The notes under the pieces: generated by a model
Database searches by the model: none
Told to the model about the DNA's origin: nothing
Seen by the model: only the letters and a program-made list of their open reading frames with translations
In this document: positions 1 through 64,000 of the stretch, piece after piece
Layout of the letters: each line of letters starts with the position of its first letter
Position numbering within the stretch: position 1 is the stretch's first letter
Source of the DNA: Bacillota bacterium
GTDB taxonomy: Bacteria > Bacillota_E > JAJZYS01 > JAJYTV01
NCBI GenBank assembly: GCA_021845645.1
Contig: JAJZVM010000005.1
Span: 1 to 64,000 of the forward strand
DNA: 64,000 bases
Direction of reading: 5' to 3'
Program-made: the position numbers and the translations under genes

Positions 1-241
1 CCTCGACATCGGCCATCAGCTGCCAGAAGGCGTACTGCTGGCCTTCGTCGCCGGAGCGGCCAAGGGCGGAGAGCAGGGCCTCCTCGCGCACGATGCGCTC
101 GAGGCTCTCCCGGACCTTCTGCGGCTCCTCTAGCTGTGCCCAGCCAAAGGCCACCTGCAACGCGTTGGCGGTGCGATGGCGCGCCGCCCGCACAGCCCGC
201 AGCAACAGGTGCCGATGCTCGGAAGGCCCTTCATAAGCCAA
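1..241 (-). CDS. Spo0B-like phosphotransferase/sensor fragment, 3' end outside window
   Basis: About 80 codons are visible and the gene runs off the left edge. The helical segment ARHRTANALQVAFGWAQL resembles the Spo0B H-box region (histidine followed by a helix with an N..LQ pattern), which places the candidate phospho-acceptor at about His22. It lies just downstream of rpmA, where Bacillus has spo0B followed by obg, so position and sequence agree. In Spo0B the helical hairpin dimerises and passes phosphate from Spo0F to Spo0A. No ATG is available. TTG at 241 is chosen because an in-frame TGA lies 15 bases upstream. The C-terminal ATPase-like part is not visible, so a Spo0B-type sensor kinase is equally possible. 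Confidence 0.55.
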   Translation of the reverse strand, partial: MAYEGPSEHRHLLLRAVRAARHRTANALQVAFGWAQLEEPQKVRESLERIVREEALLSALGRSGDEGQQYAFWQLMADVE

Positions 242-302
242 GGCGGTCAGCGCCCTTCAAGGCGGGCGCCGACCGCCGCTCAAATTGCCGCATGACCCGC
301 TC

Positions 303-569
303 TTAGAGCGGCTGCACCGAAACCTCGGAACGGTCGCCACGCGTGCCGAAGGCAACGACGCCGTCCGTCAGGGCGTAAAGCGTATGGTCACGGCCGACGC
401 CCACGTTCTCGCCTGGACGCACGCGCGTACCGCGCTGGCGGACGATGATCGTTCCGGCGCGAACGCTCTGCCCGCCGAACGCCTTGACGCCGAGACGCTT
501 GGGCTGCGAGTCGCGCCCGTTGCGGGACGATCCGCCACCCTTCTTGTGCGCGAAGAGTTGCAGGTTCAT
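303..569 (-). CDS. rpmA: 50S ribosomal protein L27 with cleavable N-terminal extension
   Basis: This 88-residue protein is L27 of the large ribosomal subunit, which lies near the peptidyl-transferase centre and tRNA acceptor ends. It begins [15 protein letters not shown]. The first nine residues form the Firmicute-type extension (consensus ending in LQLFA before the AHKKG body) that Prp removes before the protein can function. The body contains the glycine-rich [13 protein letters not shown] segment and the [14 protein letters not shown] region typical of the family. Its ATG overlaps the stop of prp by four bases, so L27 and its processing protease are translationally coupled. The order rplU-prp-rpmA is standard for Firmicutes. 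Confidence 0.97.
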
Positions 570-886
570 GGTCTCTCATCCTCCTTGACGACGAGGGCGA
601 TCGCCCCCGGATAGCTCGCCGCGATATCTTGAAGGCCCAGGACGCACGTCTCGAGAATGATCTGCCCGGCCTGGCCGCTCTCTCCGCGCCAGAGGAGATC
701 GCCGTCCCGCACCCTGGCGGGGTCCGCCGTCCCGTCCAGCCTAGCGAGGCCCAGCGCGGCCGTCTGCACCACCGCCGATACGGCCGCGCAGACAAGATCC
801 TCGCCGTAAGGCGCCGTGCCGGCGTGACCGTGCACGTGCAGGCGAACGATGCGCCCGCCGCGTCGCCCGACTTCGGCCCGGATCAC
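566..886 (-). CDS. prp: Ribosomal-processing cysteine protease Prp
   Basis: This is a 106-residue protein of the YsxB/Prp family. It carries the catalytic histidine in GHAG (about residue 20) and the nucleophilic cysteine in [11 protein letters not shown] (about residue 33). In Staphylococcus aureus Prp cuts the N-terminal extension from L27, and the neighbouring rpmA product has exactly that extension. The gene sits between rplU and rpmA with four-base overlaps at both ends, so the three are translated as one unit. Length and motif spacing are normal for the family. Confidence 0.95.
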
Positions 887-1194
887 CCCTCGATCGCTGC
901 GACCCGCACTTCGGCGTACGGCTGACGATGGCCGTAGCGACGGCGGTAGTTGACCTTGGGCTTGTACTTGAAGACAAGAATCTTGCGGGCCTTGCCGTGG
1001 CCGGCCACCTTGGCCCGGACCTTCGCGCCGTCCACAAACGGGTTCCCGACCGCCACCGTGCCGTCGTCGCGCACCAGCAGGAGCACCTGCTCGAACAGGA
1101 TCTCCTCGCCTGGCTCACCGATCTTCTCGACGCGCAACACGTCGCCCGGCGCCATGCGGTACTGCTTGCCGCCGGTCTCCACAACTGCGTACAT
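883..1194 (-). CDS. rplU: 50S ribosomal protein L21
   Basis: This is a 103-residue L21, the usual length, beginning [14 protein letters not shown]. It binds 23S rRNA in the large subunit. The conserved C-terminal signature [19 protein letters not shown] is present. The start at 1194 is preferred over an in-frame ATG 16 codons upstream because it matches the universal L21 N-terminus and follows a GGGAGG Shine-Dalgarno sequence at 6 bases spacing. It is the first gene of the rplU-prp-rpmA operon, served by the promoter at 1276-1304, leaving a leader of roughly 75 bases where autoregulatory L21 leaders occur in some Firmicutes. Confidence 0.97.
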
Positions 1195-1275
1195 GCTCTG
1201 CCTCCCGACGCGCCGCTGCCGGTGCGCTTGCGCGACTTTCAAAAAACCGGCTGCGTGCGGTATGCAAACATGAGT

Positions 1276-1304
1276 ATTCTACGGGCAATCGCCGAAAGCG
1301 TCAA
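1276..1304 (-). promoter_or_regulatory. Housekeeping promoter of rplU-prp-rpmA
   Basis: On the minus strand TTGACG (1304-1299) and TAGAAT (1281-1276) are separated by exactly 17 bases, a near-consensus SigA promoter. The -35 hexamer overlaps the stop codon of rng, so the ribosomal operon is initiated inside the end of the upstream gene. Confidence 0.75.
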
Positions 1305-3052
1305 CGCGGTTGCGCGACACCGTCCTTGGCCGCCGTGGTGCGCCGCGCTTGGCGCTGGCCCACGAGCTTGGCGCGCGCGAAGGTGCGGAACGCCCCCGTC
1401 ACATGCACCTTGACCTTCTCGCCGACCAGGCTGCCGCCGCCCTGCACGTCGATGACATAGCCTTCGACGCGGGCGATGCCGTCCTCCGGATTGCTCTGGT
1501 GGGGCTCCTCGATACGGATCTCGATTTCCTGGCCCGGCTGGACCGGTCGGGCCAACCGCTCGATCTCCTCGCGGCTGCCGACCGCCTTGACGCGCATCGT
1601 CTCGATGCGCAGGTCCTCCGCGCCGCGCACGTGGACGGTGCGGCCGATCTCCTTCTCGAAGTCCCTCAGGTGCGCGCCGCCGGTGCCGATCAGCAGGGCC
1701 GCGACGGCCGGGTTGACCTCGACGAGCACAGCCTCCTGGTTCTCGCGGCGCAGGAGCGTGCGCACCTCGCGTCGCACCTTCTGCGCCATCGTCTCCTCCG
1801 ACAGCACGCGACCGCGGCCCTCGCAGTCCGGGCAGGTGCGCAGCAGCATGCCCTCGAGGCCGTGGCCGACCTTCTTGCGCGTCATCTCGACGAGGCCGAG
1901 CTGCGTCAGCCCGAGCACGTGCACCTTCGTGCGGTCGCGCCGGACCATCTCCTCCAGCGTCGACAGCACCTTTTGCCTGTCCTCGTGGCGGTCCATGTCG
2001 ATGAAGTCGACGACGATGATGCCGGCGAGATCGCGCAGGCGGATCTGCCGGGCGATCTCCTCCGCCGCCTCGAGATTCGTGCGCACCACCGTCTCCTGGA
2101 GGTTGCGGTTGCCGACGAACTTTCCCGTGTTGACGTCGATGACCGTGAGCGCCTCGGTCTGGTCGATCACCAGGTAGCCGCCGCAGTGCAGCCAGACCTT
2201 GCGCCGGATGGCGTTCTCGATCTCCGGCTCGAGGTTGAACGCGTCGAACAGGCTGGCTTGGCCCGCGGACCAGAGCCGGATGTGCCGCCTCAACTCGGGC
2301 GACATCGTGTCGGCGAGCTCGACAACGCGGTCGTACTCCTCCTTGTTGTCGATCCAGACGTGCTGCACCTCATCGGTCAGCATGTCGCGCACGATGCGGA
2401 ACGTGAGGCCGAGATCCTTGTGCAGCAGGGCTGGCGCCGTCATCACCTGGGCCCGGCGCTGGATGCGCTGCCAGAGCCTTGCGAGGAAGTCCATGTCCTG
2501 CTGCAGTTCGGGCTCCGGCCTGCCCTCGGCCACCGTGCGCACGATCACGCCGGCGCCTTCCGGCTTGGCTGCCTCGGCCCAGGCCTTGAGCCGGGCCCGC
2601 TCCTTGTCGTCCGAGATGCGGCGCGAGACGCCAATGAAGTCGTTTGTGGGCGTCAGCACGACGTAGCGTCCAGGCAGGCTGATGTTGCCCGTGACCCGGG
2701 CGCCCTTCGTGCCGATCGCCTCCTTGACGACCTGCACCATGATCTCCTGCTTGGGCCGCACCACGTCGTCGATGTTGACGAACCGCTTGGCCTTCTGCTC
2801 CTCGACGCCGTCCTCCTCGTCGTAGAGGGCACCGGCGTCCCCCACATGCAGGAACGCGTTCTTCTCGAGGCCGATCGCGACGAAAGCGGCCTCCATGCCC
2901 GGCAGGACGTTTTCGACGCGGCCCTTGTAGATGTTCCCTACCGCACGCTGCTGGATCGGACGCTCCACCATGAGTTCGACGAGCTCTCCGTCCTCGAGGA
3001 TCGCCGCACGCGTCTCGAGGGGCTCGACGTTCACCAATATTTCGCGGCGCAC
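1301..3052 (-). CDS. rng: Ribonuclease E/G family endoribonuclease
   Basis: This 583-residue RNase G/E-type enzyme cleaves single-stranded RNA in rRNA maturation and mRNA decay. Domains in order are an S1 RNA-binding region (about residues 37-120), an RNase H-like/5'-sensor region, and a catalytic region with the Mg-binding aspartates in VIDVNTGKF (D306) and IIVVDFIDMD (D349). These are followed by the zinc-link CPDCEGRG (C407, C410) and a C-terminal TRAM-like beta domain from about residue 500. The long RNase E scaffold tail is absent, as is usual for RNase G. Lying upstream of rplU is common in Clostridia-type genomes. The start at 3052 gives the canonical N-terminus MRREILVNVEP. Confidence 0.95.
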   Translation of the reverse strand: MRREILVNVEPLETRAAILEDGELVELMVERPIQQRAVGNIYKGRVENVLPGMEAAFVAIGLEKNAFLHVGDAGALYDEEDGVEEQKAKRFVNIDDVVRPKQEIMVQVVKEAIGTKGARVTGNISLPGRYVVLTPTNDFIGVSRRISDDKERARLKAWAEAAKPEGAGVIVRTVAEGRPEPELQQDMDFLARLWQRIQRRAQVMTAPALLHKDLGLTFRIVRDMLTDEVQHVWIDNKEEYDRVVELADTMSPELRRHIRLWSAGQASLFDAFNLEPEIENAIRRKVWLHCGGYLVIDQTEALTVIDVNTGKFVGNRNLQETVVRTNLEAAEEIARQIRLRDLAGIIVVDFIDMDRHEDRQKVLSTLEEMVRRDRTKVHVLGLTQLGLVEMTRKKVGHGLEGMLLRTCPDCEGRGRVLSEETMAQKVRREVRTLLRRENQEAVLVEVNPAVAALLIGTGGAHLRDFEKEIGRTVHVRGAEDLRIETMRVKAVGSREEIERLARPVQPGQEIEIRIEEPHQSNPEDGIARVEGYVIDVQGGGSLVGEKVKVHVTGAFRTFARAKLVGQRQARRTTAAKDGVAQPR

Positions 3053-3115
3053 CGCTTGTCTTCACTCCCAAAACTTCGCCGGGCCAAATCTGCCGCGGCC
3101 GTAAAACTGTTTGAC

Positions 3116-3304
3116 TCAAGTATAGGAAGGGTCGCTCGGCTTGACAAGCGGGGCGACCCCGCTGCCGCCGCAGAAGGCACAGATCCCCAGGCCGCCGCAC
3201 TCGCCGCAGGGCGCTGCGTCGCGCCAAGCGAACTCCTCGACGCCGCGGCCCTGGCAATGCGGGCAGACGCCCATGCCCGAGCAGGCTTCGCACGGCGTGG
3301 CCAT
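3116..3304 (-). CDS. Small DnaJ-like zinc-finger protein
   Basis: This 62-residue protein is built from four CxxC knuckles with the glycine spacing of the DnaJ cysteine-rich domain (CxxCxGxG): Cys5/Cys8, Cys14/Cys17, Cys33/Cys36 and Cys42/Cys45. It probably folds around two zinc ions. There is no J-domain or membrane segment. It starts 15 bases after the stop of the spoIVFB-like gene, has a GAGGTGAT ribosome-binding site, and is transcribed in the same direction, so it is likely in that operon. Its function is unknown; a zinc-binding chaperone accessory or a regulatory ribbon are possibilities by analogy only. Confidence 0.7.
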   Translation of the reverse strand: MATPCEACSGMGVCPHCQGRGVEEFAWRDAAPCGECGGLGICAFCGGSGVAPLVKPSDPSYT

Positions 3305-3319
3305 CGGATCACCTCGGCA

Positions 3320-4213
3320 TCATGGTGACCCGCCAGGCGGCAGTCTATGCCGCCCCTCGCGGCGCAGGATCTCTCCGACGGTGCGGTGCAGGTCGCCCTC
3401 CTGCGCAGCATCGTACAGCGCCTGGTCGTCCAAAGCGCCGACAACGCGTCCGCCCTCGTAGACGTAGACGCGATGCGCGCGGCCGCCGAACAGGCGCCGC
3501 AGCACATGGCGCAGTTCGCTGCCCGACGCGGCGGCAAACGCCTGCAGCGGCAGCACCTCGCCTCGCGAGAGGGCGGCAAGCGCCCGCAGCCAAAGGGCCC
3601 AGCGGCTGAGCGGCATGCGCCGCGCGACGCCGCGCTGAGCCCAGAGGATCACACACGCAAGCATGACCGCCTGCCAGCCAGGGTACCCCGCGAGCTGCGC
3701 GACGATGCCGATCACCGCCACGACCGCGGCGATCAGCCTGCCGAGAGCGATCGCCTCGCGACCGGCCGGCGTCCAGCCGACGATCCGCGAGCGCACGGCG
3801 CGCACGATGTGGCCGCCGTCGAGCGGAAAAGCGGGCAGAAGGTTGACCGCGAGCATGGCGAGGTTGACGTCGAAGAGCAACTGCGCGCGCGAGGGTAGCG
3901 CCAGGTGGTAGCGCAGCAGACCCGCCGCGACGCCGAGCGCCACGAGGTTCGCGAGCGGCCCCGCGACCGCCACCAGGACCTCGCTCAGGGGGCCCGCCAT
4001 CTCGAGGTCCGGGATGTCGGCCTCGCCGCCGAAGGGATAGAGTTCGACGCGCGCGACGTGCAGGCCGAGCGTGCGCGCCGCCGCCATGTGGCTCGACTCG
4101 TGCAGCAGGAGCGTGCCCAGGTAGATCACGACGATGGTCCCCTGGCCCAGCAGCACGCCCAGGGCCAGGAGCGCCAGAAGAAGCGGGTGTGGCCGCGGCA
4201 GGGCAGGTCTCAT
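3320..4213 (-). CDS. spoIVFB: M50 site-2-type membrane metalloprotease, SpoIVFB-like
   Basis: This is a 297-residue polytopic membrane protease. The zinc site HESSH is at about residues 38-42 inside the first membrane region, and the third ligand is in AFPLDGG (Asp132). A degenerate CBS-like module (GSELRHVLRRLFGG onward) occupies the last 70 residues, as in SpoIVFB, which cleaves pro-SigmaK in the mother cell during sporulation. The start at 4213 is set by an ATGA overlap with the upstream SpoIVFA-like gene and removes a proline/arginine-rich false extension. The partner gene and the Bacillus-like position beside rplU support the sporulation assignment over a generic Rip1-type protease. Confidence 0.85.
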   Translation of the reverse strand: MRPALPRPHPLLLALLALGVLLGQGTIVVIYLGTLLLHESSHMAAARTLGLHVARVELYPFGGEADIPDLEMAGPLSEVLVAVAGPLANLVALGVAAGLLRYHLALPSRAQLLFDVNLAMLAVNLLPAFPLDGGHIVRAVRSRIVGWTPAGREAIALGRLIAAVVAVIGIVAQLAGYPGWQAVMLACVILWAQRGVARRMPLSRWALWLRALAALSRGEVLPLQAFAAASGSELRHVLRRLFGGRAHRVYVYEGGRVVGALDDQALYDAAQEGDLHRTVGEILRREGRHRLPPGGSP

Positions 4214-4764
4214 GGACTCCCCAGCAGCCCAGGCAGGGGCAGCTGGCGCCGGCCGTGCGTCGCCTGGAGCGTCAGGTGGGGCGCCTCGCCCGGCGCGAAG
4301 TGGCTGACGGCGCCGATCACCTGGCCGAGGCGCACCGCCTCGCCGCGGTGCACGTCGCAAGGCGCGAGGTGTGCGTAGCGCAGCACAACCCCTGCGTTTT
4401 CGGTCGTCACCACGACGCCAGGGGCGTCCGGGCTGACCGCGATCACCGTACCAGCCGCCGCCGCGCGCACGATCGCGCCGCCCGGTGCGAGGACCTCGAT
4501 GCCACCGCCCGGGTGGTTCACGACGGTGCCGACGAGCGGCCAGCCGTAGCGCGGCGCCCGCACCGCGCGCGAGCGTCTCGGTCCGCTTGCGGCGGGCGTT
4601 TGCCCCAAAGCCGCCGGCAGCTTGGTCTGCTGGCGGATATAGGTCCCGGCGACCTGCCGCACGGAACCGGCCAGGGCGCCGCCGCCCCGCTGGCCCCAGA
4701 TCAGGAGCGCGGCGACGGCGGCGGCGGCCACGATTTGCAGCCAGAGCTTGCCCAAGGCTTCCAC
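4210..4764 (-). CDS. spoIVFA: M23-family membrane protein, SpoIVFA-like
   Basis: This 184-residue protein has one N-terminal membrane anchor (about residues 10-24) and a C-terminal LytM/M23 domain from about residue 70. The peptidase motifs are only partly kept: a histidine occurs in NHPGGGIEV and in YAHLAP, but the terminal HxH is PHLTLQ, so catalysis is doubtful. This matches SpoIVFA, a non-enzymatic regulator that holds SpoIVFB inactive until it is cleaved. Four-base overlap with the spoIVFB-like gene points to stoichiometric production. A true M23 endopeptidase remains a weaker alternative. Confidence 0.78.
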   Translation of the reverse strand: MEALGKLWLQIVAAAAVAALLIWGQRGGGALAGSVRQVAGTYIRQQTKLPAALGQTPAASGPRRSRAVRAPRYGWPLVGTVVNHPGGGIEVLAPGGAIVRAAAAGTVIAVSPDAPGVVVTTENAGVVLRYAHLAPCDVHRGEAVRLGQVIGAVSHFAPGEAPHLTLQATHGRRQLPLPGLLGSP

Positions 4765-4801
4765 CTCGGCAGAGCCTATGCGGCGGCCTGTCCCCGGATG
4801 C

Positions 4802-5926
4802 CTAGGAGCGGAACGTGAGCTGGCCCGGGTGCAGGCGCAGGCTCAGGAGCATGCCAAGACCGATGAAGTCCGCGAGCACCGACGAGCCGCCGTAGCTGAA
4901 GAATGGCAGCGGCACGCCGACCACCGGCAGCACGGCCATCGCCATGCCGGCGTTCATCAGCACCTGTGTCGCGATCATCGCCAGCACGCCAGCGCCGAGC
5001 AGGATGCCGAACTGGTCATGCACGTCGCTCACCACGTTGAGTCCCCGCCAGACGAAGACGAGGTAGAGCACCAGCAGTACGCCGGCGCCCACGAAGCCGA
5101 AGTCCAGGCCGACGACGGCGAAGATGAAGTCGGTCGAGCTCTCGGGCAGAAAGCTGAGGATGGCCTGGTTCGAATGCAGGCCGAGTCCGTAGAGGCCTCC
5201 GGAGCCGAGCGAGATCAGCGACTGGATGATGTTGTAGCCGGAGCCGTTGGGATCGGCGTTGGGGTCGAGGAAGATCAGCAGGCGGCTGAGCTGGTAGGAG
5301 TGGATGAGCGGCAACGGCACATGGAAGCGCAGGTGCACGTAGATCCAGAGCACCATCAGGCCCATGCCGCCGCCGAACAGGAGCAGCAGGTGCCAGACGC
5401 GTGCCCCCGCCATGAACAGCATCACAATCAGGATCGCGACGAAGATCAGCGCCGTGCCGAGGTCCGGCTGCTTGAAGACGAGCGCCGCCGGCACAGCCGT
5501 GAACAGGATCGGCGAGACGAGGTCGCGCCAGCGGTTCATGCTCTTCTTCGCGGCGAGCAGGTCGGCGAGCCCGACGACCAGGAAAACCTTCGCGAACTCG
5601 GAAGGCTGCAACTGAAACGGTCCGATCTTGATCCAGCGCACGGCACCCAAGGCGCTCGACCCGTGCACGAGCACGAGCGCGAGCAGCAGGAGGGCGATCG
5701 CGTATGCCCAGCTGGCGTACGGCCGCAGGTTGCGATAATCCACCGAGGCGACCGCGACCATCGCGATAACGCCGAAGACGAGCCAGATCAACTGGTGCTC
5801 GGGGTAGTAAGCGGGCGAGACGCCCGGCAGCGACCGCGTCGCCGACGCGATCGTCAATAGCGATCCCAGGCTGATCAGGGCCACGACGAGAAGTAGGCCG
5901 AAGTCGATGCGCAGCAGCCTCTGCAC
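4802..5926 (-). CDS. rodA: SEDS peptidoglycan glycosyltransferase RodA/FtsW type
   Basis: This is a roughly 374-residue SEDS protein with about ten membrane helices. Hallmarks are RWIKIGPFQLQPSEFAK, FKQPDLGTALIF, a large extracellular loop, and PVVGVPLPFFSYGGSS near the C-terminus. RodA polymerises lipid II in the elongasome with PBP2, whose gene (mrdA) lies in the same cluster, making RodA more likely than FtsW. No ATG fits. Two tandem GTG codons (5929, 5926) follow a GGGTGA ribosome-binding site, and 5926 is used. The reading frame is open further upstream but without membrane-protein character. Confidence 0.88.
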   Translation of the reverse strand: MQRLLRIDFGLLLVVALISLGSLLTIASATRSLPGVSPAYYPEHQLIWLVFGVIAMVAVASVDYRNLRPYASWAYAIALLLLALVLVHGSSALGAVRWIKIGPFQLQPSEFAKVFLVVGLADLLAAKKSMNRWRDLVSPILFTAVPAALVFKQPDLGTALIFVAILIVMLFMAGARVWHLLLLFGGGMGLMVLWIYVHLRFHVPLPLIHSYQLSRLLIFLDPNADPNGSGYNIIQSLISLGSGGLYGLGLHSNQAILSFLPESSTDFIFAVVGLDFGFVGAGVLLVLYLVFVWRGLNVVSDVHDQFGILLGAGVLAMIATQVLMNAGMAMAVLPVVGVPLPFFSYGGSSVLADFIGLGMLLSLRLHPGQLTFRS

Positions 5927-6110
5927 CACGTCACCCGGCCGATAAGGGCCGACCCGGGACGGCCAAGCCGCCCTTGCCGGTGATCCCGACCAAGCCTTCC
6001 CTCCCCTCGCAGCGAACCCGGCCTGCGGGCCAAGGCGGCCTCGCCCCAGGCCAGGGCATTTGCACAATCAGCCTGCCAAGGGCCAGGTGGCACCCGCTCA
6101 TTCTAGCATT

Positions 6111-6138
6111 GCGGCGCCTGCAATAGCGCAGGCGCCGC
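6111..6138. terminator. Palindromic terminator after minE
   Basis: Perfect 11-base arms GCGGCGCCTGC / GCAGGCGCCGC surround a 6-base loop, starting 5 bases beyond the minE stop on the minus strand. There is no clear U-tract, so it may instead be an mRNA-stabilising hairpin separating min genes from rodA. Confidence 0.5.
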
Positions 6139-6142
6139 AGTG

Positions 6143-6406
6143 TCAATTGTTGCCCGACCTGCCCCTGCGGCGCAACTGCTTCACAGGGATGTTGGCGACA
6201 AGGGCCACATGATCCTCGACCGATTGCAGGTGGAAGTCGACGCCTTGTCCCCCGACCTCGACATATTCGCTCACGATGCGCATGACGTCCTCGCGCAGGT
6301 GTTCCATGAATTCCGGTGACGTGTCCGCCCGGTCATGCGCTAGGACGTTGCGCAGCCGGTTCTTCGCGACGTCGCGACTCTGGTTGCGCCCGAAGAGATT
6401 TAGCAT
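6143..6406 (-). CDS. minE: Cell division topological specificity factor MinE
   Basis: This is an 87-residue MinE. It has the amphipathic N-terminus MLNLFG, the anti-MinCD helix region (RDVAKNRLRNVLAHDR), and the C-terminal dimerisation domain ending VALVANIPVKQLRRR. MinE stimulates MinD ATPase and drives MinCD oscillation that places the division septum. The ATG at 6406 lies 10 bases after the minD stop. MinE is absent from Bacillus itself but frequent in Clostridia-type Bacillota, so its presence is phylogenetically informative. Confidence 0.92.
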   Translation of the reverse strand: MLNLFGRNQSRDVAKNRLRNVLAHDRADTSPEFMEHLREDVMRIVSEYVEVGGQGVDFHLQSVEDHVALVANIPVKQLRRRGRSGNN

Positions 6407-6416
6407 GTCCGCACCC

Positions 6417-7211
6417 CTAAGCCTGTCCGAACATGCGGCGCAGCCGGCCGAAGAGACCGGCCGGCTCGCCGAACTCGGCGAACGGCACCTCTTCACCGCG
6501 GATGCGGCGTGCGACGGCCCTGTATGCCTCGCCGGCGCGCGACCCCTGGGAGAGCGCCGCGGGCTCGCCGCGGTTGGTCGTCACGACGATCTGCTCGTCC
6601 TCGGGTACCACACCGATCAGGTCGATCGCCAGGATGTCCACGATGTCGTCGACGCTCATCATGTCGCCCTTGCGCACCATGCCAGGCCTCAGCCTGTTCA
6701 CGATGAGGCGTGCCGGCGGGATCTCCGCCGCTTCGAGCAGCCCGATGATGCGGTCGGCGTCACGCACCGATGCCACCTCGGGCGTCGCGACGATCAGGGC
6801 GTGGTCGGCGCCTGCGATGGCGTTCTTGAAGCCCTGCTCGATGCCTGCGGGACTGTCGACCAGGACGTAGTCGAACTCGGCGCGCAACTCCTCGGTCACG
6901 CCGCGCATCTGCTCCGGCGTCACCGACGTCTTGTCCTTGGTCTGGGCAGCCGGCAGCAGACTCAGACCCTCGAGGCGCTTGTCGCGTATGAGGGCCTGCC
7001 GCAACCGGCAGAATCCCTCGACGACATCCACCAGGTCGTAGACGATGCGGTTCTCCAGGCCCAGCACGACATCGAGGTTTCTCAGTCCGATATCGGCGTC
7101 CACGAGGCATGTCTTGAGTCCCAGCTGGGCCAGGGCGACGCCAAGATTGGCCGTGGTCGTCGTCTTGCCGACCCCGCCCTTTCCGGAAGTGATGACGATA
7201 ACCTCACCCAC
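6417..7211 (-). CDS. minD: Septum site-determining ATPase MinD
   Basis: This 264-residue ParA/MinD-family ATPase has the deviant Walker A motif SGKGGVGKTT near the N-terminus, VDADIGLRNLD, and the LVDSPAGIEQGF switch. It ends in a basic amphipathic helix (GLFGRLRRMFG) that targets the membrane. It recruits MinC and is displaced by MinE. The start is the GTG at 7211, which gives the family N-terminus (M)GEVIVITSGKG, has a GGAGG ribosome-binding site 7 bases away, and overlaps minC by 8 bases. The longer open frame upstream is antisense-like minC sequence in another frame. Confidence 0.95.
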   Translation of the reverse strand: MGEVIVITSGKGGVGKTTTTANLGVALAQLGLKTCLVDADIGLRNLDVVLGLENRIVYDLVDVVEGFCRLRQALIRDKRLEGLSLLPAAQTKDKTSVTPEQMRGVTEELRAEFDYVLVDSPAGIEQGFKNAIAGADHALIVATPEVASVRDADRIIGLLEAAEIPPARLIVNRLRPGMVRKGDMMSVDDIVDILAIDLIGVVPEDEQIVVTTNRGEPAALSQGSRAGEAYRAVARRIRGEEVPFAEFGEPAGLFGRLRRMFGQA

Positions 7212-7614
7212 GAGCCATCCTCCCATCTTCCGGTCTCGCGGCGCGTTCGATGACGACTTGTCCGTGTTCCACCCGTGCGATCTCCGGCGCGTCGGGCACA
7301 TCCTCGTAGGCGTCCGGCGGTCTCGCGATGACATGCCCGATGCGCAGCTGCAGCGGCTGCAGGCGCCACGCGCAGACCATCGCCCCGTCGCCGCCGTCCG
7401 CGCCGGCGTGCACCACGCCGCGCAACTGACCAAACACGAGGACGTCTCCCGCCGCGCGGATCTCGGCGCCGGCGTGCACGTCCCCGAGAACGACGACGTC
7501 ACCGTCGTGCGCGATCCTCTGTCCGGCGCGCAAAGTGCGCCGGACATAGAGCGCGGCCTCCCGCCGGGAGCCGTCACGCCCCACATCTTCTGACGCGTGC
7601 GTTACTTGGCTCAC
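7204..7614 (-). CDS. minC: MinC, C-terminal domain only
   Basis: The predicted protein is about 136 residues. From the segment LYVRRTLRAGQ to the end it is a MinC C-terminal beta-helix domain (motifs GDVVVLGDVHAGAEI, AGDVLVFGQLRGVVHAGA), which dimerises and binds MinD. The N-terminal FtsZ-inhibiting domain of about 100 residues is missing, and no frame upstream supplies it before mrdA ends at 7696. The start is uncertain: GTG 7614 follows AGGGGACC, and an alternative in-frame ATG lies at 7677. Division inhibition would then depend on the C-domain alone, which in E. coli does contact FtsZ. Confidence 0.82.
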   Translation of the reverse strand: MSQVTHASEDVGRDGSRREAALYVRRTLRAGQRIAHDGDVVVLGDVHAGAEIRAAGDVLVFGQLRGVVHAGADGGDGAMVCAWRLQPLQLRIGHVIARPPDAYEDVPDAPEIARVEHGQVVIERAARPEDGRMARG

Positions 7615-7695
7615 CTCCGGTCCCCTGCCGTTTCGGGGGCTCCGGGTGCATTTCCTGCCATGCTCGCCGGAAATCACCCGACGGCGTTTGACAAG

Positions 7696-9570
7696 TCAGT
7701 CGTTGCCGTTGATGACCCCCGGAGGAACGCTCTTGGTCGCGCTGCCGTTCGGCGCGAGGATGTTTCCGGGATCCTTGAGGTGGTAGTAGAAGTCGTAGAG
7801 GTCGCGCGCGACAGGCGCCGCGTAGGCACCTTCAACGCCGCCCGCGATCTGCACTGCGATGGCGATCTGGGGATTCTTGACCGGCCCGTAGGAAACGAAC
7901 CAGGTGATCGACGGCTGTCCGTAGACCTGCGCCGTGCCGGTCTTGCCCGCGACCTGCAGCGGGAAACCCTGGAAGAAAGGGCCCGCGGTGCCACCGTTGC
8001 CCGGGATGGAACCCGGCTGCGTCGCCCAAGCCATGCCGCTGTGGATCGCCTGCCAGTCCGCGGAACTCAGCTTGACGCGCGAAGTGACCACGGGATGGTG
8101 CCTAAAGACCGTCTTGCCCTTCGGCGTCGTGATCGACTGCACGAGGTAGGGCTGGTGGCGCACGCCGTCGACCGCGACGGCGCTGACGTAGTCGGCGAGC
8201 TGGATCAGCGTGGCGAGATCCTCGCCCTGACCGATGGCCACAGAGTAGACGAGCCCGGGGAACCAGGCGCCGTTCTGCTTCGTGTAGAGCGCCTTCGTCG
8301 GCATGAGTCCCGAGGCCTCGCCCGGCAGGTCGATGCCCGTCGGCTTGCCGAAGCCGAGGATCGAAGCCCAGTGCGCGATCGCGTCGATGCCTGTGCGCCG
8401 GCCCGTCTCGTAGAAGAAGATGTCGTTCGACTGGCCAATGGCCCGCGAAAGGTCGTTCCAGCCGGTGTAGACCTTGATCCAGTTCCACGGGAACGGCGGA
8501 TACCAGTAGCGCGGCAGGCCCTGGATCAGCGTCGTGGGCGTGATCGCCCCCGTCGCCAGGGCCGCGATCGCCGTCGCCATCTTGAACGTCGAGCCGGGCG
8601 GCTGAACGGCGTCGATGGCGCGGTTCAGCAGGGCGTCGGTGGTCGGGTCGAACACCTGCTTGGCCTGGGCGGTCGTCATGCCCTGCGCGAACCAGTTCGG
8701 GTTGAACGACGGATACGAGACCATCGCCAGCACGGCGCCCGTATGCACGTCCATGACGATGACCGCCCCGGACCTGGCGGGCTGCTTGAGTACGCTCTGC
8801 TGCCACGCGATGTCGTCGCGCAGCGCTCGCGACGCTTCCTTCTCGAGGGACGCCGAGATCGTGGTGTGCAGATTGTCGCCGGGAATAGGCGCCTTGGTGC
8901 CGAGCACCTTCACCGGCTTGTTGAAGCTGTCGACCTCGACCTCCTCGCCGCCGTCGGTGCCCTGCAGGTACTTCTGGTACTGGTATTCGAGGCCGCTTTG
9001 GCCGACGACCGAGTTCTGGTTCAGGCGCGGGTCGTTCCAGGCCTTGAGCTCCTGCGCCGTGATACCCTGCACGTAGCCGACGACGTGCGCCGCAATGTCG
9101 CCCAGCGGGTAGACGCGCAAGGGCTGCGCCTGAACGAAGACGCCAGGCAGTTGAGGCCGCTGCTCGTCGATCTGCGTGATCTGCTGCGGCGTCAGGTCCG
9201 TCTTGATCGTCACGGGAATGTACGGCTGGCCCTTGTAGCTCTCGACGACCGTGCTGATCGCCTTGGGAGTGAGCCTCAGGATTCCGGCGAGTCGCGCGAG
9301 TTCCCTGGCCGGTAGGGGCTCGCCGAGGTCGAAGAACTCGGCGGAGAACGCCGGCTTGTTCGTCGCGAGGCGCTTGCCATCGCGCGACAGGATCAGCCCG
9401 CGCGGCGCCATGATCGGCATGACGCGCACGCGCAGGGCGACGCCGAGGCTGCGCAGGGACGTGCCCTGCACAAACTCGAGATAGCCCATGCGCGCCACGA
9501 GCAGGCCGATCAGCAGCACGGACAGTATGGCGAGGAAGATCAGGCGCCTCTCCCGGAATTGTTGCTGCAT
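7696..9570 (-). CDS. mrdA: Elongasome transpeptidase, penicillin-binding protein 2
   Basis: This 624-residue class B PBP has a single N-terminal membrane anchor (about residues 10-27), a dimerisation/pedestal region, and a transpeptidase domain. The active-site motifs are STFK (Ser327), SND (381-383) and KTGTAQ (from Lys543). It cross-links peptidoglycan during cylindrical growth with RodA and MreBCD, whose genes flank it. The spacing of the three motifs is normal. The tail of about 25 residues after the domain is polar and unremarkable. Confidence 0.95.
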   Translation of the reverse strand: MQQQFRERRLIFLAILSVLLIGLLVARMGYLEFVQGTSLRSLGVALRVRVMPIMAPRGLILSRDGKRLATNKPAFSAEFFDLGEPLPARELARLAGILRLTPKAISTVVESYKGQPYIPVTIKTDLTPQQITQIDEQRPQLPGVFVQAQPLRVYPLGDIAAHVVGYVQGITAQELKAWNDPRLNQNSVVGQSGLEYQYQKYLQGTDGGEEVEVDSFNKPVKVLGTKAPIPGDNLHTTISASLEKEASRALRDDIAWQQSVLKQPARSGAVIVMDVHTGAVLAMVSYPSFNPNWFAQGMTTAQAKQVFDPTTDALLNRAIDAVQPPGSTFKMATAIAALATGAITPTTLIQGLPRYWYPPFPWNWIKVYTGWNDLSRAIGQSNDIFFYETGRRTGIDAIAHWASILGFGKPTGIDLPGEASGLMPTKALYTKQNGAWFPGLVYSVAIGQGEDLATLIQLADYVSAVAVDGVRHQPYLVQSITTPKGKTVFRHHPVVTSRVKLSSADWQAIHSGMAWATQPGSIPGNGGTAGPFFQGFPLQVAGKTGTAQVYGQPSITWFVSYGPVKNPQIAIAVQIAGGVEGAYAAPVARDLYDFYYHLKDPGNILAPNGSATKSVPPGVINGND

Positions 9571-9619
9571 CGCAAAGCCCCCCGCGCAAAGCGGCCGGAA
9601 GCGGGATCAGGATCCTTGG

Positions 9620-10111
9620 CTATGTGGGCGCTTCCGGACGGAAGAAGACAGGTCGAATGATATACGCAAAGGGTGCGGTGTAGATATATTCGATAAGCGC
9701 CAGCGCCGGGAAATCGTGTACGACGAAGTGCGCCGCGGCGAACGTCAGGGCGACGACGATCTGCTGCGCCAGCAGGGCGAGGAACACGCCGAGCAATGGC
9801 ACGAACCAGGGGTCCGGATAGAGCCGGCGCCGGAGCAGGCCAGCAGCGGCACCGCCCAGCATCAGGCCAAGCGCATGCATGCCCAGAAGCCTGCCCGTCG
9901 CGACGTCCTCGAGGAGGCCGCCTATCAGCCCGTATGCCGCGCCTGGCCAGGCCCCTTGCCGGAGTGCCGCCATCACCACGACCGCCAGCACCAGATCCGG
10001 TGTCACGCCATCGATGGCGAGCGGCGGCAAGGCCGTGGCCCGCAGCAGGAAGGCGAGCAGAAGAAAGATCGCCGGGCCCCACGGCCCGTCCATGGCGCGC
10101 TGGAACGTCAC
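9620..10111 (-). CDS. mreD: Rod-shape determining membrane protein MreD
   Basis: This is a 163-residue protein with five to six hydrophobic helices and the MreD-type pattern around TPDLVLAVVVMAAL and GLIGGLLEDV. It anchors the MreC/PBP2 complex in the membrane. GTG at 10111 is chosen because it overlaps the mreC stop (GTGA); an internal ATG at 10093 has no ribosome-binding site. The protein fills the mreC-mreD-mrdA slot expected from synteny. Confidence 0.85.
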   Translation of the reverse strand: MTFQRAMDGPWGPAIFLLLAFLLRATALPPLAIDGVTPDLVLAVVVMAALRQGAWPGAAYGLIGGLLEDVATGRLLGMHALGLMLGGAAAGLLRRRLYPDPWFVPLLGVFLALLAQQIVVALTFAAAHFVVHDFPALALIEYIYTAPFAYIIRPVFFRPEAPT

Positions 10112-10923
10112 TGCAGCACCACCAGAACCGTGTCGAGTCGGTCGAGGTTCGCGAGCGGGGCCACATCGGCCACGTGCACCAGTCCGAAGTCTCCCTGGCC
10201 CGTGGACGTGACGCGGCCCAGCGGCACCCCTGGCGGCAATGTACCATCGAGGCCTGAAGTGACGATGAGATCGCCGCGCCGCACGTTGGCGCCGGCCGCG
10301 AAGAACTGCATCTTCAGGGTCGACGCCTCGCCGTTGCCATCCAGCACGCCAGCGTCGCCGCTGCGCGCGACCATCGCGCCGATGGCGCTCTCGGGGTCGG
10401 GCAGCAGCATCACGGCCGCGCTCTGCCCGCCAACAGCGATTACGCGGCCGACCATGCCGCCATAGGACAGCACCGGGTCGCCATACTTGACACCCTGGTC
10501 GGAACCCGCGGCGATGACAACCTGGTCGAGCCAGTTGACTGGCGATCGGCCCACCACCGGCGCCGCCAGGGTGTGGAACTTCTTCAGGCTGCGGTCGCGC
10601 AACTTGAGCAACAGCTTGAGTCTGCCGTTGTCGCTCTGCACGGCCTGCAGCGTCGCCAGCTTGGACTCGAGCCTGGCCACCTGCGCCTTGAGCTCGACGT
10701 TCTGCTGCTCCGCGGTGAACGCCTGGCTCAGCATGCCGACGGCCCCAGCGCCCCACTGCACAGCGGAGTGCGTGCCGATTTCGAGCGGCAGCAGCACGCC
10801 GTTCACGAGGCCGCTCACGCGCGATACCGAAACGCGCGGACGGACTGTGGCGCTTTCAAGGAAGACGAGCCCAAGCACCAGGATCGCGGCCAGATAAAGG
10901 CGCAGGACGCCGCGACGAGGCAA
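10108..10923 (-). CDS. mreC: Rod-shape determining protein MreC
   Basis: This is a 271-residue bitopic protein: a short cytoplasmic tail, one membrane helix (about residues 8-24), a coiled coil (about 65-105, NVELKAQVARLESKLATL), then the extracytoplasmic two-barrel domain with VVIAAGSDQGVKYGDPV and DLIVTSGLDGTLPPG. It scaffolds PBP2 and MreB across the membrane. TTG 10923 is the start, with GAGGG seven bases upstream, and it lies 3 bases from the mreB stop. Confidence 0.93.
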   Translation of the reverse strand: MPRRGVLRLYLAAILVLGLVFLESATVRPRVSVSRVSGLVNGVLLPLEIGTHSAVQWGAGAVGMLSQAFTAEQQNVELKAQVARLESKLATLQAVQSDNGRLKLLLKLRDRSLKKFHTLAAPVVGRSPVNWLDQVVIAAGSDQGVKYGDPVLSYGGMVGRVIAVGGQSAAVMLLPDPESAIGAMVARSGDAGVLDGNGEASTLKMQFFAAGANVRRGDLIVTSGLDGTLPPGVPLGRVTSTGQGDFGLVHVADVAPLANLDRLDTVLVVLQ

Positions 10924-10926
10924 AGC

Positions 10927-11964
10927 CTAACCCTCGCGCTGCAGTTTCTTGATCTTCTCCAGGATGGCGCGGTCGTCGAGGCAGCGGCCGGTACCCTTGA
11001 CGACGCAAAGCAGGGGATCCTCGGCGATGTGCACCGGCATGCCGGTCTCGCGCATCAACAGGCGGTCGAAATTGCGCAAGAGCGCGCCGCCGCCCGTCAT
11101 GACGATGCCGCGGTCCATGATGTCGGCTGCAAGCTCTGGCGGCGTGCGCTCGAGCGTCAGCTTGATCGCGTCGACAATGGCCTGGAGCGGCTCCGTCAAG
11201 GCGCGCTGCACCTCGTCGGCGCCCAAGCGCAGCGTGCGAGGCAGGCCTGTGACCAGGTCGCGCCCCCGCACCTCGATCGTCGTGTCCTCGGGCTCCATCG
11301 CCGCACCCACGCGGATCTTGACGTCCTCGGCCGTCCGCTCGCCGATCATCATATTGTAGTTGCGCTTGACGTAGTTGACGATCGATTCGTCCATCTCGTC
11401 GCCGGCGACGCGCACGGAACGCGATGTGACGATGCCGCCGAGACTGATGATGGCGACCTCCGTGGTGCCGCCGCCGATGTCGACGACCATGTTGCCGGTC
11501 GGCTCCCCGACGGGCAGCCCGGCGCCGATCGCCGCTGCGTACGGCTCCTCGATCGTGACCGGGTCACGGGCGCCGGCCTGCTGCGCCGCTTCCTTCACCG
11601 CCCGCCGCTCGACGCCGGTGATGCCGGAAGGGACTGCCACGACGACCTGCGGGTGAAACCAGCCGGCGCGCCGCTGCGCCCTGCCGATGAAGTACTTGAG
11701 CATCGACTGCGTAACCTCGAAGTCGGCGATGACGCCGTCCTTCATCGGCCGCACTGCGATGATGTTGCCGGGCGTGCGCCCGATCATCTGCTTGGCCTCC
11801 GCGCCGACGGCGAGAATGGCCTTGGTGTCTCGATCGATGGCCACCACGGACGGTTCCTGGATGACGATGCCACGACCCCTGACGAAGACCAGCGTGTTCG
11901 CGGTGCCAAGGTCGATCCCCAGGTCCCGCGAGAAGCTGCGATAGAACACGTCCGTAAGCGGCAA
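10927..11964 (-). CDS. mreB: Actin-like cytoskeletal protein MreB
   Basis: This 345-residue actin-fold ATPase has phosphate-1 ([12 protein letters not shown]), connect, phosphate-2 ([16 protein letters not shown]) and adenosine ([14 protein letters not shown]) motifs all intact. It forms membrane-associated filaments that direct sidewall synthesis. It starts with TTG after a GGGAGGAG ribosome-binding site at about 8 bases. It heads mreBCD-mrdA-min-rodA and follows radC by 18 bases, the arrangement seen in Bacillus. Confidence 0.97.
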
Positions 11965-11982
11965 CGCGAAGGCTCCTCCCTG

Positions 11983-12648
11983 TCAGTCCAATAGTCCCTG
12001 CAGTCGCAGGCTCACGAAGCTATTATCGCCGATAACCAGATGGTCAACCAGTTGCATGCCGAGCAATTGTGCCGCCTGCGCGATCTGCCTTGTCGTTTGG
12101 ACGTCGGCCGGCGAAGGCGTGGGATCGCCGCTCGGATGGTTGTGCGCCAGCAGTACGCCGAGGGCGCCAGCCTGTACCGCGGGCCGCAGAATGTCGGCCG
12201 GCTGCAGGCCGATGCCGCCTCTGCCACCACGCGCAACGCGCACCTCGCCAAGTAGCGAGAGCCGGCCGTCCACGAGCAGCGCGAGCAGCTCCTCCACCTG
12301 TGTGTCGAGTCGCCGTCGCAGATAATCGTATACCTGCTCCGGCTCGTCAAGTCGCAAGCGCACAGGTGGATCGAGTGTCCTGCGTCCAAGTTCGAGCGCC
12401 GCGGCCACCTGAGCGGCCCGCGCGGGGCCGAGACCCGACGTGCGCATCAGGCCAGCGGAGCCCCGCCGGCGCACGCCGTCGAGACCGCCTTCGCCGAGCA
12501 GTCTCTGGGCTAGGGCGATTGCGCTCTCGCCCCGCCTCCCCGCACCCAGCACGATCGCCAGGAGTTCGTAATCGGCGAGGGCCGACGGCCCCTCCCGCAG
12601 CAGGCGCTCGCGCGGCCGGTCGCGTGCGGGCAGATCCTTGAGGGCCAT
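11983..12648 (-). CDS. radC: RadC family JAMM/MPN-domain protein
   Basis: This 221-residue protein has an N-terminal helix-hairpin-helix region (about residues 20-95, containing TSGLGPARAAQ) and a C-terminal MPN domain with the metal-binding JAMM motif LAHNHPSGDPTPSPAD. The exact role is unsettled; despite the name, a direct part in recombination repair is not supported. It lies immediately upstream of mreB, as in many Firmicutes and Gram-negatives. The ATG overlaps the preceding stop by one base (TGATG). Confidence 0.93.
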   Translation of the reverse strand: MALKDLPARDRPRERLLREGPSALADYELLAIVLGAGRRGESAIALAQRLLGEGGLDGVRRRGSAGLMRTSGLGPARAAQVAAALELGRRTLDPPVRLRLDEPEQVYDYLRRRLDTQVEELLALLVDGRLSLLGEVRVARGGRGGIGLQPADILRPAVQAGALGVLLAHNHPSGDPTPSPADVQTTRQIAQAAQLLGMQLVDHLVIGDNSFVSLRLQGLLD

Positions 12649-12887
12649 CAGACGACGCGGAACAGGATCAGTCCGAGCAAGGCCCCGACGAGGCCGAGAA
12701 CATTGGTGGCGAGACCGATGGTCAGATTGACGATGTACATGTCCAGCGAGACCGGATTGAAGCCGATCGTCTGGCTGAGCGGGCCCAGATGGAGGTCGCG
12801 GCCGAGCACCGTGCCGATCACAAGCAGGAGGACGACTGCGATCAAGGTCGTGAACCAGCTGCCCTGTCGACGGTGACGCACCAGCAT
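12648..12887 (-). CDS. DUF4321 small membrane protein
   Basis: This protein of about 79 residues has two hydrophobic helices (WFTTLIAVVLLLVIGTVLG and LGLVGALLGLILFRVV) and an intervening segment of the DUF4321 type. Members occur next to radC/mreB in Firmicutes and have no known function. The ATG at 12887 has a GTGGAGG ribosome-binding site; an upstream TTG (12911) lacks one. It is coupled to radC by a one-base overlap. Confidence 0.7.
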   Translation of the reverse strand: MLVRHRRQGSWFTTLIAVVLLLVIGTVLGRDLHLGPLSQTIGFNPVSLDMYIVNLTIGLATNVLGLVGALLGLILFRVV

Positions 12888-13063
12888 CCCTCCTCCACCG
12901 CTCTTCGACAACGTTCAACCGGCAGAAGCGAATTCCTTCGCCAGACCCGAAACCTGTCCAAATCCGCTAGAAGGATCCGACAGGCCTGGAGCCGAAGACG
13001 GCCCGCCGGACCGGCTGACCGGTCGCTCCGGGCCGTCGAGTCGAGCACAGAGGGGGCTTTCGC

Positions 13064-13801
13064 CTGACCGCTTCGCACAGACGGCGCAGACGCCGCCTCG
13101 GCCTGCCTCTCCTGCTGCTCGGCCTCGTGCTCGCAGCCGCGGCAGGGTTGCAGGTCTACCTGCCACGGGTCGCGGCGGGCGCGATCCATGCCGCCGTCGC
13201 CGCAAACCTGCACACCAAGGCGTCCGTCACGGTGCAGGGCCCTTTCTGGCTCCTGGCAGGGGGCCGATTCGAGCGTCTCGACATGGTCGTCGGCCGGAGC
13301 ACCTACCAGGGATTCCGTCTGCGCACGGCCTCGCTCGACTGGCGGGACGGCAGCATCGACCTCGGCCAGCTCGCCGGCGGCCAGCTCAGGGTTCTCAGTC
13401 CGGGTCGCCTCAGGCTGCGGCTCGTGGTCGGGCAAGGCGCCCTTGCCCAGGCGGTCGCGGCCGGCTTCAGGCAGGCCTTCCCGAGCGCCGCGACCGACAG
13501 CATGCCCGTGGTCGTGGTTACACCGCGGGACATTACCCTGCGCGGCAGCGTCACGTTCCTCGACGTGCCGGTCCGCTACAGCATCGCCGGCAGCCTCGTC
13601 CTGCAGGACGGCGGCCGGGTGCTCGCCTTCAAGGCCAAGGATCTCAACAACTCCGCCCTGCACATGCCGCCGCTGCCGGTGCTGCGCATGCAGGACCTGC
13701 CGCGCATCCAGGGGCTGCCGCTGCACATGGTCGGGGTCCGTCTCCTGAGAGGGGCCCTCGCGATCAGCGTGGCCGGTCCCGCGTCGGCTTCAGCCCAGTA
13801 G
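13064..13801 (+). CDS. DUF2993 (LmeA-like) secreted/anchored protein
   Basis: This protein of about 245 residues has a basic, arginine-rich N-terminus followed by a hydrophobic helix (LGLPLLLLGLVLAAAAGL), hence a signal anchor, and a DUF2993-type beta-rich domain (LDWRDGSIDLGQLAGGQLRV; VTPRDITLRGSVTF). Related actinobacterial LmeA acts in lipoglycan assembly, but function here is unknown. The start is uncertain: CTG 13064 behind AGAGGGGG would include the full anchor, while GTG 13127 would cut it. Transcribed opposite to its neighbours, it overlaps the end of folC by 12 bases. Confidence 0.65.
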   Translation: MTASHRRRRRRLGLPLLLLGLVLAAAAGLQVYLPRVAAGAIHAAVAANLHTKASVTVQGPFWLLAGGRFERLDMVVGRSTYQGFRLRTASLDWRDGSIDLGQLAGGQLRVLSPGRLRLRLVVGQGALAQAVAAGFRQAFPSAATDSMPVVVVTPRDITLRGSVTFLDVPVRYSIAGSLVLQDGGRVLAFKAKDLNNSALHMPPLPVLRMQDLPRIQGLPLHMVGVRLLRGALAISVAGPASASAQ

Positions 13802-15051
13802 ACCAAGGCGCCGCATGATCCCGCGCAGCTCGCCGATCAGGTAGAGCGAGCCGAAGCAGAGCACGGGCCGACCCTCGTTCCGCGCTGCGGACATGGCGGC
13901 CAGGAGTGCCTCCTGCGCCGTAGGGTGCGGCGTGCCTCCCACGACGGCGGCAGCCGCCTCCGCGCTCAGCCTGCGCGGACTCGCGGGGGCCGCCGTGTGC
14001 CAGCTGTGCACGAGGTCCATGAGCGGCGCCGTCACCTCGCGCGCGTCGCGGTCCGCCAGGCAGCCGAACACGGCGATGGGCCGTCGCGCGCCGAAGACCC
14101 TGCGCCAGGTTTCGCCGAGGGCCGCAGTGCCCTGCGGGTTGTGCGCGCCGTCCAGGACAAGAGGCGGATCGCCGGGCAAAAGTTCGAACCGCCCCGGCCA
14201 GCGCACGCCCTCAAGCGCCTCCAGGCCTGCGCTGGACGCCGCTCCGAGGGACACCCGCAAGGCGGCCACCGCCAGCGCCGCATTCGCGGCCTGGTGGCCG
14301 CCGATCAGGCCGAAGCGCAGCGCCAGCGGCTCGCCGAGAGGGTCGCGGTAGGTGAAGAAGGTGCCGTCCGCATGGACGGCGACATCCGTCACGCGGATCT
14401 CGCGCCCGAGCCGCCAGAGCGCCACCCCGAGCTCGGCCGCCGCCGCCTCGACGACGGCCATCGCCTCCTCAGGCAAGTCTCCCGTCACCGCCGGCACACC
14501 CGGCTTCAGGATGCCTGCCTTCTCCCAGGCGATCTGCGCCAGCGTGCCGCCGAGCCGGTCCATGTGGTCCATGCCGATCGAGCTGATGACCGCGACCGCC
14601 GGGGTGACGACGTTCGTCGAATCGTACCTTCCGCCGAGTCCCGTCTCCCAGGCAACGTCCGTGACCCCTTCCACCTGGAAGTGCCTAAGGGCCACGCCTG
14701 TCCACAGTTCGAACTCGGTCGGCGGGTCGTCGAGCGCCTGAGCCGCCTCCAGCACCCGCAGCGTCGCGGCCACGAGACTTGGGCCGTCGATGTCGCGGCC
14801 GTCCACCGACACGCGCTCGTGCGGCCGCTCGAGGTGCGGCGAGATGAAGCGGCCCGTGCGCCTGCCGCATGCGGTGAGCATGGCTGCGAGCGCGGCGGTC
14901 ACGGAGCCCTTGCCGTTCGTGCCCGCCACATGGAAAAAGCGCATGCCCCGCTCGGGATGCCCGAGCCTGGCCACAAGCCCTTCGCTGCGCGCGAGGCCCA
15001 GCTCGCCGAATCTGCCCGCCGCGGAGAGGTAGGCCAGGGCCTCCGCTTCGG

Positions 15052-15055
<4 letters not shown>
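13790..15055 (-). CDS. folC: Folylpolyglutamate synthase / dihydrofolate synthase
   Basis: This 421-residue Mur-ligase-fold enzyme adds glutamate to folates (and may also make dihydrofolate from dihydropteroate). It shows the P-loop VAGTNGKGSVTA, SPHLERPHERVSVDG, the ETGLGGRYDSTN magnesium/omega region, and DGAHNPQG in the C-terminal domain. The ATG overlaps the valS stop by four bases, reproducing the valS-folC operon of Bacillus and so under the same valine T-box. Confidence 0.96.
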
Positions 15056-17652
<2,597 letters not shown>

Positions 17653-17666
17653 CGCCTTCTGCCTCC

Positions 17667-17910
17667 CAAAAAAGAATCGACCGCCCCTCAAGGACGGTCT
17701 TCACCGCGGTACCACCTTGCTTCCCGCCGCGCGGCGGCGGGCGCTCGACAGGCGTAACGTGCCTTCTTCCGGCCACGCCTCAGGCCTTGCGGCGTTCGGC
17801 GCGGCGGCTCCAGGGCGACCGGTCTTCTGCGTGCGGCCGGGGATCTTGCAGCCTCGGATCCCCTCTCTGCGGGCCGGGCAGGGACGCTCCCCTTCTACGC
17901 CTTTGCTTGA
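17667..17910 (-). promoter_or_regulatory. T-box riboswitch, valine (GUC specifier), upstream of valS
   Basis: Read on the minus strand, the leader has a Stem I with the AGAGAGG...GCAAGA distal features, a specifier GUC at 17819-17817 followed by GCCCTGGAGC, and the T-box antiterminator AAGGTGGTACCGCGG at 17718-17704. An intrinsic terminator (GACCGTCC / GGGCGGTC with a U6 tract, 17699-17667) lies just before valS. GUC is a valine codon, so specifier and gene agree. Uncharged tRNA-Val should stabilise the antiterminator and allow valS-folC transcription. Confidence 0.93.
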
Positions 17911-17916
17911 CTAGAA

Positions 17917-17945
17917 AGTATCGAGGACGCCAAAGCCGCTGTCAA
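17917..17945 (-). promoter_or_regulatory. SigA-type promoter of the valS T-box transcript
   Basis: On the minus strand a perfect -35 TTGACA (17945-17940), a 17-base spacer and GATACT (17922-17917) as -10. It is placed directly upstream of the predicted T-box Stem I. Confidence 0.65.
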
Positions 17946-17957
17946 GCGGCGGCAAGG

Positions 17958-17989
17958 GCCCCTCCGCCCCGGCGGCAGGGCGGAGGGGC
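17958..17989. terminator. GC-rich hairpin between the VOC gene and the valS leader
   Basis: The arms CCCCTCCGCCC and GGGCGGAGGGG pair around a short loop. It follows the VOC gene on the minus strand and precedes the valS promoter, a fitting position for a terminator. No U-tract is present. Confidence 0.5.
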
Positions 17990-18006
17990 GGGGGGGGCGG
18001 AGGGGT

Positions 18007-18393
18007 CTAGCCCGCCGTGCCGTCCTTCCTCTGGTGCAGCCACACCCAATTTCCCGACGGGTCCTGCACGGTGGCCATGAAGCAAGGTGGAAACTCCACC
18101 GTGTCGGTGGTGATCGGCACGCCCTGCGCCCGCAGTTCAGCGACCGCCGCCGCCACGTCCGGCACGGCGATGGCCACGCCGATGGCGGCGTCCGGCCCTG
18201 CAGCCAGGCGCTTCAGGATCGCCGCCGCGTCGGCCTGGATCAGCGACAGCGTCACATTGCCGGCTTCGTATTCTGCCCACGCGTCGCCGAACTCTCCGGC
18301 CGGCCTCAGGCCGAGCATGCCACCGTAGAACTCTTTCGCGGCCGCCATATCGGAAACAGCGATCCCGACGAAGTCCACTCCCCGAACCTGCAC
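18007..18393 (-). CDS. VOC (glyoxalase/bleomycin-resistance fold) family protein
   Basis: This 128-residue protein has two beta-alpha-beta-beta-beta modules: the first begins VDFVGIAVSDMAAAKEFYGGMLGL and the second ends MATVQDPSGNWVWLHQR. The family includes metal-dependent lyases, dioxygenases and antibiotic-binding proteins. The substrate cannot be inferred. The start is GTG 18393 with GAGGGTGAG upstream. It appears monocistronic. Confidence 0.8.
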   Translation of the reverse strand: MQVRGVDFVGIAVSDMAAAKEFYGGMLGLRPAGEFGDAWAEYEAGNVTLSLIQADAAAILKRLAAGPDAAIGVAIAVPDVAAAVAELRAQGVPITTDTVEFPPCFMATVQDPSGNWVWLHQRKDGTAG

Positions 18394-19026
18394 GGGCGCT
18401 CACCCTCTTCCCGAGTATAGGCAGAGAGTACAGAACGTCCGTTTGTATTGCAATCCCGTCCGACGTGGCCGACCTTGATGCCGCGGATGAGCGAGAGACT
18501 CCCTGGGAGATCCACCAAGGCAGAACAATCTCCCGCCCGGGAGCATCGCATCTGCCGTCCCTGATCTTCAGGTCCAGGGCACTCAATGCGGACCTGCGCG
18601 CTAGGGCCCATGCGGCCTAATCGGACTTGCGTTCGTACCCGCAGCGAGAACAGCAGAGCGGTGGGGCGCAGGTCGGGCATGCAACCCGGAACAGGCGCTC
18701 CATGGCGGCGGGCGTCACTTGGGACCCGTGAGACACCGGCCCGCGCGCACACGAGATCGGGCGGATGCCCCAACGCCCAACCCGCTGCAAGGAGAAAAGA
18801 CCCGTCGGCGAATTCCTGCACCGCCTCAGCCACACGCGCAACTTGCCGGTCAGGACCGCACCTCAACGCTTGCTCGGGCTCCGGCCGAGGGCGTCCAGGG
18901 TATCGGGGCCAGCGGGCGGACCCGGGGAGAAGCCAGAGACGAACCTGACGGGGAACACACAGCCGAAGGCCACACCGCCTCCCGGCACTCTTGCATCCGC
19001 AGACTTCCGAGGAATCCTGCTCGCTC
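18394..19026. other. 633-base stretch without a convincing gene; possible zinc-ribbon remnant
   Basis: Frames here show no recognisable protein and lack the codon bias of neighbours. The only protein-like element is a minus-strand 28-codon segment at 18703-18617 with CPTCAPPLCCSRCGYE, resembling the end of a zinc-ribbon protein. It has no convincing ribosome-binding site. I read the stretch as a decayed gene or spacer. Confidence 0.3.
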
Positions 19027-19689
19027 TCAGCGCCGGAAGCCGTCCCCCGGTCGTCCTTCGCCCGCGCGGAACAAGGCGACAATCTGGGCGCGCCGCGATA
19101 GACGGAACTTGGCCAGGATGTCGCTGACGTGGTTCTTCACCGTTTTTTCCGCGAGGCCCAGGCGCTCCGCCACCTCGCGGTTGCTCAGCCCGAGCGCGAC
19201 CGCCTCGGCAACCTCCCTCTCCCGCGGCGTCAAGGCGTCGGGATCTGCCTCCGAGTGCGAGGCTACGTCACCCTGGCGCACGTAACGCACGAGGGCGTCC
19301 GCCACCTGGTCGCGCAGCACCTGCCTGCCTGCAGCGACGTTGCGGATCGCAGAGCAGAGCGCCTCGCTGTCCACAGTTTTGGTGAGAAAGGCGTCGACCC
19401 CCGCGGCGACAGCGGCGATCATGGCCTGATCCTCGCCGTAGGAGGTCAGGACGACAATCTTGCTGCCTGGCACGCTACGCCGGATCTCCGGCACGATCTC
19501 GAGTCCCGGACGGTCCGGCAGACGCAGATCCAGCACGACGATGTCCGGCTGCGCGTTACGCACCGCCCGCAGCCCGTCCTCGGCGGTGGCGGCCATCGCC
19601 TCCACCGAGAACTCCGGATCGTCGCGCAGCAGCGACGCAAGCCCGACCCGCACCACCTCATGATCGTCGACGATGACCAGCCGGATCAT
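19027..19689 (-). CDS. NarL/LuxR-family response regulator (DosR-like)
   Basis: This is a 220-residue two-domain regulator. The receiver domain has acidic residues D8/D9, phospho-acceptor Asp54 (VVLDLRLP) and a conserved lysine in FLTKTV. The C-terminal LuxR-type HTH has LTPREREVAEAVALGLSNREVAERLGLAEKTVKNHVS. It follows the histidine kinase by about 31 bases in the same operon, so it is its likely partner. The start at 19689 gives the standard MIRLVIVDDHE. Similarity of the HTH to DosR/DevR plus the GGGAC-N4-GTCCC palindrome upstream of the operon suggest autoregulation; this is inference. Confidence 0.92.
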   Translation of the reverse strand: MIRLVIVDDHEVVRVGLASLLRDDPEFSVEAMAATAEDGLRAVRNAQPDIVVLDLRLPDRPGLEIVPEIRRSVPGSKIVVLTSYGEDQAMIAAVAAGVDAFLTKTVDSEALCSAIRNVAAGRQVLRDQVADALVRYVRQGDVASHSEADPDALTPREREVAEAVALGLSNREVAERLGLAEKTVKNHVSDILAKFRLSRRAQIVALFRAGEGRPGDGFRR

Positions 19690-19720
19690 TGGCTCTCCCC
19701 CTCGCCGCAGTCGCCGTGGG

Positions 19721-21169
19721 TCACGCGGTGGGGAACGGCAGCCGCAGTTCAAGCCGCGCCCCCCCGGAACGCGAGCAGGAGAGCGTCGCCGTTCCGCTGA
19801 GATCGAGTGCGCTTCGGCGCACGTTTACCATGCCGTGACCTTCCTTTACCTCCTGCGCGGAGAAACCGGTGCCATCGTCCTCGACGCTGAGGGAGAACAC
19901 GCCGTCCACAATGCTGAGTTCGACCTGCACCTGCTGCGCTTGCCCGTGGCGGCCAGCATTCGCGACCGCCTCGTGGACGACCTGCGCGAGCTTTGGGATC
20001 CAGTGCTCCGGCAGACGCTCCGCAAGCTCGACGCAGCGCCAGAGCACCGTCATGCCGTAAAGCCGCGCCACACCCTCGGCCTCGGCGCGCAGCGCCTCGG
20101 CGGCGCTGCCCGGCGCATCGCGCTCCAATGCGTCGAGGACGTCGCGGATCGCGACCATCGAGCGCTGCACCGCCTCGATCGCGAGATCCACGCTCATGGT
20201 GTCGGTGAGCGCGGCGAGACCGTGACCCTTAGCGCGCTGCAACTGGATGCCGAGGGCGTAGAGCCCCTGCAGGGCGCGATCGTGCAACTCCACCTCGATC
20301 TCGTGGCGCTCGCTGCGCCGCACTTGGCCCGCGTAGGCGCGGGCCACCCGCTCGCGCACGATGATGATGGCCGCCTGGACCGCGAACATCTGCAGCAGGC
20401 GCTCGTCGGACGGGCTGAAGGCCGCCCTGTCCTCCTGGCCGCCGAGATAGAGGTGTCCAAGCAGTTCACCCTCCCAGCGGATCGGCACACCGAGGAAGGC
20501 GCGGAACTGCGGATGGCCCGCAGGAAAGCCTGTGTAGCCGGCCGCGTGCGTCACGTCGTCGATGCGCACCGGTTGCGTGCCGGAGAGGCGGGCGAGCAGG
20601 CCGCGGTGGTCCGGCGGCCGCCCAATCGCCTCCTGCACGCCCTCCGACACCCCGTAGGTCACGAACGAGACGACGCGCTGCGCCTCGTCGAACTCTGCGA
20701 GCGCGCTGTAGGTCGCACCGCTGAGTTCCGCCGCCAGAGCGGCGATACGGCCCAGCAACTGCTGGTAGGTTCCCTCGCGCGCTATGTCCACCGACGCCCG
20801 GTGTAGAGCCTCGAGCTGCTCGTCCCATCGGCTGGCTGCCTCATAGAGTCGGCCGAGCTCCTGCTGGCGCAGTGCAAGCTGGTGCTCGAGGCGCTCAATC
20901 TGCGAAAAGACCACATATATGATCGAGCCCATGGCGACCGCCTCGACCACCGCCATGTAGCGTTCCACGAACTCCTCCCAGGCCGTCGCGACGCGCAACC
21001 ATGGTTCGATCCAGAAGTCAAAGCCGATCTCCACCAAGGCCAACAAGACGATCATGGCCCATTTGATCCGTGCGATGACACTGACGCGCCCCGGCCGCGC
21101 GCTCGCGGCCGGGGTCGTCTTGGCTTCAGGTCGACCACTGTGCATTGGGCATCGGCCTTTCGCCGCCAA
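19721..21169 (-). CDS. GAF-domain sensor histidine kinase, DosS/LiaS-like
   Basis: This 482-residue kinase has two N-terminal membrane helices (about residues 33-55 and 75-92), a coiled coil, then a GAF domain (about 110-270) with the DevS/DosS-type motif HPQFRAFLGVPIRWEGELLG. These are followed by a HisKA_3 dimerisation helix with the phospho-acceptor in ELHDRALQGLYALG and a HATPase domain (HEAVANAGRHG; VEDDGTGF; GHGMVNVR). Whether the GAF binds haem as in DosS cannot be told from sequence. TTG start, 2 bases after the flavoprotein stop, so it belongs to that operon. Confidence 0.9.
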   Translation of the reverse strand: MAAKGRCPMHSGRPEAKTTPAASARPGRVSVIARIKWAMIVLLALVEIGFDFWIEPWLRVATAWEEFVERYMAVVEAVAMGSIIYVVFSQIERLEHQLALRQQELGRLYEAASRWDEQLEALHRASVDIAREGTYQQLLGRIAALAAELSGATYSALAEFDEAQRVVSFVTYGVSEGVQEAIGRPPDHRGLLARLSGTQPVRIDDVTHAAGYTGFPAGHPQFRAFLGVPIRWEGELLGHLYLGGQEDRAAFSPSDERLLQMFAVQAAIIIVRERVARAYAGQVRRSERHEIEVELHDRALQGLYALGIQLQRAKGHGLAALTDTMSVDLAIEAVQRSMVAIRDVLDALERDAPGSAAEALRAEAEGVARLYGMTVLWRCVELAERLPEHWIPKLAQVVHEAVANAGRHGQAQQVQVELSIVDGVFSLSVEDDGTGFSAQEVKEGHGMVNVRRSALDLSGTATLSCSRSGGARLELRLPFPTA

Positions 21170-21171
21170 GG

Positions 21172-23142
21172 TCAGGTGCGCAGGCCCCGACCGAGCGCCG
21201 GGATGTCTGCTTCCTGCGGCGACTCGCCGAGCTTTTGCAATCCATGGTGCACCCAGCGACCGAGAATGTCCAACAGCAGCAGGAATGCGCCGGAGGCAAT
21301 CAGCAGGGCTCCAGCCATGAAGCCTACCACCGTGAGGCAGAACACGAAGCCCATGCCCAGCAGTGCAAGGCTAGTCATGCGCAGTGGCCCGACTGCGGCC
21401 TTCTCCAACTGAGCCGGCGCGTCGGCTCGTGCGGGCGCCACCCGCAACGCGGCTGCGGAGGTCTGGCGCAGGCCGCCCCGCCGCCACTCGCCCGCGATCG
21501 CCCGAGCAACCGCCCTGCCCTGGGCCATGGCCGCCACCACGGTCGCTGGACCTGTGAGGGCGTCCCCCACCGCGTAGACTTGCCGTGCGATCGGGCGCTG
21601 CGCACGCTCGACAGCCGCAGTGCGCTCCTCGACTCGCCGTGCCATCGCCTCGGATCCCTGCGGCAGCCCGGTCGCCATAAGCCGACGATCGCGGAACGCG
21701 GGAGAATTCTCCCTCCGAAGCGGCAGCGCGGCCTTGAGGTCCGAGATCGGGGTGGCGTCGACGCGGTAGCCCATGGCCACCACAACGAGCTGGATCAGCC
21801 CGACCTCTTCCGGAGGGCTCGAAAGCACCTCCGGCCGGTCCTGGGCGCTCTTCTGCCTAGTCTTGCCGAGCCGCGCGCTGAAGAGCTCGCCCCACCCGGG
21901 TTCCAGCGCCTGTACCGTCGTGTTGAAGCGGATCCGCACGCCCTCGCGCTCCGCCTGTTCGAGTTCGTCGGGACGGACCTTTGCGAAGCGCCGGTCCATC
22001 CACTCCACCGCGAGTACGTCAGCCCCGAACCGGCGCGCGCTACGCGCGACGTCCATCGCCGTGTTGCCCGCTCCAATGACGAGGACCTTCGCGCCCGGGT
22101 GGACGTCCACAAGTTCCGTGCGCTGACGCAACGCATCCTTGGCGCGCCGCAGGAAGGTCGTCGCGTCCTCGACGCGCACAGCGTCCGCCCCCTTTACCTG
22201 CAGCGGTAGCGGCAGCGACGCCCCGTGGGCGAAGACGACCGCGTTGTGGTCCGAGAGCAGTGCCTGCAGAGACTTCTGGCGCCCAACCTCGACACCCGTG
22301 ACGATGCGCAGCCCGGCCTCTTCCAGCGCCCGCACGGGCCGCTCGGCCACCGCGTCAGGCAGAGTGAACTCAGGAATGCCCCACTCCAGAACCCCGAGCG
22401 GCTTCGCCTCGCGCTCGTAGACGACGACCTCCGCGCCCTCCTGGAGTAGATCCCAAGCCACTGCGAGTCCTCCCGGTCCTGCGCCGACCACCGCCACCGA
22501 CAGACCGATCTGGCGCTTCGGCCGGACCACCGGCGGCACCGGCGCCATATCGGCCACAAAGCGCTCCAGGAGGCCGATGCGCACGGGTTCGCTGCCCGCC
22601 AGATTCCAGGCGCAGGCGCCCTCGCACTGGCTGCTTTGGTCACAGACGCGGCTGCAGATATCAGGGAAGAGCGTGGTCTGGCGCAGGATTTCATGGGCGC
22701 GGGCGAGATCCCGGCCGCGGATCGCCTCGATGAAGCTAGGGATGTTGTTGTGGGCAGGGCAGCCGAGACGGCAGGTCGGATCAGGGCAGCCGAGGCACCG
22801 CTCCGCCTCGGCGATGGCCTCGTCCCAGCTAGCGAGTCCAGGGTGCACCTCGACGTTGGAGTGCCGCAGGTGCTCTTCCACCGGTACGGTCCCGACCTCG
22901 ACGGGCGACGCAACCCGGGCCGGCCCGGTAACCTCGATGGCACCGTAGGGGCAAGTGCGCTCGCAGGTCCGGCAGCCGACGCAGTCCTCGCCGCGAGGGG
23001 CGCACACCCAGTCTGACACGTCCAGATCAAGCGCCCCAACGGGGCAGCGCACGATGCACTCGCGACAGCCAGCGCAGCGCTCCTTGTCTACCACCACCCG
23101 ACGCTCGGTGTCCCGGTTGACTTTCACCTCAAGCAGTGCCAA
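21172..23142 (-). CDS. Ferredoxin-fused GltD-like FAD/NAD(P) oxidoreductase with C-terminal membrane hairpin
   Basis: This is a 656-residue composite. Two [4Fe-4S] ferredoxin motifs (CAGCRECIVRCP and CVGCRTCERTCP, residues 23-65) precede a GltD/NfnB-type cysteine helical domain (CLGCPDPTCRLGCPAHN; CSRVCDQSSQCEGACAWN), an FAD site (VVGAGPGGLA), an NAD(P) site (VIGAGNTAMDVARSARRFG) and, unusually, two C-terminal hydrophobic helices (about 590-630). It probably shuttles electrons between NAD(P)H, ferredoxin-type clusters and a membrane partner. The polyferredoxin encoded 39 bases upstream is the obvious partner. Glutamate synthase large subunit is not nearby, so a GOGAT role is unlikely. TTG start with GAGGGAGGG. 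Confidence 0.85.
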   Translation of the reverse strand: MALLEVKVNRDTERRVVVDKERCAGCRECIVRCPVGALDLDVSDWVCAPRGEDCVGCRTCERTCPYGAIEVTGPARVASPVEVGTVPVEEHLRHSNVEVHPGLASWDEAIAEAERCLGCPDPTCRLGCPAHNNIPSFIEAIRGRDLARAHEILRQTTLFPDICSRVCDQSSQCEGACAWNLAGSEPVRIGLLERFVADMAPVPPVVRPKRQIGLSVAVVGAGPGGLAVAWDLLQEGAEVVVYEREAKPLGVLEWGIPEFTLPDAVAERPVRALEEAGLRIVTGVEVGRQKSLQALLSDHNAVVFAHGASLPLPLQVKGADAVRVEDATTFLRRAKDALRQRTELVDVHPGAKVLVIGAGNTAMDVARSARRFGADVLAVEWMDRRFAKVRPDELEQAEREGVRIRFNTTVQALEPGWGELFSARLGKTRQKSAQDRPEVLSSPPEEVGLIQLVVVAMGYRVDATPISDLKAALPLRRENSPAFRDRRLMATGLPQGSEAMARRVEERTAAVERAQRPIARQVYAVGDALTGPATVVAAMAQGRAVARAIAGEWRRGGLRQTSAAALRVAPARADAPAQLEKAAVGPLRMTSLALLGMGFVFCLTVVGFMAGALLIASGAFLLLLDILGRWVHHGLQKLGESPQEADIPALGRGLRT

Positions 23143-23181
23143 TTCGTTCCCTCCCTCAAGCGGTCCCGGTTCCCGGAAGCC

Positions 23182-24672
23182 TCACTCCGCTCCAGCCATG
23201 GCCACGTAGAGCCAGACCATCGCCACGCCGATCAGCGCGCTCAAGAGGACGCCTGCGAACTGAACCGCTGAAACCCGCTTCGTGAGGCTGCCGAAGTCAC
23301 GGCGACTGATGTGCCAGGTCGCATAGATCGAGGCCAAAGCCCCAACGGCGATCACGATCGACTGGCTGCGCACGACACCCGCGGTCGAGAGCAGATGCAC
23401 GCCGTAGAGCGGCGACTTGGCTGTGCCGAAGAGGTTCCAGCCGACGTCGAAGGGGTCGGAAAGCGCGGGTACGATGCGCAACATGTGGTCGAAGAAGCGC
23501 GGTAGCTGGCGGGCGAGATAGTCGGCGGCGACGAGCGGGATCAGGCCGTAGCCCACCGGCGTCAGCCACTGCGAAAGTGTGCTGTCGTGCTCCTTCTCAT
23601 GGTCGGCGAATCCCTTCTTGATCAGAAGGACGTAGCCGACCACGATGCCTGCAACGGTTGCGATGGCGATGATGTAGTCGATCGGGTTCGGGTAGCCCGG
23701 GTAGTGCGTCACCGCGTTCAGCCAGTTGTCGACCGTTGCGTAGACTGGGAGGGCGTTCAGCTGCTGGAACACGACCAGTCCCATCAGCAGGATCACCGCG
23801 ACGGCAACGTCCCAGCGCCGCCGCAGCGGCTGGATCACGGATGTGAGCGGCTTTTGCACGTAGAGCCCAATGTTGTCGGACGGGCAACTCTTGAAGCACT
23901 CGGAGCAAAGTCCGCACATCAGGTTCGATGTGGCGCTACCTGGCCATTCAAACCAGGGGCAGGGATAGCCCTTTTCGCTGCCGCGCATGCAGTCCTTGGT
24001 CTTGCACTCCAAGCATACCGAGCGGTTGCGCGTACGGAAGCCGGTGACCATACCGGTTGCCCCGACCGTGCCGATCAGGGCCGAAAGCGGGCAGAGATAG
24101 CGGCAGAAGCTCCGCCGCTCCAAAACGAGGAAGGAGATCAGGGCGATGGTGATGACGGAGAGCACGAGGTAGCTCGTGTAGCGCGGCACCCCCGGACCTG
24201 CGATGTTGAAGTACTCTTCGAAGTAGGTGAGGATGATGAACAAGAGCACCGACGGCAGAAGCCCGTAGCGGCTCAGCTTCTGGCTCCAGCGGCGTCCCAG
24301 TGTCATGCTCGTCGGATTGCGTCGCCAGAAGGTCCGGCGTTGGATCCACTCCGCGAAGCCACCGAAGGGGCACATGGCGCACCAGGCGCGCCCGATGCCG
24401 ACCATCAGGAGGAAGACCGCGCAGAACCAGATGTACCAGGTGATCACCGTCGAGAAATTGCGTGTGGGTGCGGCGACGCCAAAAAGGCCTGCCGTGATAA
24501 CAATCCAGAAGATAATCTGGTTCGGCAGGATGAGTAAGAACTGAAAAGCGCGACTCTTGATCACCCGGCGCACCCAAGGGGTGCGCGTAATCTCGCGCCG
24601 CGGATCCGGATCGGTCGGCGCAAAATGCGCCTGCAATGCTCCCGGGTCAGGGTCTTTGGGCCAAACGGCCAT
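23182..24672 (-). CDS. NapH/CcoG-type membrane polyferredoxin
   Basis: This 496-residue integral membrane protein has about nine hydrophobic helices. It holds two periplasm/cytoplasm-edge CxxxCP motifs of the NapH/NosR/RdxA class (WCAMCPFGG; CRYLCPLSAL) and a cytoplasmic pair of Fe-S motifs (CLECKTKDCMRG; CGLCSECFKSCPSDNIG). Such proteins pass electrons from quinol or ferredoxin across the membrane interface to reductases. It is the first gene of the operon with the ferredoxin-flavoprotein, kinase and regulator. The start ATG has AAGGAGGG at 8 bases. No terminal reductase is encoded nearby, so the acceptor is unknown. Confidence 0.83.
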   Translation of the reverse strand: MAVWPKDPDPGALQAHFAPTDPDPRREITRTPWVRRVIKSRAFQFLLILPNQIIFWIVITAGLFGVAAPTRNFSTVITWYIWFCAVFLLMVGIGRAWCAMCPFGGFAEWIQRRTFWRRNPTSMTLGRRWSQKLSRYGLLPSVLLFIILTYFEEYFNIAGPGVPRYTSYLVLSVITIALISFLVLERRSFCRYLCPLSALIGTVGATGMVTGFRTRNRSVCLECKTKDCMRGSEKGYPCPWFEWPGSATSNLMCGLCSECFKSCPSDNIGLYVQKPLTSVIQPLRRRWDVAVAVILLMGLVVFQQLNALPVYATVDNWLNAVTHYPGYPNPIDYIIAIATVAGIVVGYVLLIKKGFADHEKEHDSTLSQWLTPVGYGLIPLVAADYLARQLPRFFDHMLRIVPALSDPFDVGWNLFGTAKSPLYGVHLLSTAGVVRSQSIVIAVGALASIYATWHISRRDFGSLTKRVSAVQFAGVLLSALIGVAMVWLYVAMAGAE

Positions 24673-24694
24673 CGTGCAACCCTCCTTTTGAGCA

Positions 24695-24785
24695 AAGATA
24701 GGGCCGCACGGATCTTGACGCCAGTGCCGAAAGTCTCCGCGGAAGCGCCGTTGCGCTGGATCGAAAGTCCTGGGACCAAAGTCCC
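24695..24785 (-). promoter_or_regulatory. Regulatory region of the redox operon: DosR-like palindrome and weak promoter
   Basis: GGGAC-CAAA-GTCCC (24772-24785) matches the core of the mycobacterial DosR box (GGGAC-TWWA-GTCCC) except one inner base. Two further half-sites reading GGACTTTCG and GAGACTTTCG on the minus strand lie at about 24762-24770 and 24728-24737. A -10-like TATCTT (24700-24695) is preceded at 17 bases by a poor -35 (TGGCGT), as expected for an activator-dependent promoter. The ribosome-binding site and ATG of the polyferredoxin follow within 30 bases. Confidence 0.5.
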
Positions 24786-25020
24786 GGGGGCCTCGAGCCG
24801 CTCGCGATCACCTTCCAATCTTGGTCAGGGTGTCATCGACCGGTTGTCCTCGCATGCCATGGCAGGCCAAGCTGGGTAGACGCTTCCTCGGAGCTTGCAC
24901 GCTCTGCCATACGGCCTCGTTCGTCCCGTGGCAGAAACCTCCGAAAGGCGCCAAGCGCAAGACGAGCGGCATGTTCGTCCCCGCCAGGCCATAGGCCTTT
25001 TGCGGGAGGCTCGATCAAAC

Positions 25021-26535
25021 GTGGGCGCTCTCACGCAAGGCACCCTCACCCTGTTCGGCGCGGGTCTGATCAACCGTGTGCTCGGCTTCTTCTACCGCAT
25101 CCTGCTCGCGCAGCGACTTGGCAGCCAGGGCATGGGCCTCCTCGGCTACGCCTTCCCCGTGCTGCACGTTGCGATCACCGCCGCGACCGCGGGCCTGCCA
25201 GTGGCCGTCTCGAAGATCGTCGCGGAACGTGCTGCGCTGAACCCAGGCCGCGTGCGCGAAGTGCTGCGGACCTCCCTGCGTTTCGTGCTGGTGCTGAGCC
25301 TCGTCGCCACGGTGATCCTCGCGCTCAGTCTGCGCTTTCTCGAGAATCACGTGCTCGCGGACCCGCGTGCGGTCGCACCGCTCACCGCGCTGATGCCGCT
25401 CCTCACCATCGTCGCGGTCTCGTCGGTGCTCCGCGGCTACTTCCAGGGCCTGCAGCGCATGGCTCCCTCCGCCGTCGGCCAGGTCGTCGAGCAGATCGTC
25501 CGCATCGGCAGCGCGCTGTGGCTGATCGACCGTTTCCAGCACCAGGGCCTCGCCGCGATGACAGTGGCGGCGGCGGGCGGCATGGTGCTCGGCGAACTCT
25601 GCGGCCTGCTCATCCTTTGGCTTGCGTACCTGATGCGGGGCGGGCCTGCGCCCACGCCGCTGCCTCCGGCCGTCCGCGACTCGACACTGCGCGAGTTGCT
25701 CGGCCAGGCATTGCCGATCAGCGTGACGCGCGTCATCGGCAGCCTGACGGAGTTCCTCGACGCGACGATCATCCCTCGCCGGCTGGTGGTCTCCGGCCTG
25801 ACCCGGGACGCGGCCACCGCCTTCTACGGCAACCTCGGCGGCATGGCAATGCCGCTCGTCTTCTTTCCCACGGTGATCTCCTACGCCTTGAGCCAGGCTC
25901 TCGTGCCCGCCGTGTCGGACGCCTACGCGCGCCAGGATCTCGCCCTCGTGCGCCGGCGCATCGCCCAGTCGATCTACATCGCGCTCGTCGTGGCCGTGCC
26001 GACGAGCGCCGTCTTCATCGTGTTCGGGCACCTCCTCGGCATTCTCTTCTACGGCCAGCGGCAGGTCGGCGATCTTTTGGTGCCGCTCGCCTTCGCCGCG
26101 CCGTTCGTCTACCTCGAGGCGAGCGTCTCGGCCGTGCTGCGCGGCCTTGGGCGCGCCGCCCTGGCCATGACGAACGGCCTGTTGGGCTCTGCGGTGCGTC
26201 TCGTCCTGGTCTGGACGCTCACGCCCTTGCCCGGCTTCGGCATCCGTGCCGTCCTTCTGGCGATCGGCGTCGACCTGTTCATCTCGTTCTGGCTCAACTA
26301 CCGCTCGCTCTGTCGCGTGACGGGATACGCCGCCGACCTGCGCCGGCTGGTCGTGCCGCCACTTGTCGCGGGGCTCGTCCTGTTCTTCAGCCTGCGCATG
26401 TGGGAGGGCCTGTTGATGCGCCTCGGCGCCACTCTCTGGGTATCGACGCTCGCCGCCATCGGTCTGGGCGCTCTGCTCTACGCTGTGCTGCTGCTCGCCT
26501 TGGGCGGCGGTCGGCGCAATTTCAGCACCCTATGA
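25021..26535 (+). CDS. MOP-superfamily lipid flippase, SpoVB/PST type
   Basis: This protein of about 504 residues has some 14 membrane helices. It opens GALTQGTLTLFGAGLINRVLGFFYRI, the conserved start of SpoVB/YkvU/MurJ-like flippases, and contains VLRGYFQGLQRMAPSAVGQVVEQIVRI. Such proteins flip undecaprenyl-linked precursors. SpoVB is needed for spore cortex formation, which suits this genome. GTG 25021 is chosen because it begins the conserved region behind GGGAGG, although the spacing (about 11) is long. Four-base overlap with the following lipoprotein gene implies one operon. Confidence 0.82.
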   Translation: MGALTQGTLTLFGAGLINRVLGFFYRILLAQRLGSQGMGLLGYAFPVLHVAITAATAGLPVAVSKIVAERAALNPGRVREVLRTSLRFVLVLSLVATVILALSLRFLENHVLADPRAVAPLTALMPLLTIVAVSSVLRGYFQGLQRMAPSAVGQVVEQIVRIGSALWLIDRFQHQGLAAMTVAAAGGMVLGELCGLLILWLAYLMRGGPAPTPLPPAVRDSTLRELLGQALPISVTRVIGSLTEFLDATIIPRRLVVSGLTRDAATAFYGNLGGMAMPLVFFPTVISYALSQALVPAVSDAYARQDLALVRRRIAQSIYIALVVAVPTSAVFIVFGHLLGILFYGQRQVGDLLVPLAFAAPFVYLEASVSAVLRGLGRAALAMTNGLLGSAVRLVLVWTLTPLPGFGIRAVLLAIGVDLFISFWLNYRSLCRVTGYAADLRRLVVPPLVAGLVLFFSLRMWEGLLMRLGATLWVSTLAAIGLGALLYAVLLLALGGGRRNFSTL

Positions 26536-27440
26536 CGCGCCGCGCAGGCCTTGCGGCCGTCGCCGCCGCGCTCCTGCTCGCTGCGTGCGGCGCGACGGTG
26601 CCGCACATCCCGGCCGTACCCCTCGGCAACCTGGGCGCTCCGATCGCCATCGCGCCGCTGCTGCTCGACCAGGGCGATCCCCCCACGATTTTGGCAGGCC
26701 GCGGAGCGAAAGGGCTTGCCGCCCCGCTGCTGATCGCCGCCTCGACCGATCTGCCCCGTCTCACGCGGCAGGGCTTCACCGTCGTCGGCGCGATCTGCCG
26801 CACATCGCCCGAAACCCTGCTCTGGCATGGCGGCGGCCTGTTCTCCTGGCAGGACTTCGGCAAGGCGCCGCTCTATCTCGCGCCGGGCGCCGACGCACGC
26901 ACCCTCGAGATCGCAGTCGCCCGCTATCGCGGCATCCTCGACAAGCTGCCGCAGGTGACGCCCGCCGCGGGCGGCGTGCGGGCCTTCCGCTCAGACCGCG
27001 CCGGCTTTCTGCTGGCCCCCGAGCCGCTCGCGAGCCTGCTGGTGGCCAAAGGCGAGGCGCATCTGGCGCAGCCGCTCGCCGACGAGCTGGGCCCGTACCC
27101 CACTTGCCTCGTCTACGCGCGCACTTCGGTGGTGCGCCGCGATCCGCTCCTTGTTACAGGCCTCCTGCGGCGCATCGACCTCGGCCTGTGGCAACTCCGC
27201 ACGCAAAGCGAGCGGCGCGAGCTGCCCCACCTCAGGGCGCTCGCGCCGACCATCCCACCCTCGGCCATCCTGCGCTCCCTTGCGGTGGCGAGGAGCGAAG
27301 GCATCTTCAGACAGAGCGTCCTACTCGGCGAGTTGGACCTGCGCACCCTGCACGACGAGATCGCACCCGGCGCCTGGCCGGACAGCGCTCTCGACCTCGG
27401 TCCGGCGCGCGCCGCCCTGCGGCGGCCTTTCGTCCCCTAG
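26532..27440 (+). CDS. Lipoprotein, ABC substrate-binding-like (NMT1/SsuA fold suspected)
   Basis: This 302-residue protein starts with a lipoprotein signal ending LLLAACGA (acylated Cys about residue 20). The mature part has periplasmic binding-protein traits: an opening with APIAIAPLLLDQGDP, alternating alpha/beta segments, and ARTSVVRRDPLLVTGLLRRIDLGLW, which resembles the late helix of SsuA/ThiY-type solute-binding proteins. No permease or ATPase gene is adjacent, so a transport role is unproven. It is translationally coupled to the flippase. The family assignment is tentative; the lipoprotein call is firmer. Confidence 0.65.
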   Translation: MTRRAGLAAVAAALLLAACGATVPHIPAVPLGNLGAPIAIAPLLLDQGDPPTILAGRGAKGLAAPLLIAASTDLPRLTRQGFTVVGAICRTSPETLLWHGGGLFSWQDFGKAPLYLAPGADARTLEIAVARYRGILDKLPQVTPAAGGVRAFRSDRAGFLLAPEPLASLLVAKGEAHLAQPLADELGPYPTCLVYARTSVVRRDPLLVTGLLRRIDLGLWQLRTQSERRELPHLRALAPTIPPSAILRSLAVARSEGIFRQSVLLGELDLRTLHDEIAPGAWPDSALDLGPARAALRRPFVP

Positions 27441-27905
27441 ATCGCACGTCATCAGGATGACGGGGCTGGGAATACGCTTTCCCGCGAGCCGCCCGACGGC
27501 GCGGAAGCCGGCTGCGCGGTAACACGCGACCGCGCGGACGTTGCGCTCTTCGACGCGCAGGTACAGGTCGTGCAGGCGCAGGTGATCGCGCGCATAAGCC
27601 AGCGCGAGCCGCACGGCGCGCCGCCCGTAGCCGCGACCCAGGTCCGCGGACTGCGCGATGCCGATGCGCAGCTCGGCCGTGCGCTCGCCGCGCCGGATGT
27701 CGAAGATCTCGACCTCGCCGATCACGCGCTCGGCGACCACGATCCAGAATGCCTGGCGCCTCCGCCTGTCCCAAAGATCGCTCCAGGGACTGGCTCCGAT
27801 CGCATCGCCGTACCGCCGGGCTTCCTCGTCGCCGCTCCAGTCGAGAATCATCGGGTCGCTCGGGCGCCGGGGCAACAGGAAGAGGTCCTGATCGCTGAGC
27901 TCCAT
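27321..27905 (-). CDS. GNAT-family N-acetyltransferase
   Basis: This protein of about 194 residues has the acetyl-CoA binding motif ADLGRGYGRRAVRLALAYA (Q/RxxGxG/A variant) and the RimJ/L-like ending LYLRVEERNVRAVACYRAAGFRAVGR. The substrate is unknown. The frame runs on to 27321, so the last 40 codons overlap the end of the convergent lipoprotein gene by 120 bases. The usual GNAT fold would already be complete before the overlap. ATG 27905 has GAGGTG about 10 bases upstream. Confidence 0.75.
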   Translation of the reverse strand: MELSDQDLFLLPRRPSDPMILDWSGDEEARRYGDAIGASPWSDLWDRRRRQAFWIVVAERVIGEVEIFDIRRGERTAELRIGIAQSADLGRGYGRRAVRLALAYARDHLRLHDLYLRVEERNVRAVACYRAAGFRAVGRLAGKRIPSPVILMTCDLGDERPPQGGARRTEVESAVRPGAGCDLVVQGAQVQLAE

Positions 27906-27970
27906 CTGGGCAAGGCACCTCAAGTCTTTCAAGATGTCCTGCCTCTTCTGCAAAAAGGCGATTCGTACCT

Positions 27971-28561
27971 TTATGTAAATTGGCCCAGCGATGCCTGCCG
28001 CTTGCGGATCTCGTCCAGGAAAGTCTCCAAGGCGCGCTTGCCCTCCAGCGTGCGGGCCGACCAGAACACGACGGGCGCATCGGTGCCGAGCGTCTCGACG
28101 ATCTCGCGCTCGCGGCTGCGCCAGCTGCCGCGCCCCACCTGGTCGGACTTGCCGAGCAGGAGCAGCAGCGGTTCGCCGCGCCGCAGCAGAAAGTCGTGCC
28201 ACAAGATGTCGAGCTCGCTGGGCCTGTGACGGATGTCGACGAGCTGCACCGCCCCGCACAAAGCCGCGCGCCGCTCCGCGTAGCGCTCGAGCACGGCCGT
28301 CTGGCGGCGCTGCTGTTCCTTCGACATGTGCGAGTAGCCGTAGCCTGGCAGATCGACGAGCACGATGCCGTCGCCCGCGTAGAAGTTCAGTGTGCGCGTA
28401 CGGCCGGGTTCGCGCGATATGCGCGCGACCCTGGCCTGCGCCAGGGCGTTGATCAGGCTCGACTTGCCGGCATTCGAGCGGCCGAACAGGGCCACCTCCG
28501 GCATGCCGGTGACAGGCCAGCTCTCGAACGCCATGGCGGACTGCAGGAAGCGAAGGCGCAT
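27971..28561 (-). CDS. ysxC: Ribosome biogenesis GTPase YsxC/EngB
   Basis: This 196-residue TRAFAC GTPase has G1 GRSNAGKSS, G2 around GRTRTLNFY, G3 DLPGYGY, G4 GKSDQ (usually TKxD) and G5 SA. It is needed for 50S subunit assembly. It overlaps lon by one base at 28561, matching the lonA-ysxC order of Bacillus. G4 reads LLGKSDQV, where GKSD replaces the common TKAD; this is compatible with guanine recognition because the Asp is kept. Confidence 0.95.
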   Translation of the reverse strand: MRLRFLQSAMAFESWPVTGMPEVALFGRSNAGKSSLINALAQARVARISREPGRTRTLNFYAGDGIVLVDLPGYGYSHMSKEQQRRQTAVLERYAERRAALCGAVQLVDIRHRPSELDILWHDFLLRRGEPLLLLLGKSDQVGRGSWRSREREIVETLGTDAPVVFWSARTLEGKRALETFLDEIRKRQASLGQFT

Positions 28562-30867
28562 CAGTGCGCTGGCCCCGGTCTCAGGGCCGTGGAAAGCACC
28601 TCGTCCATGCCCTCCACCAGCACGAAGTGCAGGGCGTGCCGCACCTTCGCGGGCAGTTCCTCGATGTCTGGCTGGTTCGCCCGCGGCACGATCAGCGTGC
28701 GCACGCCCAGCCGGTGGGCGGCGAGCGCCTTCTCCTTCAGCCCGCCGATCGGCAGCACCTTGCCGCGCAGGGTGATCTCGCCGGTCATCGCCACGTCGGC
28801 GCGCACGGGACGCCGGCTGAGCGCGGACGCGAGGGCTGTCGCCATCGTGATGCCCGCCGAAGGCCCCTCCTTCGGCGTGGCGCCCTCCGGCACGTGGATA
28901 TGCACGTCCACCTGGTCGGGGAACTCCTCGCCGATGCCGAGAGCTTCGCGCCGCGACCGCACGTAGGTGTAGCCGGCCTGAGCCGACTCGCGCATCACCT
29001 CGCCCAGTTTGCCGGTCAGAATCAGGTTGCCCTTGCCCGGCGTGACGCTGACCTCGATCGGCATGGCGTCGCCGCCCACCTCGCTCCAGTAGAGCGCCGT
29101 GGCGACGCCCACCTCGTCGGACTTGCGCAGGTCGTGCCCGAGAAAGCGGCGCGGGCCGAGCTGACGCTCAATCGTGCGCGGCGTGACATGGAGGGTTCCC
29201 TGACCGGCAATCTTGCGGCGCGCGGCCTTGCGGCACAGCGTGGCGATCTCCCGCTCGAGGTTGCGCACACCGGCCTCCCGCGTGTAGCCCCGCACGACCG
29301 ACTCCAAGGTCCCGCGGCCGAGTTCGAGATCCCTGGCCGCGAGCCCGTGTTCCTCGATCTGACGCGGCAGGAGGTGGCGTTTGGCGATCTGCACCTTCTC
29401 CTCTTCCGTATAACCCGGCAGGGAGATCGTCTCCATGCGGTCGAGAAGCGGCTGCGGGATGTGCTGCGCGAGGTTCGCCGTCGTGATGAAGAGCACGTGC
29501 GACAGGTCGAAGGGCAGCTCGATGTAGTGGTCCGAGAACTTGTCGTTCTGCGCGGGGTCGAGCACTTCAAGCAGAGCCGCGGCGGGATCCCCGCGGAAGT
29601 CCTGCGCCATCTTGTCGACCTCGTCCAGCAGGAAGACCGGGTTGCGGCTGCCCGCCTGCCGCATCCCCTGGATCACCCTTCCGGGCAGCGCGCCGACGTA
29701 CGTCCGCCTGTGGCCGCGCACCTCGGCCTCGTCGCGCACGCCGCCCAGGCTGATGCGCACGAAGTTGCGCCCCAGCGCGCGTGCGACGGAGCGGCCGAGC
29801 GACGTCTTGCCGACGCCGGGCGGCCCGACGAGGCAAAGGATCGGTCCCTTGAGCGTCGGCTGCAGGGCGCGCACCGCCAGGTAGTCGAGGATGCGCTCCT
29901 TGACGCGGGTCAGGCCGTAGTGGTCCTCGTCCAGGATCCGCTTCGCGGCGTCGAGGTCCAGCACGTCATCGGTCTCGACGCTCCAGGGGAGATTGGTCAG
30001 CCACTCAAGGTAGGTGCGGACGACGACCGCTTCGGCCGACATCTGCGGCATGTGCTCGAGGCGCTCGACCTCGCGCATCGCCTTCTCGTGCGCCTCCTCG
30101 GGCAGGCCGGCGGCCTCGACGCGCGCGCGCCAGTCCTCCGCTTCGGTTGCCGGGTCGTCCTTTTCGCCGAGTTCCTGCTGGATGGCCTTGATCTGCTCGC
30201 GCAGGTAGTACTCCTTCTGGCTCTTCTCCATCTGGCCCCGCACCCTGGCGTGGATCTTGCGCTCGAGTTCGAGGAGATCGATCTGGCGCGTGAGGATGCG
30301 GTGCACAAGATCGAGGCGCTCGGCGACGTTCAGCGTCTCGAGAACCTCCTGGCGCTCGCCGATCGGGATCTCGAGGTTCGCGGCGACCGCGTCGCAGAGC
30401 TTGCCCGGCTCGTCGGTCGAGATGCTGAGGCTGGCGTCGCCCGGCAGCCGCCGGCCGAGCTTCAGGTACTGTTCGTAGAGGTGGACGATCGACAGCACGG
30501 ACGCGGCCGTCTCCTCGCTGTCGGGAGCGGCCTCATCGTCGAGCGGCTCGACGTCGCAGAGGAACAGGTCCGCCTCGTCGGCGTAACCCAGAATGCGCAC
30601 GCGCTGCTCACCGTAGACGACAGCCTTGAAGGTGCCGTCCGGCAGTTTGACAACCTGTTTCAGCTCGCAGAGCACGCCGACTCCGAAAATGTCGGCGGAG
30701 CCCGGTTCATCCTCGTGCGGATCGCGCTGGCTCGCGAAGATGATGCGGTGGTCGCCCGCCCAGCCGCGTTCGAGCGCCTGTACGGAACGCTCGCGACCCA
30801 CCTCGAGCGGCACCACAAGCCCAGGGAACACCAACACGCCGCGCAGCGGCAGGAGCGGGTACTGCAA
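28561..30867 (-). CDS. lon: ATP-dependent protease Lon (LonA)
   Basis: This 768-residue protein has, in order, a LON substrate-binding domain ([21 protein letters not shown]), a coiled-coil linker with [17 protein letters not shown], and an AAA+ module (GPPGVGKTS Walker [11 protein letters not shown]alker B). The proteolytic domain carries the Ser-Lys dyad: Ser670 in EGPSAG and Lys711 in [10 protein letters not shown]. It degrades damaged and regulatory cytosolic proteins. TTG 30867 is preferred over GTG 30897 because GAGGAG lies about 8 bases upstream and the result matches the family N-terminus. Confidence 0.96.
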
Positions 30868-30936
30868 AAGAACACTCCTCGGCGGAACTCGCGTCACATT
30901 ATACCATCCACCCGCGTAAAGGCCGCGGGCCCAGGG

Positions 30937-31821
30937 TCAGTCTTCCCCAAGCAGCCTCGCCGTGCCGGCCTGCGCCACCACAAAGATCATCAGGCCCACG
31001 ATCGTCAGGGCGCCGCCAGCGAGATCGCCTTCCCCTGGCAGCGTATGCAGGAGGGGCCAGGCGATCAGCACGGCCGTCAAGGGTTCGAGCAAGGACAGCA
31101 TGGCCACCGAACTGGCCGGCAAGGCTCTGAGGGCGAAGTTGAAGCCCGTGTGGCCGATCAGCGTCGGACCGAGCACAAGCAGTGCCGTCATCAGCCACGC
31201 CGCGCCGCTGAGCGGCCAGACCACCGAGCCGACGGCGGGCTGCAGCGCGAGGAGACCCGCGCCGGCGAGCACGTAGACGGGCGCGGCGTAGCTCAGCACG
31301 GCGAGCCTGCGGCGGGCGAGCCGCCCTGCCCGCAGGTAGACCGAGAAGGCAAGCGCGCCGAGCAGGGCAAGGGCGTCCCCCGTCAGGTCGCCCCTGCCCG
31401 ACTTCGCGTCCGCAAACGCGATCACGGCGACACCCAGCAGGCCGACGGCGGCTCCGAACCACTGCCCGCGCGTCACCCGCTCGCGGGCCAGCAGCTCCCA
31501 AAGCAGGACGAAGAGCGGACTCGCTGACACGAGGACCACGCTCGACGCGACCGACGTGAGGTAGAGCGACTCGACCCAAGACCCGAAGTGGACGGCGAGG
31601 GCCAGGCTCGCCACCAGCATCGGGCCGACCTCCCGCCACCCGAGATGCCGCAGGCCCCGCAGGCCGAACGGCAGCAGCACGAGGCCGGAAACCAGGAGGC
31701 GCAGTCCCGCCGCTTCGAGCGCCGGCAGCGCCGCGAGCCGGAACAGGCTGGCCGCCGTCGAGGCGGCGACGACGGCCAGAACGAGCCAGACCCAGGCCAG
31801 AGTGCGCTCGGAGGGCTGCAT
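30937..31821 (-). CDS. DMT-superfamily EamA transporter
   Basis: This 294-residue protein has ten hydrophobic helices arranged as two EamA repeats (first about residues 10-135, second about 150-285). Typical phrases are SLYLTSVASSVVLVSASPLFVLLWE and NFALRALPASSVAMLSLLEPLTAVLIAW. It is probably an exporter of amino acids or other small metabolites; the substrate is not predictable. It is inserted between lonB and lon, which are adjacent in Bacillus. Confidence 0.85.
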   Translation of the reverse strand: MQPSERTLAWVWLVLAVVAASTAASLFRLAALPALEAAGLRLLVSGLVLLPFGLRGLRHLGWREVGPMLVASLALAVHFGSWVESLYLTSVASSVVLVSASPLFVLLWELLARERVTRGQWFGAAVGLLGVAVIAFADAKSGRGDLTGDALALLGALAFSVYLRAGRLARRRLAVLSYAAPVYVLAGAGLLALQPAVGSVVWPLSGAAWLMTALLVLGPTLIGHTGFNFALRALPASSVAMLSLLEPLTAVLIAWPLLHTLPGEGDLAGGALTIVGLMIFVVAQAGTARLLGED

Positions 31822-31882
31822 GTGGATGGTGTTCTGCGGGACCCCCCCGCGCTCCTATCGGCGGCCCGGAATATCCCGGCCG

Positions 31883-33592
31883 TCAGGCGCCCACGTCCTG
31901 CTGGCCCGGCGCCGCGAGCGGCGCAGCCGCCACGGGCCGCTGCGACGGCAGCGCAACCGCGCCGCCCGAGTTCTGCTGCGCCGGCAGCAAGGCGAGCCCG
32001 AGCGCCTCCTGGAGCTGGTGCACCGGCACCACCTCGACCCCCATCTGGTGCAGGATCTCCTGGTCATTTGCCTGCGGCACCAGCACGCGCCGCGCTCCGG
32101 CCTCGGCCGCGGCCCGCACCTTCGCAGGCACTCCTCCGACCGGACGCACCTCGCCGTGGATCGAGATCTCGCCCGTCATCGCGAGCAGGTTGTCCACTTT
32201 GCGCTGCGTGATCGCCGAGTAGACCGCGACGGCGATGGCGATGCCGGCGGATGGCCCGTCCACGGGCATGCCGCCAGGCAGGTTGATGTGCAGGTCGTAG
32301 TCCCGGAGGTCCTCTTTCAGCACGGAGCCGAGCAGGGTCAGGACGCTCTCCACCGAGGACCTGGCCATCGACTTGCGCCTTAGAGTGTGGCCGCGCGCGC
32401 CAATGTCCTCCTCGTCCACCATGCCGGTGATCGTCAGGTGGCCGCCGCCGCGCCCGACGCGTCGCGCGGTGGCCTCCACCTCCAGGATCGTGCCGACGTT
32501 CGGACCCGCGACGGCCAGGCCCGTGGCCACCCCCGCGGCCGGCTCCTCAGGCATGTGCCGCTCGACGCGCGGTGTGTACTGCTGCGCCGCCACCACCCAC
32601 TCGACGTCGCTGCGCGCGATCACCTGCCTGGACTCGGTGAGCGCGAGGCTCGCGGCGATCTGCACGATGTTCACGGCGTCGCGCCCGTTCTGGGCATACT
32701 CGGCGACGATCTCGAGCGCCCCGTCCTCCATGGCGATCTGCACGCGCTCAGCCGCGCCCTGCGCGATCCGCAGCACCTCCGCCTTGTGCAGCGGGCGGAA
32801 GAAGATCTCGACGCAGCGCGAACGCAGGGCAGGCGGCAGATCGTCGGGCTGGCGCGTCGTGGCGCCGACCAGGCGGAAGTCCGCAGGGAGGCCGTTCTCG
32901 AAGATGTCCTGGATGTGGCGGGGGACGTTCGGGTCCTCGCTGGCGTAGTAGGCGCTCTCGAGGAAGACCTTGCGATCCTCGAGCACCTTGAGCAGCTTGT
33001 TCATCTGCAGGGGATGGAGTTCGCCGATCTCGTCGATGAACAGCATGCCGCCATGGGCCTTCGTGACCGCTCCGGGCTTCGGCTGGGGGATTCCGGCCAT
33101 GCCCATCGCACCCGCGCCCTGGTAGATGGGGTCGTGCACCGAGCCGATGAGCGGGTCCGCGATGCCGCGCTCGTCGAAGCGCGCCGTCGTGGCGTCGAGT
33201 TCGATGAACTTGGCATCCTGCTTGAAGGGCGAGTGCTTCGCCCGCTTTGCTTCCTCGAGCACCAACCGCGCCGCGGCCGTCTTGCCGACGCCCGGAGGGC
33301 CGTAGATCAGCACATGCTGCGGGTTCGGGCCGCAGAGCGCGGCCCTCAGGGCACGGACGCCCTCCTCCTGGCCGATCACGTCGTCCATGCGGGTCGGGCG
33401 CGTGCGCTCCGAAAGGGGCTCCGACAGGGAGATCTCACGCATCAGGCGGAGCTTCTCCACCTCCTTGCGCGACTCGCGGTCGATCGCCACCCGGCTTCCC
33501 TGCTGGCCGCGCAGCAGGTTCCAGAAATAGAGGCCGATCACCACCGCGAAGAAGAACTGCACGAAGGTGAAGATCCCCGCCGCGTAATCCAC
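31883..33592 (-). CDS. lonB: Membrane-anchored sporulation-type protease LonB
   Basis: This is a 569-residue protein. An N-terminal membrane helix (about residues 8-28) anchors an AAA+ domain ([28 protein letters not shown]). This is followed by the Lon protease domain with Ser in PVDGPSAGIAIAV and Lys in GGVPAKVRAAAEAG. The large LON N-domain is absent, as in Bacillus LonB, which is produced in the forespore under SigF. The alanine/glutamine-rich tail after about residue 535 is species-specific. A promoter resembling forespore-sigma sites lies upstream. Confidence 0.93.
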   Translation of the reverse strand: MDYAAGIFTFVQFFFAVVIGLYFWNLLRGQQGSRVAIDRESRKEVEKLRLMREISLSEPLSERTRPTRMDDVIGQEEGVRALRAALCGPNPQHVLIYGPPGVGKTAAARLVLEEAKRAKHSPFKQDAKFIELDATTARFDERGIADPLIGSVHDPIYQGAGAMGMAGIPQPKPGAVTKAHGGMLFIDEIGELHPLQMNKLLKVLEDRKVFLESAYYASEDPNVPRHIQDIFENGLPADFRLVGATTRQPDDLPPALRSRCVEIFFRPLHKAEVLRIAQGAAERVQIAMEDGALEIVAEYAQNGRDAVNIVQIAASLALTESRQVIARSDVEWVVAAQQYTPRVERHMPEEPAAGVATGLAVAGPNVGTILEVEATARRVGRGGGHLTITGMVDEEDIGARGHTLRRKSMARSSVESVLTLLGSVLKEDLRDYDLHINLPGGMPVDGPSAGIAIAVAVYSAITQRKVDNLLAMTGEISIHGEVRPVGGVPAKVRAAAEAGARRVLVPQANDQEILHQMGVEVVPVHQLQEALGLALLPAQQNSGGAVALPSQRPVAAAPLAAPGQQDVGA

Positions 33593-33614
33593 CCTTTATC
33601 CCTCCGTCCCCGGC

Positions 33615-33644
33615 TAGTATGTCGTCGGGGCGGGCGGGCTATGT
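33615..33644 (-). promoter_or_regulatory. Forespore-sigma-like (SigF/SigG) promoter of lonB
   Basis: On the minus strand ACATA (33644-33640), an 18-base spacer and CATACTA (33621-33615) fit the SigG/SigF consensus (GMATR-18-CATNMTA) with a single mismatch in the -35. It lies 23 bases upstream of the lonB ATG. Bacillus lonB is SigF-dependent, which supports the reading. Confidence 0.55.
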
Positions 33645-33670
33645 TGATCAGTACGGCGTCTTCGGCGGCG

Positions 33671-34504
33671 TCAGGAGATCTCGCGCGCGAACGTCTCGGC
33701 GATCTCCCTGGCGCGCTCGCGGGCGCTGTGCACCGCATCGTGCACAGCGAGCCTGATCTCGCGCTGTTCGAGCACCTGCAGCGCGGCGACGGTCGTACCG
33801 CCGGGCGAAGCGATCTGGCGACTGAGTTCGTCCGGTCTCAGCCCGGATTCGCATGCCATGCGCGCGGCACCGAGCGCCGTCTGCAGCGTCAGCGCCCGCG
33901 CGACGTCCTCTGGCAGGCCCTCCGCGACGCCGGCCGCGATCATCGCCTCGATCAGCAGATAAACGTAGGCTGGCCCGCTGCCGGAGAGGGCCGTCACCGC
34001 GTCGAGCTGGGCCTCGGGCACGAGCTCGATCGGTCCGAGCGACGCGAGCAGCCTGGCAGCCCTGCGGACGTCGCCAGGGTCACCCTCGTACGCGACGGCG
34101 GTGGCGGATGCGCTGATCAAGCTGCCGGTGTTCGGCATGGCGCGCACGACGCGACGGTGGTCGCCGAGTTCGCGGCGCAGTACTCCGCTTCCGAGACCCG
34201 CCGCGACCGATACGACAAGATGGTCCGGCCTAAGGTGCTCTCGCAGCTGGTGGCACACCTCGAGCGCGTCCCTGGGCTTCACGGCCAGAACGATGACATC
34301 CGACCTGCGGCAGACGTCCCCCTTGTCGACCGTGGTGTGGACACCGAGCTCCGCCGCCTGCCCGAGGCGCACGCGGTCCCCGCGATTCGCGACCGCGATG
34401 CGTTGCGGCGGAAGGCCACCGCCCGCCAGCAGACCCTTCAGAAGTGCTTGAGCCATCGCCCCGGCGCCGATCACGCCAACGCCGCGGGTTCCCTCGTCAC
34501 CCAT
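33671..34504 (-). CDS. proC: Pyrroline-5-carboxylate reductase
   Basis: This 277-residue enzyme performs the last step of proline synthesis, NAD(P)H reduction of pyrroline-5-carboxylate. It has the Rossmann motif GVIGAGAMAQALLKG and the family signature around VTALSGSGPAYVYLLIEAMIAAGV...ASPGGTTVAAL. The ATG at 34504 has GGGGGTG upstream; longer frames run into the T-box. A proline-specific T-box leader precedes it, giving a direct feedback link. proA/proB are not in the window. Confidence 0.95.
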   Translation of the reverse strand: MGDEGTRGVGVIGAGAMAQALLKGLLAGGGLPPQRIAVANRGDRVRLGQAAELGVHTTVDKGDVCRRSDVIVLAVKPRDALEVCHQLREHLRPDHLVVSVAAGLGSGVLRRELGDHRRVVRAMPNTGSLISASATAVAYEGDPGDVRRAARLLASLGPIELVPEAQLDAVTALSGSGPAYVYLLIEAMIAAGVAEGLPEDVARALTLQTALGAARMACESGLRPDELSRQIASPGGTTVAALQVLEQREIRLAVHDAVHSARERAREIAETFAREIS

Positions 34505-34526
34505 CGCCGCACCCCCTTCTTGACCA

Positions 34527-34745
34527 TGCAAAATCCCCCGTCCAGTGAAGGACGGGGGACCGTGGTACCACCTTCGTTCCGCCCGAAGGGCGGCACTTGA
34601 ACCGGGTAACGTCCGGCATACGGCGGACTCGTCGCCCGCGGCTTCGGGATGGGTATCTGCGCCCTGCCACCGGCTCGCACCAGCCGCCGGCTCTCTTGGG
34701 CGGACACGCAGCGTCGTTCCCTGCATCGCCATGTCATCGTATTGC
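34527..34745 (-). promoter_or_regulatory. T-box riboswitch, proline (CCC specifier), upstream of proC
   Basis: Minus-strand features: Stem I with AGAGAGCCGGCGGCTGG, specifier CCC at 34653-34651 spaced like the GUC of the valS leader, the T-box motif GAAGGTGGTACCACGG (about 34575-34560), and a terminator CCCCCGTCC / GGACGGGGG (34558-34535) followed by ATTTT. CCC is a proline codon, so uncharged tRNA-Pro should switch on proC. The tRNA-Pro gene in this window has a TGG anticodon; a GGG tRNA would lie elsewhere. Confidence 0.9.
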
Positions 34746-34750
34746 GACGT

Positions 34751-34779
34751 ACTCTAGCACGTTGCACCCCGGCCGTCAA
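34751..34779 (-). promoter_or_regulatory. SigA-type promoter of the proC T-box transcript
   Basis: TTGACG (34779-34774), 17-base spacer and TAGAGT (34756-34751) on the minus strand, immediately before the predicted T-box Stem I. Confidence 0.7.
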
Positions 34780-34842
34780 AGGAAATCCGCGAAAGCGCGA
34801 AACCGCGGTCCGAGGGCTGAGCGTGGGCTGCGCCCCTTGGTG

Positions 34843-36042
34843 TCAGGCGCCGCGGGCAATGGCCTCCGCCACCTCGAGCAGCTGCACGTCACCGCCACCG
34901 TAGGCTACTCGGCTGCCCAATACGTCCCTGAGCCACATCTCGACAGGGAACTCCTCGGTGTAACCATATCCGCCGAAGGTCTGAACCGCATTGCGCAAAG
35001 CCGTCACGGCGGCATCGCCGCTCTGGAAATTGGCTTCCGAGGTGGAAAGCAGGGCGTCGCGGCCGGCGTCGATGTCCCCTGCCGCCCGCAGGACGAGAAG
35101 GCGCGCTGCGTCGATGCCCGTGCGCATCCGCGCGAGCATGCCAGCTACCTGTTGGTGTTCGATGATCGGCCGCCCCATCGTGCGGCGGTCGCGCGCGTAG
35201 GCGATCGACGCCTCGTAGGCCGCTCTGGCCGTTCCCACCTCCGCGGCCGCGGTCAGGACCCGGCCGAGCTGCAGCACTTCGCGCGCGATCTGGAAGCCCT
35301 GGCCTTCACCGCCCAGCAGGTCGCCCGCCCCGACGGCGCAGCCCTGGAAGTCCAGCGTGCCGATCTGCAGGCTGCGCAGGCCCGATGTCTCGGTGCGGCC
35401 GAGGAACTGCACGCCGGCCGCCTTCTGGTGGACGAGAAAGAGGCTCGCGCCGCGCAGCCCCGCGTCGGCGTCGGTCTGGGCCAGCACCAGCAGGATGCCG
35501 TCGGCGCCTGCATTCACGATGAAGCGCTTGCGTCCGTCGATGCGGTAGCCGCCGTCTGTGCGTCTGGCCTCGCTGCGCACGCGCTGATGCTCGCCGCGCG
35601 ACGCCATCTCGAGTTCGGAGCCGGCCTCGGGCTCCGTGACGGCCAGTGACGCGAGCAGCAGCCCGCCCTCACCGGCCAGCCGCGGCAAGTACGCCCTCTT
35701 CTGCTCCAGGCTGCCGTGGCGGGAGACGGCGGCAGCGGCGAGGCTCTGGCTGCCAATGGCCACGGCGAGGCCGAGGTTGCCCCAGCCCAGTTCCTCCATC
35801 ATGACGACCTGCGCGAGCGCGCTGACGCCCGCCCCGCCATACTCCTCCGGCACGCCAGGCGCACAGAGCCCGAGCTCGCCAGCCTCCCTGAGCACATCCC
35901 ACGGCACTTCGCCGGTCCGGTCGGCCGCCTGGCCACGCTCGCGCAGCCGCGAGAGCGCGAAGTCCCTCGCCACGCCCTGCAACGCCAGCACGTCCTCAGG
36001 AAGCCCTTGTGAGAAGTCGAGCGCCAACGAAACCGCCTCCAT
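34843..36042 (-). CDS. Acyl-CoA dehydrogenase family protein lacking the usual catalytic glutamate
   Basis: This 399-residue flavoprotein has the ACAD fold: N-terminal helical domain (LCAPGVPEEYGGAGVSAL), middle beta domain (LAVTEPEAGSELE; RKRFIVNAG) and C-terminal helices (DRRTMGRPIIEHQQV; QTFGGYGYTEEFPVEMWLRDV). ACADs use FAD to desaturate acyl-CoA at C2-C3. The catalytic base, normally Glu in YEGT near the C-terminus, reads AYGGGDVQL here. The alternative glutamate position of isovaleryl-CoA dehydrogenases reads QLGRV. It may have lost activity or act on another chemistry. No beta-oxidation partner is adjacent. Confidence 0.87.
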   Translation of the reverse strand: MEAVSLALDFSQGLPEDVLALQGVARDFALSRLRERGQAADRTGEVPWDVLREAGELGLCAPGVPEEYGGAGVSALAQVVMMEELGWGNLGLAVAIGSQSLAAAAVSRHGSLEQKRAYLPRLAGEGGLLLASLAVTEPEAGSELEMASRGEHQRVRSEARRTDGGYRIDGRKRFIVNAGADGILLVLAQTDADAGLRGASLFLVHQKAAGVQFLGRTETSGLRSLQIGTLDFQGCAVGAGDLLGGEGQGFQIAREVLQLGRVLTAAAEVGTARAAYEASIAYARDRRTMGRPIIEHQQVAGMLARMRTGIDAARLLVLRAAGDIDAGRDALLSTSEANFQSGDAAVTALRNAVQTFGGYGYTEEFPVEMWLRDVLGSRVAYGGGDVQLLEVAEAIARGA

Positions 36043-36124
36043 CGCTCTCTCTCTATGCTCCAGGGCAAGGCACTCGGTGCTTCGCCGTCTTCCTGGCCGG
36101 TCCTGCCAGAACCGCTCCCAGAGA

Positions 36125-36158
36125 GAGGGTCCCATCCTCTCGTGAGGATGGGACCCTC
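36125..36158. terminator. Perfect 15-bp inverted repeat downstream of clpX
   Basis: GAGGGTCCCATCCTC and its exact complement flank a 4-base loop (TCGT). It begins 13 bases after the clpX stop on the minus strand and lies upstream of the acyl-CoA dehydrogenase gene. It is very stable but lacks a U-tract. Confidence 0.6.
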
Positions 36159-36170
36159 GGGCGACCCTCG

Positions 36171-37445
36171 TCAGGCCGTCTCTTCCTGCTTCTTGCGTCC
36201 CTTGCGCTCGGAAGTGACGAGCAACGGCTCATCGTGCCGCTGCACGACCTCCTTGGTCACGACGCACTTCGTGACGTCCTTGCGCGACGGGGTGTCGAAC
36301 ATCACGTCCAGCATGATGTCCTCGATGATCGCCCTCAGGCCGCGCGCGCCGGTGTTGCGCTTCAAGGCCTCCTGCGCGATCGCCCGCACCGCGTCCTCCT
36401 TGAATTCGAGGTCCAGTCCGTCCAGTTCGAAGAGCTTCTGGTACTGCTTGACGAGCGCGTTGCGCGGCTCGAGCAGGATGCGCACCAAGGCTTCCTCGTC
36501 CAGGGCGTCCAAGGTGACGATGATCGGCAGGCGTCCTACGAACTCGGGGATGAGCCCGTACTTCAGCAGGTCCTCGGGCAGTACCTTGGCCAGGACCTCG
36601 CCGATGCGCTCGTTGCGCGTGTGGCCGACGTCGGCGCCGAAGCCGATGCCCTTCTTGCCCGTGCGCGCCTTGATGATCTTGTCGATGCCGTCGAAGGCGC
36701 CGCCGCAAATGAACAGGATGTTGGTGGTGTCGATCTGGATGAACTCCTGGTGGGGATGCTTGCGCCCGCCCTGGGGCGGCACCGAGGCGACCGTGCCTTC
36801 GAGGATCTTCAGCAAGGCCTGCTGCACGCCCTCGCCCGAGACATCGCGCGTGATCGACGGGTTCTCCGACTTGCGCGCGATCTTGTCGACCTCGTCGATG
36901 TAGACGATGCCCTTCTCGGCCTTCTCGACGTCGTAGTCCGCCGCCTGGATCAGCTTCAGGAGGATGTTCTCGACATCCTCGCCCACATAGCCGGCCTCCG
37001 TCAGAGAGGTGGCGTCGGCGATGGCGAACGGAACGTTGAGGATGCGGGCGAGCGTCTGCAGCATGTAGGTCTTGCCGGATCCGGTGGGCCCCATCATGAC
37101 GACATTGGACTTCTGCAGTTCGACGTCGTCGATCTTCGAGCCAAGGTTGATGCGCTTGTAGTGGTTGTACACGGCAACGGAAAGGGTGCGCTTGGCGCGC
37201 TCCTGGCCGATGACGTACTGGTCGAGGATCGCCTTGATCTCGGCGGGCTTGGGGATGTTCTTCAGCTCGACCTCGACGTCGTCGCCGAGCTCCTCGTCGA
37301 TGATCTCCGAGCAGAGCTCGATGCACTCGTCGCAGATGTAGACCCCAGGTCCGGCGATAAGGCGTTTGACCTGATCCTGGAACTTACCGCAGAAGGAGCA
37401 CTTGAGCTGGCCCTTCTCATCGGTGAACTTGAACATCCGCGACAC
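36171..37445 (-). CDS. clpX: ATP-dependent Clp protease unfoldase subunit ClpX
   Basis: This is a 424-residue AAA+ unfoldase. The N-terminal zinc-binding domain has [10 protein letters not shown]...CDECIELC. Walker A is [13 protein letters not shown], Walker B is [10 protein letters not shown], the [23 protein letters not shown] region follows, and the ClpP-docking loop is IGFGADV. It unfolds substrates and feeds them to ClpP, encoded 6 bases upstream. The RDTGARG-type arginine region ([12 protein letters not shown]) is intact. Confidence 0.97.
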
Positions 37446-37451
37446 CCCCTG

Positions 37452-38069
37452 TTAGCGGGACGGGTTCGGGTTTTGGAGCTCGCGCGACGCGATTACCTCG
37501 TCGATGAGCCCGTACTCCTTGGCCTCCAACGCGGACATGAACTTGTCGCGGTCCGTGTCCTGGTAGATCCGGTCGACATCCTTGCCGGTGTGCTGGGCAA
37601 GGATGCGGCTCGTGATCTCCTTCACCTTCAGGAGTTCCCGCGTGAAGATCTCGATATCGGTCGCCTTGCCAGGAGGAGCTCCGTTCACGCCTGCCTGGTG
37701 GATCATCACGCGCGAGTTCGGGAGCGAGAACCTCTTGCCGGGTGCTCCACCAGCCAGCAACACCGCCGCCATGCTCGCCGCCTGGCCGACGCAGATGGTG
37801 GAGACGTCGGGGCGGATGTACTGCATGGTATCGTATATGCCCAGGCCTGCGTCCACGACACCGCCCGGCGAATTGATGTAGAGGTGCACGTCCTTCTCGG
37901 GGTCTTCGCTCTCGAGGTAGAGAAGCTGAGCCACGATCAGGTTGGCGACCTGGTCGTCGATCGGCGTACCGAGGAAGATGATCCGCTCCTTGAGCAGCCG
38001 CGAGTAGATGTCGTACGCGCGCTCGCCGCGGTTGGTTTGCTCTACGACCATCGGCACCATGTAGCCCAT
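37452..38069 (-). CDS. clpP: ATP-dependent Clp protease proteolytic subunit ClpP
   Basis: This is a 205-residue S14 serine protease. The nucleophile is Ser in [14 protein letters not shown], the histidine is in RVMIHQ and the aspartate in DTDRDKFMS. It forms the tetradecameric chamber used by ClpX. The handle region after MIHQ reads [15 protein letters not shown], two residues longer than, and different from, the common PLGGAQGQATDIE. This may alter ring packing. The start may be Met1 or Met4. It is followed closely by clpX. Confidence 0.95.
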
Positions 38070-38089
38070 CGGATCGCTCTCCTTACGCC

Positions 38090-39346
38090 CTACTCCTCGC
38101 CTGCCGGCCCAGCCGGCCCAGCCTCAGCCGCGGTTTCTGCGTTCTCGGACGGTGCCGCCTCCGCAGCGGCCGGCTCCTCACCCAAGGTGCCCAAAAAGCT
38201 GCGCAGCTTCTCGTCCAGCAGGATGCCGTAGAGCGACTGCTGCTCCTGCTCGCTCAGGCCCTGCGAACCGCGCGAGCGCTCGAGAATGCGCCGCGCCGCA
38301 TCGAACTCGGCCTGGTTCAGACCGATACCCTCCTGATCCAGGATACGCCCGACGACCAGCTTCGCACGCACCTGCTGCTCGGCCTGCCGACGGATCTCCT
38401 CGTCCACCTCGTGGTCGTGCGCGGCATCGCCGTACAGCTCGTGCAGCGCGCCGTGCGCCTCGCGCTCGACAAGCGCCTCGGGCAACCGCAACTCCGCCTC
38501 GGCGATGATGCGGTCGAGCAGAGCGCTGCGTCGGCGATCCTCCGCCACGCGCTGAGCCTCGGCACGCAGAGCATTCGCGAGTTCCGCGCGCATCTCCTTC
38601 AGATCCTGATGGCCATGCCCCTGGGCGAAAGCGTCGTCCGCCTCCGGCAGCTCGATCTCGCGGATGTCCTCGACGGTGACGTGGGCGGTGCGGTCGGGAT
38701 GCTCGCTGTCGAGCGGCACCTGCCGCGACTCGCCGACCCGCGCACCCTGCAGCGCATCGCGGAACGCCTGGAAGGAGCGGTCGAGAGCCACTTGCGTACG
38801 CTCAATCGTGCCGGCCTTGCCTTCGTCGTCCACGTAGGTGCCGCTGATCTCGACGACCGAGTTCTCGCCACAGACCTCGGCAGGCACAAGCGTCGCGTGC
38901 GACCTGCGCTCCTCGAGCAGGGCCGCGTCCACGGCTGCGTCCTCGACCTCGGCCGGGGCCGCCTCGTCGCGCGGCCAGCTGTGGTAGTCCGGCAGCGTGA
39001 TCTCGGGCTGCAGCAGCACGCGCGCCTTGATGCGCACACCCTTGTCGTCCTTCGGGTCGATGGCTTCGATGGTGCCGTCCTCGAACGGTGTCAGCTTGAG
39101 TTCCTCGATCGCGTCGGAGTACGCCTTCGGCACGATCTCGTTCAGGGCGTCCTCGTAAAGGTGCTGCGGTCCGTATGCCCGCTCCACGATCGGCCGCGGC
39201 GCCTTCCCGGGCCGGAAGCCGGGAACCCGCACCCGCTTGGCGATCTTGCGGAACGCCTGGTCGAGCGCCTCTTGCATGCGCTCAGGCTCGATGTCGATCA
39301 GCATGCGGACCTCGTCTTCGTTCAGCTTCTCCAGTTCGACCACCAT
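38090..39346 (-). CDS. tig: Trigger factor
   Basis: This 418-residue ribosome-associated chaperone has an N-terminal ribosome-binding domain with the signature [17 protein letters not shown], a central FKBP-like domain (about residues 145-235) and a C-terminal helical cradle. The central domain keeps the outline ([37 protein letters not shown]) but not a recognisable prolyl-isomerase pocket, so it may be catalytically inert. The acidic, alanine-rich tail is low complexity. ATG 39346 has AAGAGGTGG. It heads tig-clpP-clpX as in Firmicutes and follows five tRNA genes. Confidence 0.94.
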
Positions 39347-39404
39347 GTCCACCTCTTCCCAATCGGCGGGACCGGACCGCGGGTCCGGCCCCGTTGCACG
39401 AAAG

Positions 39405-39424
39405 GGGCGACCGGCCGGTCGCCC
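39405..39424. repeat. 20-base perfect palindrome between tRNA-Gly and tig
   Basis: GGGCGACCGGCCGGTCGCCC can form an 8-bp hairpin with a GGCC loop. It lies 58 bases upstream of tig and 8 bases past the encoded CCA of tRNA-Gly on the minus strand. It could be a partial terminator or RNA-processing signal separating tRNAs from tig mRNA. Confidence 0.5.
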
Positions 39425-39432
39425 TGCAAAAT

Positions 39433-39507
39433 TGGAGCGGAAGACGGGATTCGAACCCGCGACCTTCGCCTTGGCAAGGCGATGCTCTACCACTGAGCCA
39501 CTTCCGC
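39433..39507 (-). tRNA. tRNA-Gly (GCC anticodon)
   Basis: Cloverleaf with acceptor GCGGAAG/CTTCCGC, D-arm GCTCAGTGGTAGAGC, anticodon loop TTGCCAA, T-arm GGGTTCGAATCCC and encoded TCCA end. Last of the five-tRNA run upstream of tig. Confidence 0.95.
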
Positions 39508-39518
39508 AGGAACCACTT

Positions 39519-39602
39519 TGGTGCGGGCGGAGAGATTCGAACTCTCACGGGTGTCCCCATGGGATCCTAAGTCCCACGCGTCTACCATTCCGCCACGCCC
39601 GC
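39519..39602 (-). tRNA. tRNA-Leu (TAG anticodon)
   Basis: Class II tRNA with acceptor GCGGGCG/CGCCCGC, anticodon loop CTTAGGA, a long variable arm (TGGGGACACCCGTG) and encoded ACCA end. It reads CUN codons. Confidence 0.94.
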
Positions 39603-39603
39603 C

Positions 39604-39679
39604 TGGTGGGCCATGATGGATTCGAACCATCGACGCCCCGCTTAAAAGGCGGGCGCTCTAACCGCTGAGCTAATGGCCC
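39604..39679 (-). tRNA. tRNA-Lys (TTT anticodon)
   Basis: Acceptor GGGCCAT/ATGGCCC, D-arm GCTCAGCGGTTAGAGC, anticodon loop CTTTTAA, T-loop TTCGAAT, encoded ACCA. One base separates it from tRNA-Leu. Confidence 0.95.
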
Positions 39680-39684
39680 AAACT

Positions 39685-39760
39685 TGGTTGGGGCGGTAGG
39701 ACTCGAACCTACGCGTGCGGGATCCAAAGTCCCGTGCCTTACCAGCTTGGCTACGCCCCA
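39685..39760 (-). tRNA. tRNA-Gln (TTG anticodon)
   Basis: Acceptor TGGGGCG/CGCCCCA, typical of tRNA-Gln, D-arm GCCAAGCTGGTAAGGC, anticodon loop CTTTGGA, encoded ACCA. It reads CAA/CAG. Confidence 0.95.
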
Positions 39761-39794
39761 GCGAGGCGAACACGCCGCGACACCTAAATATGGA

Positions 39795-39872
39795 TGGGGT
39801 GAATGAGGGGACTCGAACCCCCGACCCCCAGGGCCACAGCCTGGTGCTCTAACCAACTGAGCTACATTCACC
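39795..39872 (-). tRNA. tRNA-His (GTG anticodon)
   Basis: Acceptor GTGAATG/CATTCAC with the extra 5' G (-1) opposite the discriminator C that identifies tRNA-His, anticodon loop CTGTGGC, encoded CCCA. First gene of the tRNA-tig transcript. Confidence 0.95.
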
Positions 39873-39886
39873 AGATCGCATGCGAC

Positions 39887-39915
39887 ATGATATCATCCGC
39901 CGCATGCCTCGTCAA
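39887..39915 (-). promoter_or_regulatory. SigA-type promoter of the five-tRNA cluster
   Basis: TTGACG (39915-39910), 17-base spacer and TATCAT (39892-39887) on the minus strand, ending about 14 bases before tRNA-His. The -35 lies inside the end of murI. Confidence 0.7.
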
Positions 39916-40690
39916 CGAACAGCGAACCCTTCGCGTCGCGTCGCAATGCGCACACGGCGGTCCGCGCGGCGAGCTCCGGCAGCTCCGCGGCCAGTCGGTC
40001 CGAAAAGACCTGTGGATCGCCGGTTGTCGCGCAGCGCACGCGTCCCGACTCGTGCTGCTGCGGCAGCTGCTGCGCGAGTTCGTCGGCCAGCATCTCGCCG
40101 GGGTCGATCAGGCGCGCCCAGCCGGCGGTCAGCGCGCCAAGCACGGCCGTGAAGTGCGGCAGATGCGTGCAGCCAAGCACGACGGCGTCGCATCCCGCCT
40201 CACGCAGTTCGGCGAGCGGCGCCTGCGCCTCGCGCACGACGTCCTGGCGGCTGGCGCCACCTGCCTCGGCCAAGGCGATGAGCCTGGGACACGCTACCTC
40301 GAGGACCGGTCCAGGCATCGCTTCGCGGTAGGCGTGGGTGCGACAGGTGTTGCTCGTCGCGAGCACGCCGATCCGGCCCATGGCACCCGCGCCGCGCGCA
40401 ACAGGCGCGATCACGCCGTACACCGGACCTCTGAACGCCCCGCGCGCCGCCTCCATGCCGAGCGCGCTCGCAGTGTTGCACGCCAGCACCAGGACTTCCG
40501 CCGACTCCCTGCGGGCGAGCGCCGCGAATGCCGCCACGTCGCGGCGGACGTCCATCTCCGGGCGATCTCCGTAGGGGAAGTGCTCCTGGTCGCTGAGGTA
40601 GAGGTAGTCGCGGCGCGGCAGCCGGCGCCGGAGCGCCGCGAGCACGGTGAGGCCGCCGATGCCGGAATCGAAGAGCGCGATCAGCGTCAT
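39893..40690 (-). CDS. murI: Glutamate racemase
   Basis: This 265-residue cofactor-independent racemase makes D-glutamate for peptidoglycan. It has the DSGIGGLTVL motif with the proton-relay aspartate, the first catalytic cysteine in LACNTASA and the second in VLGCTHLPHF. ATG 40690 follows AAGGAGG, and the upstream in-frame extension lacks family similarity. The sequence CNTASA is a normal variant of CNTATA. Confidence 0.94.
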   Translation of the reverse strand: MTLIALFDSGIGGLTVLAALRRRLPRRDYLYLSDQEHFPYGDRPEMDVRRDVAAFAALARRESAEVLVLACNTASALGMEAARGAFRGPVYGVIAPVARGAGAMGRIGVLATSNTCRTHAYREAMPGPVLEVACPRLIALAEAGGASRQDVVREAQAPLAELREAGCDAVVLGCTHLPHFTAVLGALTAGWARLIDPGEMLADELAQQLPQQHESGRVRCATTGDPQVFSDRLAAELPELAARTAVCALRRDAKGSLFVDEACGG

Positions 40691-40788
40691 ACCTCCTTCC
40701 TGCCCGGCGGCTGCAGGAACCTCGGCAACGCGGGCGAACCCGGGCGGAGAACGTGAGACCGGCTGAGGCAGCAAAGGGGGCGCAATGA

Positions 40789-41472
40789 ATGAGCCAGAGC
40801 TGGCGCGGCCTGCGTGCCGTCGTAGTCGGCGCGCAGGGCGGCGTCGGGCGGGCGATCACCCGGGAGCTGAGGCAGCGTGGCGCCGCGATCGCCGCGATGG
40901 TGCGCAGGCCGTACCCTGACCCGCCACCCGGCCTGGAGGTGGTGCTCTCGCCGCTCTCCGACCCCGAGGCCGTGCGCGCGGCCTGCGCCGAGGTGGCCAG
41001 AGGGCCGGTCGACGCGCTGTTCGTCGCGAGCGGCGCCTACGCCGGCGGCACGCCGATCGAGGCGACGCCTCCCGACGTCTTCGAGCATCTCCTCTGGACC
41101 AATGCACGCCTGCCCTTCTACCTTCTGCAGGGCCTGCTCGGCCCGTTGCGGCAGGCGCACGGTCACGCCGTGCTGATCGGCGCCCTCGCCGCCGAGGATC
41201 CCCGTGCGGGTCAAGCCGCCTACGCCGCGGCGAAATCCGCCCTTCATAGTATGGTGCGGTCGGCGGCGGGCGAACTGCAGGGCTCCGGGGCCACCGTCAA
41301 CGCTCTCCTGCCCTCGGTGATCGACAGCCAGGAGAACCGGCAGGCCATGCCAGGCAGGGATCCCTCACAGTGGGTCTCGCCGCAGCGCCTCGCGGCGCTC
41401 GCAATTTCCCTCGCGGAGCCCTGGGCCAAGGACCTTCAGGGAGCCCTGATCCCTGTGCGCGGCGGGCTCTAG
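40789..41472 (+). CDS. SDR-family oxidoreductase with altered catalytic serine
   Basis: This is a 227-residue short-chain dehydrogenase/reductase. The nucleotide-binding motif is VGAQGGVGRAI (GxxxGxG-type), the active Tyr-Lys pair is in YAAAKSAL, and the C-terminal substrate region is short. Thirteen residues before the tyrosine, where the catalytic serine normally sits, the sequence is IGALAAED, giving alanine. Activity may be weakened or the protein may have a non-enzymatic role. It stands alone, with coding direction opposite to murI and the HAD gene. Confidence 0.82.
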   Translation: MSQSWRGLRAVVVGAQGGVGRAITRELRQRGAAIAAMVRRPYPDPPPGLEVVLSPLSDPEAVRAACAEVARGPVDALFVASGAYAGGTPIEATPPDVFEHLLWTNARLPFYLLQGLLGPLRQAHGHAVLIGALAAEDPRAGQAAYAAAKSALHSMVRSAAGELQGSGATVNALLPSVIDSQENRQAMPGRDPSQWVSPQRLAALAISLAEPWAKDLQGALIPVRGGL

Positions 41473-42116
41473 GCGTCCGCCTCCTCGCGTCCGGACGCCT
41501 CGATCACCTGCAGCAGCGGCAGGATGGCCAAAGGCTCCCCCAGCACCCAGTCGGCGCCCGCCGCTGCGAGGGACTGCCCCCCGGCCCAGCCCCAGCCCGC
41601 ACCGATAGCCGGCACACCGGCGGCCTTGGCCGCCTGCACGTCGCTCGGCGCGTCGCCAACATAGGCGACAGGCAGGCGGTCGACCTTTTGCATGGCGTGC
41701 AGGAGGGGCTCCGGGTTCGGCTTGTGGCGATGGGTGTCCTCGCGGCAGACGACGCAGCGGAAATGCTGCTGCCAACCCAGGCGCTCGAGCTCGCGCTCGA
41801 CGGCCCAGCGCCGCTTGGACGTGACGAGCCCCGCTTCGATGCCGAGCGACGGCAGCGCCTGCAGCAGGTGCTCGACGCCCGCGAAGGCGGGGATGCTGTC
41901 CTGCTCGAGGCGATAGAGCGGCTGCATCTGCCGCCAGATCTCGTAGTAGAGGCCTGGCGGCATGCCGGCCGACGCGGCGTCGTGCGCCAGGAGGAAGCGC
42001 ACGAGCCCCGCCTCGTCGGTGGCGAGGCCGCGGTCGCGGAAGGCCTTTTCTGCGGCGCGGAGGTGTGCCGGGCCGGAGTCGACGAGCGTACCGTCCAGAT
42101 CGAAGAGCACGAACAC
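41469..42116 (-). CDS. HAD-superfamily phosphatase, phosphoglycolate-phosphatase-like
   Basis: This 215-residue hydrolase has motif I FDLDGTLVDS (nucleophile Asp), motif II VTSKRR (Ser/Thr), a lysine in HKPNPEP and motif IV YVGDAPSDVQAAKAAG, plus a helical C1 cap. It is probably a Gph/PpaX-type phosphatase; the exact substrate cannot be told. The start is GTG 42116 with GGAGGAGG 8 bases away. Its start region is divergent from the Nudix gene, leaving about 85 bases for shared control. The 3' end overlaps the SDR gene by four bases. Confidence 0.87.
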   Translation of the reverse strand: MFVLFDLDGTLVDSGPAHLRAAEKAFRDRGLATDEAGLVRFLLAHDAASAGMPPGLYYEIWRQMQPLYRLEQDSIPAFAGVEHLLQALPSLGIEAGLVTSKRRWAVERELERLGWQQHFRCVVCREDTHRHKPNPEPLLHAMQKVDRLPVAYVGDAPSDVQAAKAAGVPAIGAGWGWAGGQSLAAAGADWVLGEPLAILPLLQVIEASGREEADA

Positions 42117-42201
42117 CGGCGAGGCCTCCTCCCGTTGCCTCCCGCCGCGCGGCAGGAGGCTGCATGGCTGTTGCCCAACTCTTGCACAGGAGGCGGTCCC
42201 T

Positions 42202-42798
42202 GTGCAACCCACCGCGGAACCCGGCATGACGCCGGACGACGTGATCGAACGGCTGCAGCGGCTCCTGCCCCAGGAGATCGCCTTGCCGGCCGGCCGCCCG
42301 TCGGCCGTGCTCATCCTGCTCTACCCGAGCGGCGGCCGCCTGCACGTCACCCTGACGCAGCGCACGCAGGACTTGGCGCACCACAAGGGGCAGATCGCAT
42401 TTCCCGGCGGCTCCAGCGACCCGGCGGACCGCGACTACTGGTCGACGGCCTTGCGCGAGTCGCGCGAGGAGGTGGGCCTGCTCGGCTCGCCGCGGCGGCT
42501 CGGCTTCCTGCCGCCGATCTTCATCCCGGTCTCCGGATTTTCGGTCGCGCCGTGCGTCGGATACCTGCCATGGCCACCCGCGTTCGCGCCGCACGCGGAC
42601 GAGGTGGCCGCTCTGCTGGAACCTGCGCTTGACGACCTCTGGCCTTTGGAGGACTGGGAGGACGTGCCGCTCAGGACGGGCGGCTCGGTGCACCTGCCCT
42701 TCTATGCCTGGCACGGGCACAAGATCTGGGGCGCAACGGCCCGCATGCTGCACGCGCTGCGCGGCTTTCTGGAGCAGGCGCTGGCTGCCCAGGGCTGA
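42202..42798 (+). CDS. Nudix hydrolase, CoA pyrophosphatase-like
   Basis: This 198-residue protein has the CoAse-specific motif VTLTQRTQDLAHHKGQIAFPGG immediately before a Nudix box (GGSSDPADRDYWSTALRESREEVGL). Such enzymes cleave CoA or acyl-CoA to phosphopantetheine and 3',5'-ADP. In the box the first acidic position is Asp rather than Glu, common in this subfamily. GTG 42202 has AGGAGG 8 bases upstream; the internal ATG 42226 is an alternative. Confidence 0.87.
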   Translation: MQPTAEPGMTPDDVIERLQRLLPQEIALPAGRPSAVLILLYPSGGRLHVTLTQRTQDLAHHKGQIAFPGGSSDPADRDYWSTALRESREEVGLLGSPRRLGFLPPIFIPVSGFSVAPCVGYLPWPPAFAPHADEVAALLEPALDDLWPLEDWEDVPLRTGGSVHLPFYAWHGHKIWGATARMLHALRGFLEQALAAQG

Positions 42799-42813
42799 GC
42801 GGCCGCAGGCGTC

Positions 42814-43560
42814 TTAGCTTTCCGCCGGAAGCTTGCGCGTGAAGGTGTGCAGGCCGCATTCGGTTTTGCCCGTACCCGACCAGCGACCCGCCCGCTCGTC
42901 TTCCCCTTCTCCGACCGGTCTGGTGCACGGCCAGCAGCCGATGCTCTTGTAGCCGCGATCCGCCAGAGGATTGTAGGGCAGATCGTTCCCCGCGATGTAG
43001 CGCCAGGCGTCCTGCCTGGTCCAGTGGGCCATCGGGTTGATCTTGGCGATCACCCGCCCGTCGGCCAGGGTGTGCCGCTCCAGCACCTCGACCTCACCGC
43101 GCGACGCGGTCTGATCACGCCTCATGCCGCTGATCCAGCCGTCCAGACCCTCGAGCAGCTGACGCATCGGATCCACCTTGCGGAGCGCGCAGCAGCGGTC
43201 GGGATCCCGGCGGTAGAGCTCGTCGCCATGGCGCTCCGCCTGCCGCGCGACGCTGAGCTCCGGTCGCACGTCGATGACCTCAAGCCCGTATCGCTCGGCG
43301 TACTGGTGGCGCAGGGCCACCGTCTCCGGAAAGAGATAGCCCGTGTCGAGGAAGTAGACCGGAATCGGCAGCCTACGCATGGCGATGACATGCGCCAGCA
43401 CGATGCCCGTACCGCCGAAGCTGCAGGTGAAGGCGAGGCGCGGATAGCGTGCGGCGCTCCGCCGCAGAATGGCAGCGAGATCACCGCCAGCGACCGCGTC
43501 CGGTTCCTGGCCGAATGTCGGCCACGCTTCCGTCTCCAGCAATAGCCCCCCCATGATCAC
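42814..43560 (-). CDS. cysH: Adenylyl-sulfate (APS) reductase, CysH family
   Basis: This 248-residue PAPS/APS reductase has TCSFGGTGIVLAHVIAM (PP-loop-like), the catalytic ECGLH near the C-terminus and the two cysteine pairs DRCCALRK and GCWPC that bind a [4Fe-4S] cluster. The cluster marks the APS-type enzyme (thioredoxin-dependent). It produces sulfite in assimilatory sulfate reduction. No other cys genes are adjacent. GTG 43560 has AAGAAGG at 8 bases; an upstream TTG (43620) is possible. Confidence 0.93.
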   Translation of the reverse strand: MIMGGLLLETEAWPTFGQEPDAVAGGDLAAILRRSAARYPRLAFTCSFGGTGIVLAHVIAMRRLPIPVYFLDTGYLFPETVALRHQYAERYGLEVIDVRPELSVARQAERHGDELYRRDPDRCCALRKVDPMRQLLEGLDGWISGMRRDQTASRGEVEVLERHTLADGRVIAKINPMAHWTRQDAWRYIAGNDLPYNPLADRGYKSIGCWPCTRPVGEGEDERAGRWSGTGKTECGLHTFTRKLPAES

Positions 43561-43664
43561 CGGACGAGCCTTCTTGCCGCCGCGCTTTGCATCGTCGGGA
43601 AGGGGACCGGGACCAGTCAATCTTCCATGTCTGTTCCCGGCTCCATCTCACCTGCCGCCCATCT

Positions 43665-43681
43665 GTCCCAGGGCCTGGGAC
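43665..43681. repeat. Inverted repeat GTCCCAGG-G-CCTGGGAC upstream of cysH
   Basis: Two perfect 8-base arms with a single central base lie about 105 bases upstream of cysH, between it and the dehydrogenase gene stop. The size and symmetry suit a dimeric regulator operator. No regulator can be named. Confidence 0.35.
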
Positions 43682-43753
43682 TGGGATACGGTCGGCCGCG
43701 AGGGGCGAGCAGCGGCTGTATGGAACAACTTCCGCGCGGCCGGCCATCCCCTG

Positions 43754-44680
43754 TCAGTAGCCCCGCTTGGGGTCGACGAGGCCTACGAGCGGCTCGCCCG
43801 TCAGGAAGCGCTGCAGGTTGGCCGCCGCGAACGACCGCACCAGGTGCGGCTCGCTCGGCCCTGAGCTGTGGGCCGATATGAAGCAGTTGGGCAGGTCCCA
43901 GAGCGGGCTCTCGGGTGGCAGCGGCTCCCGCTCGAACACGTCGAGCTGGGCTATGGCCGGACGCCCCGCGCGCAGTGCCGCCACGAGGTCGCGCTCCACC
44001 ACCGCGTTGCCGCGCCCGACATTGATCAGGATCGAGTCCTCGCGCATGCCGGAGAGCACGTTGCGGTCGACGATGCCGTCCGTCTCCGGCGTCGCCGGCA
44101 GCACGAGGACGAGCGCGTCGACACCTGCCGCGAACTCAGGCATCTCGCCTGGCGTGAAGTGGCGGTCGCATACGCCGCGACCCTGTGGCGTGCGGCTGAG
44201 TCCCCAGATCTCCATGCCGAAGGCGCGGCCGACCCGCGCCACCTCCGAGCCGATCGAGCCGAGGCCCGCCACGCCCAGCCGCTGCCCCTGCAGCGACGTG
44301 CCGGTCAACCGGTGCCAGACGTGGTCCTGCTGCATGGCGCGCATCTCGAAGACGCCCCGGCGCAGCGCGAGGAGATAGGCGAAGACGTGTTCCGTCATGA
44401 CCGTCGAGAACGCGCCGACGGTCCGCGTCAGCGCGACGTCCGCCGGCAGCTGGCGCACGATCATGTCGACGCCGGCGCCGAGCCACTGGATCCAGCGCAG
44501 GCGCGGCATCCTGGCGAGTGTCTCCGTCCGCACGCCCCAGGCGAACAGGGCCTCCGTCTCCTCGAGATAGGGTTCCGCCTCCTCGAGCGTGCTTGCCCCA
44601 TGGATCTCGACGTCCGGGGCGACCTGGCGCAAGGCCTCGACGTAGCTTTGCGTCTCCTGGGCATAGACGAGGATCTGCAA
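43754..44680 (-). CDS. D-2-hydroxyacid dehydrogenase family protein
   Basis: This 308-residue NAD(P)-dependent dehydrogenase has the Rossmann motif GVAGLGSIGSEVARVG, catalytic Arg in INVGRGNAVVE, Glu in DVFEREPLP and His in ISAHSSG. It resembles the hydroxypyruvate/glyoxylate reductase branch; the substrate is uncertain. TTG start (MQILVYAQETQ). It is separated from the aspartase gene by a divergent 190-base region. Confidence 0.88.
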   Translation of the reverse strand: MQILVYAQETQSYVEALRQVAPDVEIHGASTLEEAEPYLEETEALFAWGVRTETLARMPRLRWIQWLGAGVDMIVRQLPADVALTRTVGAFSTVMTEHVFAYLLALRRGVFEMRAMQQDHVWHRLTGTSLQGQRLGVAGLGSIGSEVARVGRAFGMEIWGLSRTPQGRGVCDRHFTPGEMPEFAAGVDALVLVLPATPETDGIVDRNVLSGMREDSILINVGRGNAVVERDLVAALRAGRPAIAQLDVFEREPLPPESPLWDLPNCFISAHSSGPSEPHLVRSFAAANLQRFLTGEPLVGLVDPKRGY

Positions 44681-44874
44681 GGCATGCGGGACGGCCCGGG
44701 CCGTCCCGACTTCCCCCTTTCAGGCTGGCAAGGTGGCGCTTCCCATACCAGACCTTTCTGCGCCGGCGACGCGGGCCCCTCCTGCCCGGCGGCACGCCGT
44801 CTCCCCCAGGGGCTCTGGTATACTTTCACTGGTCCCGCCCGGCACAGCTACATACGTCCAGGAGGAGTGTCGAT

Positions 44875-46263
44875 ATGCCACGCATCGAACGCGACGCGCT
44901 CGGCGAGGTCGCGATCCCGGATGGCGCGCTCTGGGGGGCTCACGCCCAGCGATCGCACGAGAACTTTCCGATCAGCGGCCGCCTGCCGCGGCCGGAGTTC
45001 CTGGCCGCCGGCGCCCATGTCAAGCGTGCGGCGGCCATCGCCCACCGCCTGACCGGGCGCCTGGAGCAGCCGATCGCGGACGCCATCGTCTGGGCCGCCG
45101 ACGAGGTGATCGCCGGCCGCCACCTCGATCAGTTCATCGTCGACGTCTACCAGGCGGGGGCCGGCACCTCCTTCAACATGAACCTGAACGAGGTGCTGGC
45201 GAACCTGGCTTCCATCCACCTCGGCGGCCGGATAGGGGACCACAGGGTGTCCGCACACGACCATGTCAACATGGGGCAGTCGACGAACGACATCTTCCCG
45301 ACCGTGATGCGCGTCGCGGCCGCCGTGCTCTGGCGCGGCACGCGCGCCGAGGCGCTGGCCCTCGCCGACGGCTTCGGGGAACTCTCCCGCCGCACCGACG
45401 GCATCCTCAAGACTGGGCGCACGCACCTGCAGGACGCCGTGCCGATCCGCTACGGCCAGGAATTCGCGGGTTACGAAGGCGCGATCCGCCAGGCGGTCGA
45501 GCAGACGGACGCCGCGGTCCGCTACATCTACGAACTCAACATGGGCGCGACGGCCAACGGGACCGGCCTCAACGCCGAGCCCGGGTATCCCGAGGCCGCC
45601 GCGAGCGAACTCGAGAAGGCCCTCGGATTGCCGTTCAGCCCACCGCGCAACCGCTTCCGCCTGACGCAGAGCATGGGGGACTTCGTCTTCTTCTCGTCCG
45701 GCCTGCAGGTTCTGGCGATCGAGCTCTCGCGCATTGCCTCCGACCTCCGGCTTCTGTCGTCGGGGCCGCACGCGGGCTTCGGCGAGGTCCAGTTGCCGGC
45801 CGTGCAGCCCGGTTCGTCGATCATGCCGGGCAAGGTCAACCCTTCGATCCCGGAGATGGTCAACATGGTCGCACTGGACGTCATCGGCGCCCACGCCACC
45901 GTCGCCACCGCCGCGCAGTACGGCCAGCTCGAGCTCAACGTGATGATGCCGGTGGTCGCAGACCGGCTCGTCGAGTCGCTCGTGATCCTGGGCAGCGCCT
46001 GCGCGACCTTCCAGTCCCGCTGCGTCGCAGGCATCAGCGTCGACGCCGAGCGCAGCCTGCGCCTCCTCGAGGGCTCCGGCGCCCTGGCGACGGCCGTCGC
46101 GCCGCATGTCGGCTACGCCAAGGCCGCGGAGCTGCAGAAGGAGTCGAACCGCACGGGACGCAGCGTGCGCGACCTCGTCGTCGAACAGGGACTCCTCTCG
46201 GCCGACCAGGCGGACCGCGTGCTCGACCTGCGCACCATGACGGAACCGGGCGTCGCGGGTTAG
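44875..46263 (+). CDS. aspA: Aspartate ammonia-lyase (fumarase/aspartase superfamily)
   Basis: This 462-residue class II fumarase/aspartase-fold lyase has the signature GSSIMPGKVNPSIPEMVN, the substrate-binding GQSTNDIFPTVM and GRTHLQDAVPIRYGQEF. The sequence after the signature (NPSIPEMVNMVALDVIG) is closer to aspartases (VPEVVNQV) than to fumarase (TQCEALTMV), and an aspartokinase gene follows, so aspartate metabolism is favoured. Fumarase activity cannot be excluded. ATG 44875 follows AGGAGGAG. Confidence 0.78.
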   Translation: MPRIERDALGEVAIPDGALWGAHAQRSHENFPISGRLPRPEFLAAGAHVKRAAAIAHRLTGRLEQPIADAIVWAADEVIAGRHLDQFIVDVYQAGAGTSFNMNLNEVLANLASIHLGGRIGDHRVSAHDHVNMGQSTNDIFPTVMRVAAAVLWRGTRAEALALADGFGELSRRTDGILKTGRTHLQDAVPIRYGQEFAGYEGAIRQAVEQTDAAVRYIYELNMGATANGTGLNAEPGYPEAAASELEKALGLPFSPPRNRFRLTQSMGDFVFFSSGLQVLAIELSRIASDLRLLSSGPHAGFGEVQLPAVQPGSSIMPGKVNPSIPEMVNMVALDVIGAHATVATAAQYGQLELNVMMPVVADRLVESLVILGSACATFQSRCVAGISVDAERSLRLLEGSGALATAVAPHVGYAKAAELQKESNRTGRSVRDLVVEQGLLSADQADRVLDLRTMTEPGVAG

Positions 46264-46273
46264 CCGCCCCGCA

Positions 46274-46311
46274 CGAAGGCGCCCGCCAGCGCGAGGCTGC
46301 GGGCGCCTTCG
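46274..46311. terminator. 13-bp stem terminator between aspA and aspartokinase
   Basis: CGAAGGCGCCCGC and GCGGGCGCCTTCG pair perfectly around a 12-base loop, 10 bases after the aspA stop. No U-tract follows. Confidence 0.6.
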
Positions 46312-46339
46312 CCATGGCTGCGCATGGGCCGATCGCTCG

Positions 46340-46368
46340 TTGACAGCCGACCCCGCCTGCCGTACGAT
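46340..46368 (+). promoter_or_regulatory. SigA-type promoter of aspartokinase
   Basis: TTGACA (46340-46345), a 17-base spacer and TACGAT (46363-46368). The ATG follows 35 bases later behind AAGGAGG. Confidence 0.7.
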
Positions 46369-46403
46369 TCGGCGCAATATACTCCGTAGAAGGAGGCCCG
46401 CCG

Positions 46404-47636
46404 ATGGGCGAGGAGTCGCTGAGGTCCCCGGTCGTGCTGAAGTTCGGCGGCTCGTCGCTCGCGACGCCCGACCGCGTCCGGCTGGTCGCAGGGCGGATCG
46501 CCGAGCGCCACCGGCAGGGCGATGCGGTGGTCGCCGTCGTCTCGGCCCAGGGCGACACGACCGATGAGCTTCTGGAGCGCCTGCACGAGCTCGCTCCCGA
46601 CCCTCCGGCGCGCGAGGTGGACATGCTGCTCGCGACCGGCGAGCAGCAGTCGGCTGCGCTCGTCGCGGCGGCCCTCAGCGCGCTCGGCGTACAGGCCGTC
46701 TCGCTGACGGGCTGGCAGGCGGGCATCGCCACCGACCCCAGCCACCGCCGCGCGCGCATCCACGGCATCGCGCCGCAGCGCATCCGCCGCCTGCTGGCGT
46801 CGGGCCACGTGGTGGTCGTCGCCGGCTTCCAGGGTCTCAGCGACGCGGGCGACGTCACGACGCTCGGCCGCGGCGGTTCGGATCTGACGGCCGTCGCCCT
46901 GGCTGCGAGCCTCGGTGGCACCTGCGAGATCTACTCCGACGTCGACGGCGTCTACACGGCGGACCCGCGCATCGTCCCGGATGCCCGGCGCCTCCCGGCG
47001 ATCGGCTACGACGAGATGATGGAACTGGCCGCGCTCGGCGCGCAGGTGCTGCAGGGACGCGCGGTCGAGTACGCCTGGCAGCACGATGTCGAGGTGCATG
47101 CCCGCTCGACCTTCGCCGAAGGTCCCGGCACGAGCGTCCGGCACGCTCAGGCCACCGAGCGCGTTCAGCCCGTGACCGGCGCGGCGCTCGACAGGAGTGT
47201 CGCGCGCGTCCTGTGCGAGCGGGTACCTGACCGGCCGGGCATCGCCGCGCAGCTGTTCGGCGCGCTCGCGAAGGCGGCGATCAACGTCGACGTCATCGTC
47301 CAGAGCCCGAGCCATGAAGGCAGGACCGACATCGCGTTCACCGTCGCCGACGACGATGCGGTGGCGGCCGAGGAGATCGCGCACGCCGCGGTCGAAGGGA
47401 TCGGCGGCGGCCACGTGTCGCGCGACGCCGACGTCGCGAAGGTCTCGCTCGTCGGCGCCGGCATGCTTTCGCGCCCCGGCGTCGCGAGCCGCGCCTTCCA
47501 GGCCCTCGCAGGCGCGGGGATCAACATCATCGCGATCACCACGTCGGAGATCAAGATCTCCTGCCTCGTGCGCCGCGAAGAGGCCGAGGCGGGCCTGAGG
47601 GCCCTGCACAAGGCGTTCGGGTTGGGCGGGGACTGA
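46404..47636 (+). CDS. lysC: Aspartate kinase
   Basis: This 410-residue enzyme makes aspartyl phosphate for lysine, threonine and methionine synthesis. It has the kinase motif VLKFGGSSLATPDRV, the substrate/nucleotide region TTLGRGGSDLTAVALAASL and two C-terminal ACT domains (about residues 265-335 and 345-405; CERVPDRPGIAAQLF and VSLVGAGMLSRPGVASRAF). The ACT pair means allosteric control by lysine and/or threonine. It has its own promoter and is separated from aspA by a terminator. Confidence 0.94.
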   Translation: MGEESLRSPVVLKFGGSSLATPDRVRLVAGRIAERHRQGDAVVAVVSAQGDTTDELLERLHELAPDPPAREVDMLLATGEQQSAALVAAALSALGVQAVSLTGWQAGIATDPSHRRARIHGIAPQRIRRLLASGHVVVVAGFQGLSDAGDVTTLGRGGSDLTAVALAASLGGTCEIYSDVDGVYTADPRIVPDARRLPAIGYDEMMELAALGAQVLQGRAVEYAWQHDVEVHARSTFAEGPGTSVRHAQATERVQPVTGAALDRSVARVLCERVPDRPGIAAQLFGALAKAAINVDVIVQSPSHEGRTDIAFTVADDDAVAAEEIAHAAVEGIGGGHVSRDADVAKVSLVGAGMLSRPGVASRAFQALAGAGINIIAITTSEIKISCLVRREEAEAGLRALHKAFGLGGD

Positions 47637-47676
47637 CCGTCGGAGCGCCTCCCGCCGGCCGATCCGCAGCAGTCTG

Positions 47677-48876
47677 CTATACCGCGGCGACGAGCTCTGC
47701 CACCGCTCCGACGAGGCGGCCGAGCTCCTCGCGCTGCGTGTAGAAGCCGCACGAGACCCGCACAGAGGCGTACGGCGCGGGCAGGTGGCGAACCCGCAGG
47801 CCCTGCTGACCGAGTGCGGCCGACACGTCTTCCGCAGCCCTGCCCCGCACCTTGAAGCTGACGAGCCCCGACATGGCGTCCTGGACGCGGGTGCAGAGCT
47901 CGACGCCGTCCACCTGCAAGAGGGCCTCGGCGAGTTCGCGGCCAAGGCTGGCGATGCGCCCGGCCGCCCACACCGGGTCATGCTCCTCCTGCCAGCGCAG
48001 GCTGGCGACGAGGCCCGCGAGCTGCGCCTGCGACGGCGAGCCGATCTCGTAACGCCTGGCGCCCTGGGCCGGCTGGAAGTGCCCGGCGCTGGTGTCGAGC
48101 GCCGTCCCCGACAGGTAGCCGACGAACGTGGGCTGGCACTGCGCCAGGCGCCCTTGCGCGACGTACAGCGCACCTGTGCCCTCCGGCCCCATCAGCCACT
48201 TCTGGCCGGGGAGCGCGTAGAAGTCCAGCTGGCTTGCGTGCAGGTCGATCGTCAACGCACCGGCCGCCTGTGCGGCGTCCACGATCGTGACGAGCCCCGC
48301 CTGGCGCGCCCACGCCCCGAGCTCAGATGCCGGCAGGACGTCGCCGTTCGTCCAGAGCACGTGCGAAAAGGCGAGGGCCTTCGTCTGCTGCGTCTGACGC
48401 GCGGCGAAGGCGTTCAGCCATGCCCTCGGCGTCGCCTGGTCAGGCGTGTCGACAAAGCTGATGCGCACGCCGGTGCGCCTGGCAAGCGCGGCGAGCGGCA
48501 GCAGGAGCCCCGGGTGCTCCTCGCGGGTCGTCAGGATCTCGTCGCCCCTCTGCCAGGCCATGCCCCAGAGGGCGATGTCGAGCCCGTCCGTCGTGCGCGG
48601 CGTAAGCGCGATCTCGTCGGCCTCCGCGCCCACGCGTCCCGCGATCAGCGCTCGCGCCTCCTCCCGCAGCGCCTGGCTCCGCTCGTGGTAACTCGGCCCG
48701 AGGCGTCCGCTCGCGATCTCGGCCTCGAGCACCTCCCGCATCGCGTCGCCGCTCTGGCGCGGCAGGGGCCCGTAGGTGCCGTTGTTCAGGTAGACCTCGC
48801 GTTCCGTGGCCGGAAGATCGCGGCGCACGCGGGCGACGCGCGCGCCATCCTGTCCCTCGTCGCCGAAAGCCTGCAT
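47677..48876 (-). CDS. Class V aminotransferase / cysteine desulfurase-like PLP enzyme
   Basis: This 399-residue fold-type I PLP protein begins YLNNGTYGPLPRQ. It has the conserved TTREEHPGLLLPL segment, the DAAQAAGALTIDLHASQLDFYALPGQKWLMGPEGTGAL block with the PLP lysine, and RYEIGSPSQAQLAGL. The cysteine loop used by SufS/IscS for persulfide formation is not evident, so an isopenicillin-N-epimerase-like lyase or epimerase is as likely as a desulfurase. It is not next to suf genes. Confidence 0.82.
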   Translation of the reverse strand: MQAFGDEGQDGARVARVRRDLPATEREVYLNNGTYGPLPRQSGDAMREVLEAEIASGRLGPSYHERSQALREEARALIAGRVGAEADEIALTPRTTDGLDIALWGMAWQRGDEILTTREEHPGLLLPLAALARRTGVRISFVDTPDQATPRAWLNAFAARQTQQTKALAFSHVLWTNGDVLPASELGAWARQAGLVTIVDAAQAAGALTIDLHASQLDFYALPGQKWLMGPEGTGALYVAQGRLAQCQPTFVGYLSGTALDTSAGHFQPAQGARRYEIGSPSQAQLAGLVASLRWQEEHDPVWAAGRIASLGRELAEALLQVDGVELCTRVQDAMSGLVSFKVRGRAAEDVSAALGQQGLRVRHLPAPYASVRVSCGFYTQREELGRLVGAVAELVAAV

Positions 48877-48967
48877 CCGATCGCCTCCGCTGAGGCGATT
48901 CGCCTCATGCCCCGGCGCTCCTGCCTAGTGTTATGATGCCAAGGGCCCGCCACGAGGGGGATGCACG

Positions 48968-49849
48968 TTGCGCCTGCTGGGATTTGCGCTCGCCGTGCTC
49001 GCCGCAGTCGCGTTCGGCCTCTACATGGTGCCGCGGCGCCTCTCGCGCTCGTCGCCGGACGACTTCTCGTCCTTCATGGGCATCGGCATCGCCATCACCC
49101 TTGCTCTGCCTCTCGTCGCCGGCTCGGGCCGGTTCGTGCCCACAGGCTTCCTGCTCTCCATCGGCAGCGGCCTCGTCTTCGCGCTCGCGACGCACCTCTT
49201 CGTCCTCGCCGTCGACCGCCTCGGCCTGACGCGCGCGACGCCGGTGAAGAACCTCGCCGGCGTCTTCGGCACGCTGTTCGGCCTGACGATCCTCGCGGAG
49301 TACCGCGGGGCAGGCCCCGCGCTCATCGGGCAACTGGTCGCCGGCAGCCTGATGATCGCCGTCGGCGCCTACCTGATCGGCGGCGTCGGCGACCGCGCCC
49401 GCGAGCCCTCGGCACCAGGGCTGCGCGGACAGGCCGGCGGCTTCCTGCTCGCCCTCCTGTCGGCAGCGTGCTTCGGCTTCTACCTCGTGCCGCTGCGGCT
49501 CTCGGCACCCCTCGGCCCACACCTCGGCTATCTGGGCATGGGGATCGGCGCCCTCCTGGGACTCTTCCTGCCCCACCTCTTCGTCGGCCGGCTCGGCAGT
49601 TCGCCGCGCGACGCCCTGCTCGGCATGCTGTCGGGCGCCCTGCTCGCGATTGGCGCTCTGCTCGGCACGCCAGCCACCCGCCTGATCGGGCTTTCCGTCG
49701 CCTGGCCCCTGACGCAGCTCAACACCTTCGTCGCCCTCGTCGCAGGCTCGTGCTGGCTGCACGAGTTCGACGCCCGCCACGAGCGGAGACGCCTCGTCTC
49801 CGCCACGCTCCTGACCGTCGCGGGCATCGCTCTCCTGGCCCTCCTTTGA
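48968..49849 (+). CDS. DMT-type membrane transporter (GRP/RhaT-like)
   Basis: This 293-residue protein has ten predicted membrane helices in two halves (about residues 1-140 and 155-293). It opens GFALAVLAAVAFGLYMVPRR and repeats CFGFYLVPLRLS in the second half, the internal duplication seen in glucose/ribose and rhamnose transporters of the DMT superfamily. The substrate is unknown. TTG 48968 has GAGGGGG 8 bases upstream. Confidence 0.75.
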   Translation: MRLLGFALAVLAAVAFGLYMVPRRLSRSSPDDFSSFMGIGIAITLALPLVAGSGRFVPTGFLLSIGSGLVFALATHLFVLAVDRLGLTRATPVKNLAGVFGTLFGLTILAEYRGAGPALIGQLVAGSLMIAVGAYLIGGVGDRAREPSAPGLRGQAGGFLLALLSAACFGFYLVPLRLSAPLGPHLGYLGMGIGALLGLFLPHLFVGRLGSSPRDALLGMLSGALLAIGALLGTPATRLIGLSVAWPLTQLNTFVALVAGSCWLHEFDARHERRRLVSATLLTVAGIALLALL

Positions 49850-49975
49850 GCGCGGAACGCGACGCAACCCGTTAGCATGCCCCGAGGTCTCGCGCCCGAT
49901 GCGCTATGATGGTGGCATCGCACCTGCGCCTAAGGCCGCGGGCTGTCGGCGCGGAACGGGAGGGATTGGTGAGCT

Positions 49976-51328
49976 ATGAGTGTCGAGCTCGATCAGCGGG
50001 CGGCCATCACGGCCGAGCTTCTCGCGGCCTGCCGGGATCGCTTTGCGGCAGACCCGGGCCAGCGCACGCTGGCGAACGCGGTCCGGAAGAACGGCGTCGC
50101 CGCCGTGGCGCTCAACCAGGACCGGGTGTGGTCCATGCAGCATACCTTCTCGCACATGGTCAAGGGCGGCCCGATCACCAACCAGAAGCAGAGCGGGCGC
50201 TGCTGGATGTTCGCGGGCCTCAACACCTTGCGCATCCCCGTCATGCAGCAGCTCGGCCTCGAGGAGTTCGAACTCAGCCAGGCCTACCAGATGTTCTGGG
50301 ACAAGTTCGAGAAGGCGAACTACTTTCTCGAGAGCATCCTCGAGACGCTGTCGGAGCCGCTGGACGGCCGTCTCGTGGCGTGGCTCCTCGCGGCGCCCCT
50401 GAACGACGGCGGGCAGTGGGATATGTTCGTCAACCTCGTCGAGAAGTACGGTGTCGTGCCGAAGTGGGTCATGCCCGAGTCGTTCCACGCGAGCCAGTCC
50501 CGCGGCATGAACAGCCTGCTCACCGCCAAGCTGCGCGAGGACGCGGCGCGGCTGAGGAGCCTCAATCAGCAGGGCACCGGCCTCGACGGCCTGCGCCAGG
50601 AGAAGGAGCGCATGCTCTCCGAGTTCTACGTCGCGCTCGTGACCTTCCTCGGCGAGCCGCCCGAGCGCTTCGACTTCGAGTACCGGGACAAGGACGACGC
50701 GTTCCACCGCGAGGAAGGCCTGACGCCCGTCGAGTTCTTCCGCCGCCACGTCGGCATGGACCTTGGGGACTACGTCAGCGTCATCAACGCGCCGACCGCC
50801 GACAAGCCGTACGGGCGCACGTTCACCGTCAGGTACCTCGGCAACGTCAAGGGCGGCCGCAACGTCCTCTACCTCAACGTCGAGCCGGAGGCCCTGCGTC
50901 AGGTGGCCATGGCGCAGCTCATGGACGGCGAGGCCGTCTGGTTCGGCTGCGACGTGGGCAAGATGCAGGACCGCGAGAGCGGCATCATGGCGGCCGATCT
51001 CTACGACTACCAGTCCGTCGTGGGCATGCCCTTGGCGATGACCAAGGCCGAGCGCCTCGACTACGGCGAGAGCCTGATGACCCACGCGATGGTCTTCACC
51101 GGCGTGAACGTCGTCGACGGCCGACCGAACCGCTGGCGCGTCGAGAACAGCTGGGGAACGGAGAATGGCCAGAAGGGCTACTTCGTCATGGACGACGCCT
51201 GGTTCGACGCCTACATGTATCAGGTGGTCGTGCGGCGCAGCCACCTGCCCGAGGAGCTCCAGGCAGCGCTCTCTCAGAACCCGATCGAGCTGCCGCCCTG
51301 GGACCCGATGGGCTCGCTCGCCGACTGA
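49976..51328 (+). CDS. pepC: Aminopeptidase C (bleomycin hydrolase family, C1B)
   Basis: This 450-residue papain-fold peptidase has the nucleophile in NQKQSGRCWMFAGLN, the histidine in MTHAMVFTGV and the asparagine in RVENSWGTENG. Family members form hexamers with inward-facing active sites and trim peptides from the N-terminus; the C-terminal residue usually occupies the active-site cleft. Length is typical. It is followed by a hairpin terminator. Confidence 0.95.
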   Translation: MSVELDQRAAITAELLAACRDRFAADPGQRTLANAVRKNGVAAVALNQDRVWSMQHTFSHMVKGGPITNQKQSGRCWMFAGLNTLRIPVMQQLGLEEFELSQAYQMFWDKFEKANYFLESILETLSEPLDGRLVAWLLAAPLNDGGQWDMFVNLVEKYGVVPKWVMPESFHASQSRGMNSLLTAKLREDAARLRSLNQQGTGLDGLRQEKERMLSEFYVALVTFLGEPPERFDFEYRDKDDAFHREEGLTPVEFFRRHVGMDLGDYVSVINAPTADKPYGRTFTVRYLGNVKGGRNVLYLNVEPEALRQVAMAQLMDGEAVWFGCDVGKMQDRESGIMAADLYDYQSVVGMPLAMTKAERLDYGESLMTHAMVFTGVNVVDGRPNRWRVENSWGTENGQKGYFVMDDAWFDAYMYQVVVRRSHLPEELQAALSQNPIELPPWDPMGSLAD

Positions 51329-51346
51329 CCCGCCACGCGAGCTTGG

Positions 51347-51370
51347 GCCCGCTCCCCCGCGGGAGCGGGC
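51347..51370. terminator. 10-bp stem terminator after pepC
   Basis: GCCCGCTCCC and GGGAGCGGGC flank a CCGC loop, 19 bases after the pepC stop. No U-tract. Confidence 0.65.
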
Positions 51371-51410
51371 CTGCCCGGTCCCGAACGTAGCGGAAAGCGA
51401 GGGACCCGAC

Positions 51411-52088
51411 ATGCGCCACCAGCTGACCGGCACCACCCTGCAGGTGCTCGAGCTTGAGCTTCAGGGCGGCGAGACGATCGTCGCCGAGTCCGGACGGCTC
51501 TCCTGGATGCAGCAGATGCAGATGCAGACGCGCGCCAGCGGCGGCGTCTTCGGCGCCCTGCGCCGCATGGCCGGCGGCGGCACCCTCTTCCTGACCGAGT
51601 TCACGCCCAGAGGCAAGGCGGGCACGGTGGCCTTCGCCGCGCGGGCACCAGGCCAGATCGTCGAGCTCGACCTCGGCGGACAGGACTACTTCGTGCACGA
51701 GCACGGCTTCCTCTGCGCCACGGCGGGCATCGAGCTCTCCGTAGGTTTCCAGCGCTCGCTCGGCGCCGGCGTCTTCGGCGGCACCGGCTTCGTGCTGCAG
51801 CGGCTCTCCGGCGACGCAAAGGCCTTCATCGACCTCTCCGGGGAAATCGTCAGGCGCGATCTCGGCGACGGCGAGGAGATCCTCGTGCAGCCGGGTCACG
51901 TCGGCATGTTCGAAGGGCGGGTCGCCTTCGAGATCACGACCTTGCCCGGCGTGCGCAACATGCTGTTCGGCGGCGACGGCTTCTTCCTCGCACGCCTGCG
52001 TGGTCCGGGCAGCGTCTGGCTGCAGTCGATGCCGCTGCCGCTGCTGGCGCACACCATCGCCCCATACCTGCCGCAGGCCGGCAGGTGA
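51411..52088 (+). CDS. AIM24/TIGR00266 family protein
   Basis: This 225-residue beta-helical (tubby-like fold) protein has the family phrases TLQVLELELQGGETIVAESGRLSWM, GGGTLFLTEFTPRGKAG and DGFFLARLRGPGSVWLQSM. Homologues are widespread and sometimes implicated in membrane association, but no biochemical role is established. ATG 51411 lies after the pepC terminator. It is followed within 4 bases by a small acetyltransferase gene, so these two are probably co-transcribed. Confidence 0.88.
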   Translation: MRHQLTGTTLQVLELELQGGETIVAESGRLSWMQQMQMQTRASGGVFGALRRMAGGGTLFLTEFTPRGKAGTVAFAARAPGQIVELDLGGQDYFVHEHGFLCATAGIELSVGFQRSLGAGVFGGTGFVLQRLSGDAKAFIDLSGEIVRRDLGDGEEILVQPGHVGMFEGRVAFEITTLPGVRNMLFGGDGFFLARLRGPGSVWLQSMPLPLLAHTIAPYLPQAGR

Positions 52089-52092
52089 CCCG

Positions 52093-52539
52093 GTGATCGC
52101 CATCCGGCGACTGGGCGCCGACGACTGGCCGATCTGGCGCGAGCTGCGGCTTGCGGCGCTCGGCGAGGCTCCCTACGCCTTCGGCTCAAAGCTCGCGGAC
52201 TGGCAGGGCGACGGCGACCGTGAGCAGCGCTGGCGCGACCGGCTGGCGGCGGCCGGCATGGTCAGCGGCATCGGCACCGGCGGTGAGGTAGAGCTCATCT
52301 CGCTCTGGGTGGCACCCTGGGCGCGCGGGCAGGGCGTCGCTGACGCCCTGGTCGACGCGGTGGTGGGCTGGGCGCGCGCACTGCCGGCCGCGGCCGTCGC
52401 GCTTGCCGTGCGCGAAGGCAATACGCATGCCGTGACGCTCTACCTGCGCCACGGATTCGTCGACAAAGGACCTCTGGCGCCCGAAGACGCCGACGCACCC
52501 GGCGAGCGCAGGATGGTCCTTTCGCTGCACGCCGGTTGA
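52093..52539 (+). CDS. GNAT-family N-acetyltransferase, shortened
   Basis: This 148-residue acetyltransferase has ELISLWVAPWARGQGVADALVDAVVGWA as acetyl-CoA motif and the usual closing VREGNTHAVTLYLRHGFVDKG. The strand pair that normally precedes the motif is short: RLAAAGMVSGIGTGGEVELIS lacks roughly 15-20 residues found in relatives, suggesting an internal deletion that kept frame. GTG 52093 follows CAGGTGA. The substrate is unknown. Confidence 0.72.
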   Translation: MIAIRRLGADDWPIWRELRLAALGEAPYAFGSKLADWQGDGDREQRWRDRLAAAGMVSGIGTGGEVELISLWVAPWARGQGVADALVDAVVGWARALPAAAVALAVREGNTHAVTLYLRHGFVDKGPLAPEDADAPGERRMVLSLHAG

Positions 52540-52584
52540 GCCATGTCGGGCGCCGTAGTGACATGCGCGCCTTGTTGGCAGGCG

Positions 52585-52614
52585 TTGCGATCCAGGCGCG
52601 CCATGCGCTATGCT
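52585..52614 (+). promoter_or_regulatory. Promoter of the tRNA-Pro/Gly/Arg cluster
   Basis: TTGCGA (52585-52590), 18-base spacer and TATGCT (52609-52614), ending 13 bases before tRNA-Pro. Confidence 0.6.
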
Positions 52615-52627
52615 TAAGCGTACGCAG

Positions 52628-52702
<75 letters not shown>

Positions 52703-52708
52703 GTTTTT

Positions 52709-52782
52709 GCGGGTGTAGCTCAATGGTAGAGCGGAAGCCTTCCAAGCTTCATACGTGGGTTCGATTCCCATCACCCGCTCCA
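52709..52782 (+). tRNA. tRNA-Gly (TCC anticodon)
   Basis: Acceptor GCGGGTG/CACCCGC, D-arm GCTCAATGGTAGAGC, anticodon loop CTTCCAA, T-arm GGGTTCGATTCCC, encoded TCCA. Confidence 0.95.
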
Positions 52783-52790
52783 TACTTTTC

Positions 52791-52866
52791 GCCCCAGTAG
52801 CTCAGCGGTCAGAGCATCCGGCTTCTACCCGGAGTGCCGGGGGTTCGAATCCTCCCTGGGGCGCCA
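52791..52866 (+). tRNA. tRNA-Arg (TCT anticodon)
   Basis: Acceptor GCCCCAG/CTGGGGC, D-arm GCTCAGCGGTCAGAGC, anticodon loop CTTCTAC, encoded GCCA. Last tRNA before the accessory island. Confidence 0.94.
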
Positions 52867-52897
52867 TTTGTGCGGGTCCGACACCTACCTTTGTACC

Positions 52898-52966
52898 TGC
52901 AAGCATAAATTGTCCCGTTTGGCCAGGATATGCTTTGAGCGTGTCCTGGCCACTTTATGCTTTGCA
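52898..52966. repeat. Long interrupted inverted repeat downstream of tRNA-Arg
   Basis: Nested arms pair as TGCA-AGCATAAA (52898-52909) with TTTATGCT-t-TGCA (52954-52966) and GGCCAGGA (52921-52928) with TCCTGGCC (52944-52951). This gives a ~69-base cruciform/hairpin 31 bases after the tRNA. It may terminate the tRNA transcript or mark the edge of the mobile island. Confidence 0.5.
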
Positions 52967-53090
52967 GGATTTGCACGCTGTCGGACGACATGACCGATGC
53001 AAGGAACGACGTGATTTCGGCCGACAGGAACCTTCGGAAAGGTAGCGCGATGTCGAGCAGCTACAGTCCGGCGGCGCGTGTGTAGATTTC

Positions 53091-53182
53091 GGCTGAAAGC
53101 GAACACCCGGAACGGATGAAACCGAACACTGCGTGCGGTTGAAACCGAACAACGAAAACGGCTGTAGGCGAACACCGCGAGG
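53091..53182 (+). repeat. Four 23-bp direct repeats (iteron-like)
   Basis: Units beginning at 53091, 53114, 53137 and 53160 share GGnTGAAAcCGAACAnC and are spaced exactly 23 bases apart; the middle two are closest to consensus and the outer two carry variants. They lie about 90 bases upstream of the istA remnant, where IS21-family elements carry multiple transposase-binding repeats in the left end. Confidence 0.65.
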
Positions 53183-53273
53183 TAAGAAGAGGGGACCCCA
53201 TCTAGCCGGCCGGCAGTGCGGCGATCCTGACCTTGTTGACCGCAAATCGACAAGGGGAGCAAGATCGCGAGCC

Positions 53274-54023
53274 GTGCCCAACAGGAGGGTCCCAAGGCGT
53301 AGTATTCGCGAGATTGCGAGGCTCCATTTCGAGTTCGGGCTGAGCCTGCGCGATATATCGCGCAGTGTCCACATCGGTGCGACGACGGTGCAGGAGATGC
53401 TGGTTCGCTTCGGCGAGCACGGGCTCAGTTGGCCGTTGCCGGCGGATCTCGGCGACACCGAGCTGGAGCAGATGCTCTATCCCAGGGAAGGCGAACTGGC
53501 CCGTCCGGAGCCGGACTGGTCCTACGTCCACAAGGAATTGCGGCGGCGCGGGATGACGCTGCGGCTGCTCTGGGCGGAGCACCGGGAGGAGCACCCCGAC
53601 GTGCTGGGCTACACGCAGTTCAGCACGCACTATCGGGAGGCCGTCCGGCAACTCGACGTGACGATGCGCCAGGTTCATCCCGCCGGCGAGCGCATGTTCG
53701 TGGACTACGCCAGCATGACGCTGCCGATCGTCGACCGGGCTACCGGAGAACTGCACGAGGCGCAGGTCTTCGTCGCCACACTGGGCGCGAGCGGCTACAC
53801 CTACGCCGAAGCCACGTGGACGCAGGACCTCGAAGACTTCACAGGGTCCCAGGTCCGTGCCTTTCAGTTTTTCGGCGGTGTCACCCGGGTCGTCGTGTTC
53901 GATTATGTGGCGAGGAACATAATCGAACAGACAGCGCTGCGGTATGTCGCCGAAGCTCTGGAAGGCGTGGACGTGGCAGCTCAGGAATGTCGCCACGTCG
54001 GCCCGACGCGTGTCATGAGGTGA
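53274..54023 (+). pseudogene. IS21-family transposase IstA, truncated
   Basis: The frame keeps the N-terminal HTH (SIREIARLHFEFGLSLRDISRSVHIGATTV), the linker LSWPLPADLGDTELEQMLYPREG and the start of the DDE domain (VDYASMTLPIVD; FVATLGASGYTYAEATWTQ; FQFFGGVTRVVVFD). Homology stops at about 53900 at an 11-bp inverted repeat. The expected NLK... continuation, the remaining catalytic region, and istB are absent. The following ~40 codons are unrelated. It starts at GTG 53274 with a poor ribosome-binding site. It is non-functional as a transposase. Confidence 0.85.
53898..53927. repeat. Perfect 11-bp inverted repeat at the istA break
   Basis: TTCGATTATGT and ACATAATCGAA flank an 8-base loop, precisely where IstA similarity ends. 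It could be the scar or end of a later insertion. Confidence 0.55.
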
Positions 54024-55002
54024 GGTATAGATGGAAACCGAGCGGGAGCAGCCAAGCTTGTACGAGCTGGTAGACATGGAGCGTGATCGGGGCGTGGCCT
54101 CCTGAAACCATGTCGAGCACAACGCTCACGTGGCTTAGTGCAAGCTGATCGCGCAGGAGTTGCATCAGTGATGGCGGCAGTTTCGGATCTTGCTGCCCGC
54201 CGATGATCAGCACTGGGACATGGATTACCCGGAAGTTGACCGAGTTCTGCTGATATACGGCACTGCGGAGATCGGTACCGAATACACGTTCCTGTTCGGC
54301 CCAGAAGAACAGGTCGTCGCTGCCCAACGCATCCGTGCCCATCTTCTGTACCCAGTCGTCATATGTAAGGGCCCCAGGCCAGGGGCTATCAAGCACAGCG
54401 GCCCGCACCTGTGTATCGTTCGCCGCGAGCTTCAATGCGACATAGCCCCCGAGCGAGAATCCGAAGGGATACGTCGCGTCTCTCTTTATGTGTAGGCCGC
54501 GAACGTACCCAAGTGCCTTCAGCCCGTTTTGCGTGTCCAGATAGCAGTCATAGGGGCTGCCGATGTTGCCCTCACTTGGTCCATACCCGCCGTAATTCGG
54601 TATGAACACAATGGAATCCGCGTTGGAGGACTCCGCAGCCAACTTGGCGGTGTACACCGGGAGCCCTGTCCAATGGCCAAGCACCTGGGTGACGTCTCCG
54701 CCATGCAGGTAGATCAGGAGCGGGAATGGGCCCTTGCCCTTTGGGACGTCGAGATAAGCCTGAACCTGTAGTCCGCGGCTCCGGTATCGCAGGGAATACA
54801 GTTGCTGGCCCGGCGGCATCAGCGAACGGTACTTCGTCGTCGATATGCGAGACAGTGAAATCGGCGAACCGTCTGCATGGGAATGGGTTGGCCCCATCAC
54901 CATCAAGGCCGCTGCAGACCTGGAACTGCCGACACCGCACCCCCCCAGCACCAGAAGGGGCACCAGCAAACCAATCAGCCTGCGCCATCGCGACCGATCC
55001 AT
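54013..55002 (-). CDS. Alpha/beta-hydrolase lipoprotein (S9/dienelactone-hydrolase-like)
   Basis: This 329-residue protein has a lipoprotein signal ending LLVLGGCG (acylated Cys about residue 22) followed by an alpha/beta hydrolase fold. It has the oxyanion strand LLIYLHGGD, nucleophile elbow FGFSLGG, acid in IIGGQQDPKLP and histidine in SGGHAPITL. It is probably an envelope-bound esterase or peptidase of the prolyl-oligopeptidase/DLH group. It is sandwiched between IS21 and IS3 remnants and its A+T content is higher than the core genes, suggesting horizontal acquisition. ATG 55002 gives the signal peptide; longer frames add non-signal residues. Confidence 0.8.
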   Translation of the reverse strand: MDRSRWRRLIGLLVPLLVLGGCGVGSSRSAAALMVMGPTHSHADGSPISLSRISTTKYRSLMPPGQQLYSLRYRSRGLQVQAYLDVPKGKGPFPLLIYLHGGDVTQVLGHWTGLPVYTAKLAAESSNADSIVFIPNYGGYGPSEGNIGSPYDCYLDTQNGLKALGYVRGLHIKRDATYPFGFSLGGYVALKLAANDTQVRAAVLDSPWPGALTYDDWVQKMGTDALGSDDLFFWAEQERVFGTDLRSAVYQQNSVNFRVIHVPVLIIGGQQDPKLPPSLMQLLRDQLALSHVSVVLDMVSGGHAPITLHVYQLVQAWLLPLGFHLYLTS

Positions 55003-55114
55003 TCCAGCCAACGCATCACATCCCGAGAAATCTGTTGGGATCGGCTTCTCTGTTCTGGTATCTTCCTCCTCTCCACTCCCCTTTCTGTGTTGTCCAACGG
55101 AATCTGAGGCCCCA

Positions 55115-56121
55115 GCGGGGATGCGCAAGGAGAACCGGGTGCTGGCGGAGGAGCGTGAGACCCTGAAAAAGCGGCCGCCTTCTTCGCCGCGGAGTGAAGC
55201 CGAGCACGATAGAGATCTACCGTTTCGTGGCGGTGGAGAAGGCAGCCGACAGCGTTTACATCCTCTGCCGGGTGCTCAAGGTCTCCAGGAGCGGCTTCTA
55301 CGCCTGGTCCAAGCGTGGGCCCAGCCGGCGCAAGGTCGAGGACGAAGCGCTGTTTCAGGAGATCGTCGAGATCCACAAGGCAAGCCGTGAGACGTACGGG
55401 GTGCCACGCATATGCGCCGCGCTGCGACGCGATCGCGGCGTCCGCTGCTCCAGAAAGCGTGTCGCACGGCTCATGCGGGAAGCGGGCGTCCGTGGCATCA
55501 GCCGTCGCCGGCCAGAGGGCACCACCCGGCGCAATCCCTCGGATCCCCTTTCGCCGGATCTCGTCCAGCGCCAGTTCACCGCCGACGCACCCAACCACCT
55601 CTTAGTCTCCAACATCACCCAGCACCCCACCGGCGAGGGATGGCTCTACACGGCCGTGGTCGGCGTGTTCTGCCGCAAGGTGATCGGCTGGGCGACGTCC
55701 GAGAACCTGCAGATGCAGTTCGTACGCGATGCGCCGAACATGGCCGTCCGCAGCCGACATCCCATCCCGGGGAGCACCATCCACCATTCCGACCACGGTG
55801 CCCAGTACACGGCCATGGCGTACGGGCAGCGTCTCAAGGCCACGGGTCTCGTCGGCTCCATGGGCTCTGTCGGCGACGCCTACGACAACGCGCTCATGGA
55901 GAGCTTCGCTCGACCACCAGACCTGGCCCACGAGGAGTTCCCTGCGCTCGGCGATCTTCGAGTACATCGAGGGATTCTACAACCCCCGCCGGACTCACTC
56001 AGCCATCGGCTTCCTGTCCCCAAACCAGTTCGAAAGAAGGTCGGCTCAGACGGCTATGCGAGACCAACCCGCTGCTTCGTAGCCACGCCGATCAACTGTC
56101 CACATAACCGGGGAAACTCCA
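55115..56121 (+). mobile_element. IS3-family insertion sequence remnant (orfA tail, mutated orfB, right end)
   Basis: 55121-55197 encodes the leucine-zipper end of OrfA (MRKENRVLAEERETLKK) with a base missing in the AAAAAG-rich stretch. OrfB follows from 55194: HTH/linker (VLKVSRSGFYAWSKR), then an integrase core in which the first catalytic aspartate block reads VSNIT instead of VADIT, while HHSDHGAQYT and MESF remain. Around 55905-55945 the frame shifts by one and about ten residues are lost. The end (AIFEYIEGFYNPRRTHSAIGFLS) continues in the next frame to 56082. A right end, TGTCCACATAACCGGGG..., lies at 56097-56121. The left end and most of orfA are missing. Confidence 0.82.
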
Positions 56122-56124
56122 CTC

Positions 56125-56304
56125 CTGCGCTCGGAGATCTTCTCGTTCATCGAAGGCTTCTACAACCGCCACCGCCTACACTCCAGCCTCGGCATGGTCA
56201 CCCCGGCTGAGTTCGAAAGGAGGTGGTTTGCCACGGCAACCGATCACCAATCACGCGCTTCGTAGCCAAGCCCCCGAAATGTCCGCGAAAGCGGGGCAAC
56301 TCCA
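56125..56304 (+). pseudogene. Second IS3-family orfB C-terminal fragment with right end
   Basis: The frame 56125-56265 reads LRSEIFSFIEGFYNRHRLHSSLG and on to a TAG, the C-terminus of an IS3 OrfB related to, but distinct from, the preceding copy. Its right end (TGTCCGCGAAAGCGGGG..., 56280-56304) resembles the first element's end at 56097-56121. The first element abuts it directly, implying insertion of one IS3 copy into another. Confidence 0.8.
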
Positions 56305-56406
56305 ACTGGCTGGCGGTGCACCTCTGGTCGGTGGAGGACATTGCCATTTGGTGGAGAACCCTCCCACTCGGTCAGAGAACGGACCCGGATGCGCGGAGGA
56401 CTGCAC

Positions 56407-57483
56407 ATGAAGGTGACGTCTTGGCCGACTCTGCGGGCGGCCGGAGTAGCCTTGGCCATGCTCGTGGGCCTGTCAGGCTGCACCGCAGGTCACCGGTCGG
56501 TCCCAACGCTCTTGCTACCGAAGCGTGTCGGAGACTTCACGCTGCAGTGGGTGAAGGGGAGCGGGGCACTCCAGCGCACGCCACACTCGATCTCTACCGG
56601 CCCCGCCACATTCACCATCGGCCCCGGACCCTTGTACCGCCTCACAGCGCGCATGCCCGACGGCCGACTCAGCGCCTCCGAGCCCGTCGAATGCGCTCCT
56701 GTGCCCATGTGGCAGGTAGACCTCATAGGACCAAACCCGGGCATGCTCTGCACGTACCGCGGAGTCCTGGTCCTTTATCTTCTCAATTCGAACGGACCCG
56801 GCGTGCCGCTTGGCTCGGCAGGGATAGGAATCATGAAGGTGGCCCAATCAGGGGCACTCGGTCCGCATAACCTTGGCGGTTACGTCGTCGAGGGCGGCGT
56901 TGCATGGTGGCTGAATGGTCACGCCGGGAGAATCCTCGCTTCAGGCTTTGTGAGCACCTTGACCTCTGCCACCGCGGCGCTGCCTATGGGACTCTTGCCT
57001 TCCGCCGGCGGGATAAGACTGCTGTCGCTGGCCGACCAACTCTACGTCTTGAGGCGTGTGGGTACTGGCTACGAGGTCTTCGCACCCAATTATCGGACTT
57101 CGCAACTTCAGCCACTCGGGGATATACCTTATGGCCACGTCGGGGCCGTTGACCAGTTCGGCGGCGTCTGGATAACACGGAAGTTGGGTGCCAGTAGCAT
57201 TGACCTGATACGCGCACAGCCTGGACAAGCCAGCCTACCCACCTGGCACGTCAAAGGGCAGCTAGTCGGCGTCGGGCCAGGCTTTCTCGCTTACCTCGCC
57301 CCGGGTGCAGGCCAGCAGACCTTGCGCCTCATGTTTCCGCTGAGCCATCGCACCCTGGTGGTGCGATGGCTTCGGCCTCCGTTCGCAACCATGCAGGAGG
57401 CCCAGGACGGCAGCATCTATCTCTACCTGCATCTCGCCACCGGAAGGCGAGTTCTTCGGATAGCGTGGTCGCCTTTGAAGTGA
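56407..57483 (+). CDS. Lipoprotein of unknown function
   Basis: This 358-residue protein has a lipoprotein signal with lipobox LVGLSGC (Cys about residue 24). The exported part is rich in short beta-strand segments with repeated glycine and aromatic spacing (for example DQFGGVWITRKLG and AGGIRLLSLADQLYVLRR), reminiscent of a beta-propeller, though no defined repeat could be set. No enzyme motif is seen. It is followed after 22 bases by a second lipoprotein gene in the same direction. It lies just behind IS3 remnants and is lower in G+C than core genes, so it is probably acquired. Confidence 0.6.
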   Translation: MKVTSWPTLRAAGVALAMLVGLSGCTAGHRSVPTLLLPKRVGDFTLQWVKGSGALQRTPHSISTGPATFTIGPGPLYRLTARMPDGRLSASEPVECAPVPMWQVDLIGPNPGMLCTYRGVLVLYLLNSNGPGVPLGSAGIGIMKVAQSGALGPHNLGGYVVEGGVAWWLNGHAGRILASGFVSTLTSATAALPMGLLPSAGGIRLLSLADQLYVLRRVGTGYEVFAPNYRTSQLQPLGDIPYGHVGAVDQFGGVWITRKLGASSIDLIRAQPGQASLPTWHVKGQLVGVGPGFLAYLAPGAGQQTLRLMFPLSHRTLVVRWLRPPFATMQEAQDGSIYLYLHLATGRRVLRIAWSPLK

Positions 57484-57505
57484 ATCTGTCGAGGTGGTGA
57501 TTGAG

Positions 57506-58060
57506 ATGCGACTCCCGTACACCAAGGCAGTGATCGCTGCCCTCGTCGCAATGCCCCTCGCGTCATGCGGTAGCCAGAGCGCAATCAAAGTGCCACCCTC
57601 ATCACCTGCCGCTCGGCAGGGCCGCCTCGTCGGGTCTGCCGTCCCGCTCGCCTTGGCGTCTAAGACGCGAGCCTTCCTGGTCGGCACGCCGCCCGTCCAC
57701 GTGACCCCCACCCGTCTCGCCATGGCGACCCGCAGCATCGGCTGGGCAGCCGGCAAAGGCCTCGGCGGGCAAGCCGGGTCCTACCTCGCGCTCGGTACAT
57801 CGGATGGTGGGTCCAGCTTCCGGTTGCTCTTCACCGCGCCCGCACCGATCGTCGCCGTTTCGGCGCCCGACGCCCGCCACGCCTTCTTCTTGGAACAGCA
57901 GTGCACCAACGGCGGGTACTGCACGGACTTTGGCCTCCGGCTTCCTTCAGATCCCGCCTCGCGACGGACACCCTTGCCTTCGGCTTGCGGTTGCCACGAC
58001 CAGGCCCCGCAGGGGACTTGCACCCCCAGGTCATTTACCCATGCCGGGCGCACTACGTGA
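57506..58060 (+). pseudogene. Truncated lipoprotein with one YCF48/BNR-like propeller blade
   Basis: This 184-residue frame starts with a lipoprotein signal (lipobox MPLASC). One blade-like unit follows: SIGWAAGKG...YLALGTSDGGSSFRLLF...DARHAFFLEQ, similar to the TSDGGxTW units of photosystem-assembly/BNR proteins, which normally repeat several times. After NGGYCTDFGL the sequence becomes arginine/proline-rich without pattern and ends, suggesting a frameshift or deletion that removed the remaining blades. ATG 57506 has GAGGTG upstream. It could still yield a secreted fragment. Confidence 0.55.
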
Positions 58061-58092
58061 AGACGGAGCGCCTCGCATAGCGCTCCGTCTTC
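58059..58092. terminator. 13-bp stem terminator between convergent genes
   Basis: GAAGACGGAGCGC and GCGCTCCGTCTTC pair around an 8-base loop, overlapping the stop of the plus-strand lipoprotein frame and 14 bases from the stop of the minus-strand nucleotidyltransferase, so it probably serves both directions. Confidence 0.7.
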
Positions 58093-58106
58093 TCCAGAGT
58101 CCGATA

Positions 58107-58715
58107 TCAGAGATCCGGTCCTTCGTGCTCCTTGGCCTTCTTCGGCGGGGACGGCCCTCCGAGGAAGTCCGACACCTTCCTCGGCCCGAAGTCAGCATGG
58201 ATCGCACTCCGCACCCGCTCCGCTTCCTCAGGCGTACATTCGGTTTCGCCGAGTCGCTGTTCGAGGGTCTGCTGTTGCACAAGTCCCGCCTTCACGATCG
58301 CGCGGCAGAACCTGCGGTCCTTCTCACGGTTGGCTAGGTACTTCGCGATCAGGAGATCGTGCGGCTCGAGGCAGTACGCGGTCACGCCGCGGGTGGCCGG
58401 TGTGAGCACCGGGATGAGCCGATCCTCCCATCCGCGCGGTAGCCGGCTCGTGGTCCTTGACACTCCATCGGCGTACACCTGGAAGGTGTCGAAAAACAGC
58501 GATCCTTCGCCCAGCGTCCCGTTGATCAGGTCGGCCTTGCGCTCCGAAGGGTCGTCAAACGGCAGTACGTCAAGTTCTTGAGACATCGTGGCTTCCACAG
58601 GGAGACCGTCGGCGTACTTGCCGAGTATCGCCTGACTGCCGACGATGATGAGCCGATCCTCGTTGAGGATCGTTCCTGCCGCTCGGACGAGGTGTTCCAT
58701 CTCATCGCGGCGCAT
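58107..58715 (-). CDS. DUF6036-like nucleotidyltransferase-fold protein, possible toxin
   Basis: This 202-residue protein resembles AbiEii/DUF6036-type nucleotidyltransferase-fold proteins. It has the glycine-serine start IIVGSQAIL, the acidic pair ELDVLPFDD about 20 residues later and the later conserved CLEPHDLLIAKYLANREKDRRFCRAIV. Relatives act as toxins or phage-defence proteins that modify tRNA or proteins. It overlaps the preceding small gene by 14 bases, a typical antitoxin-toxin layout. ATG 58715 has GGAG 7 bases upstream; ATG 58700 is an alternative. It lies in the mobile island. Confidence 0.68.
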   Translation of the reverse strand: MRRDEMEHLVRAAGTILNEDRLIIVGSQAILGKYADGLPVEATMSQELDVLPFDDPSERKADLINGTLGEGSLFFDTFQVYADGVSRTTSRLPRGWEDRLIPVLTPATRGVTAYCLEPHDLLIAKYLANREKDRRFCRAIVKAGLVQQQTLEQRLGETECTPEEAERVRSAIHADFGPRKVSDFLGGPSPPKKAKEHEGPDL

Positions 58716-59037
58716 TCTGCCACTCCTCCGCAACGGCACGCTGGATCGCCCAGGTCTCCTTTGGAGGTACGATGCCAGTGAATGGTGTGGTATGCCGCAG
58801 CGCCGTCGCGTATTCGCTCTCTTCAACCAGCACTGCGAGCAGCTTCTCCCGTGGGCCGTTGAGCAGCCGTTCCCACTCATGCACGTAGTACGACTCATTT
58901 GGGCGGCCGCGCCGCGCCTCGAGCGTGCCCCTCGCCTTCCGCAGAACAGGGCCTGGATCGGCTCGGAGCTTGGCTGCGATGACCTGGTGCAGCCGCAGCG
59001 AGAAGAGGTCGTTCTTTCGATGACCGCTCACGAACAC
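58702..59037 (-). CDS. Small protein paired with the nucleotidyltransferase, candidate antitoxin
   Basis: This 111-residue basic protein (for example HQVIAAKLRADPGPVLRKARGTLEARRG) has a helical, DNA/RNA-binding-like composition. I recognise no named domain. GTG 59037 is chosen because AAAGGAGG lies 8 bases upstream; a longer frame to 59088 would place that ribosome-binding site inside the gene. Tight coupling to the downstream DUF6036-like gene is the main evidence for an antitoxin or accessory role. Confidence 0.5.
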   Translation of the reverse strand: MFVSGHRKNDLFSLRLHQVIAAKLRADPGPVLRKARGTLEARRGRPNESYYVHEWERLLNGPREKLLAVLVEESEYATALRHTTPFTGIVPPKETWAIQRAVAEEWQNAPR

Positions 59038-59094
59038 GAACTGCACCTCCTTTGCCCCAAGTATAGCCACCTGCTGCATAGCGGCCAATGCTGG

Positions 59095-59440
59095 TCAGCG
59101 GACCTTGATCGACTGACCCAGTGCCAGCGCGTCGTCAATGCCCTTGCCCCACGACGCCTTGAGCACCTGCACCTCCATGCTCTTCAAGACTTCGCGGAAC
59201 TCGGCCAGGTTGCGCTCGACAGCTTTGCGAGTCTCTGCCCGCTCATCCTGGTCAGAAGCCAGGATCACACGCTCCGCCTTGATCTCCTGCACTACCGGAA
59301 CAGCCTTGCGCCAGTTGGCGACGCCGGCCACGCCGAGCGCCGGAACCGAAAGCAGGTGTGAGGCCACGTCCGCCTTGAGAGGGCCTTCCGTTATCCAGAT
59401 CGCCCACCGCCGCCGCACGATCTTGCGCCCTGCAACATGG
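59095..59440 (-). pseudogene. C-terminal fragment of a DUF3854/Toprim-like plasmid primase protein
   Basis: The minus-strand frame contains AIWITEGPLKADVASHLLSVPALGVAGVANW and VILASDQDERAETRKAV, the Toprim-like acidic motifs (E in TEG, D in SDQDE) of DUF3854 proteins found in plasmid replication and integrative elements. The N-terminal half is missing, because upstream of about 59440 the same frame passes into unrelated transposon sequence. It marks a former replicon or integrative element. Confidence 0.65.
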
Positions 59441-59645
59441 CATGGAAGGGCGCGGCGTTTGCCGAAGCCGAGATCTATCGTGTCGTGGAGGCGCTCGGCG
59501 TGGTGGCCGAAGCGGAGATCAAGGCAGACATGACCGTGCCCGAGGCGGCTCCTGCGACGCCGGCCGGGGATACACTGCTCATCGGCGTGGACGGCACCAC
59601 GAGCTTCATCGACGGCGACTGGCACGAGGTGAAGGTGGGTGTTGT
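59440..59645 (+). pseudogene. Internal fragment of an ISKra4/ISLre2-like transposase
   Basis: The plus-strand translation AFAEAEIYRVVEALGVVAEAEI...LLIGVDGTTSFIDGDWHEVKVGVV matches the block before and around the first catalytic aspartate (VDGT...DG.WHEVKVG) of these transposases. No flanking parts are present. The frame continues only through antisense of the next fragment. Confidence 0.6.
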
Positions 59646-59835
59646 GGGACTCGACGTGGGTACGGGAGAGGTTCCTGCCGGCCAGCGGAGCATAGGCACC
59701 GTCGCCACAGAGGTGGAACCAGCAGCCCGGGAACCACTCGGCCAGTTCCCGCATCATCTCCGCCACGAGGTCGAGGTGGGTCTGGCCGGCGGCGTCCTCA
59801 AGATCGAACGTTGCCCATGGGCCATCCGTCATGAA
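59645..59835 (-). pseudogene. Internal fragment of another DDE transposase
   Basis: The minus-strand translation includes HLDLVAEMMRELAEWFPGCWFHLCGDGAYAPLAGRNLSRTHVESH, resembling the central DDE block (GDGAYA...LAG...THV.SR) of IS4/IS701-like transposases. It breaks off at the junction with the ISKra4-like fragment and has no intact ends. Confidence 0.6.
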
Positions 59836-59849
59836 CGCTGACTCACCGT

Positions 59850-60339
59850 CGATCGTCAAATCACCCGACGCCGCGCGTGGTGTCAACACGCCCAAAATAC
59901 ATGAACAAGCGCCGATGGTATTCCAGCAAAGAACGGAAACCTCCTCTGCCAGCATCTGCCTGCGCGACAGACATCAACCCGCGCGCCGACATGGTGCGGA
60001 TCATCCACCACGACCGATTGTTGAAGGCACAACCTTGAAGCAATGATTCGGCCGTTTTGGCCAATCGCTGCTTCCTTTTTTTGCACGCAACCCAGTTGCG
60101 CTCGATCAACTCCCTTGGCTCGGTGGGGATTCAGCGTCCCGGAGGCAGTGGGCACCTGGCCCGATGAGGGATGGTGCGGCATCCGTGTTCTTCGCCCTAT
60201 CGGAGCAGATCCTGGCCATCGATCCATGGGAACCATGGCCCTATCGCACTCATCTTGGCCCGGCGCCCGGATGCAGGACCTCTCTTGCTGTTCCGCACGC
60301 TAGAAAGACACGAACTCCAAACCCGCCCCCGGAACCTCT
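59850..60339. other. 490-base stretch with no recognisable gene
   Basis: I see no protein family, RNA or repeat here. Base composition is lower in G+C than the core (T-rich runs near 60070). It separates the transposon mosaic from the UGA-containing gene and may be decayed island sequence. Confidence 0.4.
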
Positions 60340-61086
60340 TCAGAGGGAGAGGTCGCGATCCCCCTGCGCGTACTGCCGCGCAGCGGCCACGAAGGCGCTG
60401 ATCAGCGGGTGCGGCTGCGCGTAGCGGGAACGGGCTTGGGGCACGTAGAGGGTGGCGATGAAGTACGGATGGTCCGCAAGCTCAAGAGCGCGGACTTCTC
60501 CGTCTTCGCCGAACGCGCCGAATGCCAGACCGTGCGCTTCGAAGGCCGGACGATAGTCGGGATTGAGGCCATAGTTGCAGAAGAACGGTTCAACGACCGC
60601 CTCCGTGGCATAGAGAGCGTGCACCCTGGAGCCGGGAACAAACCGGACAACATGTTCTTGCCCAGCAAGTGAGCAGGCAAGCGCAGTCACGGTGAGGCGC
60701 TGGGCGGTTGGATTTGTCTCTTCGTGGTCGGCGTCCTTGATCCCCAGAACATTGCGGGCGTACTCGACGAGTACGTGCTGGAAGCCTCCTCAGGTGCCGG
60801 TCAAGGGTACCTTGCGTTCGCGGGCGAACTGGATGGCACGGAGAGCACCGTCCATGTTCTCATAGGGGCTGCCGGGGGCGATCAACAATCCTGCGAAGCG
60901 CGAGAGTCGGTCGGCGACATCCTCTTGGAGCGTGGCAGTCGGAACCCATTCAAAGGGTAATGGGGCGGCGACATGCGTAAAAGCATTATTCGTCGCAACA
61001 TGGTTTGGATACTTGGGATCGTAGTCTCCGATGATGCCGATGATGGCGCCCCTGGGGCGATCCTTGACATGCGGACTCCGCAACAT
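60340..61086 (-). CDS. CTP-synthase C-terminal-like glutamine amidotransferase, probable selenoprotein (UGA = Sec99)
   Basis: One continuous frame of 249 codons is interrupted only by TGA at 60792-60790. Before it: GAIIGIIGDYDPKYPNH...FAGLLIAPGSPYENMDGAL...KVPLTGT; after it: GGFQHVLVEYARNVLGI and on to HPYFIATLYVPQARS. TGA occupies exactly the nucleophile position of the class I amidotransferase motif (TGT-C-GGFQH). Proteins of this CTP-synthase-C-terminal-related family are known with Cys or Sec there. A hairpin GTACTC-GTC-GAGTAC starts 15 bases after the UGA, within the distance range of bacterial SECIS elements and with G first in the loop. The His/Glu of the usual triad are Val/Gln. ATG 61086 follows GGAGG; a longer frame begins at 61167. 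A nonsense mutation is the alternative. It is divergent from a LysR gene. Confidence 0.75.
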
Positions 61087-61190
61087 CGGGTCAGCCTCCG
61101 TTTCAGCTGCAGTCATGCGTGCGAAATCCAGCGTTGTCCACGGTGGCGGCAGGTACTTACGTTCCAAGAGTATGGCTTGACGGATACATC

Positions 61191-62150
61191 ATGTCTACTT
61201 ACGCTTTCTGCATGGAACCTGTAAGCCAGGACTTCACATTGGATCTCCGAAAGGTGCGCATCCTGCTGGAGTTGCGTGAGCGCAGCACCATCACAGCCAC
61301 CGCCGAGGCACTGCATCTGACCCCTTCTGCGATCTCGCAGCAGATCGCAGCCTTGAGTCGTGAGATCGGAGCGCCTCTCTTGGTGCGGCAGGGCCGCGGG
61401 GTGCGGCTCACGCAGCAGGCGATCCTGTTGCTGAACCACGCTGCCCTACTCAATGCACAGCTTGAACGCGCGCGCGCCGACCTGCTCTCCTACGCCGTCG
61501 GAGAGATCGGTCAGGTCGTCGTTGGCGCTTTCGCAACCGCCATCACGGGCCTGGTCGCTCCAGTGGTGGCGAGACTGTCCCGCGATCGGCCGGGGGTGCA
61601 CCTGACGGTCCGTGAGGTCGAGGCACCGGACTGCTTTACCAGCCTGGACTCGGGGGAACTCGACGTGGTCGTCACGGTGGACTATCGCCTCGGCCCGCTG
61701 CACAACGATCCGCGCTATCACCGCTGCCACCTGCTGCATGACGTGTTTGTCGTGGCCTTGCCGGCCAGTCACCATCTTGTGAGCCAAGAGTCCATCGACC
61801 TCGCAGACCTTTCGGACGAGGTCTGGGTGTTGGGCGCGATGGGCGGGGCCTGCCATGAAGTCAGCTTGGCGGCGTGCACCGCGGCTGGATTCGCCCCGAA
61901 CGTCCGACACCAGACGAACGATTGGAACGCGGTCCTCGCGCTTGTCGCCGCCGGTGCGGGCGTGGCTCTCATCCCGAGCCTGGCGCTAGCGCCGCATGGC
62001 TACGAGGGCATCGCTTTGCGCCCCACGTCCGGGCCTCAGTTGCCGATGCGTCACATCTATGCTGCGGTGCGGGCCGGGGCCGAGAAGTCTCCAGTGCTCA
62101 CGCCGGTTCTCGATCTGCTCCGAGAGGCCGCCGCGTTGCATGCGGGCTGA
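61191..62150 (+). CDS. LysR-family transcriptional regulator
   Basis: This 319-residue regulator has an N-terminal winged HTH (VRILLELRERSTITATAEALHLTPSAISQQIAALSREIGAPLLVRQGRGVRLT), a linker helix, and a periplasmic-binding-like effector domain (GQVVVGAFATAITGLVAPVVARL; LVAAGAGVALIPSLAL). It is transcribed divergently from the UGA-containing gene with about 100 bases between start codons, the usual layout for a LysR regulator and its target. The inducer is unknown. ATG 61191 is used; ATG 61212 also fits. Confidence 0.9.
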   Translation: MSTYAFCMEPVSQDFTLDLRKVRILLELRERSTITATAEALHLTPSAISQQIAALSREIGAPLLVRQGRGVRLTQQAILLLNHAALLNAQLERARADLLSYAVGEIGQVVVGAFATAITGLVAPVVARLSRDRPGVHLTVREVEAPDCFTSLDSGELDVVVTVDYRLGPLHNDPRYHRCHLLHDVFVVALPASHHLVSQESIDLADLSDEVWVLGAMGGACHEVSLAACTAAGFAPNVRHQTNDWNAVLALVAAGAGVALIPSLALAPHGYEGIALRPTSGPQLPMRHIYAAVRAGAEKSPVLTPVLDLLREAAALHAG

Positions 62151-62528
62151 AACCGGATGCAAAGACTCGCCGAACACAGGGCCTGCTGACCGACGAATGC
62201 ATCACAAGACCCAGACATCTGAGGGCTGCCCTTCGGGAGAGCGTTCCTTCCATGCCCGCGATTCCTGCGACAACCTGCCCTGCTCGTTCCGGTCACGACC
62301 CCGTTCGGAGTGGAGGCACCTTGGACCAATCCCTCCGCAGACACCCACGGCGGCAGGCGGGCCAACCACAGAAGGCCACTCCCCGACTACCCCATAGCAT
62401 CCTGGCGCCAGGCCGTCGTCCGAGTGTTGCCACGACATCTATAATGGTTGGCGCACTCCACAAACAGTTGGTGCCCTGCGCGCGCGCAGCGGCGCTGTTC
62501 GTCGTCTGCGCCGCAGGGGGTGGCGAAG
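62151..62528. other. 378-base intergenic stretch
   Basis: No gene, tRNA or clear regulatory element is recognised between the LysR gene and the MFS transporter. Frames here have no family-like sequence. Confidence 0.4.
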
Positions 62529-63806
62529 GTGAAGCGCTGGATCGCGGCGCAGGTCCCGCGATCTCTGTCCGATGTGCCGTTCCGCCGCTACTGGTTGGGC
62601 CAGGGCCTCTCCTTGGTCGGCGACCAGATCCGCATGCTCGCCCTGCCCCTGACGGCGGTGCTGGTGCTGCATGCCGACGCGGTGGGAATGGCGCTGCTCA
62701 GCGCTGTCGGCATGCTGCCTTGGTTGCTCTTCTCCGTGCACGCAGGTGCCTTCGTGGACCATCGCGGCAGGCGGCGCCAGACGATGCTGGCGGCAGATGC
62801 GCTGCGGGCCCTGCTGCTTGTCCTGGTGCCGGTTGCCTTCCTGCTCAAGCTGATCAGCCTGCCGCTGCTGTTCTCCGCCTCGTTCCTCGTGGGCACCTGC
62901 TCCGTGCTCTTCAGCGTCTCCGCAAGCACGCTCTTCGTCTCACTGGTGCCCAGCGATCGCTACGTCGAGGCGAGCTCGCTTCTGAGCGGGTCCCGGGCCG
63001 CGGCCTTCTTTGTGGGTCCGGGCATCGCCGGCTACCTGATCCAGCTATGCGGGGCGCCATTCGCCCTCTTGGCCGATGCGGTGTCGTTTGTCGCCTCGGC
63101 GGCTTCCCTCGCAGCCATCCGCCCGCAGGAGCCTCCTCCCGCCCTCCGGGCGCAGGGGGACGTCCTCGCCGGCCTCAGGTTCATCCGCTCGTCGCCGATC
63201 CTTCGTGCATCGCTCGGCGCCGCCGGCACGATCAGCCTGTTCCAGTCCTTCTTCGCCGCGCTCTACATCCTCTACGCCACCGTATCGCTGCATGTGACGC
63301 CGTTCGAATGGGGCATCATCCTCGGGCCGAGCTCCGTCGGCGCACTCCTCGCGAGCGGGCTCGCCGCGCGACTCAGCAGGCGGTTCGGTCTCGGTCGCAC
63401 GCTGCTGCTCGGCACGTTGCTCTACACGGTGCCGTACCTGCTCGTGCCGCTCGCCGGCGGGCCGCACGCCCTGGTCGTCGCCACGCTCTTCCTGGCCGAG
63501 TGCCTCGTCGGCGCTGGATCGATGATCCGCGAGATCGCGAGCGGCACCATCCAGGCGGTTGCGATCCCCGATGCCGTGCGCGCCCGTGCTTCGGCCGGTT
63601 TTGTCGGCGTGAGTTCCGGCATCCGTCCCGTCGGGGCACTGCTCGCCGGCGGTCTTGCCGCCTTCCTGGGCGTGCACTTCACCATCTGGGTCGCGACGGC
63701 GGGAGCGGCACTCGCGTTTCTCTGGCTGATCCCGCTCCCCCTCGCCAAGCTCCGTGCGGCGGCGGACTTCGCGAAGGCCGCTCCACCGGAGTCGGTCGGC
63801 GGCTGA
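62529..63806 (+). CDS. MFS efflux transporter (MFS_3/EntS-like)
   Basis: This 425-residue transporter has 11-12 membrane helices. The opening PFRRYWLGQGLSLVGDQIRMLALPL matches the MFS_3 family of multidrug/macrolide and siderophore exporters. The loop after helix 2 reads GAFVDHRGRRRQTM (motif A, GxxxDRxGRR), and the second half has AARLSRRFGLGRTLLLG. The substrate is not predictable. GTG 62529 follows GGGGGTGG; GTG 62520 is possible. Confidence 0.87.
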   Translation: MKRWIAAQVPRSLSDVPFRRYWLGQGLSLVGDQIRMLALPLTAVLVLHADAVGMALLSAVGMLPWLLFSVHAGAFVDHRGRRRQTMLAADALRALLLVLVPVAFLLKLISLPLLFSASFLVGTCSVLFSVSASTLFVSLVPSDRYVEASSLLSGSRAAAFFVGPGIAGYLIQLCGAPFALLADAVSFVASAASLAAIRPQEPPPALRAQGDVLAGLRFIRSSPILRASLGAAGTISLFQSFFAALYILYATVSLHVTPFEWGIILGPSSVGALLASGLAARLSRRFGLGRTLLLGTLLYTVPYLLVPLAGGPHALVVATLFLAECLVGAGSMIREIASGTIQAVAIPDAVRARASAGFVGVSSGIRPVGALLAGGLAAFLGVHFTIWVATAGAALAFLWLIPLPLAKLRAAADFAKAAPPESVGG

Positions 63807-63830
63807 CTGACGTGGCGTGCGGAGGGCGCC

Positions 63831-64000
63831 ATGACCACGTGCGTGCAGGATCTCCCGGAACGGCGCGTGAATTCCGTACGTCCAGCATCCCTTGCGCCGG
63901 CCGCAGGTGCAGCGCCGGCCAAACCGCCGATCGCTGCAGTCCTGGGACATGCCGCAAGGTGCGCCTCGGGGGGAGAAATGGCCAAGCACGACCGCCGGCA
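63831..64000 (+). CDS. Start of an unidentified gene, truncated by window edge
   Basis: From ATG 63831 (GGAGGG 4 bases upstream) the frame stays open for 56 codons to the end of the window: MTTCVQDLPERRVNS, an Ala/Pro-rich stretch, then GGEMAKHDRR. A second possible start, ATG 63978 behind GGGGAG, is in the same frame. No family is recognised. It might be co-transcribed with the MFS gene. Confidence 0.3.
   Translation, partial: MTTCVQDLPERRVNSVRPASLAPAAGAAPAKPPIAAVLGHAARCASGGEMAKHDRR

Follow-up and report, generated by a model that had tools for sequence, protein, structure and literature searches.

RESULTS

An in-frame UGA in a gene related to the CTP synthase glutaminase domain

Does a UGA codon in the middle of an otherwise open reading frame mark a broken gene, or does it encode selenocysteine (Sec), and what would Sec do in a protein with the fold of a glutamine amidotransferase? 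The locus that raises this question lies in a 64,000-nucleotide stretch of a Bacillota genome (contig JAJZVM010000005.1; hereafter the window). On the minus strand, a frame of 249 codons (60340-61086) begins with ATG at 61086 and closes with TGA at 60342-60340; codon 249 being the stop, the product has 248 residues. A GGAGG ahead of the ATG (61095-61099, minus strand), read from the sequence, is the likely ribosome-binding site. The sole internal stop is the TGA at 60792-60790, codon 99, and an earlier note on this DNA had both its position and its frame right.

The read-through product scores 289.9 bits against the NF004836 profile, "CTP synthase C-terminal region-related (seleno)protein," whose cut-off is 260, with residues 16-236 aligned to profile positions 3-227 of 228. 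Codon 99 falls inside this match, which bears out the claim that similarity continues on both sides of the TGA. The cut-offs for CTP synthase itself are missed by far (121.7 bits versus 308 for NF003792; 121.6 versus 462.75 for TIGR00337), and the match to these profiles is limited to their C-terminal part; the synthase domain is absent from the product. Its best structural matches are CTP synthases, and prediction and alignment suggest a stand-alone protein of the class I amidotransferase fold, resembling the glutaminase domain of CTP synthase without the synthase domain. The UGA (60790-60792) takes the nucleophile-elbow position, in the motif GT-U-GGFQH. With a near full-length match above a curated cut-off, this motif, and the Cys/Sec alternation described below, the gene shares the features of the NF004836/PRK06186 family and nothing places it outside; its own particulars are its origin in an uncultured lineage and a hairpin with the loop GUC. 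We consider it very likely that the gene is a member of this family with Sec encoded by UGA at codon 99.

Comparison with the closest relative (L001, 75% identical) gives a pN/pS of 0.32 before the TGA and 0.23 after it, and a dN/dS of 0.19 before and 0.12 after, the latter with synonymous sites near saturation. These values indicate that the part past the TGA is under protein-level constraint.

Codon 99 is TGA or Cys across the family

Four of the 101 relatives of the nearest genome carry close homologues (75, 55, 55, and 44% identical), and all four have TGA at codon 99; the remaining matches in these relatives are CTP synthase-like by score and frame length, plus some weak partial ones. Scanning named genomes for the exact TGA motif (GT-UGA-GGFQH) returned 65 stretches. 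Three of these (L055, L059, and L082) are chance matches; the other 62 show in-frame family residues before and after the TGA, and they include the records of the four close homologues. The 62 loci span at least seven phyla: by record title, 13 are from Rokubacteria, 13 from Chloroflexi, 11 from Bacillota or Clostridia, 10 from Actinomycetota (including Acidimicrobiia and Thermoleophilia), 6 from Acidobacteria (including Bryobacterales and Terriglobia), 6 from Deltaproteobacteria or Desulfobacterales, 2 from Planctomycetota, and 1 from "ANGP1." Within a phylum sample of 299 genomes, homologues at E <= 1e-42 occur in only two, including one of the Sec type (G021). All Sec rows other than L001-L004, which came from a protein search, were chosen by the exact motif, so the choice of rows itself fixes residues 97-104, including His104.

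Among 238 full-length database relatives, residue 99 is Cys in 234, Trp in three, and Leu in one, a count skewed toward Cys by the truncation of Sec genes in protein databases (P0123 and P0160). The TGA thus sits exactly where the amidotransferase Cys belongs, as had been claimed, and the alignment of homologues that the earlier note called for gives the expected alternation of Cys and Sec, with residues that are far from random. The three proteins with Trp at this position (P0127, P0133, and P0142) possibly reflect a UGA read under another code during gene calling, which is a guess. The larger set of 254 Cys-type rows used below includes 13 picked by their Cys codon 99, so that 234 of 238 is the unbiased count; L106 was left out of later counts. 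One further locus (L129 in G427) had been flagged as containing TGA; the flagged stop precedes the start codon, and residue 99 of the protein is Cys.

The closest relative, L001 (contig C28 of G008), has an in-frame TAG at the place of the window's Tyr109, 10 codons past the TGA, with the rest of the frame open; in this metagenome contig, with a stated coverage of 3.17, the TAG could be either a sequence error or a young lesion. The earlier note had named further inactivating lesions in close relatives as a sign against Sec. The window copy is free of further internal stops, and this one relative does carry an extra stop. Two Bacillota bins, HSP1.bin10 and HSP2.bin29, each hold two distinct Sec-type copies (L045/L087 and L066/L083), one for each of the hairpin registers described below.

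A tree built by a quick method from 158 of the 308 rows, after identity thinning and with the Sec and hairpin columns excluded, needs 13 changes of the Sec label, of which the starred branches force only two. The window gene and L001 fall within a mostly Cys clade (support 84-90). Since the Sec rows derive from a motif scan and the Cys rows are the best matches of two queries, we claim no direction of change.

A SECIS-type hairpin follows the UGA

The earlier note had pointed to a stem-loop 15 bases downstream of the UGA, at a plausible position for a bacterial Sec insertion element (SECIS). The stem GTACTC-GTC-GAGTAC indeed begins 15 nt past the UGA, and one additional C-G pair extends it to 7 bp around a 3-nt apical loop, GUC, that starts 21 nt past the UGA (60759-60775, minus strand). 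A 39-nt segment of our choosing folds at -9.8 kcal/mol. Published criteria for bacterial SECIS elements include a loop of 3-9 nt, a stem of 4-16 bp, a G within the first two loop positions, a spacing of 16-37 nt, and a minimum free energy of -7.5 kcal/mol or lower (PMC13188914), and the window hairpin fits them in loop, stem, spacing, and energy.

Taken alone, the window hairpin is marginal against synonymous recoding (p = 0.049); it becomes convincing when the Sec homologues are taken together. Across 57 distinct Sec sequences (63 minus six identical ones; they are related and hence not independent tests), the average score of the best unbroken stem is 12.7 versus 6.2 under synonymous recoding, with p <= 0.05 in 34. 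Six or more unbroken pairs occur in 41 of the 57, and eight of the 16 sequences without them are Rokubacterial. The same score applied to 16 Cys-type genes gives 6.25 versus 5.6 when recoded, with one gene at p <= 0.05; these are the 16 of 20 Cys-type loci that fit the motif pattern, L106, L123, L126, and L134 being left out. Generic folding energy differs weakly from synonymous recoding (63 sequences, median z -1.0; 31 below -1, five below -2, six positive). The hairpin-specific stem score was picked after this weak result, and the Cys-gene control was then run with the same score.

The hairpin occurs in two registers, with 23 sequences, including the window, in one and 30 in another whose loop lies one base earlier. 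Rows were sorted into registers by best pairing, which raises the pairing percentages: 98.3% of cells are paired in the earlier-loop register, with 10 double-changed cells, and 82.6% in the window register, with eight. Sliding the alignment drops pairing to 16-55% and 20-65%, respectively. None of 500 shuffles in either register reaches the observed number of paired cells, double-changed cells, or covariation score. Other measures are less specific: the number of pairs with double changes was reached in 3 of 500 shuffles for the earlier-loop register and 173 of 500 for the window register, the number of further pair types in 500 and 448 of 500, and a +2 slide of the window register has a covariation score above that of the unshifted register (0.220 versus 0.186). 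A loose scan of the whole window found five further places with TGA plus a hairpin, which by eye resemble high-GC non-coding frames.

Sec machinery in the genus and variable surroundings of the gene

We infer the Sec machinery of the window organism from six genus-level relatives. Above cut-off, selB is present in six of six, tRNA-Sec in five (68.7 bits each), selD in five, and selA in four; the gaps concern G004 (78% complete) and, for selA, also G001, where a fragment lies at a contig end. Of 14 named control genomes, two have selB above cut-off, five tRNA-Sec, two selD, and one selA, and the selB, selD, and tRNA-Sec models give some signal in all 14; with five controls passing, the tRNA-Sec cut-off alone is loose. 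The SelD matches above cut-off in five of the six genus genomes each contain one TGA. In L110 (G003) this TGA lies inside the motif GG-UGA-GCKV, making SelD itself a probable selenoprotein and suggesting that UGA decoding as Sec in the genus extends to a further gene; no such motif turned up for L111 (G002) in the same comparison.

Synteny with contig 129 of G001 (75-84% identity) covers the window from 40.0 to 53.0 kb, where it reaches a tRNA cluster (52628-52863). Past this cluster to 64 kb, G001 matches only as pieces of up to 0.7 kb, and a protein search of the six genus genomes (76-99% complete) found no homologue of the Sec-type gene. The filter of this first-look search loses some matches (in G001, 99% complete, it missed even the CTP synthase), making the gene's absence from the genus only fairly sure. 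Together, the break in synteny and the lack of a genus homologue place the gene in a variable stretch behind the tRNA genes. The 11 kb past the tRNA cluster also hold variable genes, like an integration region, and an IS3-type transposase frame (55194-56210). Other features there are a frame for DUF6036, a nucleotidyltransferase of unknown function (58107-58898, minus strand), a DUF3854 frame (59095-59955, minus strand), and a weak hit of the Rfam model for group II intron D1-D4-3 (57911-57968, minus strand; 35.4 bits, gathering threshold 32; 58 bases of a 170-position model).

Divergent from the Sec-type gene is a LysR-type regulator gene (61191-62150, plus strand; ATG at 61191, longer frame from 61119), which might act as a local regulator; it reaches the cut-off of none of the 25 NCBIfam families listed. 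We found no shared neighbor around the 62 Sec loci among 104 frames, which were hand-picked from 185 given by a home-made coding score; the commonest Pfam family, MFS_1, accounts for six of the 104, and the LysR family is not among the best 25 of 126 Pfam families listed. Calling neighbors by longest open reading frames yielded mostly high-GC antisense frames and was dropped. Without a shared neighbor, we propose no substrate with confidence. In Klebsiella and Enterobacter plasmid records (L109 and L127), a Cys-type gene adjoins a CynX/NimT-family MFS gene and DUF488, and in L109 also DUF523, for which a Sec form has been reported as well. The MFS gene that lies beyond the LysR-type gene in the window belongs to another subfamily. 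Phage matches to the Sec-type gene, the best 10 of 16 at 27-31% identity, are at the level of ordinary CTP synthases and were disregarded.

The family has lost the amidotransferase triad

Class I triad amidotransferases combine an elbow nucleophile with a catalytic His and Glu. In the window protein the elbow nucleophile is in place, with Sec replacing Cys, and the His-Pro-Glu of CTP synthases gives way to Val-Pro-Gln (codons 215-217, 60436-60444, minus strand). The earlier note had read this loss correctly and had treated it as a feature of this gene; it is family-wide. None of the 62 Sec or 254 Cys members has His at the triad His position (Val215). At the triad Glu position (Gln217), 61 of the 62 Sec members and 230 of the 254 Cys members have Gln, and 15 Cys members have Glu. 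The 24 CTP synthases used for comparison (of 26 loci tried) were picked by patterns for the Cys motif and HPE or HKE, and their Cys99 and His-Glu counts therefore carry no independent weight; solved CTP synthases give the same His-Pro-Glu alignment. Judged from these alignments, the missing catalytic His is the normal state of the family and no lesion.

Relative to the glutaminase domain of CTP synthase (PyrG; e.g., 1vco and 5tkv), the window protein thus lacks both the synthase domain and the triad His and Glu, and it differs further at Lys21 (Asp), Tyr29 (His), Ser121 (His), His170 (Cys), and Glu199 (Arg). Asp21, Cys170, and Arg199 are conserved in the family. Cys170 (60577-60579, minus strand) is Cys in 62 of 62 Sec-type rows (one gap) and 254 of 254 Cys-type rows, where 24 of 24 CTP synthases have His, and other residues stand around it in place of the Arg-His-Arg of CTP synthase. 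All 63 Sec-type rows have Cys138 (60673-60675, minus strand), as do 227 of the 254 Cys-type rows, leaving 27 without it. Arg89, Gln103, Glu202, and His226 are common to the family and CTP synthases. With the triad His-Glu gone and other residues (Asp21, Cys170, Arg199, and Cys138) conserved, ordinary glutamine hydrolysis appears unlikely, and the product is probably not a canonical glutaminase.

DISCUSSION

The comparative evidence indicates that UGA 99 is almost certainly inserted as Sec. SelB and tRNA-Sec would read the codon, directed by the hairpin 15 nt downstream, a step that comparison of the Sec homologues supports. A decayed Cys-type gene, with the TGA as an ordinary nonsense mutation or a sequencing error, would suit the genus-variable surroundings with their IS3-type transposase frame and the additional TAG of the nearest relative. 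Against this stand the identical TGA codon shared by 62 named loci from seven phyla or more, the hairpin, which most Sec genes have and the tested Cys genes lack, and purifying selection past the TGA in a frame with no other internal stop; we judge this explanation highly improbable. Still less probable is that an altered code or near-cognate decoding turns UGA into another amino acid such as Trp or Cys. The three of 238 database proteins with Trp at position 99 could be taken in its favor, gene calling under another code being a guess, but the gene itself terminates with TGA, the genus has Sec machinery and the gene a hairpin, and the residue that alternates with TGA is Cys, the usual counterpart of Sec.

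A different alternative accepts Sec and keeps the old chemistry: the protein could still be a glutaminase or amidohydrolase in which Sec is the nucleophile and other residues replace His and Glu. It shares its fold and nucleophile elbow with the CTP synthase glutaminase domain and has Arg89, Gln103, Glu202, and His226 in common with CTP synthases. The catalytic His, however, is absent from every Sec and Cys member, the Glu is mostly Gln, and the Arg-His-Arg stretch has been replaced around Cys170. A selenolate, moreover, brings little gain for simple amide hydrolysis. We regard this alternative as unlikely, although with a better claim than either of the two above.

In the reading we favor, Sec99 on the nucleophile elbow would be the catalytic residue, a reactive selenolate whose activation possibly comes from Asp21, a Lys in CTP synthases, or else from a His. 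Sec99 may cycle with Cys138 and/or Cys170 as selenenylsulfide or disulfide partners, or it may serve as the nucleophile of a non-glutamine hydrolase or transferase. A redox role, as the earlier note had suggested, is plausible, and we offer cycling of Sec99 with Cys138 or Cys170 as a tentative proposal that could well prove wrong. DJ-1/PfpI-type proteins offer a comparison: they carry an elbow Cys on a related alpha/beta fold, have no canonical His-Glu triad, and have an acidic residue near strand 1; the best structural matches of the window protein are CTP synthases. A conversion from the glutaminase domain would have discarded the His-Glu pair, exchanged the strand-1 Lys for Asp21 and a His for Cys170, and kept Cys138 in every Sec form seen. 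More speculative by a small measure is the broader view that, across many phyla, a glutaminase domain was turned into a selenium-dependent redox or transferase enzyme with a Sec99/Cys138/Cys170 site, a chemistry that would be new to the amidotransferase fold.

The Sec form of NF004836 is already known, and the window gene adds a member. The deep-Sep study of Xiao and Zhang (2025) lists a "glutamine amidotransferase (COG0504, PyrG)" selenoprotein from Desulfosediminicola ganghwensis (PMC12013277), and a 2026 review lists the family with the motif GxUxG and NF004836 (PMC13188914). By the review's cross-reference the two are the same family, a Sec form with Cys and TGA homologues; the deep-Sep protein comes from another organism group than the window, and the passage on it gives no function and does not discuss the lost triad. 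Literature searches for the family, with passages from PMC13188914, PMC12013277, and PMC9138612, likewise turned up neither a function nor an account of the lost triad. The earlier note's statement that Sec members are known from annotation and undescribed in their chemistry is accurate as to function and too cautious as to the Sec form, which is in print.

A single query returned 5672 database proteins at E <= 0.001, of which we viewed the best 120 and the rest may include distant amidotransferases, and gene callers can cut Sec forms short (P0123 and P0160), making them easy to miss. The Cys forms found on plasmids of culturable bacteria make the chemistry of these enzymes, with Sec at the elbow of a former amidotransferase and family-wide loss of the rest of the triad, directly testable, and the Sec/Cys pairs of the family provide a natural test of what selenium contributes.
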